This document shows, in pieces, positions 1 through 36,750 of a stretch of DNA of 36,750 bases. Origin of the DNA: a virus. The position numbers and the translations under genes are program-made. How positions within the stretch are numbered: position 1 is the stretch's first letter; the number at the start of each line of letters is the position of its first letter. The notes below the pieces were generated by a model that searched no databases, was not told where the DNA came from, and saw only the letters and a list, made by a program, of their open reading frames with translations. The stretch spans positions 1-36,750 of IMG/VR virus record IMGVR_UViG_3300033145_002341, one strand, 5' to 3'.

Positions 1-1773
1 TCCTTTACTAATTGTTTCAGAAATACCAACATTATCAGAAAAAACTCTATTAACAGTTCTAATATCATCATCAAGCAAATCAATATTATCCGAAACATTT
101 TTAATTGGATTTTTTGAAATACTATCTGTCAAAGTTGTTGAATCTGAAATTATTTTGTTTGGATTTTTTGAAATACTATCTGTAAGTGTTGTTGAATCTG
201 AAAAAACCCTACTTATTGTTTTATTAATAATTTCAACCAAACCAACAGAATCACTTTTAAAAATTGTAACTGCTCTTTTATCATCATCTGTAACTGTTAT
301 TGTTTCTGTAAGTATTTTGTTTGGGTTTTTTACTATTGAATCACTTGTATTTATTGAATCTGAAAAAGTCTTATATCCCATTGATGCTGTTGCAGGTGTT
401 ATTGTTGGTTCTGCTCGTTCTACTTTAATCCAATCAACATACATATATCTTGTGTACGTAGAACGAGATACAACATTAAGAACAATAAAGCAATTTTCAT
501 CTGGAACATATGTTGAGTGTGTTGCTTTTAAAACTCCATCAATATAATATTTCACACTTGAACTTGTCCACACAATTTCATAATCTTGATATGTAGTACC
601 TGCTTGTGAAATTAAAGTTGACTCATTACCACCACTATTTTGAGTGTAAGCATACATTGTATTGGCATCTTGTTGCTTAAAATATGCACGTGAAGAACCA
701 CCCTGAAATCCAATATAATTCCCATTAACTTGAGTACCTAAATCTGTGAATTTTGTCCTATATTTCATTGACTTCTCAAAAAAATCAGTCGCATTACTTG
801 CAACTACATGGTTTGCAAAACCTGTGCTAACCATTGTTAAAATTCCAGCAGAAACAGTAGCAAAACTTGGTTTCGGACTTGTCCACAAACTCGTATCGTA
901 GCTATCCCAAGGCTCATAAAAAGACGGGTGCACCCTCACAAAATAATTATCAAACTCTGCCCAGTGAGAAGCTGCTGTCATATAAGCATAAAATCCTAAA
1001 TGGTCTGTTGCTTCAATTTCTTGATGAACAACTTTTGAAACACCGTTTACCCAACCATCAAATTTATACCCAAATTTTTTAACTTCATATTCGTTTTCAT
1101 TTCTCGCATCAAAACCAGTATCAGGAACAGAACTTGTTCCTCCCCCACCAACAAATCCAATTCTCCAATAATCAAAACCTGTTGTATCATTCCATCTAAA
1201 ATAATCTACAGCATAAGTAGCAGCATCTCGTAAAGCAATACCACTTTGATAATTAATTGCTGTTAAACCGTCTTGGGCAGTAATATTTGTATGTACAATA
1301 TATTCAGTTTCAGTGGTTGCTACTGTGTGCAATACTTCAACTACTTGTGCTGAATCGCTTGTGATTCTTGCTTTTCCACCAGTAATTGCAACTGTTGGTG
1401 TTCCAGTATTTTGAACTGTTGTCCAGTCGCTCAAATCCCCTGAAAAGTCATCAAACTGAATAAAAGTATTCGCACCATTGCTAACAGCCGAAGCCCCACT
1501 ATTTCCAAAATACAAATATAAACTTGAAGTTCCTGAATCGGCTACCTCAACCCATATAGTTGAATCACCACTTGCGTTCCAAGTTTCAATCCAATAATCA
1601 AGCAACGTATCATCGGTTTTAGTAAACCTTAAATCGTCACCATTTGCTTTCGCGTCTGAATAACTAAAATTAGTCGTGGTTAAAACCACTTTCACTTGCA
1701 GGTTTGCAATACCTGTCGCAGGGCTAATCGTTATAGCTTTTCGATACGACCAGCCCGACAACAAAAAAAACAC
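1..1773 (-). CDS. Tail fibre/adhesin N-terminal part, DUF2341 plus repeat stalk (runs off left end)
   Basis: The frame stays open from GTG at 1773 to base 1, giving 591 residues with no stop. Residues ~8-105 match the DUF2341 pattern (WSYRKAITI, DDLRFT, LLDYWIETWN, TSSLYLYFGNSG), a beta-sandwich found in surface and adhesion proteins. Two concanavalin/LamG-like stretches follow (YEIVWTSSSVKYYIDG in the second). From ~residue 455 comes a Ser/Thr/Asp-rich stalk with 17-residue repeats of the SDSTTLTDSISKNP type. The gene begins 1 nt after the previous stop, at the distal end of the tail operon, which fits a receptor-binding fibre. The C-terminus is probably the open frame at 36297-36750. GTG is chosen because it directly follows the upstream stop; TTG at 1764 or 1761 is possible. 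Confidence 0.8.
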   Translation of the reverse strand, partial: MFFLLSGWSYRKAITISPATGIANLQVKVVLTTTNFSYSDAKANGDDLRFTKTDDTLLDYWIETWNASGDSTIWVEVADSGTSSLYLYFGNSGASAVSNGANTFIQFDDFSGDLSDWTTVQNTGTPTVAITGGKARITSDSAQVVEVLHTVATTETEYIVHTNITAQDGLTAINYQSGIALRDAATYAVDYFRWNDTTGFDYWRIGFVGGGGTSSVPDTGFDARNENEYEVKKFGYKFDGWVNGVSKVVHQEIEATDHLGFYAYMTAASHWAEFDNYFVRVHPSFYEPWDSYDTSLWTSPKPSFATVSAGILTMVSTGFANHVVASNATDFFEKSMKYRTKFTDLGTQVNGNYIGFQGGSSRAYFKQQDANTMYAYTQNSGGNESTLISQAGTTYQDYEIVWTSSSVKYYIDGVLKATHSTYVPDENCFIVLNVVSRSTYTRYMYVDWIKVERAEPTITPATASMGYKTFSDSINTSDSIVKNPNKILTETITVTDDDKRAVTIFKSDSVGLVEIINKTISRVFSDSTTLTDSISKNPNKIISDSTTLTDSISKNPIKNVSDNIDLLDDDIRTVNRVFSDNVGISETISKG

Positions 1774-1774
1774 C

Positions 1775-2236
1775 CTATGATACTTGCACTGTCCAATTAA
1801 AAGTTAATTCATCAGTTGCAACAAGATTCAAAGCACTGAATACCTGCCTTGCAAGTAGGTCTCCTGCCGATACATCATTAAAAATTCCTGCTTCAGTTAT
1901 TGCAAGAGTTCCACCAATTGTAAAAGTATATGAAAACTTTGCTGAATCATTAGTCACAGCAGTTGTCTCGTTTGTGACAGTTGCTTCTTCTCTATCAGTT
2001 TCTGTTCCCAAAGTTGTATCTCCTGCAGCAGCAGCTCCAACACCTGTTCCATACGCCAGATACCTAAATGCTGTTCCTCCAAGATTATAACCTATTAATT
2101 GTGCTGATTCGGCTTTTCCTGCTGTAACAATCAAATTTTTGATAAGTCGTTCCCCTATAACTTTTCCTTTTCTTGTTGCAACAAGATGCAAAATCCCACT
2201 CATGCCTAAATTTTCTTTGAACCTTTTTCCACTCAT
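1775..2236 (-). CDS. Tail-tip/fibre-associated protein, paralogue of the gene at 3572-4051
   Basis: 153 residues. It has the pattern of small phage tail proteins with an N-terminal IKNLIVTAGK stretch, a central AYGTG motif and a C-terminal beta-rich region ending in LTFNWTVQV. The same features, in the same order, occur in the 159-residue protein at 3572-4051 (HNLIVTSGK, AFGTG, REIGLF, RQTFSAL), so the two are paralogues. The ATG has a clear GAGGTG site. It lies directly upstream of the fibre gene and may be a fibre-attachment or tail-tip component; that role is inferred from position. Confidence 0.7.
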   Translation of the reverse strand: MSGKRFKENLGMSGILHLVATRKGKVIGERLIKNLIVTAGKAESAQLIGYNLGGTAFRYLAYGTGVGAAAAGDTTLGTETDREEATVTNETTAVTNDSAKFSYTFTIGGTLAITEAGIFNDVSAGDLLARQVFSALNLVATDELTFNWTVQVS

Positions 2237-2245
2237 ACTAACACC

Positions 2246-2401
2246 TCACTTAGTTTTAACGCCTGCTAATTCTTCTGATTCTAATTCCAATTTTCCGTTT
2301 TTGTTTTTGAAAATTTTAATTTTCTTTCCCTCTGAAGTTCTTTCAATTTCTCGTTTTTCCTTAATCTTGCCTTTTTTATCTTTTGCAATAATTTCAAACA
2401 A
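2246..2401 (-). CDS. Small Lys-rich protein in the tail-tip cluster
   Basis: 51 residues starting at TTG (2401), preceded by a GGGGGA ribosome-binding site. The protein starts MFEIIAKDKKGKIKEKRE and is very rich in Lys/Glu; no family is recognised. It fills the gap between the 92-residue gene and the 153-residue tail protein. Its style is like the two other Lys-rich small proteins nearby, but no clear homology can be seen by eye. Confidence 0.55.
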   Translation of the reverse strand: MFEIIAKDKKGKIKEKREIERTSEGKKIKIFKNKNGKLELESEELAGVKTK

Positions 2402-2415
2402 GTTAATTCCCCCTT

Positions 2416-2694
2416 TTAAAGTTTTTCATTTAAACCAACAACATAACCAATAATTTCTATTTTTTCTCCTGTTGTTGTAGCATTTTTCCAAACATTTTGA
2501 ATTTTTGTCTTTTTATTTTTTGCATTGTTTTTTCTTTCTGTTTCTGTCTTTTTTTTATTAAATTCTTCTTTTCGTAAGTCTGGAAATATTGCTTTTTTCT
2601 TTTCAATTCCATTGTGAAACACCCTTAAAATTTTTACGTTTTTTCCATCTATTGTTTCATAAGTTTCTTTTTCAGTTCTAATAATCTTTGTCAT
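2416..2694 (-). CDS. Small Lys-rich tail-cluster protein, paralogue of 3296-3562
   Basis: 92 residues. The layout is a short beta-rich N-terminus (ETYETIDGKNVKILRVFHNG), a 'PDLRKEEF' stretch, a Lys-rich helix, then 'VWKNATTTGEKIEIIGYVVG'. The gene at 3296-3562 has the same plan (KLVRKVYLDDKLFK, PDTREID, SWVDAKTTDEKINALARAIG), so the pair comes from a duplication. Several phages carry a small protein with this C-terminal pattern next to tail-fibre genes. The function is unknown. Confidence 0.65.
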   Translation of the reverse strand: MTKIIRTEKETYETIDGKNVKILRVFHNGIEKKKAIFPDLRKEEFNKKKTETERKNNAKNKKTKIQNVWKNATTTGEKIEIIGYVVGLNEKL

Positions 2695-2698
2695 TTAA

Positions 2699-3286
2699 TC
2701 ACAACCAATATGAGATAAATTTATACGATGCCGTACTTCCACCTGTCCGTTTTACTTGTATTCTACAGCTTGAATCAAAATGAATTGTAAGTGGGATATT
2801 TACATAACTTGCATATACAGAATGTTGAAATGTATCATAATCAATATTTGTTAGTGCAAAACTTTTTGAACATACTAACGGACTACTTGTAGTTTTTATG
2901 TCTGTTCCATCAACATTAATCGCAAGTGAGATTGCTAAATCATCTCCACCACTATCATCTATATCTGTTGCACCAACCATTAAACCACTTATCCAACCCT
3001 CTCCTGTAATATTACAAGCGTCATTCCAAGTTGAACTGCTTAAAGAAAAACTTGTATAATATGGTGAATAATTACTTTCCCAATTTAAATCATTTTGCAA
3101 AGCTAAAATATTTGCATTTGCAGTAGTCATGTTAGCATCTAAACTATCTGTTTCAGTTTCAATACTAGTAAGATCAGTTTGTAACGTACCCATATCATTA
3201 AAAACTTTAATTTGTTCATCCTCATCAAAGTTAGTTCCGTTTGTAAGATATGTCACTGTTCTATTAAATGTTCGATCATAACCCAT
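2699..3286 (-). CDS. Putative tail fibre/tip protein
   Basis: 195 residues with a good GAGGTGATT site before the ATG. Residues ~25-70 form a heptad-like stretch (DMGTLQTDLTSIETETDSL) that probably makes a trimeric coiled coil. The rest is Ser/Thr-rich, beta-rich sequence with three Cys. This coiled coil plus beta-head layout is typical of short fibres or tip proteins, and the gene sits among tail-tip genes. No named family is recognised. Confidence 0.6.
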   Translation of the reverse strand: MGYDRTFNRTVTYLTNGTNFDEDEQIKVFNDMGTLQTDLTSIETETDSLDANMTTANANILALQNDLNWESNYSPYYTSFSLSSSTWNDACNITGEGWISGLMVGATDIDDSGGDDLAISLAINVDGTDIKTTSSPLVCSKSFALTNIDYDTFQHSVYASYVNIPLTIHFDSSCRIQVKRTGGSTASYKFISYWL

Positions 3287-3295
3287 TTAATCACC

Positions 3296-3562
3296 TCAAA
3301 TAAATCCTATTGCTCTTGCAAGAGCATTAATTTTTTCATCTGTTGTCTTTGCATCTACCCAAGATTTATAAATTTTTTCCTTTTTTATTGCTAAAGCTTC
3401 TCTTTTTTTCTTAATCCTTACTTCATTTGCAATGTCAATTTCTCGAGTATCAGGTGAAATAACTGTCTTGAACAATTTATCATCAAGATAAACTTTTCTA
3501 ACTAATTTTGATTCCCCTTGAATAATTTCATAATTAATTGTTTCTTCTCTTTTATATTTCAC
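3296..3562 (-). CDS. Small Lys-rich tail-cluster protein
   Basis: 88 residues. It is the paralogue of the 92-residue protein at 2416-2694: beta-rich N-terminus, central 'SPDTREIDIANEV', basic helix, and a C-terminal helix with 'DAKTTDEKINALARAIGFI'. Its ATG follows a GAGGTGATTG site. Function unknown. The alternation of these small proteins with larger tail-tip proteins suggests that a two-gene cassette was duplicated. Confidence 0.65.
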   Translation of the reverse strand: MKYKREETINYEIIQGESKLVRKVYLDDKLFKTVISPDTREIDIANEVRIKKKREALAIKKEKIYKSWVDAKTTDEKINALARAIGFI

Positions 3563-3571
3563 ACAATCACC

Positions 3572-4051
3572 TCAAAAATCTAAAGTATATTCTACCTTTA
3601 ATTCTATTGCAGTACTTTTAGTCAAAGCTGAAAAAGTTTGCCTACAATACATAGTTCCACCTGTTGCTCCAAAACTAGTAAATAAACCAATTTCTCTAAG
3701 ATCCACAGGTTGAGTAACAGGTTCTGTACTGGCCCACCAACCCTCATAAATTGTTTGTGCTGAATTTTGAGTATAGGTTTCAAAACATTTATAAATATTC
3801 GAATTATAATAAGGCACTGCTGTTTCAAGTCCAGTATCTCCTATAGTCGGAGCTGTACTACCTGTTCCAAAAGCAAATGAAGTAAGATTTAATGATGAAT
3901 CCCCTGCAAGTATATCTCTAACTAAATTTTTTCCACTTGTAACAATTAAATTATGTATTTCTCTTTCTTCTTCTACTTTTCCTGTTTCTTTGTCTATTGT
4001 TTGAATCAGAAAAGTACCACCCATATTTAATTTATCATTATATTTTACCAT
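3572..4051 (-). CDS. Tail-tip/fibre-associated protein
   Basis: 159 residues from the ATG at 4051, which lies just past the stop of the hub gene; a GTG nine bases upstream is also open. The sequence carries 'HNLIVTSGKNLVRDILAG', 'FAFGTGSTAPTIGDTGLE', 'DLREIGLFTS' and 'CRQTFSALTKSTAIELKV'. This recurring plan in phage tail modules usually lies near fibre genes. It shares this plan with 1775-2236. Probably a structural component of the tail tip. Confidence 0.7.
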   Translation of the reverse strand: MVKYNDKLNMGGTFLIQTIDKETGKVEEEREIHNLIVTSGKNLVRDILAGDSSLNLTSFAFGTGSTAPTIGDTGLETAVPYYNSNIYKCFETYTQNSAQTIYEGWWASTEPVTQPVDLREIGLFTSFGATGGTMYCRQTFSALTKSTAIELKVEYTLDF

Positions 4052-4052
4052 A

Positions 4053-6512
4053 TTAACCACTTTTCCCTGTAATTATATCGCTTCCATAACTATTAGTATT
4101 TGGATTAATAGCATCCCCTATTTGTCCAAGAGTTGGATGTCCTATAACAAATCCTGCAGCATTTCGTGTCTTACCAGATAAGTTAGCTCCCGAATCAGTC
4201 AATGCTTGATCTTCATTATAATCAACAAAATTAATCGTAATTTCTATAATTCCTTTTTCTTTATCTTCCAAAACATTTAACCTTCTAAAAATATCAGCTA
4301 AAAAATCCTCAATACTTTGAACATCATCCGTAACAGTAATTTCAGTGTGTGGTTTTCTACCAATAAAAAAATGTTTTACAACTGTGGCCGTAAATGTTTG
4401 TTCAGTATCAAATAAATTCAAATCATTTAATTTAATTGTTTCCCCAACATCAACATTTGTATTTATTATAGCGTTTATTTTTCCTACAGCTAAAGTTGAA
4501 GAATTTCTATCAAGTAAACTTGAAACTACTTCTTTTCCATCATTTACATTTGTGATTAACTCATTATCTATTTTTGTTCTTCTAATACCATACAATGAAA
4601 TACTTTCTGAATTTTTTTTTCTTACAACAGTTGGTATTGAATACGTATATGTCACATCTACATTATTAGTTCCACCAGCAGGAATGCTACCTGATTCAAA
4701 AATAATCTGTCTGGCTTCTTGATCAATCTTATAATCAAATGTTTCTCCAGAATCTGGAGCATAACCTTTTTGAATAACCCCTCCAACAGTAACCTCTGCA
4801 GTCAAAGGCTCATATTGTAAGGTAAAAGCATCTTTTGAACCAGTCCCGTTAAATTCTTCAAAAAATGTATATTGTTGTCTTCCACCAAATAATGTAACAT
4901 CATTATAAAGATTTTTAGGATCATCTAAAAATGAAGTACTCAATATATTTACTCCTCTAGAAAACGTTTGACCACTAGACGAAGTTCCAAAAACACCAAA
5001 GTTCACACTTTTATTTACATCTATATAAAAATCATATAAATCTTCTCTAATTCCACAAATTTTTTGATAACATTGAAACAAAGATTTATTTCTAAATAAA
5101 CCATTTTCAAGATATACTTCTGTAGTTTGAACATTATCTAAATTAAAATCATTTGATTTTCTTTGAAAAAACTTTAAATCATCAATTCTAAAAGTTGTTT
5201 GTGGATATGGACTTAATGTTCTAATATCAAATTCTATCCAAGTAACATTGGCTAAATAAGGTGCAATATTTTCTCCAGTTGGTTCTGCAATATTAAAAAT
5301 TAAGTAATTCCAACCATCTGAAAAATCTGCAGTAACTTTTGTATAATAATAAGAATATGTGTGGCTATTTCCTAAATACATTGTAACATAATCTAACTTA
5401 CTTGCATCAGCTATAAAAAAATACATACCAAGAGAATAATTATCTGTTATATTATATGATGCAAATGTTTTGTAAATTGAACCACCTGAGTAAGTATCCG
5501 TTATAACTCCTTTTAGACAATTAGTTCCAACTCTTGCATGTGGGTTTCCGTTTGCATCACTACTTGAATCAACATCAAAAGAATCATAAGACGGTGGATA
5601 ATTCCAACCAGTTGTAGCCTCACAATCATCAATATCCCTCGGTTTAATTAAATCCTGAAATGCTAATTCCCTAACCATTACAGATAATTCCCTGTTTTTA
5701 AATGATTTTAAATCAACCATTAATTTATTCAATTTTAGTGTATAATCACCTCCATTTATTTCAATTACCCTACCAAACTTTACATTTCTTTTAATAGGTT
5801 CTATATAACCTCCAAAAACTCTTTTTCTTGAAACAATTGTATTATCAACTGTTGAAATTGAAGTAACTCCTGATTCAGAAGAAGAAGTCAAATAAGCATT
5901 CATTTTATCTGTTGGAGTCAAAAGTGTAGCAGATGTTTTAATTCCATCTAAATAAAAATCTATATTTCCATCTGTCCAATCAATTATTATATCATGAAAA
6001 TCAGTGTCTGCAGTACCAATAATTTCGGCCCAAAATGTATCCCCATTAATTACTGCAATTATTTGAGTAGAAGTCGCGTAAATTAAAATATACTTATCTG
6101 TAGTTGGATTATAAAATCCAAAATAAGTAATATTAATATTTGAAAGATTATCAGTAAATTTAACCCTTGCTTTTAATATTTGTTCAAAAAAAGTTTCATT
6201 TGAAAATACTTCAACATAAACTGCATTTGTTGATGTCATTTCTAACGCATCATTAACTATTGCAGTTCCTGCAGGTTGAGGATCAGTCCAAGTTGTTGTA
6301 TTATATGAAGAGAAATCATCATTTATTAAATAAAAATCATTATCAAGCAAAACTAATTCATTACCAGCTTTTATTGAATCATAAAATGTTCCGTCTCGAT
6401 CTAAACATTTTAAATTAAAGGTCCCACCCCTAATCGTAAGATCGTTGCTACTATTAAATTGAAGTACGCCTTCAACATCAACATCATTTATTTTTACTTG
6501 AAATCTTTTCAT
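4053..6512 (-). CDS. Tail hub/tail-associated protein with inserted carbohydrate-binding-like domains
   Basis: 819 residues. The N- and C-terminal parts resemble the beta-rich hub of siphovirus tails (gp27/Tal-like); the middle region 'NKSLFQCYQKICGIREDLYDFY' and a late 'GETIKLNDLNLFD' fit that core. Two insertions are visible: residues ~65-215 with a LamG/concanavalin-like pattern (NDDFSSYNTTTW, IIIDWTDGNIDFYLDG), and residues ~285-440 with a second sugar-binding-like pattern (GWNYPPSYDSFDVDSSS). The gene overlaps the upstream one by ATGA. Its position after tape measure and distal-tail candidate supports the hub call. No lytic domain is seen. Confidence 0.7.
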   Translation of the reverse strand: MKRFQVKINDVDVEGVLQFNSSNDLTIRGGTFNLKCLDRDGTFYDSIKAGNELVLLDNDFYLINDDFSSYNTTTWTDPQPAGTAIVNDALEMTSTNAVYVEVFSNETFFEQILKARVKFTDNLSNINITYFGFYNPTTDKYILIYATSTQIIAVINGDTFWAEIIGTADTDFHDIIIDWTDGNIDFYLDGIKTSATLLTPTDKMNAYLTSSSESGVTSISTVDNTIVSRKRVFGGYIEPIKRNVKFGRVIEINGGDYTLKLNKLMVDLKSFKNRELSVMVRELAFQDLIKPRDIDDCEATTGWNYPPSYDSFDVDSSSDANGNPHARVGTNCLKGVITDTYSGGSIYKTFASYNITDNYSLGMYFFIADASKLDYVTMYLGNSHTYSYYYTKVTADFSDGWNYLIFNIAEPTGENIAPYLANVTWIEFDIRTLSPYPQTTFRIDDLKFFQRKSNDFNLDNVQTTEVYLENGLFRNKSLFQCYQKICGIREDLYDFYIDVNKSVNFGVFGTSSSGQTFSRGVNILSTSFLDDPKNLYNDVTLFGGRQQYTFFEEFNGTGSKDAFTLQYEPLTAEVTVGGVIQKGYAPDSGETFDYKIDQEARQIIFESGSIPAGGTNNVDVTYTYSIPTVVRKKNSESISLYGIRRTKIDNELITNVNDGKEVVSSLLDRNSSTLAVGKINAIINTNVDVGETIKLNDLNLFDTEQTFTATVVKHFFIGRKPHTEITVTDDVQSIEDFLADIFRRLNVLEDKEKGIIEITINFVDYNEDQALTDSGANLSGKTRNAAGFVIGHPTLGQIGDAINPNTNSYGSDIITGKSG

Positions 6513-6994
6513 AATATCATTAATGTACTAGCTTCAACAAAATTTGCAGTATAAGTTAAATTATTATTTTCATAAACAAAATTTAATCCTTGTGGAACCA
6601 CAAAAGCAAGTTTTTCATAATTTCCACTATCTGGAAATATAACACCTAAACATAAAACTTCTGCTTGAACTAAATCTACTGTTGGTTGAGCAGACCAAGT
6701 AACATTATATGAACAGGTCTTATCAAAATCTTCCATCCGATCAGATAAGTACCTTACACCAGGAGGCATATTTGCAGTGGTCTTATGAAGAATACCTTTA
6801 AGTGTTATAGTCCTTACCTGTGTGTATGGATCTTGTATCCATGGGTGCATTTCCATAGGAATATCCCAAGCATCCACCTTTTTTTTATAATCCCAAATAA
6901 CTTTTGGTTCAGGATATACACAATATCTTACATCATCTACATCCTTTGCAAAATTACCATAACTTCCAGTTGTCCCATACAAAGTAACACTCAT
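6509..6994 (-). CDS. Putative distal tail protein
   Basis: 161 residues, Tyr/Trp-rich and beta-rich. It lies exactly between the tape measure and the hub, where siphoviruses encode the distal tail protein (Dit). It overlaps both neighbours by ATGA, indicating translational coupling, and has a GAGGCGAT site. The sequence has 'VRTITLKGILHKT' and ends in a beta-hairpin-like 'LNFVYENNNLTYTANFVEA'. Family membership is inferred from synteny rather than from a clear motif. Confidence 0.55.
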   Translation of the reverse strand: MSVTLYGTTGSYGNFAKDVDDVRYCVYPEPKVIWDYKKKVDAWDIPMEMHPWIQDPYTQVRTITLKGILHKTTANMPPGVRYLSDRMEDFDKTCSYNVTWSAQPTVDLVQAEVLCLGVIFPDSGNYEKLAFVVPQGLNFVYENNNLTYTANFVEASTLMIL

Positions 6995-8478
6995 TCATAT
7001 CGCCTCAAAGCTTCAACAAGAATTTCATCAAATTTATCCTTAAAATCATCTAAATTATTAGTTACAACTGTTCCAATATTTATTTCAAAATTTATTGATT
7101 TTCCACTCATCCCTGTTGGGTTTTTAGTCCCGAACAAATAATCAGATGGATTAGTTTTAATCAAACTTCCTGTTGGAGTCATAACAAAATCATTAACATT
7201 TTGATAACCAAATACTCCAGCAGAAACTACGTCACGTACTTTGTCTTCTGTTTCTAATTCTTGTACCGATTTTCCAGAAAAAAAACTTTTCACTAAATTT
7301 CTTGCATATCTTATAATTCCATTTATTGCAGAACCTAAACTATTTGCAGTCGATGTAATTGTTGTTGTCCAGCTGCTTAATATTGGTTTATATATTTCAA
7401 TAAGTCCAACAATTGCATTTGTGAAAGTTTCCCATTTTAATAACATTGCTACTGCCGTAATTGGATTCCTAATAGCTAATAAAATTTGAACATTTACAAT
7501 AAGAGCATTATATAATATACTAGCATAATCATCTTCTTCTGGCGGAGTAAAACCTAAAAACTTCGCAATAGATTCATTTAATGTATTAAATATAGTCTGA
7601 GCATCTTCATCACCCAAAATTAAATTAAAAAATTTTTTAATCAATAAAAACATTGTATTAAATAAATCCTGTACTAATTTATCCCCAAGAACCAATCTAA
7701 AAAAATCAATAACTAAATCAATCACTACATCAAACATAAGTTGAATTGTTTTTGTTGGATCCGTAACAAATGAAAAGAAATTTGTAACCCCACCAGTTAT
7801 TTTATCCCATAACCCAGAAATTAAAGCATCTTGTGAAGTTTCAATTATATCCTCACCTGTTTCAGTCTGGCCAATAATATTATAAAATCCTCTTTCAGGA
7901 GAATATTCTTCAAAAGTTTTTCCACTTATTAATGTTGAAATCCACGCACCTAAAGAATCTCTAATTGAGTTCATCATAGCTATAAGCATCTCTGCTGGAT
8001 CACCACTCATAAACGCTTCTTTTTGTGAAGATAATGCAGTCATTAAATATTTTCTCAATGGTTGAAATATCATATTCATAATTTTTACTAACGGCATAAG
8101 CATCCAGATTAACGGCATCAATAATACTGAAATCACGTCTCCTATTGGTTTGATAATAAGCATTATCATTCTAAAAAAATTTCCAATTACTTTCATTAAT
8201 GATTTAGATGAACTAACAATTACCATTATACCTCCAGCAATAACTCCAATAGTAGCCAACATTCCAGAAGAAACAATACCTCCAGCAATACCGTTAGCCA
8301 TACTTTTTCCTGCTTTACCTCCTTGAGTCATACCTAGTATGTTTTCAATCAATCCACCTCCAAGTATACCATCAAGAAGTGATTTGCCACCCTCTGCTTT
8401 AGAGGTACCTCCACCAGCACCCGCACCTGTTGCTGCACCTGCACCCTTGACCAATATTTCAATAGTTCTATCTGCCAT
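6991..8478 (-). CDS. Tail tape measure protein
   Basis: 495 residues. The N-terminus is Gly/Ala-rich and flexible (GAGAATGAGAGGG). Several long hydrophobic helices follow (residues ~70-150 and ~245-290), then an amphipathic region. The gene starts 1 nt after the stop of the frameshifted chaperone frame, the canonical tape-measure position. If the usual ~0.15 nm per residue holds, the tail would be about 75 nm long. It is shorter than most tape measures. No peptidase motif is seen. Confidence 0.75.
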   Translation of the reverse strand: MADRTIEILVKGAGAATGAGAGGGTSKAEGGKSLLDGILGGGLIENILGMTQGGKAGKSMANGIAGGIVSSGMLATIGVIAGGIMVIVSSSKSLMKVIGNFFRMIMLIIKPIGDVISVLLMPLIWMLMPLVKIMNMIFQPLRKYLMTALSSQKEAFMSGDPAEMLIAMMNSIRDSLGAWISTLISGKTFEEYSPERGFYNIIGQTETGEDIIETSQDALISGLWDKITGGVTNFFSFVTDPTKTIQLMFDVVIDLVIDFFRLVLGDKLVQDLFNTMFLLIKKFFNLILGDEDAQTIFNTLNESIAKFLGFTPPEEDDYASILYNALIVNVQILLAIRNPITAVAMLLKWETFTNAIVGLIEIYKPILSSWTTTITSTANSLGSAINGIIRYARNLVKSFFSGKSVQELETEDKVRDVVSAGVFGYQNVNDFVMTPTGSLIKTNPSDYLFGTKNPTGMSGKSINFEINIGTVVTNNLDDFKDKFDEILVEALRRYE

Positions 8479-8479
8479 G

Positions 8480-9051
8480 TTATCCCTTTAGTTTATTTTG
8501 CTCATCTATAATCTTCTCTTCAACTCCAATTTGATTTTCAATAACACAAAAATAGTCCATGAGTAAACTATCTTGTTCATACAATCCACCACCAATCGGC
8601 AAAACCTTAAATTTCCTGCATAAATAATGTTCTTGTATAATGCTATTGACTTCAAAATCTGTTATTTCACACTCTCCCCTACTTCTAACGAACCATTCTA
8701 ACTGTTCTGCGATTTTTTTTTTGGTTCTGTAAGTTCTTCGATAAATCCCATTAGAACATCAAAATCATCTGGATCTGCTAGATTTTCAAACTGTTCCTGT
8801 GTTGGAATTCCTTCTACATTAGGCATTTCAATTATATTTTTCAAAAGTATATTTAGTCTTTGTTCAAAAAGTGCTTCTATATTTATATCTGCACTTTTTT
8901 CAGTTTTCATTTTAATGTGATGAGAAAGCTTTTTTTTCATAGCCATTTTTTCTCCCATGGTTAATTTCTTGAAACCATATCTGCCTGAATTGGTTTCTAC
9001 AAAATAAACCATGATGTCTTTTCCATTTATTGTTTTCATTTCACTTTTCAT
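8480..9051 (-). CDS. Tail assembly chaperone, long form made by -1 ribosomal frameshift (gpG-T-like)
   Basis: The 117-residue upstream frame ends in codons CCA AAA AAA AAA TCG. Ten consecutive A (8713-8722 on the complementary strand) allow a -1 slip. After the slip the reading continues as K-I-A-E-Q-L-E-W-F and stays open for about 75 codons to a TAA at 8480-8482, one base before the tape measure ATG. The -1 frame has no good start of its own. This is the known layout of lambda G/GT-type tail chaperones, which help to assemble the tail around the tape measure. The expected fusion is ~190 residues. Confidence 0.75.
8698..9051 (-). CDS. Tail assembly chaperone, short form (gpG-like)
   Basis: 117 residues, ending EELTEPKKKSQNS when no frameshift takes place. 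It is mostly helical, with charged regions in 'KLTMGEKMAMKKKLSHH' and a C-terminal 'DVLMGFIEELTEPK'. It lies between the tail tube gene and the tape measure. The ATG has an AAGGTGATT site. The family diverges fast, so the call depends on position, size and the slippery A10 near the stop. Confidence 0.7.
   Translation of the reverse strand: MKSEMKTINGKDIMVYFVETNSGRYGFKKLTMGEKMAMKKKLSHHIKMKTEKSADINIEALFEQRLNILLKNIIEMPNVEGIPTQEQFENLADPDDFDVLMGFIEELTEPKKKSQNS
8713..8722 (-). promoter_or_regulatory. Slippery homopolymer for -1 frameshifting
   Basis: Ten A in a row (minus strand) within CCA AAA AAA AAA TCG, nine bases before the zero-frame TAG in coding terms. Shifting back one base opens the second chaperone frame. 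No strong downstream pseudoknot is obvious by eye. Confidence 0.7.
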
Positions 9052-9062
9052 TATTAATCACC

Positions 9063-10061
9063 TTACCATAAATCTGATACTGTATCGTTGAAATCAGACA
9101 AAATTAAATCTTGTGCTGTAAATGAATATGTTTCTGAGATCATATCTCCATCTACAGGATGGGCCCGTTCTAAACTTCCTAATTTAACAGTATCCATATC
9201 AAACTTTATTCCTCTATAAGCCGCCAATGTTTCAGTCAATTCATTGTCTACAAGCATATCAATACTAACTGTCTCTGAATCCAATGGAGTAGTTCCACCA
9301 AGAGCATCTGCAATCTGTGTATCTGTTCCATCATAATTTAAAGATATATTACCAGTAATTGCTCTGTCTCCTTGTTCAAGAGCATTTATGAATTTATCAG
9401 TAGACATACCCTCACTTCTTTTCAAAGAATTTGTAACTGTAAAATTAAGTTCAGTTACATTTACATTCGCAACATCATCAATATTCAAAAGTCCTTTTCT
9501 GTGATACATGTAAGGTTCATCTGGAATTTCAGTAATTGTTTGAATATCTGTATCAGTCGTAATTTTCTGTGCAAACACTTCAACACTTGCCCTGACAGGT
9601 TCTCTTAACCCTATTGCAAATGAAATACTATTGCTCTTGCAGCCTGTTAATGTAATATTTTTATTTGCTCCAGAAACTCCAAATTTCAAAGTATACGGAA
9701 CTACTTCATATTCTACAGGAGTTGCAATCGTAGATGTTGAATCCTTTGTACCTGATAAGTGTGTATAATTACTAGTATTTGTTACCGGACTCGTAGTATC
9801 ATAATCTCCGATACTAGCCGTAGCAAAAGTACAATTTTGCATGAAATAATCTATTTTTGCCCCACAATAGAAACTTCCATCAAGCAAAGCTCTGCTATTT
9901 ATCCTTCCACCTGCAAAAACATTAACTGTCTGATTGTCTCCTGTGACAGTTGGAGTCCCTTGAATCATACCAATGGGTGAAGACAAACTTCCTACGTTTG
10001 TACCCCATTCTGCTTCCTTTTCAAACCCTATTCTTGTCTTTTTTCCACCATATAACGCCAT
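9063..10061 (-). CDS. Major tail tube protein
   Basis: 332 residues from the ATG at 10061, which overlaps the previous stop as TAATG; a GTG at 10070 is also open. The N-terminus 'GGKKTRIGFEKEAEWGTNVG' is typical of siphovirus tail tube proteins of the long, TTP_3-like type. Beta-rich sequence follows with 'ITLTGCKSNSISFAIG' and 'AITGNISLNYDGTD'. It is directly upstream of the tail chaperones, the canonical place. It probably polymerises in hexameric rings around the tape measure. Confidence 0.8.
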   Translation of the reverse strand: MALYGGKKTRIGFEKEAEWGTNVGSLSSPIGMIQGTPTVTGDNQTVNVFAGGRINSRALLDGSFYCGAKIDYFMQNCTFATASIGDYDTTSPVTNTSNYTHLSGTKDSTSTIATPVEYEVVPYTLKFGVSGANKNITLTGCKSNSISFAIGLREPVRASVEVFAQKITTDTDIQTITEIPDEPYMYHRKGLLNIDDVANVNVTELNFTVTNSLKRSEGMSTDKFINALEQGDRAITGNISLNYDGTDTQIADALGGTTPLDSETVSIDMLVDNELTETLAAYRGIKFDMDTVKLGSLERAHPVDGDMISETYSFTAQDLILSDFNDTVSDLW

Positions 10062-10147
10062 TAATACCACTCCACAAAATAATTAAATTCACTCAATCCC
10101 CTATCTTCTGCTTGCTCCTTATAAATCTTTTCTGCTTTTCGTTCCAA
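10061..10147 (-). CDS. Very small protein between tail terminator and tail tube genes
   Basis: 28 residues from TTG at 10147, preceded by GGAGGGAG, a strong ribosome-binding site. It overlaps the 41-residue frame upstream and ends TAATG at the tail tube start, so it may serve translational coupling. No family is recognised. Gene status depends on the good ribosome-binding site and the tight overlaps. Confidence 0.4.
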   Translation of the reverse strand: MERKAEKIYKEQAEDRGLSEFNYFVEWY

Positions 10148-10218
10148 GATTCTCCCTCCTGTTGAACTCCTTTATCAATATTTATTTCTTCCTTTGTTTC
10201 CTTTTCAATCTTCTTCAA
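10093..10218 (-). CDS. Small charged protein
   Basis: 41 residues from TTG at 10218 with GGGTGG upstream. It begins MKKIEKETKEEINIDKG and is rich in Lys/Glu. It overlaps the following 28-residue frame by 55 bases. No known family. It may be a real small gene or only a translated spacer. Confidence 0.4.
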   Translation of the reverse strand: MKKIEKETKEEINIDKGVQQEGESWNEKQKRFIRSKQKIGD

Positions 10219-10231
10219 AAAACCACCCTCA

Positions 10232-10906
10232 CTAATACGTTTTCATATAATTAACCCTAATTGTACAATATTCTCTTTTTATTTTGTGAGCCTCATCCAA
10301 CCCATTATAATTCGGATCAGTTGCAACAATATCAATCAAACCACCAATATCATTATTCTTCCTAATTTGTCTAATCTGATCCTGGACATCTGTCATCATG
10401 AAATCAATTAATTTACTTCCTGAATAATTCTCACTGCTTATTATATAATTTTTTCCTGTTCTGACATAAATTTCAAGTCTAAAAGACGGTTTCAAAAGAA
10501 TTATTTCATCTCCAACTCCACCGCTCTGTTCTCCAGAACCTCCAACATTACTCAAACTAATCCTAGGCATTTCTGCTTGTGTGTGTGCATCATCATCATA
10601 AATCCAATTAGATCCTGTGAAATATGTGACTGAAATATTATCTGTTCCAGTTGCAGGAGCAGAATTAAATTTAATTTTACCTGCAACACCGCCTGTTCCG
10701 AAGTCTATTTTATAATCTGAAATTAATCTTTGTTCCACTGCACCAATTGAAACTGATGAAATATATGATAAATTTGCATTACTAAGTTGAAAATCAGTTT
10801 CAGAATCGTCACCACTAAACGTTTCTGTATTTGTTGTTGCCCTGTTTGCAGGATCCGTTATTCGCTTCCTCAATTGATTGAGCAAAGCCATTTTCAAATT
10901 CATCAT
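10232..10906 (-). CDS. Putative tail terminator/completion protein with inserted beta domain
   Basis: 224 residues from ATG at 10906, preceded by AAGGTG. The N-terminal helix (MMNLKMALLNQLRKRI) and the C-terminal region with 'LEIYVRTG' and 'YCTIRVNYMKTY' fit the tail-terminator slot. The middle (residues ~30-110) is a beta-rich insertion with 'FSGDDSETDFQLS' and 'FNSAPATGTDNISVTY', common in phage structural proteins. It comes right after the gp10-like gene, is the first gene behind a strong promoter, and is followed by the tail tube. Confidence 0.55.
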   Translation of the reverse strand: MMNLKMALLNQLRKRITDPANRATTNTETFSGDDSETDFQLSNANLSYISSVSIGAVEQRLISDYKIDFGTGGVAGKIKFNSAPATGTDNISVTYFTGSNWIYDDDAHTQAEMPRISLSNVGGSGEQSGGVGDEIILLKPSFRLEIYVRTGKNYIISSENYSGSKLIDFMMTDVQDQIRQIRKNNDIGGLIDIVATDPNYNGLDEAHKIKREYCTIRVNYMKTY

Positions 10907-10948
10907 AGAATACACCTTGTAAATCTATAATTATTGAAAGAATAATAT

Positions 10949-10972
10949 TATTTAAAAGGTTTTGCTTAATAA
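10949..10972 (-). promoter_or_regulatory. Archaeal-type late promoter, copy 1 of the virus-specific motif
   Basis: On the minus strand the segment reads TTAAGCAAAACC followed by TTTTAAATAA: a TATA-like box with an A-rich BRE-like stretch before it. It is ~45 bases upstream of the ATG at 10906, which leaves a short leader. Nearly the same string occurs at 17629-17652 and 18048-18068. Confidence 0.7.
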
Positions 10973-10977
10973 TTAAT

Positions 10978-11011
10978 TTTAGTTTACTTTAAATCAATAA
11001 AGTTAACTAAA
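10978..11011 (-). terminator. Intergenic hairpin, probable terminator
   Basis: TTTAGTTTACTTTA and TAAAGTTAACTAAA are inverted copies (13 of 14 pair) around a 6-base loop. The hairpin lies just after the stop of the gp10-like gene and before the next promoter, so it probably separates two transcripts. There is no long T run directly after it. Confidence 0.5.
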
Positions 11012-11023
11012 TCATCAATTAGT

Positions 11024-11515
11024 TTACTTACCATATTTTATTTTAATAGATTTAATCGCTTTTACAATCGCATCATCAAGCAAAGAATCATCCTCTATTG
11101 CAGGTTCAATAAATGGTTGTGCAGTAGTGCCTTTTTCTGCAATTGCTTTTTGAACTCCTTTTGCTTTAGAAACAGCAATTTTTTCTGATGTTCCAAACTT
11201 TTTTTTCAACCACTCGATCAATAAATCTAAAGGCACTACATGAGGTAAACTCCCTAATTCAACTGCCTTTGAATGTGGTGCAGTAGAAACAACCCTATAC
11301 TGTCCTTTCCCATCATCAATAACCTTAACTCCTAATGCAAGTTCTCCACTAACAGAAATAGGTTTTCCTTTATACTTACTATTTTTAAAATTAGGATCAT
11401 TCAAATTCATAACTATTCTACGTTTCAAAGCATACGCATAATATCTAGTTATTTCATTCCTCAAATCAAGAACTAATTCCCTCACTTGATCTCTTGAATT
11501 AACCTTAAGAACCAT
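11024..11515 (-). CDS. HK97 gp10-like head-tail connector protein
   Basis: 163 residues. It has the gp10-type plan: N-terminal helix with basic residues, 'LALGVKVIDDGKGQYRV', the conserved 'HSKAVELGSLPH' segment near the middle and 'AQPFIEPAIED' near the C-terminus. It overlaps the previous gene by 11 bases. It is placed between head-closure and tail-terminator candidates, as in HK97-like phages. Confidence 0.75.
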   Translation of the reverse strand: MVLKVNSRDQVRELVLDLRNEITRYYAYALKRRIVMNLNDPNFKNSKYKGKPISVSGELALGVKVIDDGKGQYRVVSTAPHSKAVELGSLPHVVPLDLLIEWLKKKFGTSEKIAVSKAKGVQKAIAEKGTTAQPFIEPAIEDDSLLDDAIVKAIKSIKIKYGK

Positions 11516-11870
11516 CTACAACAATCCGTTTAATCATCCACTTTCTAAAAACAACGGTTCCTGCATGAGTTTGTTCAGCCATAAGTGCTTTCACTTCATA
11601 ATCAATTGATCTGACCGTAATCTTATCAAAGATATTCAAATTATCTGTGTAATCAGTATACAAAATCAATTCATTGTCTTCAAAATAACCCTCACGTGCA
11701 GTATTTCCATCTTTAGAAACCTTATTGACAACTGCTTTAATTGTTGTTGCAGAACCGTATGAATTAACTCTGCCTCCTGTCTGTGAATCGATTACTTCTG
11801 TGTTCACATACCAAGAAACATTTTCTCCAACTTCTCCAGTTGCAATAATAAAATCTGCTTGTATTGTCAT
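11505..11870 (-). CDS. Putative head closure (stopper) protein
   Basis: 121 residues, beta-rich, ending in 'TVVFRKWMIKRIVVDGS'. The '..DIKVRSIDYEVKAL'-like pattern (seen here as DKITVRSIDYEVKAL) and the size fit the SPP1 gp16/HK97 head-tail joining family. Its place directly before the gp10-like gene supports this. An AGGGGATA site precedes the ATG. Confidence 0.6.
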   Translation of the reverse strand: MTIQADFIIATGEVGENVSWYVNTEVIDSQTGGRVNSYGSATTIKAVVNKVSKDGNTAREGYFEDNELILYTDYTDNLNIFDKITVRSIDYEVKALMAEQTHAGTVVFRKWMIKRIVVDGS

Positions 11871-11878
11871 ATTATCCC

Positions 11879-12670
11879 CTATAATCTTCGCAAATTAAAT
11901 TCGCCGTGTTTGTTTGTTATGTTAGCAGTAGCATCGCTTTGAACCGTCAACCAAACAACATCTCCGACAGAAATATCCAAAACACAAGTACTTGAACAAG
12001 AACCTAAATCGTTTATCGGGTACTTTCGTTCAGCTGTGGATTTATTTTGCGGTATCGTGTTTATGTTCATTTTCCAAGTTAATATACTCGCAGCCGCTGG
12101 AGTAGTGCTCATTTGCCAACTCGCGGAATAAATACCTGCTGAACCTGTACCAGCTATTAATCTTGCCCCTTGGTCAAAATCACTGGCACCGTCATTAGCA
12201 ACCCATGTATCAGAAAAATAAAAATGCGTGGAATCAACCACTGTAACTTGAAAAATACCATTGTAATTCGTAGTACCTCTGATTGTGATAATATCGTTTG
12301 TAGCTAAACCATGAGTAGACGTAGCCAAAACAGTACCTGCCACTGTTCCACTGTAATCCGCATAAACAGAAATCGCAGCTGTACTTCCTGTTTCAAAAGT
12401 CCAACCTTGAACCAAACCAGTTTGGATTATACCATTCAACGCAATCGGCGTATCTGCAGTTTCTATAACAGTCGCAGTAGAATTATTGTAAATATATGCT
12501 TCACCATAAGCGTCGCCTAAGGTTCTTAATTCGTGTTCAATTCCTGCACCGTCTTGAAAATACAAAACATTATCTGATTTCGGATATACTTTTCCCCAGT
12601 TAGATAATGCCGTCGGTGTAGTAATTTCCTTTAATGTAATTCCATTCTTAAATGTAGTTTTATGACTCAT
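11879..12670 (-). CDS. Beta-rich virion protein with MSHKTTF N-terminus (head fibre/decoration candidate)
   Basis: 263 residues from the ATG at 12670; a GTG nine bases upstream is also open. The N-terminus MSHKTTF is shared with the next gene upstream. The rest is Thr/Ser-rich beta sequence with a ubiquitin/Ig-like repeat type 'HGLATNDIITIRGT' and 'NGIFQVTVVDSTHFYF', a pattern seen in many phage fibre proteins. It lies between connector genes but does not look like a connector. It may decorate the capsid or neck. Confidence 0.55.
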   Translation of the reverse strand: MSHKTTFKNGITLKEITTPTALSNWGKVYPKSDNVLYFQDGAGIEHELRTLGDAYGEAYIYNNSTATVIETADTPIALNGIIQTGLVQGWTFETGSTAAISVYADYSGTVAGTVLATSTHGLATNDIITIRGTTNYNGIFQVTVVDSTHFYFSDTWVANDGASDFDQGARLIAGTGSAGIYSASWQMSTTPAAASILTWKMNINTIPQNKSTAERKYPINDLGSCSSTCVLDISVGDVVWLTVQSDATANITNKHGEFNLRRL

Positions 12671-12671
12671 A

Positions 12672-13265
12672 TTATACACCTAATTTATCCATTGTAATTA
12701 TAAATTCTACTTGTAACCCAATCGGAATTGCCGTAGGATTTACTCCTGCGTCAAGTGCAACCCTTGTTAATTTTAATCCAATCACATCAGATTCTGATAA
12801 TGATGTAGCAGGAATAATTGCTGTAAATGCTGTTTCACGTTCACCATAAAGCACAGTTCCGATATTAACATCTCCTGTTGTTAATGTACCTGAATGAGTC
12901 GGATTATTTATCCCCTCGCTGCCATCTTCAGGAACTGCTGACCAATCCAGTTGCCATTTAACTTTCGCAGATTGTGTTGCATAGACTTCATTAACAGCCC
13001 AGTTAATATTTAATTGAATGTCTGTTATTCCATCCCAACGCTTAGGTAATTCCTGAACAAAATAAACTGAGTCTCCAATTCCAAACGCATAACCTGAAAA
13101 GTTACCCACGTATACGGTCGTGGGTGCTGCTACGGCTTTACCTGTTGATTGTATAGGTATTCGTATTCTTCGTTGATACTTGGCAGTGCCGTGGAGATTC
13201 AACTCACCATCTAGTTTGAACTTCGCGTAATTTGTACTGTCTCCAAATGTGGTTTTATGGCTCAT
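12672..13265 (-). CDS. Beta-rich virion protein with MSHKTTF N-terminus
   Basis: 197 residues. It starts MSHKTTFGDSTNYAKFKLDG, then has jelly-roll-like beta sequence (RRIRIPIQSTG, VYVGNFSGYAFGIGD, VKWQLDWSAVPEDG). A fold like this suits head fibres or decoration proteins. The shared N-terminal tag with the neighbouring gene suggests that both attach to the same virion site. AAGGTGAAAC precedes the ATG. Confidence 0.55.
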   Translation of the reverse strand: MSHKTTFGDSTNYAKFKLDGELNLHGTAKYQRRIRIPIQSTGKAVAAPTTVYVGNFSGYAFGIGDSVYFVQELPKRWDGITDIQLNINWAVNEVYATQSAKVKWQLDWSAVPEDGSEGINNPTHSGTLTTGDVNIGTVLYGERETAFTAIIPATSLSESDVIGLKLTRVALDAGVNPTAIPIGLQVEFIITMDKLGV

Positions 13266-13274
13266 TGTTTCACC

Positions 13275-13742
13275 TTATTTAACATGCCAATTTGTTCCAT
13301 CGCTGTATATATCTATACTGTCACCATTAGCGTTTATTACAACTGTGTCGCCGTTGTTGATTTTCTCTGCTCCTTCTGTATCGATTGTAATGTTGTTCAC
13401 TCCAGCGTTATAACTTGCATCTTTAATTGTGATGAGTCGTCCCGATACACACTGAGCAGTTGGCAATGTTAGACTTGTTACTGCTGCAGTTGTAGGATAA
13501 GTTACATTTAAAATATAATCTGTAACCAAAAGGTCATATGTTGCAGCATTTACTGTCGTAACTTTTCCGGTTTGCCCTCCTTGGACATCAAGATTTCCAG
13601 AAAAAGTACCAGTTGTAAATGCACCAGCCGCTGGTGTAACTTGCCCGATTGGTGTGCCCTCAAGGGTGTCACCAGATACTTTTGGTAATATTGATGTTCC
13701 TACTTTCTTAATAGGGACAAATTGTTGGACTCGTTCACTCAT
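13275..13742 (-). CDS. Putative head fibre/spike protein
   Basis: 155 residues. It has the signature often seen in phage fibre-like proteins: 'GTPIGQVTPAAGAFTTGTFS' followed by 'GNLDVQGGQTG', then a beta region 'LLVTDYILNVTYPTTA' and 'RLITIKDASYN' ending 'IDIYSDGTNWHVK'. It is part of a run of four beta-rich proteins between adaptor and stopper genes. A GGGGTGATG site precedes the ATG. Confidence 0.55.
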   Translation of the reverse strand: MSERVQQFVPIKKVGTSILPKVSGDTLEGTPIGQVTPAAGAFTTGTFSGNLDVQGGQTGKVTTVNAATYDLLVTDYILNVTYPTTAAVTSLTLPTAQCVSGRLITIKDASYNAGVNNITIDTEGAEKINNGDTVVINANGDSIDIYSDGTNWHVK

Positions 13743-13747
13743 TCACA

Positions 13748-14242
13748 TCACCCCAAGAAAGAATAGGTTACACCCTCAGTGCTAACAGTAGAATCAACGT
13801 AAACCTCTGCCAGATTATCAGTCGCTATTGTTATGCTATCACCTGAATAAAGTGGCGTTCCCCGTCTTGTTGCTTCAGCCGCTACGCAAGTAACTCCACC
13901 GACAACTACAACACCAGTATTATTTAATTCTGCTGTAATTGTAACCTCTTTGACTACTGTCGAACTCGCTAAAGTTTCTCGTGTTCCTGCAGTCGTTACT
14001 TCTTTTCTTCCATCGCCAACAGTTGAAGAAACAGTCCCACTTTGAACGACAAACAAATTGCCGTTAATATCAGTATGAAGAATTGCATTGTCGCCGTCTG
14101 TATAAGTAGGTTTTGAAGCTCTATAAACTCCACCAGACAAAGTAACTTCAGGAGTTTTACTCTCTACAATAGATTCATTTAATTCCTGTTCTGTTCCTAA
14201 AGATTTTTTCAACCTATCCCTTATATTTCTTCTCTGAGCCAT
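13748..14242 (-). CDS. Beta-rich structural protein, unknown
   Basis: 164 residues with a basic N-terminal helix (MAQRRNIRDRLKKSLG) and a Val/Thr-rich beta C-terminus (VGDGRKEVTTAGTRETLA, 'VEVYVDSTVSTEGVTY'-like end). It looks like a virion component, because of composition and place, but I do not recognise its family. Its N-terminal helix could anchor it in the capsid or neck. Confidence 0.5.
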   Translation of the reverse strand: MAQRRNIRDRLKKSLGTEQELNESIVESKTPEVTLSGGVYRASKPTYTDGDNAILHTDINGNLFVVQSGTVSSTVGDGRKEVTTAGTRETLASSTVVKEVTITAELNNTGVVVVGGVTCVAAEATRRGTPLYSGDSITIATDNLAEVYVDSTVSTEGVTYSFLG

Positions 14243-14263
14243 TTAATCACATCCAATTAATTT

Positions 14264-15079
14264 TTAAAACATAAAGGTCCTAACACCAATATTTTTCATC
14301 AATTCAGTTTTTTCCCTAAATAATTGAGTTGCTGTCTCTCTCCATTGCGTATAAGGCTCTCCCTTTTGCACGTGAAAATCTCCAATATCATAACCAACAA
14401 TATCAGTATAACTTTCTCCAACAACCCTAGAAACAAAAGCCAAACTACAACAAACTTGAGCAAATCTATCTACATCGGGCGGAACTTCTAATTTTGTAAT
14501 TATTGATCCCGATTCATGATTATAACTCAAATTCATTACTAAATCTTCTGTAGTACCACCAGAAATAATTTGAGTTGTTTCTATCTTACCATCCATACCC
14601 TCAATCATAACCCAGTCGTTGTCAGAAAACAAAGAACCATCTGCAACAACTACTGTAACAGAACTTCCCGATGATTCAGCAGCATCAAGTGTTGAAGAAA
14701 CATTTGATTTATTGACTAAACCATATCTATATTTAATTTTACAATATAATGGCTTAGTTATCTTCCAAGAAGATTCCTCTGCAGAATCAGTTAAAATTAA
14801 AACACCAGATTTTAAAAAATCAACGTAATTTGTTGAAATGTCTGTATCACCTATTCTCACAGCCAATACATTCAAAAGAGGGGATTTACTCAAAGAAAGT
14901 CTTTCACTTCCAGTGCCATTTAAAATTTCAAAAGTATCAGTAGGAACAAATTTAGTGTTTAAATATTTTTCAATAGATGATTCTACTCCAGTAAGGATTG
15001 TTATGCCGTCATTGTCATTAATCAAATCAGTGCCAATTCCACTTGTAGCCCTAACCTTTGCTAGAGTAGTGTATACCAT
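14264..15079 (-). CDS. Head-tail adaptor (gp6/gp15-like connector) with insertion
   Basis: 271 residues. The N-terminus 'KVRATSGIGTDLINDNDGIT' and the helix 'ESSIEKYLNTKF' are typical of the helical head-tail adaptor family, which binds the portal. Residues ~125-195 are an extra beta domain (SVTVVVADGSLFSDNDWVMI). The C-terminal helix bundle (RFAQVCCSLAFVSRVVG) follows. Position after the MCP and its neighbour supports the call. Confidence 0.65.
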   Translation of the reverse strand: MVYTTLAKVRATSGIGTDLINDNDGITILTGVESSIEKYLNTKFVPTDTFEILNGTGSERLSLSKSPLLNVLAVRIGDTDISTNYVDFLKSGVLILTDSAEESSWKITKPLYCKIKYRYGLVNKSNVSSTLDAAESSGSSVTVVVADGSLFSDNDWVMIEGMDGKIETTQIISGGTTEDLVMNLSYNHESGSIITKLEVPPDVDRFAQVCCSLAFVSRVVGESYTDIVGYDIGDFHVQKGEPYTQWRETATQLFREKTELMKNIGVRTFMF

Positions 15080-15088
15080 CTAAACACC

Positions 15089-15532
15089 TTAGAAATTTTT
15101 CAATCCAGCCTGTGGAACATACTCTACAGTAACAACCATGTTATCAGTAGCAACTCCAGAAGCCGCGTCTGTTTTAGTCAAAGTTACTGCAGTATTTTTT
15201 GGTACTGAAGTATACGCTAGAGTTACTCCAGTCTGTGCTGAAACATCCAAAGGCAAAAAAGCCGTGAAACTTGCATTGTCTCCACCACTCAAAGTAGTGA
15301 ATTCAGCAATTTCATCTGTTCCTGTTCCTGCAGTTCCCTTTCTTTCAAAATTAAAAGTTGTTGCATTTGCCGCTGCTGCAGCAAGTGCCGCTGCATTTGT
15401 CATGTAAATATCTGTAATCACACAATCAAACGGAGCAACAAAAACAACTCGCTCATCACTTGTACCTGCTGCAATTGTACCGAAGTACCCGCTTTGACTG
15501 GTCACAGGTTTTCCTAATGCTTTACCTGACAT
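15089..15532 (-). CDS. Putative capsid decoration protein
   Basis: 147 residues, Ala/Thr-rich and beta-rich (MSGKALGKPVTSQSGYFG, ERVVFVAPFDCVITDIYMTN). It follows the major capsid gene directly and shares its MSG start. Small, abundant-looking, beta-rich proteins at this place are usually decoration or head-fibre proteins. No family-defining motif was seen. Confidence 0.5.
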   Translation of the reverse strand: MSGKALGKPVTSQSGYFGTIAAGTSDERVVFVAPFDCVITDIYMTNAAALAAAAANATTFNFERKGTAGTGTDEIAEFTTLSGGDNASFTAFLPLDVSAQTGVTLAYTSVPKNTAVTLTKTDAASGVATDNMVVTVEYVPQAGLKNF

Positions 15533-15571
15533 TTTATCACCTCAAAATAAGGTAGGGGTAATTCCCCTAAC

Positions 15572-16681
15572 TTATAATATTTCTCCAACAAACGAACTGA
15601 ATGCAGGAGCTTTGTTGAGTATTGTCTCAAACATCGCAATGTGGAATTTCTTTGAACCGTTTGTATTTGCAAGTTTTTCATAAGTTGCATCTTGCAATAC
15701 TCTCATTTCAATCACGTTTGTATCAAGGAAATACAATGCTTTGCTTCCGCTTGCATTTGTAAGTCTCTGTGATGGAACAATTGGAATACTACCAGTCATT
15801 GTTTCAAGAGTCAAAGGTGCTGGAATACCGAAACCAACAGAACCGCCCAACTGTCCAGGTGAAATTCTCAAAGTATCAATCATTATTCCTCTTAGATCTC
15901 TAGCAACTGCAGAACCACATCCACCTATACTAATTTGTCCGGAATCATCGAATGAAAACTGTGATGCTTCTTCGACATTATCCCATTCAAGAGATGAACT
16001 GTTCAAATCAACCTTATTTGTGGTGCTTTGTAATGCAATCAAACCATCATAATCAGTTGCAGTTGTACTGTTATTACCGTTCCAAATCAAATCATCTTCT
16101 TTTTCTTTCAATGCTTGCATTCTGTTTCTTATCTGATACTGCATTGAACCAGAAACGTTCCCTGTTCCCAAATTTCCACCAACACCTACACCAGTTGGAT
16201 TATTTGGATAAACTGAATATGCAGGCATAGCTGCATTCATAGGTGCAGTTATTCTTCCAGTACTTTCAAGGAACCTGATTGCTGTTGCTGATTGATCTTC
16301 AGTATCACTGACATCTACAAGGACAGGATCCTCAGTAGTAGTTACTGCAGAACCTTTTGAAGACAAAAAGTTAAACACTGCATACATTCCGATGTTAGTT
16401 ACTCTTTTAATTAACTCAGTCCAAGGTGTAAACTTAATCGATTGATCAATTAACAATTGATCAACTGCAACTGGAACCATTGCATAACCTGCAGTTCCTG
16501 CTCCACCTGCTTGAGTAGTCATCGCCTTTAAATAAGGCTGTAGCATTGATTTAATTTCTTTCCTAGAATCAAATTCTGCTAGTGGATCCAAGTAAGTCAT
16601 TCCATCTGGCATTCCGCCGAAAGAATTAACGTAACTTGCACCGCTTAGATCGTTACTTGTTGTTGCTGCATCTCCAGACAT
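15572..16681 (-). CDS. Major capsid protein (HK97 fold)
   Basis: 369 residues. An N-terminal acidic/helical part is followed by features of an HK97-fold capsid protein: 'YAMVPVAVDQLLIDQSIKFT', the E-loop-like region near residues 100-150, a spine helix with 'RNRMQALKEKEDDLIWNG', and the P-domain with 'IMIDTLRISPGQLGG' and a C-terminal 'KKFHIAMFETILNKAPAF'. It lies just downstream of the protease-scaffold gene. A GGGGGAATAA site precedes the ATG. Confidence 0.85.
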   Translation of the reverse strand: MSGDAATTSNDLSGASYVNSFGGMPDGMTYLDPLAEFDSRKEIKSMLQPYLKAMTTQAGGAGTAGYAMVPVAVDQLLIDQSIKFTPWTELIKRVTNIGMYAVFNFLSSKGSAVTTTEDPVLVDVSDTEDQSATAIRFLESTGRITAPMNAAMPAYSVYPNNPTGVGVGGNLGTGNVSGSMQYQIRNRMQALKEKEDDLIWNGNNSTTATDYDGLIALQSTTNKVDLNSSSLEWDNVEEASQFSFDDSGQISIGGCGSAVARDLRGIMIDTLRISPGQLGGSVGFGIPAPLTLETMTGSIPIVPSQRLTNASGSKALYFLDTNVIEMRVLQDATYEKLANTNGSKKFHIAMFETILNKAPAFSSFVGEIL

Positions 16682-16695
16682 ATTTATTCCCCCAA

Positions 16696-17607
16696 TTAAA
16701 ATACGTCAAGTGGACTGATTTCTTTTTCAGCATCCTTGACTTTATGATCTACAATCGATTTCATCTGTGGCTGTTCAAGTATAGCTTTCATTTCTGCAAC
16801 TTCTTTCTGTGTACTTTCAAGTTCTTCTTTTAATGCAGAAACTTCAGATTTTTCCCCTGATTTTTCCTCTACTTTTTCAGGTTTATCTTTACTTTTTACT
16901 TCCTCTATTTTTTCATCTTTGACTTCAGCCAGTGATTTAATAGCTACTTTTATTTCATCAACTGATTCTTTCAAAGATTTAATTTCAGAGGCAATATCTA
17001 CAACCACTTCATCATTCTTTGTTTCTTTTTTATCTTCCACTATATCTCCTCCTGTTTGTTCAACAAAATCTAAAGATTTCGCAAATACCTGCTTTATTGT
17101 TGCTGTTGGATTAACTGGATTACCAGTAAAAGTAATGTTTAACAAATCAATTTTCTTCAAAAGTCTTGTTTTTACATTTCCTTTCATTGAATAAGTGTAA
17201 TTTTTTGGTCTAAACGCAAAACTAAACGCATGTAAAAATTTATCTTTCAAGGACCCCCAAGTTTCTTTAAATTTTGAATTGTGTTGATTTAATTCAGCTT
17301 TGACTGTTATTGAATTGCCATTAAAAGAAAAATCAGCTATTTTTGCAATTGGCAGTATTGAATTGTTTAATTTAGTTTCTTCTTCTGACTCACCCATAAA
17401 CGCTTCATGTTCAACATCAAAAGTAATGTTTCTGCTTTTGATCTGATCCACCATATCAGCCATGCATTCAGGAGTAACAATATCATTGACTAAATCTAAA
17501 TCAGAATTTGTAAATTCACCAGTTACAAAATACTTTTTACCTGATTTTGTTTCAACAATTTCAGTATTTAAACTATTTGTAAAAAATTTAAAAATGTTAC
17601 TTCCCAT
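16696..17607 (-). CDS. Prohead protease fused to scaffold
   Basis: 303 residues. The first ~175 residues fit the HK97-type (U35-like) prohead serine protease: 'GEFTNSDLDLVNDIVTPECM', the catalytic-His region 'FDVEHEAF' (His67) and the Ser region 'LHAFSFAFRP' (Ser129). Residues ~190-300 are Lys/Glu-rich coiled coil, as expected for a scaffold. The ATG lies only ~25 bases from the TATA-like box at 17629, so the mRNA is probably leaderless. MCP follows directly. Confidence 0.8.
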   Translation of the reverse strand: MGSNIFKFFTNSLNTEIVETKSGKKYFVTGEFTNSDLDLVNDIVTPECMADMVDQIKSRNITFDVEHEAFMGESEEETKLNNSILPIAKIADFSFNGNSITVKAELNQHNSKFKETWGSLKDKFLHAFSFAFRPKNYTYSMKGNVKTRLLKKIDLLNITFTGNPVNPTATIKQVFAKSLDFVEQTGGDIVEDKKETKNDEVVVDIASEIKSLKESVDEIKVAIKSLAEVKDEKIEEVKSKDKPEKVEEKSGEKSEVSALKEELESTQKEVAEMKAILEQPQMKSIVDHKVKDAEKEISPLDVF

Positions 17608-17628
17608 ATGAAAAGAAAAGAATTAGCT

Positions 17629-17652
17629 TATTTAAAAGGTTTTGCTTAATTG
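17629..17652 (-). promoter_or_regulatory. Archaeal-type promoter, copy 2 of the virus-specific motif
   Basis: Minus strand: TTAAGCAAAACC then TTTTAAATAA, identical over this stretch to the copy at 10949. The box is ~25 bases upstream of the protease ATG, the spacing of archaeal TATA box to start site, which predicts a leaderless mRNA. Confidence 0.7.
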
Positions 17653-17659
17653 AACTGCA

Positions 17660-17680
17660 GGGTGAAATGGAAAAACACCC
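17660..17680 (-). terminator. Short GC hairpin between two head genes
   Basis: GGGTG and CACCC are inverted around an 11-base loop, between the stop of the 97-residue gene and the promoter of the protease. A weak terminator or processing hairpin is possible. Confidence 0.35.
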
Positions 17681-17708
17681 CGTAAATTCAATTGGTGACT
17701 GAATGAAC

Positions 17709-18002
17709 TTATATGCTATGAACTAGAATTGTTCGTATTTTGTCGTCTGTTGATCCACCGATATAAATTTTTGTTTTATCAGTTGAATCTATCTTCATTG
17801 CATCTGTTACTGCAGTTCCAATTATGTCCTGTGTTGCTGTTGCATGAAGAGCTGTTTTAATTCCTGAAAGCCCTGTGACTGTATTCAAAAGAATATAATC
17901 ACCATCATCTGCTGTTGCAGCTGTTTCAATTATTGATATTCTTATTGCTGATTGTGGTTCATTGGTTGTTTTTAATGTACAACCTGCTGATATATCACCC
18001 AT
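17709..18002 (-). CDS. Small head-module protein, unknown
   Basis: 97 residues, beta-rich (GCTLKTTNEPQSAIRISIIE, YILLNTVTGLSGIKTALH). It has its own upstream promoter (18048-18068) and a strong GGAGGAATTATT site, suggesting high expression. It lies between the portal-MuF and protease genes. Size and composition would fit a decoration or cement protein, but no family is recognised. Confidence 0.55.
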   Translation of the reverse strand: MGDISAGCTLKTTNEPQSAIRISIIETAATADDGDYILLNTVTGLSGIKTALHATATQDIIGTAVTDAMKIDSTDKTKIYIGGSTDDKIRTILVHSI

Positions 18003-18047
18003 AATAATTCCTCCAAACTTAAGTTATTAATCCATAAAGATATTGGT

Positions 18048-18068
18048 TATTTAAAAGGTTTTCCTTAA
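18048..18068 (-). promoter_or_regulatory. Archaeal-type promoter, copy 3 of the virus-specific motif
   Basis: Minus strand: TTAAGGAAAACC then TTTTAAATAA, one base different from copies 1 and 2 in this stretch. It begins at the stop codon of the portal gene. The next ATG is ~50 bases downstream with a Shine-Dalgarno site, so this mRNA should have a short leader. Confidence 0.7.
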
Positions 18069-20182
18069 TCTGGTAAAAAAGAAAATCCAGACCTACATCG
18101 AATATGGAATGGCGGGTGCAACCAAGATTCTCCTTTATAATGAAACTTCTCCCCTAACCTAACCCTCTTATTAGACAAATAAGTGCAAATTTCACTTCTT
18201 CTACTATCATTAATTGTCAACGGTTCAATCCAACCAGTCTGATCACTTTGAACAATAGCACTATAACTTCCAGAATTAACTGCTCTGTTCGTTTCACTAA
18301 TAGCAATTGACTCAGACCTATTCTTTGAAACCTTGAAAACCTTTCTTATGTCCTTAGCCAATTCAGTATAACTAGAATGCTCTAATATACCTCTTTGAAT
18401 AGTAGTGCGTAACTTTTCCCGGGTATCATCACCTAAATTCTTGACTAAATCAAAAGTATACTCTTCAATAAACTCCATCTCTTTAGGATAATTGAAATTT
18501 CTATCAAACTTCTTTTCAACAATATCCATACCTGTAAAATAATTCTTTTTGATTTCTTCCATCACTACAGGTTTTAAAGACTCAAGTGAAAACAAACCTA
18601 ATAAAAAATCCAAAATACCCTTTTTTTCAACGCTTTTAATCTTAGCAATAGGATTCTTCATTTTCTTTTTTAATTGAGATAAAATTAATTTTTCCTGAAC
18701 AAGCAAAGCAGAATCAATGGCTTTAGTCAACGGCTCCCAAACAACATCATTAAAATTAATCTCAATCTTCACTGGAAGTGCTTTTAAACTTTTTTTTTTT
18801 AAATTTTCAGAATCATCATTATCTTCTTCTTCTTCTTTACATGGATTATTCTCATTAGATTCAGGTTTTTTGATTGGTTCTTCTATCTCACTCAAACCCA
18901 TTTCAACACGTGCTTCATTTGTAGTAATCAAATTTCTATCTGAATCACCCCAAATAAGAGTACGCTTTTTGATTTCCTCATCCAAATCTCCTTTGTCAAA
19001 AAAGAATTCAACCTTACCCTCATATTGAGTTCCTTTGATCCAAGGCAAATCATTAATGATTTGAGAATTAATGTAATAAGTCCACATCTTGCAAAATGGT
19101 TTAATTATTTTCCTTTTCTGAATCTTATCCTGAACTTGATCCGTGGCTTTTTTACTGTCCTCTGTAAAGCCCATTTCACTAGGAGTTACACCAAAAGACG
19201 AAAACACAATTTTCATAAACCACTTTTGCTGTTCTAACAATTGCAGCTCAAGATTACTAAATGCAATTCTTTCAAACTTACCTGCTTTAGGAATCACAGG
19301 CATCGCGTAAACGTCTTTTTTCCAATTACCTGCACTGTCCTTAGTAGTCATTCTTTCTCTCAACTGTTCTCTCAAAGCCCTTGCATTTTCACTGCTAGCA
19401 CCATCCATAGTGAAAACGCCTTTAGGAACTTCATTACTAGTAAAATACTCTAAATTGCTGTCTAAACCATACATCAATAATTGCAATGTTTTTTGCAAAC
19501 TTTCAACAGGAGAATAACCATAAACAGAATAAGTCCGTGGATTCCTCATCATATAAACAATTTCATTTTTATTAAATGGAATCGGGTATGTTGGAACGTT
19601 CCAACCATACTGATAATAAGCTCTATTTTCAGGCATTATACCATAAATATCAGGATTCTTCGTAAAGGTCCCTGCATCTCTACTAAATAACTGTACAAAG
19701 TCACCACGCCTATTGAATACTTTAACTAAAACACCTGCATCCAATTCCAAAATATCTCTAGTTCCGGTCCTCAAAATATGTTCAAAACTTTCCTCATTCT
19801 TATTTGGATTATCTACCCAAGCCTTAGTTTTCTTAATCAATTCTTCAGGAACTTCCTCATCTTCAACTGCTCTGATACCCCAGTCAATAGAAGAAATCTC
19901 ATCACAAACAGTATTAATCACCATCAAAGCATACGGAAACCCAGCAACACGTCTTAATTCAAAAACATCTTTATTCAAAGGTTTTCCAAAAGCAGGGTTA
20001 ATCAAAAATTCAGGTATTCTAGCCTTGTAAATATCACTATCTTTTTTATCAAAAGGAACTTCGGATTCATTTTGTTTATTTAACTTACTGATATCGTTTT
20101 CATTTAAATTATTTCTATTCTCTACATGAGCAACAGTTTCCCTAGGATTTATTCTTCTATATATTGTATCAAAAATACCCAT
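18065..20182 (-). CDS. Portal protein fused to MuF-type head morphogenesis domain
   Basis: 705 residues. Residues ~50-430 are portal-like: 'NTVCDEISSIDWGI', 'ELDAGVLVKVFNRRG', 'YGYSPVESLQKTL', 'FSSFGVTPSEMGFTE'. An acidic linker (~435-455) follows. Residues ~560-705 are MuF/SPP1 gp7-like: 'SESIAISETNRAVNSGSYSA', with the signature end 'HPPFHIRCRSGFSF'. Such one-chain fusions are known but less common than two separate genes. It starts right after the TerL stop. The protein forms the DNA gate of the capsid; the MuF part normally sits in the prohead. Confidence 0.85.
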   Translation of the reverse strand: MGIFDTIYRRINPRETVAHVENRNNLNENDISKLNKQNESEVPFDKKDSDIYKARIPEFLINPAFGKPLNKDVFELRRVAGFPYALMVINTVCDEISSIDWGIRAVEDEEVPEELIKKTKAWVDNPNKNEESFEHILRTGTRDILELDAGVLVKVFNRRGDFVQLFSRDAGTFTKNPDIYGIMPENRAYYQYGWNVPTYPIPFNKNEIVYMMRNPRTYSVYGYSPVESLQKTLQLLMYGLDSNLEYFTSNEVPKGVFTMDGASSENARALREQLRERMTTKDSAGNWKKDVYAMPVIPKAGKFERIAFSNLELQLLEQQKWFMKIVFSSFGVTPSEMGFTEDSKKATDQVQDKIQKRKIIKPFCKMWTYYINSQIINDLPWIKGTQYEGKVEFFFDKGDLDEEIKKRTLIWGDSDRNLITTNEARVEMGLSEIEEPIKKPESNENNPCKEEEEDNDDSENLKKKSLKALPVKIEINFNDVVWEPLTKAIDSALLVQEKLILSQLKKKMKNPIAKIKSVEKKGILDFLLGLFSLESLKPVVMEEIKKNYFTGMDIVEKKFDRNFNYPKEMEFIEEYTFDLVKNLGDDTREKLRTTIQRGILEHSSYTELAKDIRKVFKVSKNRSESIAISETNRAVNSGSYSAIVQSDQTGWIEPLTINDSRRSEICTYLSNKRVRLGEKFHYKGESWLHPPFHIRCRSGFSFLPD

Positions 20183-20186
20183 TCAA

Positions 20187-21557
20187 TCACACAAATTCAA
20201 CAAAAAAATCATTTCCTTCAAACATACCTATATTCAAAGCATCTGCGAAATCAGGCGATTTTTTAGTTTTTTCCTTAATTATCCTAACTCTCCCTCTTGA
20301 ATCAAAATCATACCTTAACTCACGCAACTCCATGAGCAAACGTGACCTGTTAGGATGATTTAAAATCTTTACTTTTCCATCACTTGCATTTTTCACTAAT
20401 TGTAAATACCAAAACGCTTTGCAATTTAAATACTTTTCTTTTTCTTGAGGCGTGTCAGATCCACCAACAAATGGAATAACACTTGAATTTGTAATTACCT
20501 CTTTCAACCTGTCAAACGGACCGCCACCTAATCCAGGTTCATCTACATTTATTGCATCAAAAAACGTTTTTTCATGCAGATTCTTAATCTTACCAACAGT
20601 GACCATTGTATCTTGTTTTTCATAGTATATAATATCAGTAATATAATAAATTCCACCTCTGAACTCAATTGTTATCAAAACCGTTAAATCCAAACCAAAC
20701 CGTGCAATATCTACACCTAATTTTCTCACAGTGCAAGGGTGTTTCATAAAATGAGGTTCGTCTCTTTCAGGCAAATAAATCATTTTCTTCAATGCTTTTT
20801 CAGGAAATAATTGATCAGTTGCTTCATCTGGAAAATCTGCCTCATACAAAATTCTAAACTGCAAACTTGTTAAATTTAACTTTTGTTCTTCAATAAATTC
20901 TTTTGTAACTCTCCCCTCAGCAAGAGCCGTCCTCCAGTCAACGTGAATTTTAAAGAATTTTGGATCAGTCCAATGTTGATAAAATTGATTGTTTTTGTCA
21001 AACGGGTTTCCTATTTCTACTAGCATAGAGTCTGGATCATCTCCAAGCATACGGCTAATTCTTTCCTGATACACTTCTAGTGGTACAAGGCAACTTTCAT
21101 CCAAAATTACTAAATCTCCACCAAAACCCATAATCCTAGCTGCTTTTCCTTCTGCAGACAAAATCATTAATTCGCAACCGTTCTTGAACGTGATTCTGCT
21201 TTTTGTGACCTCTTTTTTTAATCGATCTGCACCACTCGCTTCATATTCAATTAAATTTACTAAAATATCCGTTCTAGACAAATAATCAGCCATATAATTC
21301 ATGATTATTCTGGCCTGTGGATAAGTAGGAGCAATGATCTTAATTTTTTTGTTTTCATTAAACAAGATGTACAATAAAACTGCAACGCTTATGCTCATTG
21401 ACTTTCCGTATCTGGTCATTGCGTTGGCAATTATTCTTTTATGCTCTTTGTATGCTATAGTTCGAACTAACTCTTCTTGTTTTGAAGTTAAAATAACATT
21501 AAACAAAGTTTTGCTTAACGTCTTAACATCCTTATTAAATATTAATTCTTTGAGCAT
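20187..21557 (-). CDS. terL: Terminase large subunit
   Basis: 456 residues. ATPase: Walker A-like 'AMTRYGKS' (46-53), Walker B 'DLVILDES' (148-155), coupling motif region 'EIGNP' (181-185). RNase H-like nuclease: Asp283 in 'GVDIARFGLD', Asp339 in 'NVDEPGLGGG' and Asp436/Asp439 in 'SPDFADALN'. All expected acidic positions are present. It translocates and cuts viral DNA at the portal. The ATG at 21557 follows GAGAG. The next gene is the portal. Confidence 0.92.
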   Translation of the reverse strand: MLKELIFNKDVKTLSKTLFNVILTSKQEELVRTIAYKEHKRIIANAMTRYGKSMSISVAVLLYILFNENKKIKIIAPTYPQARIIMNYMADYLSRTDILVNLIEYEASGADRLKKEVTKSRITFKNGCELMILSAEGKAARIMGFGGDLVILDESCLVPLEVYQERISRMLGDDPDSMLVEIGNPFDKNNQFYQHWTDPKFFKIHVDWRTALAEGRVTKEFIEEQKLNLTSLQFRILYEADFPDEATDQLFPEKALKKMIYLPERDEPHFMKHPCTVRKLGVDIARFGLDLTVLITIEFRGGIYYITDIIYYEKQDTMVTVGKIKNLHEKTFFDAINVDEPGLGGGPFDRLKEVITNSSVIPFVGGSDTPQEKEKYLNCKAFWYLQLVKNASDGKVKILNHPNRSRLLMELRELRYDFDSRGRVRIIKEKTKKSPDFADALNIGMFEGNDFFVEFV

Positions 21558-21633
21558 TTTAATCTCTCGACTTTTTTACCTGTAAATTCTTTATTTTTCC
21601 TATTAAAAAAACACTCTTTTGAACAATATTTTT
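21556..21633 (-). pseudogene. Short zinc-finger-like remnant upstream of terL
   Basis: One minus-strand frame reads KYCSKECFFNRKNKEF and runs on until it overlaps the terL start. CSKECF-type sequence is typical of small HNH/zinc-finger phage proteins. There is a stop just before it and no start codon, so it is probably a fragment. Confidence 0.25.
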
Positions 21634-21652
21634 ATTTTTTCAATTTTCATTT

Positions 21653-21690
21653 TACCAGTCCATGAATTACTTGCTTAATATCGAAACACT
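21653..21690 (-). repeat. Intergenic repeat, copy A
   Basis: Minus strand core AAGCAAGTAA, then GGACTGGTAAAA. Two related copies lie at 22387-22423 and 22780-22814. It occupies the spacer between the 75-residue gene and terL. Confidence 0.55.
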
Positions 21691-21700
21691 TTTTTATTCA

Positions 21701-21928
21701 TTAAACTTTTTTACTTTCAAATAACAAAATAATTGCTTTATTTTTATCCCTTAAACCAAAATTAATAAATAAATCAATTACATCCAATTTATTTAAAATC
21801 CCTGTATCTAACTGAAGTAAAAATGTTGATATTTCATTAAAATTTTGAACAAAAACACCTCTTAATGTCGCAATCTTAATAAGTTTTCCATTTAACAAAA
21901 TTTCTCTATCTTCATTAATTGAAGCCAT
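21701..21928 (-). CDS. Small phage protein (probably N-terminally longer)
   Basis: 75 residues from ATG at 21928 as the minimum supported form. The frame is open upstream to the stop at 22028, and those 33 codons read like true protein (KFSHNWNNKLNNHLFTTIR, then CWNPEKERYYM). That pattern is familiar from small phage proteins. No ATG, GTG or TTG exists in the extension; ATT at 22027 lies behind a GTGATT site. So the gene may use a rare start or has lost its start by mutation. Function unknown. Confidence 0.6.
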   Translation of the reverse strand: MASINEDREILLNGKLIKIATLRGVFVQNFNEISTFLLQLDTGILNKLDVIDLFINFGLRDKNKAIILLFESKKV

Positions 21929-22027
21929 ATAATATCTTTCTTTTTCAGGATTCCAACATCTAATAGTTGTAAATAAATGATTATTCAGCTTATTGTTCCA
22001 ATTATGTGAGAATTTAACATTTTTAAT

Positions 22028-22123
22028 TTAATCACATCCAGTTAATTTATATCTTGTAAACCAAGCTCTTGTTTTCATATGTTCATAATTACTAAAATCA
22101 AATACATTCTCAAGAACAACCAT
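22028..22123 (-). CDS. Very small protein, unknown
   Basis: 31 residues from an ATG 11 bases after the stop of the gene before it. The frame is open upstream to 22216, but that part overlaps the preceding gene. Reading from the ATG gives MVVLENVFDF and an end TRYKLTGCD. No good ribosome-binding site. Gene status is uncertain. Confidence 0.35.
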   Translation of the reverse strand: MVVLENVFDFSNYEHMKTRAWFTRYKLTGCD

Positions 22124-22133
22124 AAGTTCTGTT

Positions 22134-22364
22134 TTAACAGTTGGGTTTGTTGAATAATTTTTTAACCCAGTCAATAAAAGAATTATTTTTTTTAGGTTTT
22201 GAAATATTCCCAACAACTACTATAATGCCTTTTTTATTAAGATATTTTACAAATTCATCAAACTGTTTTTTTGTTATGTTTGGTAGTTTAATATAAGTTG
22301 CCTCATCTGTTATTATTTCTTTATTACAATATTTTTTTATTACTATTTCTTTGTATTCATCCAT
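22134..22364 (-). CDS. Small protein, unknown
   Basis: 76 residues from ATG at 22364, which has the site AGGTGG at the right distance; an earlier ATG (22397) lies in the intergenic repeat and lacks such a site. The sequence begins MDEYKEIVIKKYCNKE and includes 'KKQFDEFVKYLNKKGIIVVV'. No family recognised. Confidence 0.55.
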   Translation of the reverse strand: MDEYKEIVIKKYCNKEIITDEATYIKLPNITKKQFDEFVKYLNKKGIIVVVGNISKPKKNNSFIDWVKKLFNKPNC

Positions 22365-22386
22365 TTTACCACCTAATTTATTCTTT

Positions 22387-22423
22387 TGCCAGTCCACAGA
22401 TTACGTGCTTACTATTGAAATTC
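22387..22423 (-). repeat. Intergenic repeat, copy B
   Basis: Minus strand core AAGCACGTAA, then GGACTGGCAAAA. It lies in the spacer directly after the stop of the zinc-ribbon gene at 22412 and before the next ribosome-binding site. See copies A and C. Confidence 0.55.
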
Positions 22424-22606
22424 TTTTGTAATGATCTTTACTTCTGTGATATCAAATTTTGCAGAACATTCAATACACTTAAATAAATGTCTATCATTAT
22501 CTACTGAAAAAAAATTACTAAGATTATTTGAATTACATCTAGGACAATTTACTATTAATTCAATCTTTTCTATATCATGGTCTACTTCTCCACCAGTTAC
22601 TTTCAT
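22412..22606 (-). CDS. Small zinc-ribbon protein
   Basis: 64 residues. Two Cys pairs, 'CPRC' and 'CIEC', about 22 residues apart, form a zinc-ribbon. The ATG follows an AGGTGTAATA site and nearly touches the stop of the preceding gene. Such mini-proteins may bind DNA, RNA or transcription factors. The role is unknown. Confidence 0.6.
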   Translation of the reverse strand: MKVTGGEVDHDIEKIELIVNCPRCNSNNLSNFFSVDNDRHLFKCIECSAKFDITEVKIITKEFQ

Positions 22607-22608
22607 TA

Positions 22609-22755
22609 TTACACCTGTTTATATTTAATTTCGTCAATGTCAAGCTTAACACTCAAACTACAATCTGTTTCAACTTCAAAATATTCAGCATCTACTTCAA
22701 GTTTTTCTGCAGCAAGTTCAATTAAATCTTCTTTTGTTATAATAACTTTTACCAT
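22609..22755 (-). CDS. Small acidic protein, unknown
   Basis: 48 residues from ATG at 22755 with the site AGGTGG. It begins MVKVIITKEDLIELAAEKL and is acidic; an N-terminal beta strand followed by a helix is likely. No family recognised. Confidence 0.55.
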   Translation of the reverse strand: MVKVIITKEDLIELAAEKLEVDAEYFEVETDCSLSVKLDIDEIKYKQV

Positions 22756-22779
22756 TTTTACCACCTAAATTTTAACTTT

Positions 22780-22814
22780 TGCCAGTCGGAAACTTACTTG
22801 CTTGTATCCGAATC
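22780..22814 (-). repeat. Intergenic repeat, copy C
   Basis: Minus strand core AAGCAAGTAA, then CGACTGGCAAAA. It includes the end and stop codon of the TerS candidate and the following spacer. Confidence 0.55.
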
Positions 22815-23309
22815 ACCATCATTCTTCTCAGACACCATCAACTCATCAAAAGCCTCCTTAAAATCAACAGAAGTAATCGCATTAACATTAGCCTCAATAC
22901 GCTGCTTATCACCAAACACCGATTTCTTAGCATCAATCAAATCACGCAAAAACAAACGCATTTCTTTAGGATCATTAGAATTTGACGAATTCACACCCAA
23001 CTCAGTCAAACGCTCAATAATCTGAGAATTAAACCCAACCTCACCCTTAACATACAAATCAGACACCAACTTCTGCAACCTAGACGGCATCTGCTTTAAC
23101 GCACATTTAGTTTTACCAGTCACTTCATCTCTCAACTTCTTCTGGCCAAATGGCTCAGCAAAACATGGATAAATGGGACATTTTCCATTGCACCATTTTC
23201 TTTTATTTAATGCTTTACATATTGATTTTGCTTTTCCGCCTTTTATTGCTGACAGTCTTTGTCGTTCTGGATTTCTGTTGTGGTTTGTTATGTTTTCTGG
23301 GTTTGGCAT
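22794..23309 (-). CDS. Putative terminase small subunit
   Basis: 171 residues. N-terminus 'MPNPENITNHNRNPERQR' with a following 'AIKGGKAKS' is a common opening of phage TerS-type proteins. A Cys cluster follows (CKALNKRKWCNGKCPIYPC), perhaps a metal site. The C-terminal half is helical (SQIIERLTELGV, LRDLIDAKKSVFGDKQRIEA), as in oligomerising TerS domains. It is the first large gene behind a promoter in the packaging operon, though five small genes separate it from terL. The call is an inference from pattern and place. Confidence 0.5.
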   Translation of the reverse strand: MPNPENITNHNRNPERQRLSAIKGGKAKSICKALNKRKWCNGKCPIYPCFAEPFGQKKLRDEVTGKTKCALKQMPSRLQKLVSDLYVKGEVGFNSQIIERLTELGVNSSNSNDPKEMRLFLRDLIDAKKSVFGDKQRIEANVNAITSVDFKEAFDELMVSEKNDGDSDTSK

Positions 23310-23370
23310 TTGATCACTTTTTCGTGTTTTTTTCGAGTTTGGTTTTCGTGTTAATTACTTTAATGTGACT

Positions 23371-23383
23371 TTATTTATAAAGG
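23371..23383 (-). promoter_or_regulatory. TATA-box promoter of the packaging operon
   Basis: Minus strand CCTTTATAAATAA, ~62 bases upstream of the TerS-candidate ATG, inside a 172-base gap without genes (23310-23481). With archaeal spacing the transcript would start near 23345. Two T-rich AAAAAGGGT stretches also occur in the gap. Confidence 0.6.
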
Positions 23384-23481
23384 TGGTGTTCAAAAAGGGT
23401 GTTTTTTTGTGTTTAAACGTCTTTTAACTGCTTTATGAATAGAGATATTATTTTTTTCCCATTTTATCACCACGTAATTAA

Positions 23482-23859
23482 TTAAAAAGGGTTTTTTTTA
23501 CCACTAACACTAACCCACTCCAAATAATCCAAACTTTCTTTTAAATTTAAAAATAATTCCTCAGGCATATTCCCTTCTTTTTTCAACAATTTAAAATAAT
23601 CAAGAATGTTATTATACTTTTTTGATATCCTTTCGTTTAATATCCCCGCAATTGCTATTTCTTTAACTACATCTTCCAATCTTTTATTATCCATAACTCT
23701 CTTTAATTCAACCTCTTCTTTATAAGAATGTGGTTGATGTTGTACGCAAAATATATCAAATCCTTCGTCTTTCAATAACTCTATTCCCTCATCAAGCACA
23801 TATTCATCCTTAACAAAACAATCTATACTTACTTTCAGCACATAATCAACATCTATCAT
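23482..23859 (-). CDS. Hypothetical protein
   Basis: 125 residues. The sequence starts MIDVDYVLKVSIDCFVKDEY and contains 'GIELLKDEGFDIFCVQHQPH'. A compact alpha/beta domain followed by helices is likely. It is the last gene of the operon before the packaging promoter. No family recognised. Confidence 0.6.
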   Translation of the reverse strand: MIDVDYVLKVSIDCFVKDEYVLDEGIELLKDEGFDIFCVQHQPHSYKEEVELKRVMDNKRLEDVVKEIAIAGILNERISKKYNNILDYFKLLKKEGNMPEELFLNLKESLDYLEWVSVSGKKNPF

Positions 23860-23868
23860 TTCATACCA

Positions 23869-24201
23869 CTACTCCAAAGGATTCTCTTCTTCATTTCTTC
23901 TATTAATCTCATCATCATCCTGCTGGGCCTGAAGCCTATCCTCCTCAAAAGCAAACTCCTTATCTTTCTTTCTTTGCTCACTTTCTTTCTTTTTACAGCA
24001 AGACTTCGGATCATCATAACTTCCAGAATATTCAAAACTAAAACTTGTGTTACCTGTCTCTCTTAATTCTCTTTCCATTCTTTCAAATTCAATACCAATC
24101 TCAGAATCAGTTAAATTTTTAATAGCAAAACCTTTTTCACAAAATTTAACTAATTCTTTTAATGCTTCCAGTTTATATGTACCTTCACTTATTTTTTTCA
24201 C
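23869..24201 (-). CDS. Hypothetical charged protein
   Basis: 110 residues from GTG at 24201, overlapping the methyltransferase stop by four bases with GAGGTGATG upstream. N-terminal helices (LEALKELVKFCEKGFA), a Cys pair in 'KSCCKKK', and a highly charged C-terminus (QAQQDDDEINRRNEEEN). Function unknown. Confidence 0.6.
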   Translation of the reverse strand: MKKISEGTYKLEALKELVKFCEKGFAIKNLTDSEIGIEFERMERELRETGNTSFSFEYSGSYDDPKSCCKKKESEQRKKDKEFAFEEDRLQAQQDDDEINRRNEEENPLE

Positions 24202-24806
24202 TTCATCACCTCATTTATTTTTTTGATTATTTCTTCTATTACATTGACTGTCACTGCATTTCCCAACTGTTTATATCTTTGACAATCACTTATATTATTT
24301 TTTTTTAATGTAAATCCATCACCTTTAGTAGTCCAATTATCTGGAAACGCTTGTAATCTTTCACATTCTGTCGGAGTTAATCGTCTTAATCGTCCTGTAA
24401 GTTCAATTGCCATTGTGTTACCAGAGTCAAGGCAATATGTGTTACCATCATCACGGCTTAAATGACCGCTCCCACCTTTGCTATATTTTAAGCTTGGTCG
24501 ATCTGGGCTTCTTGGTTGCAATGAATGGCAAATTACCTTTTTTTCAATATAAACGCCGTGAATATCCTGCCCGGTCAAAGTAAACATTGGTTCTCCGTTT
24601 TCTTTCATTTTTCTACCATTTTGCCTTTTGTTTTCTCTTGCAGGAGTTAAGACGGCCCTTGCTGTTTCCTCAATCATTGGAACATTATTTCCACCCGTTC
24701 CCATTTTTGTTGAAAGTGTCGGACTTATTTTGCTCTCTCTGAAACCTTTTGTTCTTGAATCAAATCCTTTTCTGTCATAAATTATTGGTTCTTTTTTTTT
24801 GTGCAT
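24198..24806 (-). CDS. C5 cytosine methyltransferase, C-terminal part (split by frameshift)
   Basis: 202 residues from the in-frame ATG at 24806. It holds the target-recognition region (SPTLSTKMGTGGNNVP), motif IX ('RRLTPTECERLQAFPDNW') and motif X ('KQLGNAVTVNVIEEI'). It is in the +1 frame relative to the N-terminal part at 24775-25452. Removing one A from the A9 tract at 24792-24800 would join both into a ~417-residue enzyme of normal length. Alone it lacks the catalytic and cofactor motifs. The frame is open further upstream (to 25376), but that part is a shadow of the N-terminal gene. Confidence 0.75.
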   Translation of the reverse strand: MHKKKEPIIYDRKGFDSRTKGFRESKISPTLSTKMGTGGNNVPMIEETARAVLTPARENKRQNGRKMKENGEPMFTLTGQDIHGVYIEKKVICHSLQPRSPDRPSLKYSKGGSGHLSRDDGNTYCLDSGNTMAIELTGRLRRLTPTECERLQAFPDNWTTKGDGFTLKKNNISDCQRYKQLGNAVTVNVIEEIIKKINEVMK

Positions 24807-25452
24807 GCTGTTTATTTTTAGTAAGTATGTAGCTTCCTGTCCCGAGTGCTTCGTATCTTGCTGTAAGTGTATTAGTTTCTTGTCCTTGTATTCCTGAAAC
24901 CTTTTCTGAATTTTCTCTGAAAGGAAATACTTTTCCGGAACATTTTTTTCGAGAATGTCCAATAATGAAAACCCGTTCTCTGTTTTGGGGTACATAATTT
25001 TTGCTGTTGCAAACTTGCCATTCGACATTATACCCCAATTCATCAAACGTTTGCAAAATTGTTTTGAATGTATTTCCTTTGTCGTGATTGAGCAGTCCTT
25101 TGACGTTTTCAAGGAGTATATTTTTTGGTCTTTTTTCTTTAACAATCCTTGCGATATCAAAAAACAAAGTGCCTCTTGTATCCATGAATCCTTTTCGTTT
25201 TCCTGCGATTGAGAAGCTTTGACATGGAAATCCTCCGACAAGCAAGTCGTGGTCTGGAATGTCTTTAGCATTGACTGTTGTAATGTCTGTTGGTTTGTAT
25301 TTTGTCCCGAAGTTTTTGTTGTAAACGCTTGTTGCGTATTTGTCAATTTCATAATATCCCTCACATTTCCAGCCATTTCTTATTAAAGCAAGATCGAATC
25401 CACCGATTCCACCAAATAATGATATAAAGGTTTTATTTTTTTTAAATTCCAT
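24775..25452 (-). CDS. C5 cytosine DNA methyltransferase, N-terminal catalytic part (frameshifted)
   Basis: 225 residues. Motif I 'SLFGGIGGFDLAL' (AdoMet binding, ~11-23), motif IV 'GGFPCQSFS' with catalytic Cys77, motif VI 'ENV' (115-117), motif VIII 'QNRERVF' (156-162). After a run of nine A this frame ends within seven residues, and motifs IX/X continue in the +1 frame. If joined, it would methylate cytosine in a specific DNA motif, probably to evade host restriction. The split may be a real mutation, a phase-variable tract or a homopolymer error. Confidence 0.85.
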   Translation of the reverse strand: MEFKKNKTFISLFGGIGGFDLALIRNGWKCEGYYEIDKYATSVYNKNFGTKYKPTDITTVNAKDIPDHDLLVGGFPCQSFSIAGKRKGFMDTRGTLFFDIARIVKEKRPKNILLENVKGLLNHDKGNTFKTILQTFDELGYNVEWQVCNSKNYVPQNRERVFIIGHSRKKCSGKVFPFRENSEKVSGIQGQETNTLTARYEALGTGSYILTKNKQHAQKKRTNNL

Positions 25453-25494
25453 TTATTATCACATCATATTAATTTATTACTCCAATTAATAATA

Positions 25495-25761
25495 TCAAAA
25501 CTTATAAGTATATTTTCTACAAAATCTTCCAGGATCGGCTTTAGACTCCCAGAACTTTTCAGATAAAGGATAACAAATCTTCATATATTTCATTAAACTC
25601 TTCAAATATTCCAATTCTTTTTTTAAAGCATTAAACCTGTTTGTTTTTCCATACTTTACTGCTTCTCTTTTTATCATTTTATTTTGATTAGAAATATCTT
25701 TTTTAACTTCACTTAAACAAACATTAAATAATTCTTGCTTACTTTCAATTAATTTCTTCAA
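25495..25761 (-). CDS. Hypothetical protein
   Basis: 88 residues, Lys-rich and mostly helical (MKKLIESKQELFNVCLSEVK, FNALKKELEYLKSLMKYMK), ending 'DPGRFCRKYTYKF'. It lies just upstream of the methyltransferase. No family recognised. Confidence 0.55.
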   Translation of the reverse strand: MKKLIESKQELFNVCLSEVKKDISNQNKMIKREAVKYGKTNRFNALKKELEYLKSLMKYMKICYPLSEKFWESKADPGRFCRKYTYKF

Positions 25762-25765
25762 TAAA

Positions 25766-26098
25766 TCACCTCAATCTAATTGATTTATAATCTTTTTGTG
25801 AAATCATTTCTTCTCTTTCAAGCAAAATTATTGCAGCTCTAAAAATTTCTACATTAATAATTTTTATTTTATTAAGTTCTACAAATAAATTTTCTTCCAT
25901 TATTAGTTCTTTGTGTTTTAAACCAAAATTAAAAATTCTTTTTTTTGCACCATTAATCTTATGTTTTCCATATTTAATTTCAATTTCAAGTAAAAAAATA
26001 TCTTCTTTAAATTTTATTTTTTCATTGTTTCTCTTGATTCTTTCAATTACAAAAGGTATTAAAAACAATATCAATAAAATAACTATTATTCCTTCCAT
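25766..26098 (-). CDS. Small membrane-anchored protein
   Basis: 110 residues. Residues ~3-19 (GIIVILLILFLIPFVIE) form one N-terminal membrane helix, followed by a basic stretch, so the rest probably faces the cytoplasm. The soluble part is helical and charged. Ribosome-binding site GAGGTGATTTT. Function unknown. Confidence 0.6.
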   Translation of the reverse strand: MEGIIVILLILFLIPFVIERIKRNNEKIKFKEDIFLLEIEIKYGKHKINGAKKRIFNFGLKHKELIMEENLFVELNKIKIINVEIFRAAIILLEREEMISQKDYKSIRLR

Positions 26099-26107
26099 AA
26101 AATCACC

Positions 26108-26289
26108 TCATTCATCTAATAATTCTCTTACTGCTGTCAATCCCCACCTTGAACAATGTAACAAATTATAATATTCATTGTGTTCATTTACTACTGATTC
26201 ACGTGTTTTAATCCAAGCAATACATCAATTTGATAATACTTTACTTTGATTTCTTTTAACGCAACTTTTTCCTCTTCACTTAACTCCAT
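26108..26289 (-). pseudogene. Small gene apparently broken by a frameshift
   Basis: An ATG at 26289 with GGTGATT upstream opens a 32-residue frame (MELSEEEKVALKEIKVKYYQ) that ends at 26191. From about 26224 a second frame reads CIAWIKTRESVVNEHNEYY and ends 'TAVRELLDE' at 26108, tightly before the next gene. One inserted base near 26224 would join them to a ~60-residue protein. The second part has no own start. Confidence 0.4.
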
Positions 26290-26300
26290 TTAATCACCAT

Positions 26301-26456
26301 TTATTCCTCATAATCAATTCTTAAATTTCCTAAACTGAATCTATGCCCACACTTTACACAATTATAAACTGTTTCTCCATCATCTTCCAAAGTAAATTCT
26401 TTATTTCTACACTTTGGACATATTATATCAATTTCAAAAACTTTGTTTTTTACCAT
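26301..26456 (-). CDS. Small zinc-ribbon protein
   Basis: 51 residues from ATG at 26456, with AGTGATT upstream. It has 'CPKC' and 'CVKCGH', 20 residues apart: a classical zinc ribbon. Similar size and layout to the ribbons at 22412 and 28139. Unknown role; nucleic-acid or protein binding is likely for the family. Confidence 0.6.
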   Translation of the reverse strand: MVKNKVFEIDIICPKCRNKEFTLEDDGETVYNCVKCGHRFSLGNLRIDYEE

Positions 26457-26476
26457 TTAATCACTTTGTTATTTAA

Positions 26477-26851
26477 TCATTTCATTTCATCAATTGCTTT
26501 TTGCATTGCTTTTTTATCCCACTTAAAACCCATTTTGCCCCAAGCACAACTATTACAATAATGTTTTTTCTCATTTAACGCACAATTAACCTCTCCAAGG
26601 TTGTCAATTCCTATATAATCCATACAATCATAAAACACGGCCCCGCACTCATCACACTTTGTGACTGTTTTTCCGCAACCATTACAGCAAAGTTTTCCAC
26701 AATCACATTCAATAACTGGGTGCTGTAACATATTGTGCTCGAGTTCTGTTTTATGCAATCTCGAATATTCTCCAACGTTTTTTATAGCAAGAAAAACTTT
26801 TTCATCGTCAAAGTCTTTTATATCCATTTCAAATCCGTCATTATTTACCAC
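26477..26851 (-). CDS. Cys-rich zinc-binding protein
   Basis: 124 residues from GTG at 26851 behind GAGGTGATGAC. It contains many Cys: 'CDCGKLCCNGCGK', 'KCDECGAVFYDC' and 'HYCNSCAWG', enough for at least two zinc sites. The N-terminal ~40 residues are non-Cys (DIKDFDDEKVFLAIKNVGEY). No family name can be assigned. Confidence 0.6.
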   Translation of the reverse strand: MVNNDGFEMDIKDFDDEKVFLAIKNVGEYSRLHKTELEHNMLQHPVIECDCGKLCCNGCGKTVTKCDECGAVFYDCMDYIGIDNLGEVNCALNEKKHYCNSCAWGKMGFKWDKKAMQKAIDEMK

Positions 26852-26863
26852 GTCATCACCTCG

Positions 26864-27028
26864 TTAATTTCCTGTTGTTGTTCCAATATTTAGTTCCTGC
26901 CTATAAAACCAAGAACAAATATGTTTCTTCTTCAAATCCTCTATTGTTTTCTTATAAGCCCTGCAATATGTTCCATCATTATAACTGCAATTCTCACAAT
27001 CCTTTTTCCATGTGTGTGATCTAACCAT
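26864..27028 (-). CDS. Small Cys-containing protein
   Basis: 54 residues from ATG at 27028, with AGGAGATAAA upstream. Cys at 'DCENCSYNDGTYC' and one later Cys ('HICSW') may form one metal site. It lies between the HNH gene and the Cys-rich gene. Function unknown. Confidence 0.5.
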   Translation of the reverse strand: MVRSHTWKKDCENCSYNDGTYCRAYKKTIEDLKKKHICSWFYRQELNIGTTTGN

Positions 27029-27029
27029 T

Positions 27030-27449
27030 TTATCTCCTCTTTGTTCTATACTTTACCGAACATTTCATACATGTCTTAGACCTCTTATCTTTTATTCCTT
27101 CACAATCTGGACAATTATCTACTTCATGCTGCAAATACCTTACATGTCTTGGTTGTCTTTTCAAAGCATCTTTCTTCCAATTAAAATGCTTTTTTCCCTT
27201 TGGATTATGAAATTTAATATGATCAACAAAATTCATTAATTTTAAATTTTTTAACCTATTATCATCCCTTTTGTTATTAATGTGGTGTACTATTTCGTCT
27301 TTTTTTAAATTTCTTTTAAGTTTATTTTCCATAACCAATCTATGTTCTTGAATAATCTCATATTTACTAAAAATACTTTTTTTGATCCTACAGGCAATAT
27401 ATCCATCAGATCTTAGATATTTCTTTTTAATTTCATGGTTAATCCACAA
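27030..27449 (-). CDS. HNH endonuclease with C-terminal zinc ribbon
   Basis: 139 residues from TTG at 27449 behind GAGGTGG. The HNH_3-like core is clear: 'DGYIACRIKK', 'EHRLVMENKL', 'VHHINNKRDDNRLKNLKL' (His55/56, Asn64) and 'DHIKFH'. A C-terminal zinc ribbon has 'CPDC' (113-116) and 'CMKC' (127-130). It may be a free-standing homing endonuclease or a viral nuclease. It fits snugly in the operon, starting right at the previous stop. Confidence 0.8.
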   Translation of the reverse strand: MWINHEIKKKYLRSDGYIACRIKKSIFSKYEIIQEHRLVMENKLKRNLKKDEIVHHINNKRDDNRLKNLKLMNFVDHIKFHNPKGKKHFNWKKDALKRQPRHVRYLQHEVDNCPDCEGIKDKRSKTCMKCSVKYRTKRR

Positions 27450-27704
27450 TTATTCCACCTCATTATTCAATTTAATTGAATTTAATTCACTAAATCTCCT
27501 CTCCAATTTACTTAATTCTTTCAATGCAATCTTAAAAGTATCGGGGTTCTTTCTTTTAATATTCCTCAAAAAAGCTTTGTTTGTTTTCAAGGCCAAATCA
27601 AAAACGTCTCCTTTTTCTCGCCTTTGCATTAACTTAATCAAGTTTGATCCAATCATAATTAATTCGTTCAACTTACTGATTACTTCATTTTCCTTCCGAT
27701 TCAT
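27450..27704 (-). CDS. Hypothetical helical protein
   Basis: 84 residues, almost entirely helical and charged (KENEVISKLNELIMIGSNLI, ALKELSKLERRFSEL). Second gene of the operon that starts at 27841. No known family. Confidence 0.55.
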   Translation of the reverse strand: MNRKENEVISKLNELIMIGSNLIKLMQRREKGDVFDLALKTNKAFLRNIKRKNPDTFKIALKELSKLERRFSELNSIKLNNEVE

Positions 27705-27709
27705 TCAAT

Positions 27710-27841
27710 TCACCTCAGATTTCTTGTTACCGTCCATTTGCCGTTTTTTCCTACGAAATTAAAACTGCTTTTATTTGCTACTGTTTCAAGGTCTTTTACT
27801 GTATCAAGTGTTTCTATACTTTCTGCATTTATTTCAATCAT
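27710..27841 (-). CDS. Small leader-proximal protein
   Basis: 43 residues from ATG at 27841. It has a good AGGAG site and is the first gene behind the promoter at 27901-27910. The sequence is MIEINAESIETLDTVKDL at the start, with 'FVGKNGKWTVTRN' at the end. No family recognised. Its 5' region is nearly identical to that of the gene at 29773-29862. Confidence 0.55.
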   Translation of the reverse strand: MIEINAESIETLDTVKDLETVANKSSFNFVGKNGKWTVTRNLR

Positions 27842-27912
27842 TTTTACCAACTCCTAATTTATATGTTTTATATTTTATATATTAATTATATATTAAGTAG
27901 TATATAAACCTT
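27842..27912 (-). promoter_or_regulatory. Promoter-leader, copy 1 of a duplicated ~70-base element
   Basis: Minus strand: GGTTTATATA (TATA box, 27901-27910), then AT-rich sequence with TAATATATAATTAATATATA and finally TAGGAGTTGGTAAAA directly before the ATG. The box is 60 bases from the ATG. An almost identical element lies at 29863-29933. Confidence 0.75.
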
Positions 27913-27961
27913 TGTATTCAGCCGTAAAACTAACCAAAAACAAAAAATAAAAAAATAGTAA

Positions 27962-28044
27962 TGGATTAGTAAGGATTCAAACCCCATAAACAACATAACT
28001 AAATGGATCAAAACTAATAACAGTTTCAATCAATTTACTAACCC
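27962..28044 (-). other. tRNA-like sequence, 3' half well formed
   Basis: The 5' end GGGTTAG (28044-28038) pairs with CTAATCC (27969-27963) over 7 bases (one G-T). The next bases are T8 and A9, as in tRNA. Just before the 3' acceptor strand is an exact 5-7-5 T-arm, TGGGG-TTTGAAT-CCTTA (two G-T pairs). A single A follows CTAATCC, then a T-rich stretch. The D-arm and anticodon arm do not fold convincingly in the remaining 42 bases. It could be a degenerate tRNA, a tRNA-like element or an attachment-site remnant. Confidence 0.3.
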
Positions 28045-28054
28045 AAAAAAAATA

Positions 28055-28127
28055 TAACGCGATGATGTGCCCGAAAGCAAATAATGAGTTGGTAACATTA
28101 TTCTATTCCTTTAGGCCCAACGCGTTA
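28055..28127. other. Nested inverted-repeat element (73 bases)
   Basis: TAACGCG at 28055-28061 pairs with CGCGTTA at 28121-28127. Inside, AATAATG (28080-28086) pairs with CATTATT (28096-28102) around a 9-base loop AGTTGGTAA. On the minus strand it is followed by TATTTTTTTT. It lies just after the last gene of one operon, so it may be a terminator, a structured 3' end or a small RNA. It is GC-richer than its neighbourhood. Confidence 0.5.
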
Positions 28128-28138
28128 AACATGCTCGA

Positions 28139-28405
28139 TTATTTAAAAAATTTATTATCACAAGAATTACATTTAAACTGTGGCTTTCCATTAGCTTTAG
28201 CTCTTTCAATATAATGGTACTGCCATCTTCCATCATATAAGTATCCTAGTTCAACATTCAAACTACCACATTTAGGACATTTTAATTTTTCTTTCTTAAC
28301 TTTAACAGGTTTAACTACATTTTTTATTTTATCAACCAATGTAACATCTGATTTTTCTTCTTCAATTTCTTCCTTTTCAACTTTTTCTGCGTTTTTATTT
28401 TTCAT
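28139..28405 (-). CDS. Zinc-ribbon protein with charged N-terminal tail
   Basis: 88 residues. The N-terminal ~40 are a Lys/Glu tail; then 'LKCPKCGSLNVELGYLYDG' and 'QFKCNSCDNKFFK' make a zinc ribbon like those of TFIIS or RNA-polymerase subunits. It is the last gene of its operon and overlaps the previous gene by four bases. A transcription-related role is a guess. Confidence 0.65.
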   Translation of the reverse strand: MKNKNAEKVEKEEIEEEKSDVTLVDKIKNVVKPVKVKKEKLKCPKCGSLNVELGYLYDGRWQYHYIERAKANGKPQFKCNSCDNKFFK

Positions 28406-28941
28406 TTAGATCCCTCCAAAAATTCTGCTTTCTTAAGCATTAGTTCTTTTCCCATATTAAGCCTTTCTCTTTCAAGTTTGTCCGATACTAATAATTTCAC
28501 TACAGTAAACATTCTTCCATAGTACTCTGCACTAGATTTTTTACTGTCTCTCTCCAAAGAAAACTCTCTTATCTGCTCAACCTTCTTCTGATACACTTCA
28601 TCTACAAACAACCTAGTGTTTAACTCCGACTCCCTAGCACTTGCATTAGTATATTTCAGCTTTTTATCCTCACCTATTTCACTACAAACACTAGACGAAA
28701 CTCTAGACTTAATATCTTGAACCTGTTTTTCCAAAGCCTTCAAATTTTCCTGATTTCCAAAACTCTCAATGTTTGAATTATACGCCAAAACTGGTAAATC
28801 AAACAACCAAACTTTCAACACATCAACAGGAGCATTATGATCAACCAGTAAAATATCGCTTTTTTTCTCTTCCAAACCTTTATTATATCTATTTTCTCTT
28901 TTTTCCAGATCTTCTAAATCTACAAGTCTTTCTTTATTCAT
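28402..28941 (-). CDS. Hypothetical coiled-coil protein
   Basis: 179 residues, highly charged, mainly helical: 'RLVDLEDLEKRENRYNKGLE', 'ENLKALEKQVQDIKSRV', 'VEQIREFSLERDSKKSS'. It follows the SSB-like gene and the small membrane protein. It might work with the SSB-like protein in DNA metabolism, but there is no motif to support a specific function. Confidence 0.55.
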   Translation of the reverse strand: MNKERLVDLEDLEKRENRYNKGLEEKKSDILLVDHNAPVDVLKVWLFDLPVLAYNSNIESFGNQENLKALEKQVQDIKSRVSSSVCSEIGEDKKLKYTNASARESELNTRLFVDEVYQKKVEQIREFSLERDSKKSSAEYYGRMFTVVKLLVSDKLERERLNMGKELMLKKAEFLEGSK

Positions 28942-28945
28942 TTAA

Positions 28946-29077
28946 TCACAACCCAAACAAAAATTTCACTATTCCAAATAACACAAAAATAAATAAAATC
29001 ATTACAATAATTTGCAATACAAAAATTATTTTAACAAACACTGGAACTTCTTTTATAAATTCCTCAAAATCATTCAT
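28946..29077 (-). CDS. Small single-span membrane protein
   Basis: 43 residues from ATG at 29077, which overlaps the upstream stop as ATGA. After ~10 charged residues (MNDFEEFIKEV) the rest is hydrophobic (VKIIFVLQIIVMILFIFVLF), one membrane helix. Function unknown. Confidence 0.55.
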   Translation of the reverse strand: MNDFEEFIKEVPVFVKIIFVLQIIVMILFIFVLFGIVKFLFGL

Positions 29078-29712
29078 CTCATCACCCACTTTTCTATTTT
29101 TTCAGATAATTCAAAAAGCCTTTCATCACTCACATCTTCCTTTCCACGGAAGAATTCAACTGCAGATCTAAATGAAGATTGTCTAATAATCAAAGAATCT
29201 CTTGAAATAACTTTGTTTGATCCAGGTTTATTTTCATGATTCATTTCTACTGTCCTAGGGCAAACATTAGATGGTTTAGATCCAATTGGCCGTTCATTAT
29301 TACCTTTAGGTTCTGGATAAGTAATTGTTTTAGTTCCTTTAGGCACAATGCGATTGATAATTTTTGGTTTTTCTTCTTCCACTTCTTCATTTATATTAAT
29401 TTTTTCAACAATTGGTTTCTCTTCTTTGAATTCAGGTTTTTTTGGTTGCTCTGGAATTCCTTTTACAAACCTTTTTAAATGCCTTGACATTGTGTCTTTT
29501 CCGTTATGTTTATATTCACTTTTAGAAAAAAACACGGTTACTTCATCACCAATTTCAATTTCATTCTTTTTCAGCTGCAAAAAACTAGGAAAATAATCAA
29601 ACACATTGAAAACTAGTTTATTAATAATTACTGAATAAAACTTTTTTCCAGTTGAATTTAATTTTAAATTTAATCCGTCAATCTTTCCAGATTCTTCAAA
29701 TAATTTAATCAT
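29074..29712 (-). CDS. Putative single-stranded DNA-binding (OB-fold) protein
   Basis: 212 residues from ATG at 29712, behind GTGGTGATT. Residues ~5-90 look like an OB fold: 'DGLNLKLNSTGKKFYSVIIN', 'FNVFDYF', 'IEIGDEVTVFFSKSEYKHNG', 'RHLKRFV'. A Pro/Lys/Glu-rich linker follows, then a C-terminal helical segment 'DSLIIRQSSFRSAVEFFRG' and 'LSEKIEKWV', often seen at the end of viral ssDNA-binding proteins. Role in replication or recombination inferred. Confidence 0.55.
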   Translation of the reverse strand: MIKLFEESGKIDGLNLKLNSTGKKFYSVIINKLVFNVFDYFPSFLQLKKNEIEIGDEVTVFFSKSEYKHNGKDTMSRHLKRFVKGIPEQPKKPEFKEEKPIVEKININEEVEEEKPKIINRIVPKGTKTITYPEPKGNNERPIGSKPSNVCPRTVEMNHENKPGSNKVISRDSLIIRQSSFRSAVEFFRGKEDVSDERLFELSEKIEKWVMR

Positions 29713-29772
29713 TTCAATCACCACTTAATCTTTTAATTTTTTATATGCTTTTTTTCTACATTCATGACATGA

Positions 29773-29862
29773 TCACCTTAAACTTTGATGACAATTATAA
29801 CATGTGAATTCTCTTGCATTATTACTTGTGTTGCAGTATTTACAACAAACCCATTCTGTCAT
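29773..29862 (-). CDS. Mini zinc-ribbon protein, possible stop-codon readthrough
   Basis: 29 residues from ATG at 29862 with an AGGAG site: MTEWVCCKYCNTSNN, then 'CYNCHQSLR' and TGA. Two Cys pairs make a minimal ribbon. In the same frame after the TGA the codons read SCHECRKKAYKKLKD before a TAA, again with a C-x-x-C pair. First gene behind the promoter at 29922-29931. Confidence 0.5.
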   Translation of the reverse strand: MTEWVCCKYCNTSNNAREFTCYNCHQSLR

Positions 29863-29933
29863 TTTTACCAACTCCTAATTTATATGTTTTATATCTTATA
29901 TATTAATTATATATTAAGTAATATATAAACCTT
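29863..29933 (-). promoter_or_regulatory. Promoter-leader, copy 2 of a duplicated ~70-base element
   Basis: Minus strand: GGTTTATATA (29922-29931), AT-rich spacer with TAATATATAATTAATATATA, then TAGGAGTTGGTAAAA and ATG. Spacing from box to ATG is 60 bases, as in copy 1 (27842-27912); only a few bases differ. Confidence 0.75.
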
Positions 29934-29937
29934 GTTA

Positions 29938-30270
29938 TTATGACGTAAAACCAGTCAATTTATACGAATCCACACCACACCTACCACGGCCATGATCTTT
30001 CTTCATAAAACGCTCAATCTTACCACACCTAGGACAACGCCAGATCTCAATATCATACATTGAATACAAATGCTTCTCTCGAACATTCTTAATAAAATCC
30101 ATCTTAACCTTAAAACCTTGCTGAATGCACACAATACAACACTTATTTTTACGTGCCTTTTCTAATTGATCAGCATACCTTTCCTTTTGCTTACCAAAAT
30201 CCTCTGTTAAATGTTCTGTTCTTTTCTTCCAACCATAATTAATCAATGCCTGTGTATCTGCAAAAGTCAA
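29938..30270 (-). CDS. Zinc-finger protein, unknown
   Basis: 110 residues from TTG at 30270, next to the preceding TGA with AAGGTG upstream. Helical N-terminus (MTFADTQALINYGWKKRTEH), then Cys pairs 'CCIVC' and 'CPRCGK', about 31 residues apart, which can bind zinc. C-terminus 'GRGRCGVDSYKLTGF'. Last gene of the long early operon. Function unknown. Confidence 0.55.
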   Translation of the reverse strand: MTFADTQALINYGWKKRTEHLTEDFGKQKERYADQLEKARKNKCCIVCIQQGFKVKMDFIKNVREKHLYSMYDIEIWRCPRCGKIERFMKKDHGRGRCGVDSYKLTGFTS

Positions 30271-30468
30271 TCAAAACACCTTTTCATTCATTTTTTCATA
30301 AACTAATTTAACAACTTTTTTCATAAGTGCAAAATATTCAGTATCAACAGGGATAATGACATACTCTTTTTCATTTAATTCCATAGTCCCACAATCACTA
30401 TTTATTTTATCCAACTCTATTGTGATTTCTTTTTCAACATATTTCTGCATTTCTTCAAGTTTTTCCAT
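30271..30468 (-). CDS. Hypothetical protein
   Basis: 65 residues from ATG at 30468, chosen because AGGTGG lies at the proper distance; 14 further codons upstream to 30510 are open but overlap the previous gene. Sequence: helix 'MEKLEEMQKYVEKEITIEL', then 'EYVIIPVDTEYFALMKK'. No known family. Confidence 0.55.
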   Translation of the reverse strand: MEKLEEMQKYVEKEITIELDKINSDCGTMELNEKEYVIIPVDTEYFALMKKVVKLVYEKMNEKVF

Positions 30469-30469
30469 T

Positions 30470-30613
30470 TCAAACCACCTTAAACTTTTTTTCAAATACA
30501 AAATTTCCATTATCTACAATTGTACAAACCCAACCCAACTTCATCATTGCTGTTTCTATTGAACGCATTTCTGTAAATGGTAATTCTTTTATAATTGATA
30601 TTTTAATATTCAC
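30470..30613 (-). CDS. Small protein, unknown
   Basis: 47 residues from GTG at 30613, which directly follows the upstream TGA (TGAGTG) with GAGGTGG before it. Sequence MNIKISIIKELPFTEMRSIE to 'GNFVFEKKFKVV'. The tight packing between two genes and the ribosome-binding site support it. No family recognised. Confidence 0.5.
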   Translation of the reverse strand: MNIKISIIKELPFTEMRSIETAMMKLGWVCTIVDNGNFVFEKKFKVV

Positions 30614-30811
30614 TCAAACCACCTCTTCAAACGTATTTTTTATGTTTGCTTTTATTTTTTCAGGTATTGAATCTGTTATGTCTTTCAAAGCACATTCAAC
30701 ACAAATATTTTTTGCTTTTGTAAACTTTTTATTAATTCGCACTTCAATATTAACAGAATCAACATTATTAATTTTACAACCACAATCTTCACATTTTATT
30801 ATATTATCCAT
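30614..30811 (-). CDS. Small zinc-ribbon protein
   Basis: 65 residues. 'CEDCGC' near the N-terminus and 'CVEC' about 28 residues later form a zinc ribbon; a helical tail follows (PEKIKANIKNTFEE). AGGTGATTG precedes the ATG. Function unknown. Confidence 0.55.
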   Translation of the reverse strand: MDNIIKCEDCGCKINNVDSVNIEVRINKKFTKAKNICVECALKDITDSIPEKIKANIKNTFEEVV

Positions 30812-30819
30812 TCAATCAC

Positions 30820-31218
30820 CTAAAACACTTTTTTTAATTCAGAATATAAAGTTTGTTTTTTTTCACTAAGTTCAAATATTTTACGTTGCAATTTTATTAT
30901 TTCATTAATACTTTTTGTATTTTTATTATTTATTACAAATAAATCCTCTGCATAAATACTATTTGTGTTCCCATCTTGATATTGAACATGACAACAATCA
31001 CTTTTATTTAATTCAGAAACAATCATTACAGTAGTAAATCCAGAATATAATGGTAAATATGCTTTTTTTCCATATTGTTTTTTTCCAATTACTGAATCAA
31101 CATATCTTTTTGCGTCAACTAAAGAATCACTAATATGTTTAAATCCTAAATAATTACTACACCAAACATCTTTATTTTCAATATATTCAATTATTACTTC
31201 TTTATATTTTGTTTCCAT
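30820..31218 (-). CDS. Hypothetical protein
   Basis: 132 residues. The N-terminal ~95 residues seem alpha/beta (METKYKEVIIEYIENKDV, 'YLPLYSGFTTVMIVSELN', 'CCHVQYQDGN'). A C-terminal coiled coil follows (EIIKLQRKIFELSEKKQ). No family recognised. Confidence 0.55.
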   Translation of the reverse strand: METKYKEVIIEYIENKDVWCSNYLGFKHISDSLVDAKRYVDSVIGKKQYGKKAYLPLYSGFTTVMIVSELNKSDCCHVQYQDGNTNSIYAEDLFVINNKNTKSINEIIKLQRKIFELSEKKQTLYSELKKVF

Positions 31219-31227
31219 TAAACCACC

Positions 31228-31449
31228 TTACGCATTATTCCATTCGTTATCCATTTCATTATTCCACTCTTTTTCAACAACAGGCATATCAATTTTTCTA
31301 TATCTTCTATACCTCACGTCTATATAATCGTTTTTTGAAAAATGTTTTGAATATCTGGCTTTCATATGCTTACATAATTCTTCAGCACATTCTTTTGACA
31401 TATCTTTGTGAAAATCCTTGCCTTCAACTAACGTAATATAAATTTCCAT
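31228..31449 (-). CDS. Hypothetical protein
   Basis: 73 residues (MEIYITLVEGKDFHKDMSKE, 'HMKARYSKHFSKNDYIDVRY'), ending 'EWNNEMDNEWNNA'. Basic centre and acidic end. GGTGATTG before ATG. No family recognised. Confidence 0.55.
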   Translation of the reverse strand: MEIYITLVEGKDFHKDMSKECAEELCKHMKARYSKHFSKNDYIDVRYRRYRKIDMPVVEKEWNNEMDNEWNNA

Positions 31450-31462
31450 TCAATCACCGTTT

Positions 31463-31654
31463 TTAATCCTCTTGACATTCAATATAATCAATGTCAATTT
31501 CTAACTCTGAAACATCATTTAGTTTTTCAGTGAGTTTTTTAAATGTTTTTTTAAATTCAGATAATGCTACTATTCCTGCTGTTCTTTCTGTTTTAGCACT
31601 TATGTCTACAGGCGTTATAAAACTAACCTTTAAACACACAATATATTCTTTCAT
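31463..31654 (-). CDS. Hypothetical protein
   Basis: 63 residues with a likely beta-alpha-beta layout: 'KEYIVCLKVSFITPVDISAK', helix 'SEFKKTFKKLTEKLND', strand 'LEIDIDYIEC'. A ferredoxin-like mini-fold is possible. AGGTGATTT before ATG. It lies just after the PP-loop gene. Confidence 0.55.
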   Translation of the reverse strand: MKEYIVCLKVSFITPVDISAKTERTAGIVALSEFKKTFKKLTEKLNDVSELEIDIDYIECQED

Positions 31655-31672
31655 TTCAAATCACCTAATAAT

Positions 31673-32449
31673 TTAATATTCATTCAAACCACGTTGCTCC
31701 CATTTAAAAACACGATTAACTAACCCAAAATCATTCAAACTTTTATATTTTGGAATATCTTTAGGTATTTTTCCTTTCTTAAAATCATTTTCAAGTTCAA
31801 TTATTGAATATTTAATTTTTATTCCACGATTAGAAACCCTTTTGCTTTCAAGATCCCACCATTTTAATTTATCCCAAAGATCAGGATAATTTTTATAAAT
31901 CACATATAAACTTAATTTCGATTGTTTAGAACAAAACCAACAACCTAAACGATTAAAATTTACATACAAAGAATTAAACAAATTTTTTTTATTCAAATAA
32001 TCAATACAATCTTTTTCAGACCACTTCCACTCAATTAAAGGATATTTAAACCGATCATCAATTTTTGAAACCCTATGTTTTTCATCATAAGCAATCCCAA
32101 CATAAATTTCACTTGCCTTTTTTTGAAATCTTGAAAGAGGTTTTAATTTTGATTCCCTTGCCCACCAACAAGAAAATGCTTCCAATGGAAAACCCCTTGT
32201 TTTCCCCTTATTTGATCCTCTTGTTACCTTACCATAAAACCACTTTTCAAACAATTTCTTTTCAGGTTTAAGTACAGTTATTTTTCTCCCGATATGTTTC
32301 TCAATAACTTTAATATAATTATATAATTCAGGAAATTCAAAACCAGTATCAGCAAAAACAATTTCGTCAAAATCATAATCTAATTCAACCATTCTTAAAA
32401 GCATTGCAGTACTATCTTTTCCTCCAGAAAACGAAATTATCTTTTTCAT
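31673..32449 (-). CDS. PAPS-reductase-family PP-loop protein
   Basis: 258 residues. N-terminal PP-loop 'FSGGKDST' (7-14) followed by 'VFADTGFEFPELYNYI', the classical adenine-nucleotide alpha-hydrolase pattern. Cys94 ('AFSCWWARESK') and 'GCWFC' (Cys170/Cys173), possibly with Cys148, could bind zinc or an Fe-S cluster. The family covers sulfate reduction, tRNA thiolation and DndC-type DNA phosphorothioation. In a virus, sulfate reduction is least likely; nucleic-acid modification or counter-defence is the better guess. No DndA/B/D/E partners are seen here. Confidence 0.8.
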   Translation of the reverse strand: MKKIISFSGGKDSTAMLLRMVELDYDFDEIVFADTGFEFPELYNYIKVIEKHIGRKITVLKPEKKLFEKWFYGKVTRGSNKGKTRGFPLEAFSCWWARESKLKPLSRFQKKASEIYVGIAYDEKHRVSKIDDRFKYPLIEWKWSEKDCIDYLNKKNLFNSLYVNFNRLGCWFCSKQSKLSLYVIYKNYPDLWDKLKWWDLESKRVSNRGIKIKYSIIELENDFKKGKIPKDIPKYKSLNDFGLVNRVFKWEQRGLNEY

Positions 32450-32459
32450 TTTAAATCAC

Positions 32460-32675
32460 CTAATCATTTAATATTTCTAATAATAATAAACTTACAAATA
32501 TTCCAAAAGCCATTAATTCAATACATAAAAATAACACTGCTATATAAAGAATTATTTTAGTTGAAATAAACACAAAAAAACTTAACAGCACAGATAAAAT
32601 AATAAAAAAAATCATTGAACCAACACACAAACCAACAATTCCTAAAAACAATTTTATTACATCTTCTAATTCCAT
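32460..32675 (-). CDS. Small two-span membrane protein
   Basis: 71 residues, nearly all hydrophobic: 'LFLGIVGLCVGSMIFFIILS' and 'IAVLFLCIELMAFGIFVSLL' make two or three membrane helices with few charges between. It lies in the early operon upstream of the PP-loop gene. A role in membrane takeover or exclusion is only a possibility. Confidence 0.6.
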   Translation of the reverse strand: MELEDVIKLFLGIVGLCVGSMIFFIILSVLLSFFVFISTKIILYIAVLFLCIELMAFGIFVSLLLLEILND

Positions 32676-32679
32676 TCAA

Positions 32680-32955
32680 TCACCATTTTTTTAACACCGT
32701 GTTATTAATTTTATTTATTTTTTCCGTTATCTTAGGAACATGAAACTCCAAAGATATTTTATCAAGAAAATCATCTAAACAAATACATTTATCACTAACA
32801 AACGCTTCGTATAGCTCTTTATGTAACAACTTACATCGTTTACATCTTGAAATCTCAAACACAATAAACGACTTAAAGATTTTTTTATTCTTTGCCTCGT
32901 CATCATATTTAATAATAACACGCATATCACCATAACTTAAAACAGATTTTTTCAT
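32680..32955 (-). CDS. Hypothetical protein with Cys motif
   Basis: 91 residues (MKKSVLSYGDMRVIIKYDDE, 'FEISRCKRCKLLHKELYEAF', 'SDKCICLDDFLDKI'). C-x-x-C followed later by C-x-C may bind a metal. AGGTGATG before ATG. No family recognised. Confidence 0.55.
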   Translation of the reverse strand: MKKSVLSYGDMRVIIKYDDEAKNKKIFKSFIVFEISRCKRCKLLHKELYEAFVSDKCICLDDFLDKISLEFHVPKITEKINKINNTVLKKW

Positions 32956-32962
32956 TTTTACA

Positions 32963-33187
32963 TCACCTAAAAATTTTTGTTGCCGTCCATTTGCCTTTTT
33001 TAAGAACTTCAGGTATTAATTTAATTAAATCATCATCACAAATTTTTTTCAAACATTGAACAATTTCTTCAAAATTGTCTTCTGATATTGTTTTGTTCTC
33101 TTTAAGTTCCAGTAAAAAACCAATTATGTTTAAAAATGAAAGTTTTCTCAAAATTCCATTATTTACTACTGCTGTTTTAACACCCAT
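32963..33187 (-). CDS. Hypothetical protein
   Basis: 74 residues, helical (FLNIIGFLLELKENKTISED, 'EEIVQCLKKICDDDLIKLIP'), ending 'KGKWTATKIFR'. GAGGTGATTT before ATG. Its end resembles in style the end of the 43-residue protein at 27710 ('GKWTVTRNLR'), a weak similarity. Confidence 0.55.
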   Translation of the reverse strand: MGVKTAVVNNGILRKLSFLNIIGFLLELKENKTISEDNFEEIVQCLKKICDDDLIKLIPEVLKKGKWTATKIFR

Positions 33188-33193
33188 TTCAAA

Positions 33194-33373
33194 TCACCTC
33201 AAATTCACTTTCACTTTTTTATATTGTTTCCAATATTCAGGAAAAGCATTTTGTATTCTTGCTGTGTTTATTCTATCTGCTTTAATTAAAGCTAGACCTA
33301 AAGCCTTTACAAAACTTCCACCGTACTTTTGCATACTTTCTGCAACCTGTATTTTTTCATCTTGATCAATCAT
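33194..33373 (-). CDS. Small conserved-type phage protein
   Basis: 59 residues from ATG at 33373 behind GGGTGATTT. 'ESMQKYGGSFVKALGLALIK' and 'ARIQNAFPEYWKQYKK' form a pattern found in many phage small proteins next to early genes. It has no known function. Two helices are likely. Confidence 0.6.
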   Translation of the reverse strand: MIDQDEKIQVAESMQKYGGSFVKALGLALIKADRINTARIQNAFPEYWKQYKKVKVNLR

Positions 33374-33377
33374 CAAA

Positions 33378-33671
33378 TCACCCTTTAATTTTATTTAATT
33401 TTTCAAGTACCATATTTAACCTAAAATCATTAGTTAATTCAATTCTTTTCATAAGTATTTTTTTAATTTCTTTTCTTGAAAACTTATATTCAAGCCCATC
33501 AAAATTAGAAATATCATCAAGCAATGCAAAATAATTTTTTATAGTTATTTTAGTTCCACCAAGATTTAATCGAACCATCTTTTCTATTTTAGGCCTAGTC
33601 ATTACAAAACCTTGAATTTCAATAAATTCATCAATTAAAACACTCAAAAGTTTATCTATTGTAGTTTTCAT
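33378..33671 (-). CDS. First gene of the early operon, hypothetical
   Basis: 97 residues. 'TTIDKLLSVLIDEFIEIQGF' and 'IEKMVRLNLGGTKITIKNYF' suggest a helical bundle; the second part has 'FSRKEIKKILMKRIEL'. A DNA-binding regulatory role would fit its place directly behind the control region, but no helix-turn-helix can be claimed with confidence. GGTGATC before ATG. Confidence 0.6.
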   Translation of the reverse strand: MKTTIDKLLSVLIDEFIEIQGFVMTRPKIEKMVRLNLGGTKITIKNYFALLDDISNFDGLEYKFSRKEIKKILMKRIELTNDFRLNMVLEKLNKIKG

Positions 33672-33714
33672 TTTAGATCACCATTTTAAATTATATATTT
33701 TATATAATTAATAT

Positions 33715-33735
33715 ATTTACTTATATAAATATCTT
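33715..33735 (-). promoter_or_regulatory. TATA-box promoter of the early operon
   Basis: Minus strand GATATTTATATAAG, ~50 bases upstream of the ATG at 33671, followed by AT-rich sequence (AATATATTAATTATATAAAA) similar to that in the two duplicated promoters. Predicted start near 33697. Confidence 0.6.
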
Positions 33736-33738
33736 TCG

Positions 33739-33795
33739 TTTATTTATATTTATATAGAGAGATAGAGGGAGGGGTCATAGTTCCCCTATTATTTT
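33739..33795. repeat. Left arm of a long imperfect inverted repeat
   Basis: Starts TTTATTTATATTTATATA, then GAGAGATAGAGGGAGGGG, then TTCCCCTATTATT. The reverse complement of 33948-34000 gives the same string with a few differences and short gaps. The arms are separated by ~152 AT-rich bases without a gene. Confidence 0.75.
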
Positions 33796-33871
33796 ACAAA
33801 CACAAACAACAAACCTAAAAAATAAATAATGGTGGAATAAGAACATATATATATACCTTTGAAGCTAAATT

Positions 33872-33889
33872 GATTCACGCTTTTTACAT
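33872..33889 (+). repeat. Iteron-like repeat 1
   Basis: GATTCACGCTTTTTACAT. Related copies: 33900-33917 and 34198-34215. Confidence 0.55.
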
Positions 33890-33899
33890 TAATTTTTTT

Positions 33900-33917
33900 A
33901 ATCAAACTTTTTACAAT
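33900..33917 (+). repeat. Iteron-like repeat 2
   Basis: AATCAAACTTTTTACAAT, 28 bases after copy 1 (start to start); core CTTTTTACA is shared by all three. Confidence 0.5.
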
Positions 33918-33947
33918 AAAAATATTATAACAGGAATTTTTTTAAAG

Positions 33948-34000
33948 AATAATAGAGGAAGTGTACCCCCTCCCTCTCTCTCCATATAAATATAAATAAA
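33948..34000. repeat. Right arm of the long inverted repeat
   Basis: Reads AATAATAGAGGAAGTGTACC, then CCCTCCCTCTCTCTCC, then ATATAAATATAAATAAA: the inverse of 33739-33795. Its last part ends 8 bases before the stop of the Cys-rich gene at 34008. Confidence 0.75.
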
Positions 34001-34007
34001 AAACAGA

Positions 34008-34181
34008 TTATTTTGAAGAAAAAAACCGATTCAAAAACTCATCATCACACTCTTTCGTAGCATTACAAATACAAATTCGTTTTTGCAAAACTTCTAAAGA
34101 ATCAGAATAAGCAGATTTTTTTGCAGTCTTAAATGAAGAGATTGATCCACACCTACGACATTTGCATGATTTAACTCCCAT
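34008..34181 (-). CDS. Small Cys-rich protein next to the control region
   Basis: 57 residues from ATG at 34181: MGVKSCKCRRCGSISSFK, then 'ICICNATKECDDEF'. Six Cys (C-x-C-x-x-C and C-x-C-x5-C) suggest a zinc site. It is convergent toward the right arm of the inverted repeat and divergent from the plus-strand regulator. The upstream area has an iteron-like repeat. A DNA-binding regulator is possible; the ribosome-binding site is poor. Confidence 0.5.
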   Translation of the reverse strand: MGVKSCKCRRCGSISSFKTAKKSAYSDSLEVLQKRICICNATKECDDEFLNRFFSSK

Positions 34182-34197
34182 TTGAACAACAAAGAAT

Positions 34198-34215
34198 GAA
34201 TCACACTTTTTACAT
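34198..34215 (+). repeat. Iteron-like repeat 3
   Basis: GAATCACACTTTTTACAT, matching copy 1 at 15 or more positions. It lies 17 bases upstream of the Cys-rich gene start, so it may instead be an operator. Confidence 0.5.
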
Positions 34216-34303
34216 ATAATTAATACAAAACTTATTTAAACACCATATATAATATATATATATCATATTAATAATGTATTTATTACTTAAAGAGGGATAA
34301 AAA
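34216..34303. promoter_or_regulatory. Divergent promoter region
   Basis: 88 AT-rich bases between the minus-strand Cys-rich gene and the plus-strand regulator. Minus strand shows GTTTAAATAAG (TATA-like, ~58 bases from that gene's ATG); plus strand shows CCATATATAATATATATATA ~50 bases from the regulator ATG, then AGAGGGAT as ribosome-binding site. Confidence 0.45.
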
Positions 34304-34444
34304 ATGAGGCCATCAAGAGAAATAGACGGAAAACAAAAATTAATCACACTAGATAAAAAACTAGTAATAAAAGCAGAAAAACTTCACTTGAACCTATCAA
34401 GTTTTTTTAACGAAGAACTAAAAAAATACTTAAAAAATAAATAA
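34304..34444 (+). CDS. Ribbon-helix-helix regulator (CcdA/CopG-like), only plus-strand gene
   Basis: 46 residues: MRPSREIDGKQKLITLDKKL, then 'VIKAEKLHLNLSSFFNEELK'. 'QKLITLD' fits the DNA-contacting beta strand, 'KKLVIKAEKLHLN' helix A and 'LSSFFNEELKKYLK' helix B of the ribbon-helix-helix fold. Such proteins are dimeric repressors or antitoxins. No toxin partner is next to it. It lies opposite to all other genes, beside the control region, so it may repress early or late promoters. GAGGGAT precedes the ATG. Confidence 0.7.
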   Translation: MRPSREIDGKQKLITLDKKLVIKAEKLHLNLSSFFNEELKKYLKNK

Positions 34445-34451
34445 AATAATA

Positions 34452-34479
34452 ATGGGTCAAAATTTTAATTTCAACCCAT
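34452..34479. terminator. Bidirectional terminator-like hairpin
   Basis: ATGGGT at 34452 pairs with ACCCAT at 34474; inside, AAATT and AATTT also pair. It lies between two convergent genes (plus regulator and minus holin candidate), where a two-way terminator is expected. Confidence 0.5.
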
Positions 34480-34508
34480 CACTGATTTAATAACGTGGGA
34501 CATTACAA

Positions 34509-34532
34509 TATACCTATAAGTATATACCTATA
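34509..34532 (+). repeat. Direct repeat TATACCTATA x2
   Basis: TATACCTATA at 34509-34518 and 34523-34532, four bases apart, just past the end of the late operon. Could be a binding site; meaning unknown. Confidence 0.35.
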
Positions 34533-34537
34533 ATAAT

Positions 34538-34792
34538 TTACCCCACTAACTTCAACGAACCATGTTTAATTAATTCAGCTGCTGTTTGTTTTGGTTTTAA
34601 ATCATCGATTGTTGGAACAATAACATTATCCCAAATCTGCCATGACATTACTGCAATTATTGTATTTATTGTTGGATCTGTTAATGGAACACCATTAACT
34701 GTCATAGCAATTATTTGACCTATAGCCATTCCAGCAATAACTGCTGAACCTGCAATCAATTTTTTCCCTAATCTTTCAATAAAATTCCACAT
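34538..34792 (-). CDS. Small membrane protein, holin candidate
   Basis: 84 residues from ATG at 34792 behind a strong GGAGGAATAA; an open stretch upstream to 34855 overlaps the previous gene and lacks a site. Hydrophobic 'LIAGSAVIAGMAIGQIIAMT' and a weaker 'INTIIAVMSWQIWDNVIV' may form two membrane helices. It ends the late operon, next to the XhlA-like gene and the transglutaminase-like enzyme: a lysis cassette in layout. The holin function is inferred. Confidence 0.5.
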   Translation of the reverse strand: MWNFIERLGKKLIAGSAVIAGMAIGQIIAMTVNGVPLTDPTINTIIAVMSWQIWDNVIVPTIDDLKPKQTAAELIKHGSLKLVG

Positions 34793-34805
34793 ATTTATTC
34801 CTCCA

Positions 34806-35054
34806 TTAAAAAAATATTCTTGATAAATAACCAATAATAACCCCACCAACAACAACCAAAGTAACCATTTTTATTTTAAACGGCAAATAATCATTTATTT
34901 GAAATTCGTCAAATTTATTGGCTTTTTTAATCAAAAGTTCTATTGCTTTTTGATGTTGTAGTATTGTTTCATCTCTTTTTGCTATCCAAATTTTAATCTC
35001 CATCAATTCTTTTTGAATCGCATTTAACTTATTATGAGTTTCATTATCACACAT
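34806..35054 (-). CDS. XhlA-like coiled-coil membrane protein
   Basis: 82 residues from ATG at 35054, ten bases after GGAGG; a TTG nine bases earlier is too near to that site. N-terminal coiled coil (THNKLNAIQKELMEIKIWIA) and one C-terminal membrane helix (MVTLVVVGGVIIGYLSRIFF). This layout is that of XhlA/haemolysin-type phage proteins that help holins. Here it sits between the enzyme and the holin candidate. Confidence 0.6.
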   Translation of the reverse strand: MCDNETHNKLNAIQKELMEIKIWIAKRDETILQHQKAIELLIKKANKFDEFQINDYLPFKIKMVTLVVVGGVIIGYLSRIFF

Positions 35055-35059
35055 CTTTT

Positions 35060-35986
35060 TCAATCCTCCATAACAATTTTGTCTTTTAATTCACTTTTGT
35101 AAAAACCATTAGTTTGAAGATCCTCAAACATGGTAACGCTGAAAAAATCATTATAAGAAAACCAGTAAGTTTCTAAACCAATTAAATCTTTTTTATCAGT
35201 GTTTAATGGGTAATCAGTTAATTTCAACCCCGTCACTTTTTGATTCGTAGAATTAAGATGTCTCCATTTGCCAGTGTCGTCGCGCGCGTAAATCGTGGCG
35301 TGTCCTGTGCCTGTTCTTGTCCTCCCACAAGTTACCCACCACCTGCTGCGCGGAACTCCAGCACATGCAAAATACGAACCTATTATGTTACTCCAGTCTT
35401 CACAGTCTTTTGCTTTCAGTTTAACAGCTTCAAACGGAAATAACCATACTTCAGGTTTTCCGAATTGTTTTTTATCTGAAATATACTTATATCCTTTTCT
35501 TGCAAGTTTATATAATGCAGGGACCTTTTTGTTTATTTCATTTTCTGAATTAATAAACAAACCCTTTTTTTTAATTGAATCATAAATCCAATGATTATTT
35601 GGAGTAATAAAATTCCTGATGTCTATTTGATGTGTTTTTAAAGTATTTCCTGCTGAAAGCAATTGTCTTCTATATTCAATCTTTGCACTAGTAAGTTTCC
35701 CTGTGTATTGCATGCGGTTCTCTGCTGAAAGTAACTCATTTAAATCATTAATTATGCTTTGCAATGTGTGCTTCTCTGATACTAATTGTTTTATCGATGC
35801 AGAAAACTTTGTAACTTCATCTCTCATACTACTGATTTCTATTTTTGATTTTGACATTACTTCAAGTAGTTTTTTTCTATCAGCAAATAAACCCATATTT
35901 ATGATCCTGCATTCAATTAATTGATTACGAAGACTTGAATCATACTTAAATTTAAAAAAATTACAAATAAATTTTTTAATATTCAT
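35060..35986 (-). CDS. Transglutaminase-like cysteine peptidase, lysis or tail enzyme candidate
   Basis: 308 residues. Residues ~35-115 are helical coiled coil. The C-terminal domain has the transglutaminase-like pattern 'KAKDCEDWSNIIGSYFACAG' (Cys195) and 'GTGHATIYARDD' (His229); the usual Asp after the next strand is Asn245 here ('WRHLNST'). Known family: archaeal-virus pseudomurein endopeptidases (PeiP/PeiW) use a Cys-His-Asp transglutaminase-type triad. No pseudomurein-binding repeats are seen, so the substrate is open. The next two genes are membrane proteins, which supports a lysis role. It overlaps the upstream stop (TAATG). Confidence 0.65.
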   Translation of the reverse strand: MNIKKFICNFFKFKYDSSLRNQLIECRIINMGLFADRKKLLEVMSKSKIEISSMRDEVTKFSASIKQLVSEKHTLQSIINDLNELLSAENRMQYTGKLTSAKIEYRRQLLSAGNTLKTHQIDIRNFITPNNHWIYDSIKKKGLFINSENEINKKVPALYKLARKGYKYISDKKQFGKPEVWLFPFEAVKLKAKDCEDWSNIIGSYFACAGVPRSRWWVTCGRTRTGTGHATIYARDDTGKWRHLNSTNQKVTGLKLTDYPLNTDKKDLIGLETYWFSYNDFFSVTMFEDLQTNGFYKSELKDKIVMED

Positions 35987-36297
35987 TAAATCAAATCCGG
36001 AAGTATATAAATTAACTTAGTTGATCTCGCAGTAATTGTTTTTGTTGAATAAACTATTTGAAGTTCATAATTATATTGGCCTACAGTATCAAGATCACCA
36101 GTAATAAACGTATAATGACAAAGGCCTGAATTTGCAGTATCAATTGTGCATGTTCCAGACGCTTTAGTTTCAACCTTTCCAATCCTTGACATCTTAAAAG
36201 TTATTATGCTACTGGTTAAATTTATTGCATCTCCGTTTGCATCCTTTACTGCAAAAGCCATGTCATACCCATAATCATTCCTTATAAACTTTACCAT
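35986..36297 (-). CDS. BppU-like Ig-fold baseplate/fibre protein
   Basis: 103 residues from ATG at 36297 (TGATG overlap with the fibre stop, GGTGG upstream). 'GYDMAFAVKDANGDAINLTS', 'CTIDTANSGLCHYTF' and 'VGQYNYELQIVYSTKTITA' match the N-terminal Ig-like domain of BppU-type baseplate proteins. It directly follows the fibre gene and probably belongs to the tail tip. Confidence 0.65.
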   Translation of the reverse strand: MVKFIRNDYGYDMAFAVKDANGDAINLTSSIITFKMSRIGKVETKASGTCTIDTANSGLCHYTFITGDLDTVGQYNYELQIVYSTKTITARSTKLIYILPDLI

Positions 36298-36750
36298 CAA
36301 ACCACCCGTTCACCATTGTTAGTAACAACTGCAAAAACTTCATTTTCTTCTACTATAATTGTAAATGTTTCGTTTTCTTGAACAACAACTGTAAAAACTT
36401 CATTTTCTTCTACAGTGATTGAATCAAAATCAATTATTTTTTTAATAAAATTTTCAATTAATGAAAACCCATCTAAAATATCTCTACCTACTTTTTTTGT
36501 AAATGTCTCCACTGTTGAAATAACATCTGAAATATCTCTGCCCACCTTTTTTGTAAATGTTTCTCCAACACCAACCACATCTGCAAGATTAAAAGTTATG
36601 GCTCTCTTATCAGAATCAAGCAAATCAATATTATCAGAAACATTTTTAATTGGATTTTTACTCAAAGAATCTACTTCTGAAAGTGCGTCTTCTAAAGTTC
36701 TACCTATATTTTTTGTAATTATTTCATCAGTATTTATTGTGTCTGTAATC
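36297..36750 (-). CDS. Tail fibre C-terminal part (enters from right end)
   Basis: The frame is open from the right edge for 150 codons to TGA at 36297. It contains KNPIKNVSDNIDLLD, which is identical to the sequence near base 75-115 in the fibre N-terminal part. Further repeats follow, 'ETFTKKVGRDISDVIST' twice, then three ~10-residue units (EENEVFTVVV, ENETFTIIVE, EENEVFAVVT). It is most simply the C-terminal end of the fibre that starts at 1773. Codons start at 36749, so a direct join with base 1 is out of frame. Confidence 0.7.
   Translation of the reverse strand, partial: ITDTINTDEIITKNIGRTLEDALSEVDSLSKNPIKNVSDNIDLLDSDKRAITFNLADVVGVGETFTKKVGRDISDVISTVETFTKKVGRDILDGFSLIENFIKKIIDFDSITVEENEVFTVVVQENETFTIIVEENEVFAVVTNNGERVV

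Follow-up and report, generated by a model that had tools for sequence, protein, structure and literature searches.

Genes and features of the junction

The window analysed here, of 36,750 bases, corresponds to one IMG/VR virus record, whose genes for a terminase, for capsid and tail proteins and for a portal joined to a Mu-F-like domain assign it, by gene content, to the tailed viruses. GGTGAT-type ribosome-binding sites precede many of its genes and, together with BRE/TATA promoters, mark the host as an archaeon, judging from these signals. A search of the portal against genome contigs returned no match, and a terminase alignment against the same kind of target gave one weak MAG match, which a whole-genome search did not uphold. 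Nearly all genes read leftwards. The truncated open reading frames at the two ends (1-1773 and 36297-36749) have the repeat SKNPIKNVSDNIDLLD in common. The contig was probably opened within a single repeat-rich late gene, and the window is probably a complete, circularly permuted genome. Since both contig ends cut what appears to be this single gene, the map very probably closes into a circle in which the lysis genes at 34.5-36.7 kb extend the late operon, so that the inverted-arm locus sits where the late module ends and the early operon starts. The features of this junction, which lies 12 kb from the terminase gene, are compiled in Table 1.

Table 1. Features at the late/early junction of the window.
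Feature	Position	Strand	Remarks
First gene of early operon	33378-33671	-	97 aa
Predicted early promoter	33720-33738	-	CGAAAGATATTTATATAAG, BRE + TATA; abuts/overlaps outer end of left arm
Left arm of inverted repeat	33727-33793	+	TTTATATTTATATA half, GAGAGATAGAGGGAGGGGT half, then TTCCCCTATTATT; self-BLAST, gapped alignment
AT-rich gene-free spacer, candidate DNA-unwinding element	33794-33947		154 bases
Direct repeat, copy 1	33870-33892	+	TTGATTCACGCTTTTTACATTAA
Direct repeat, copy 2	33897-33919	+	TTTAATCAAACTTTTTACAATAA; 27 from copy 1
Right arm, inverted copy	33948-34013	-	TTTATATTTATATG, GAGAGAGAGGGAGGGGGT, TTCCTCTATTATT; self-BLAST, gapped alignment
57-codon ORF	34008-34181	-	CxC/CxxC zinc-knuckle motifs; flanked by right arm and RHH gene
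Direct repeat, copy 3	34196-34218	+	ATGAATCACACTTTTTACATATA; upstream of 57-codon ORF
Ribbon-helix-helix (RHH) protein	34304-34444	+	46 aa; CcdA-like PF07362, 21.6 bits, just below Pfam cut-off of 22.4
Small hydrophobic protein	34538-34855	-	End of lysis/late module

The early operon, running leftwards from 33671, begins on one side of the arms, as the preliminary description had it, but the plus-strand gene that was placed on the other side is separated from the arms by the 57-codon minus-strand ORF. An AF2 single-sequence model of the 97-aa early protein reached a pLDDT of 54, too low for use. The in-frame codons 5' of the 57-codon ORF (34182-34226, minus strand) read ICKKCDSFFVVQ; they add a second CxxC pair, which completes a full zinc ribbon, but offer no ATG, GTG or TTG start, and the third direct repeat overlaps them. 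The small hydrophobic protein appears holin-like by position and composition. A promoter role of the region is likely, and the BRE/TATA element predicted at the left arm occurs twice in a relative (G002).

Inverted arms, spacer and direct repeats

When the region was compared with its own record by BLAST, the arms paired at 82% identity (E 1.7e-12), and a gapped alignment extended slightly beyond the arms had 62 identical columns out of 77; they had been described as near-perfect, which they are not, and they are somewhat longer than claimed. The repeat itself is real. The stretch 33672-34007, which is 77% A+T, gives an inverted-repeat score of 84 against a mean of 47.5 and a maximum of 66 in dinucleotide shuffles, and none of 500 shuffles reaches it. 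No other long-range inverted repeat in the record scores as high as the arms (35.5 bits, the runner-up having 26.4), while in records without such an element the best scores are mostly 20-25 bits. The spacer is gene-free as claimed, with no ORF of at least 50 aa. Opposite-polarity arms, a spacer of this length and an AT-rich region reproduce the recognition-element layout of archaeal origins, the likeness being one of architecture only. A search of IMG/VR records with the arm sequence found no conserved copy and a single match, in L005, inside a reading frame.

The 23-base repeat, with the core CTTTTTACA, is confirmed in three copies; they are clustered, the rest of the window lies more than 4 mismatches from their consensus, and the bare 9-mer is found additionally at 23989. 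In the loci fetched from relatives the 23-base repeat was absent. These copies would most likely be bound by a regulator, for instance the RHH protein.

Origin recognition boxes at the same junction in relatives

Single-protein searches of IMG/VR for close relatives found none. Terminase alignments reached L011/L012, L039, L040, L041 (record G002), L042 and L043, and a capsid alignment led to a family represented by at least 222 loci in IMG/VR, many of them in records of 34-42 kb; the late/early gene junction was read in the long records of this capsid-defined family. An RHH-type gene adjoins it in the window and in G002, G037, G039, G042, G044 and G045. Two of these records, G002 and G045, have the identical length of 34,074 bases though they are clearly different relatives, probably a coincidence, and in G002 a tRNA gene (L041 8993-9065; Rfam RF00005, 59.4 bits) precedes the terminase gene by about 1 kb.

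Pairs of Orc1/Cdc6 origin recognition boxes (ORBs) stand at the junction of G039 (L167), G042 (L176) and G044 (L179), with TTTCCATAGGAAATGATGGGGGGT / TTTGGAGTGGAAATCAAGGGGGGT and GTTGGAGTGGAAATGAAGGGGT as examples. With a matrix built solely from published ORBs (sequences from PMC4153887), the pairs score 47.6, 37.7 and 49.3 bits, respectively, compared with 25.5 bits for the next best pair among 109 loci and a shuffled maximum of 23.4; single clear boxes reach 18-31 bits in G039 and G044, and the two boxes of G042 score 29 and 8. All three pairs are inverted, with their G-strings outward and AT-rich DNA between, and lie just upstream of the leading RHH-type early gene, with lysis-end late genes on the other side. 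Inverted ORBs flanking AT-rich DNA are a known plan of archaeal origins (PMC6742236), and their occurrence here suggests that these three members may use the host Orc1/Cdc6 directly. In the window, on the other hand, the control region scores at best 0.5 bits against the ORB consensus CTTCCAGTGGAAACGAAAGGGGT, so the comparison with host ORB sequences that had been proposed turned out negative.

Other junctions of the family hold divergent elements. Between its RHH gene and early operon, G045 has three direct 45-bp iterons with inverted copies, an arrangement reached by 2 of 500 shuffles. The junction of G002 carries 39-nt arms, 85% identical and 138 apart, and that of L011/L012 carries arms of 24-28 nt about 200 apart, which differ between the two loci yet stay self-complementary (23/24, and 25/25 with a 3-nt insertion); cross-pairing drops to 22/28 and 19/25, so the arms appear, from these comparisons, to have changed in concert. 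An inverted repeat was first suspected in every family member, but 36-46 of 500 shuffles of their own AT-rich junctions reach the repeats of G002, L011 and L012, which leaves these individually weak; the case therefore depends on the ORB pairs and on the repeats of the window and G045. What is conserved is position and architecture, whereas the sequence of the arms and of the CTTTTTACA motif is not, so that one part of the refutation set out beforehand has come true.

No evident element was seen in the parts of the G037 junction that were read, and none was found at the junctions of G040 and G043. The latter encodes a D5-type primase-helicase and may for that reason initiate differently. Strong inverted copies in G040 (L171 58-555) were set aside because they lie in coding DNA; these 48-nt copies (58-105 and 508-555) end in GWGSSGSGSVLGVRFVRKLK, a second related gene stands at the other contig end, with a related coding copy near L172 19550-19768, and the whole may be an inverting or duplicating gene cassette. 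In G041 the late/early junction includes a comparatively G+C-rich, structured-looking stretch (L174 14030-14200) with no Rfam match.

Initiator genes and strand asymmetry

The earlier statement that no initiator was found in the genome holds in the profile results, in which the window gave no Orc1/Cdc6, MCM, PolB or D5 family. Orc1/Cdc6 (TIGR02928) was found in 0 of 15 records, the ORB-bearing relatives included, so that a linked orc1/cdc6 gene was recognised in none of them, and MCM and family-B polymerase were likewise not recognisable in the 15. Among the window genes scanned there was no Rep protein, and the direct repeats are three scattered copies, where an iteron/Rep origin would have several tandem repeats near a rep gene. 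GC skew, which had been suggested for locating the origin, gave no origin signal: it does not change sign, and at four-fold sites it forms only a gradient, which gene expression could explain.

Interpretation of the junction

Taken together, the late (lysis)/early junction is probably a replication origin that also carries the early promoter. This reading of the window follows from the position and architecture of its element and from the ORB pairs of relatives, and the junction is best read as the origin of the family, fired by the host replisome. In the window a G-rich inverted repeat would take the place of the host boxes. The earlier alternative of "origin or master switch" thus gains from the ORB pairs and repeats at the same junction in relatives and from the BRE/TATA promoter, and loses from the lack of an ORB and of a skew signal in the window and from the unconserved sequence of the arms and motif. 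A DNA-binding initiator would recognise the arms as a pair of elements in opposite orientation, the AT-rich DNA of the spacer would melt, and the host MCM helicase and replisome would be loaded there. Early transcription would start from the promoter bordering the left arm on its outer side, a position through which initiation and early transcription could influence each other. As the arm-binding protein, a host Orc1/Cdc6 paralogue is slightly favoured over a small DNA-binding protein encoded by the virus. Under a more specific and rather improbable version, the two inverted arms of about 66 bp, which are not ORBs, would be read by a small viral protein (RHH, zinc-knuckle or 97-aa), the initiator site having been replaced in place while other family members use ORB pairs at this locus to recruit the host Orc1/Cdc6.

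The same features could belong to a transcriptional master switch only, in which the RHH, zinc-knuckle or first early protein binds the arms and the 23-base repeats as operators and so controls the early and the RHH/57-codon promoters, with replication starting elsewhere or by another mode (e.g. recombination-dependent). The predicted early promoter abutting the left arm, the RHH-type gene beside the junction in the window and the relatives listed above, the G045 iterons directly after an RHH gene, and the third 23-base repeat between the divergent RHH and 57-codon ORFs would all suit such a role. Operators of RHH proteins, however, are usually short tandem or palindromic boxes, unlike 66-base arms 154 bases apart, and three relatives have an origin signature, the ORB pair, at this locus, so that we regard a switch without an origin as possible but doubtful.

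We consider it unlikely that the arms act as RNA, pairing into one long stem of the early leader, or of a free RNA, within a leftward transcript from a promoter upstream of the 57-codon ORF. The minus strand of 33736-34006 does fold to -81.4 kcal/mol (z -8.3), 4 of the 10 arm substitutions in the window would give G-U pairs if the minus strand were the RNA and 1 if it were the plus strand, and the concerted changes in L011/L012 would fit a stem too. Yet a DNA inverted repeat folds strongly on either strand, the plus strand having a z of -7.7, and G-U pairs on the early strand number 0 in G002, L011 and G045, against 2, 1 and 1 on the other strand. As the arm differences outside the window thus do not favour G-U pairs on the early strand and either strand folds well, this explanation is somewhat weakened; furthermore, the arms of the window stand upstream of its early promoter, and Rfam gave no match. 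A terminator was ruled out by the distance between the arms. An old inverted duplication decaying in AT-rich intergenic DNA, or a recombination or packaging site with no initiation role, would accord with the near absence of the arm sequence from other IMG/VR records and with the modest repeats of G002, L011 and L012, but is highly improbable given the shuffle result, the rank of the repeat in its record and the conserved locus, with no invertase recognised among the genes scanned and the terminase far away.

How tailed archaeal viruses without a replication gene begin to copy their DNA is largely unstudied, and in a large survey of archaeal tailed viruses (PMC8651126) the terms origin of replication, Cdc6 and MCM do not occur. 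The present comparison singles out a syntenic locus in a family of more than 200 loci; three members have ORB pairs there and others divergent elements, so that the use of a host initiator and its replacement become testable by comparing neighbours.

Comparison with known origins

With archaeal ORB-type origins, such as Sulfolobus oriC1 or the ORB pairs of Methanomassiliicoccales (PMC4153887), the probable origin of the window shares two inverted elements around AT-rich, gene-free intergenic DNA. It departs from them in that its arms are off the ORB consensus, no orc1/cdc6 gene is linked, and the G-runs point inward, in contrast to the outward runs of the ORB-bearing relatives. Because the architecture agrees but the ORB sequence test failed, the window is not filed as a member of this class. 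Iteron origins of plasmids and temperate viruses likewise have short direct repeats beside an AT-rich region, comparable to the 27-bp spacing in the window and the 45-bp units of G045; the window, however, has just two copies between the arms and one 277 bases away, with no Rep recognised. A parallel in sequence comes from Haloarcula hispanica, where a G-rich inverted repeat, GGGGAGGGGG ... CCCCCTCCCC, enhances oriC1 (PMC3936714). The window has GGGAGGGG on the left and CCCCCTCCC on the right, i.e., the same polarity and a near-identical core. The haloarchaeal enhancer sits just inside two ORBs next to cdc6, whereas the repeat of the window is without flanking ORBs and its arms include TATA-like halves. 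The likeness is best taken as a lead.
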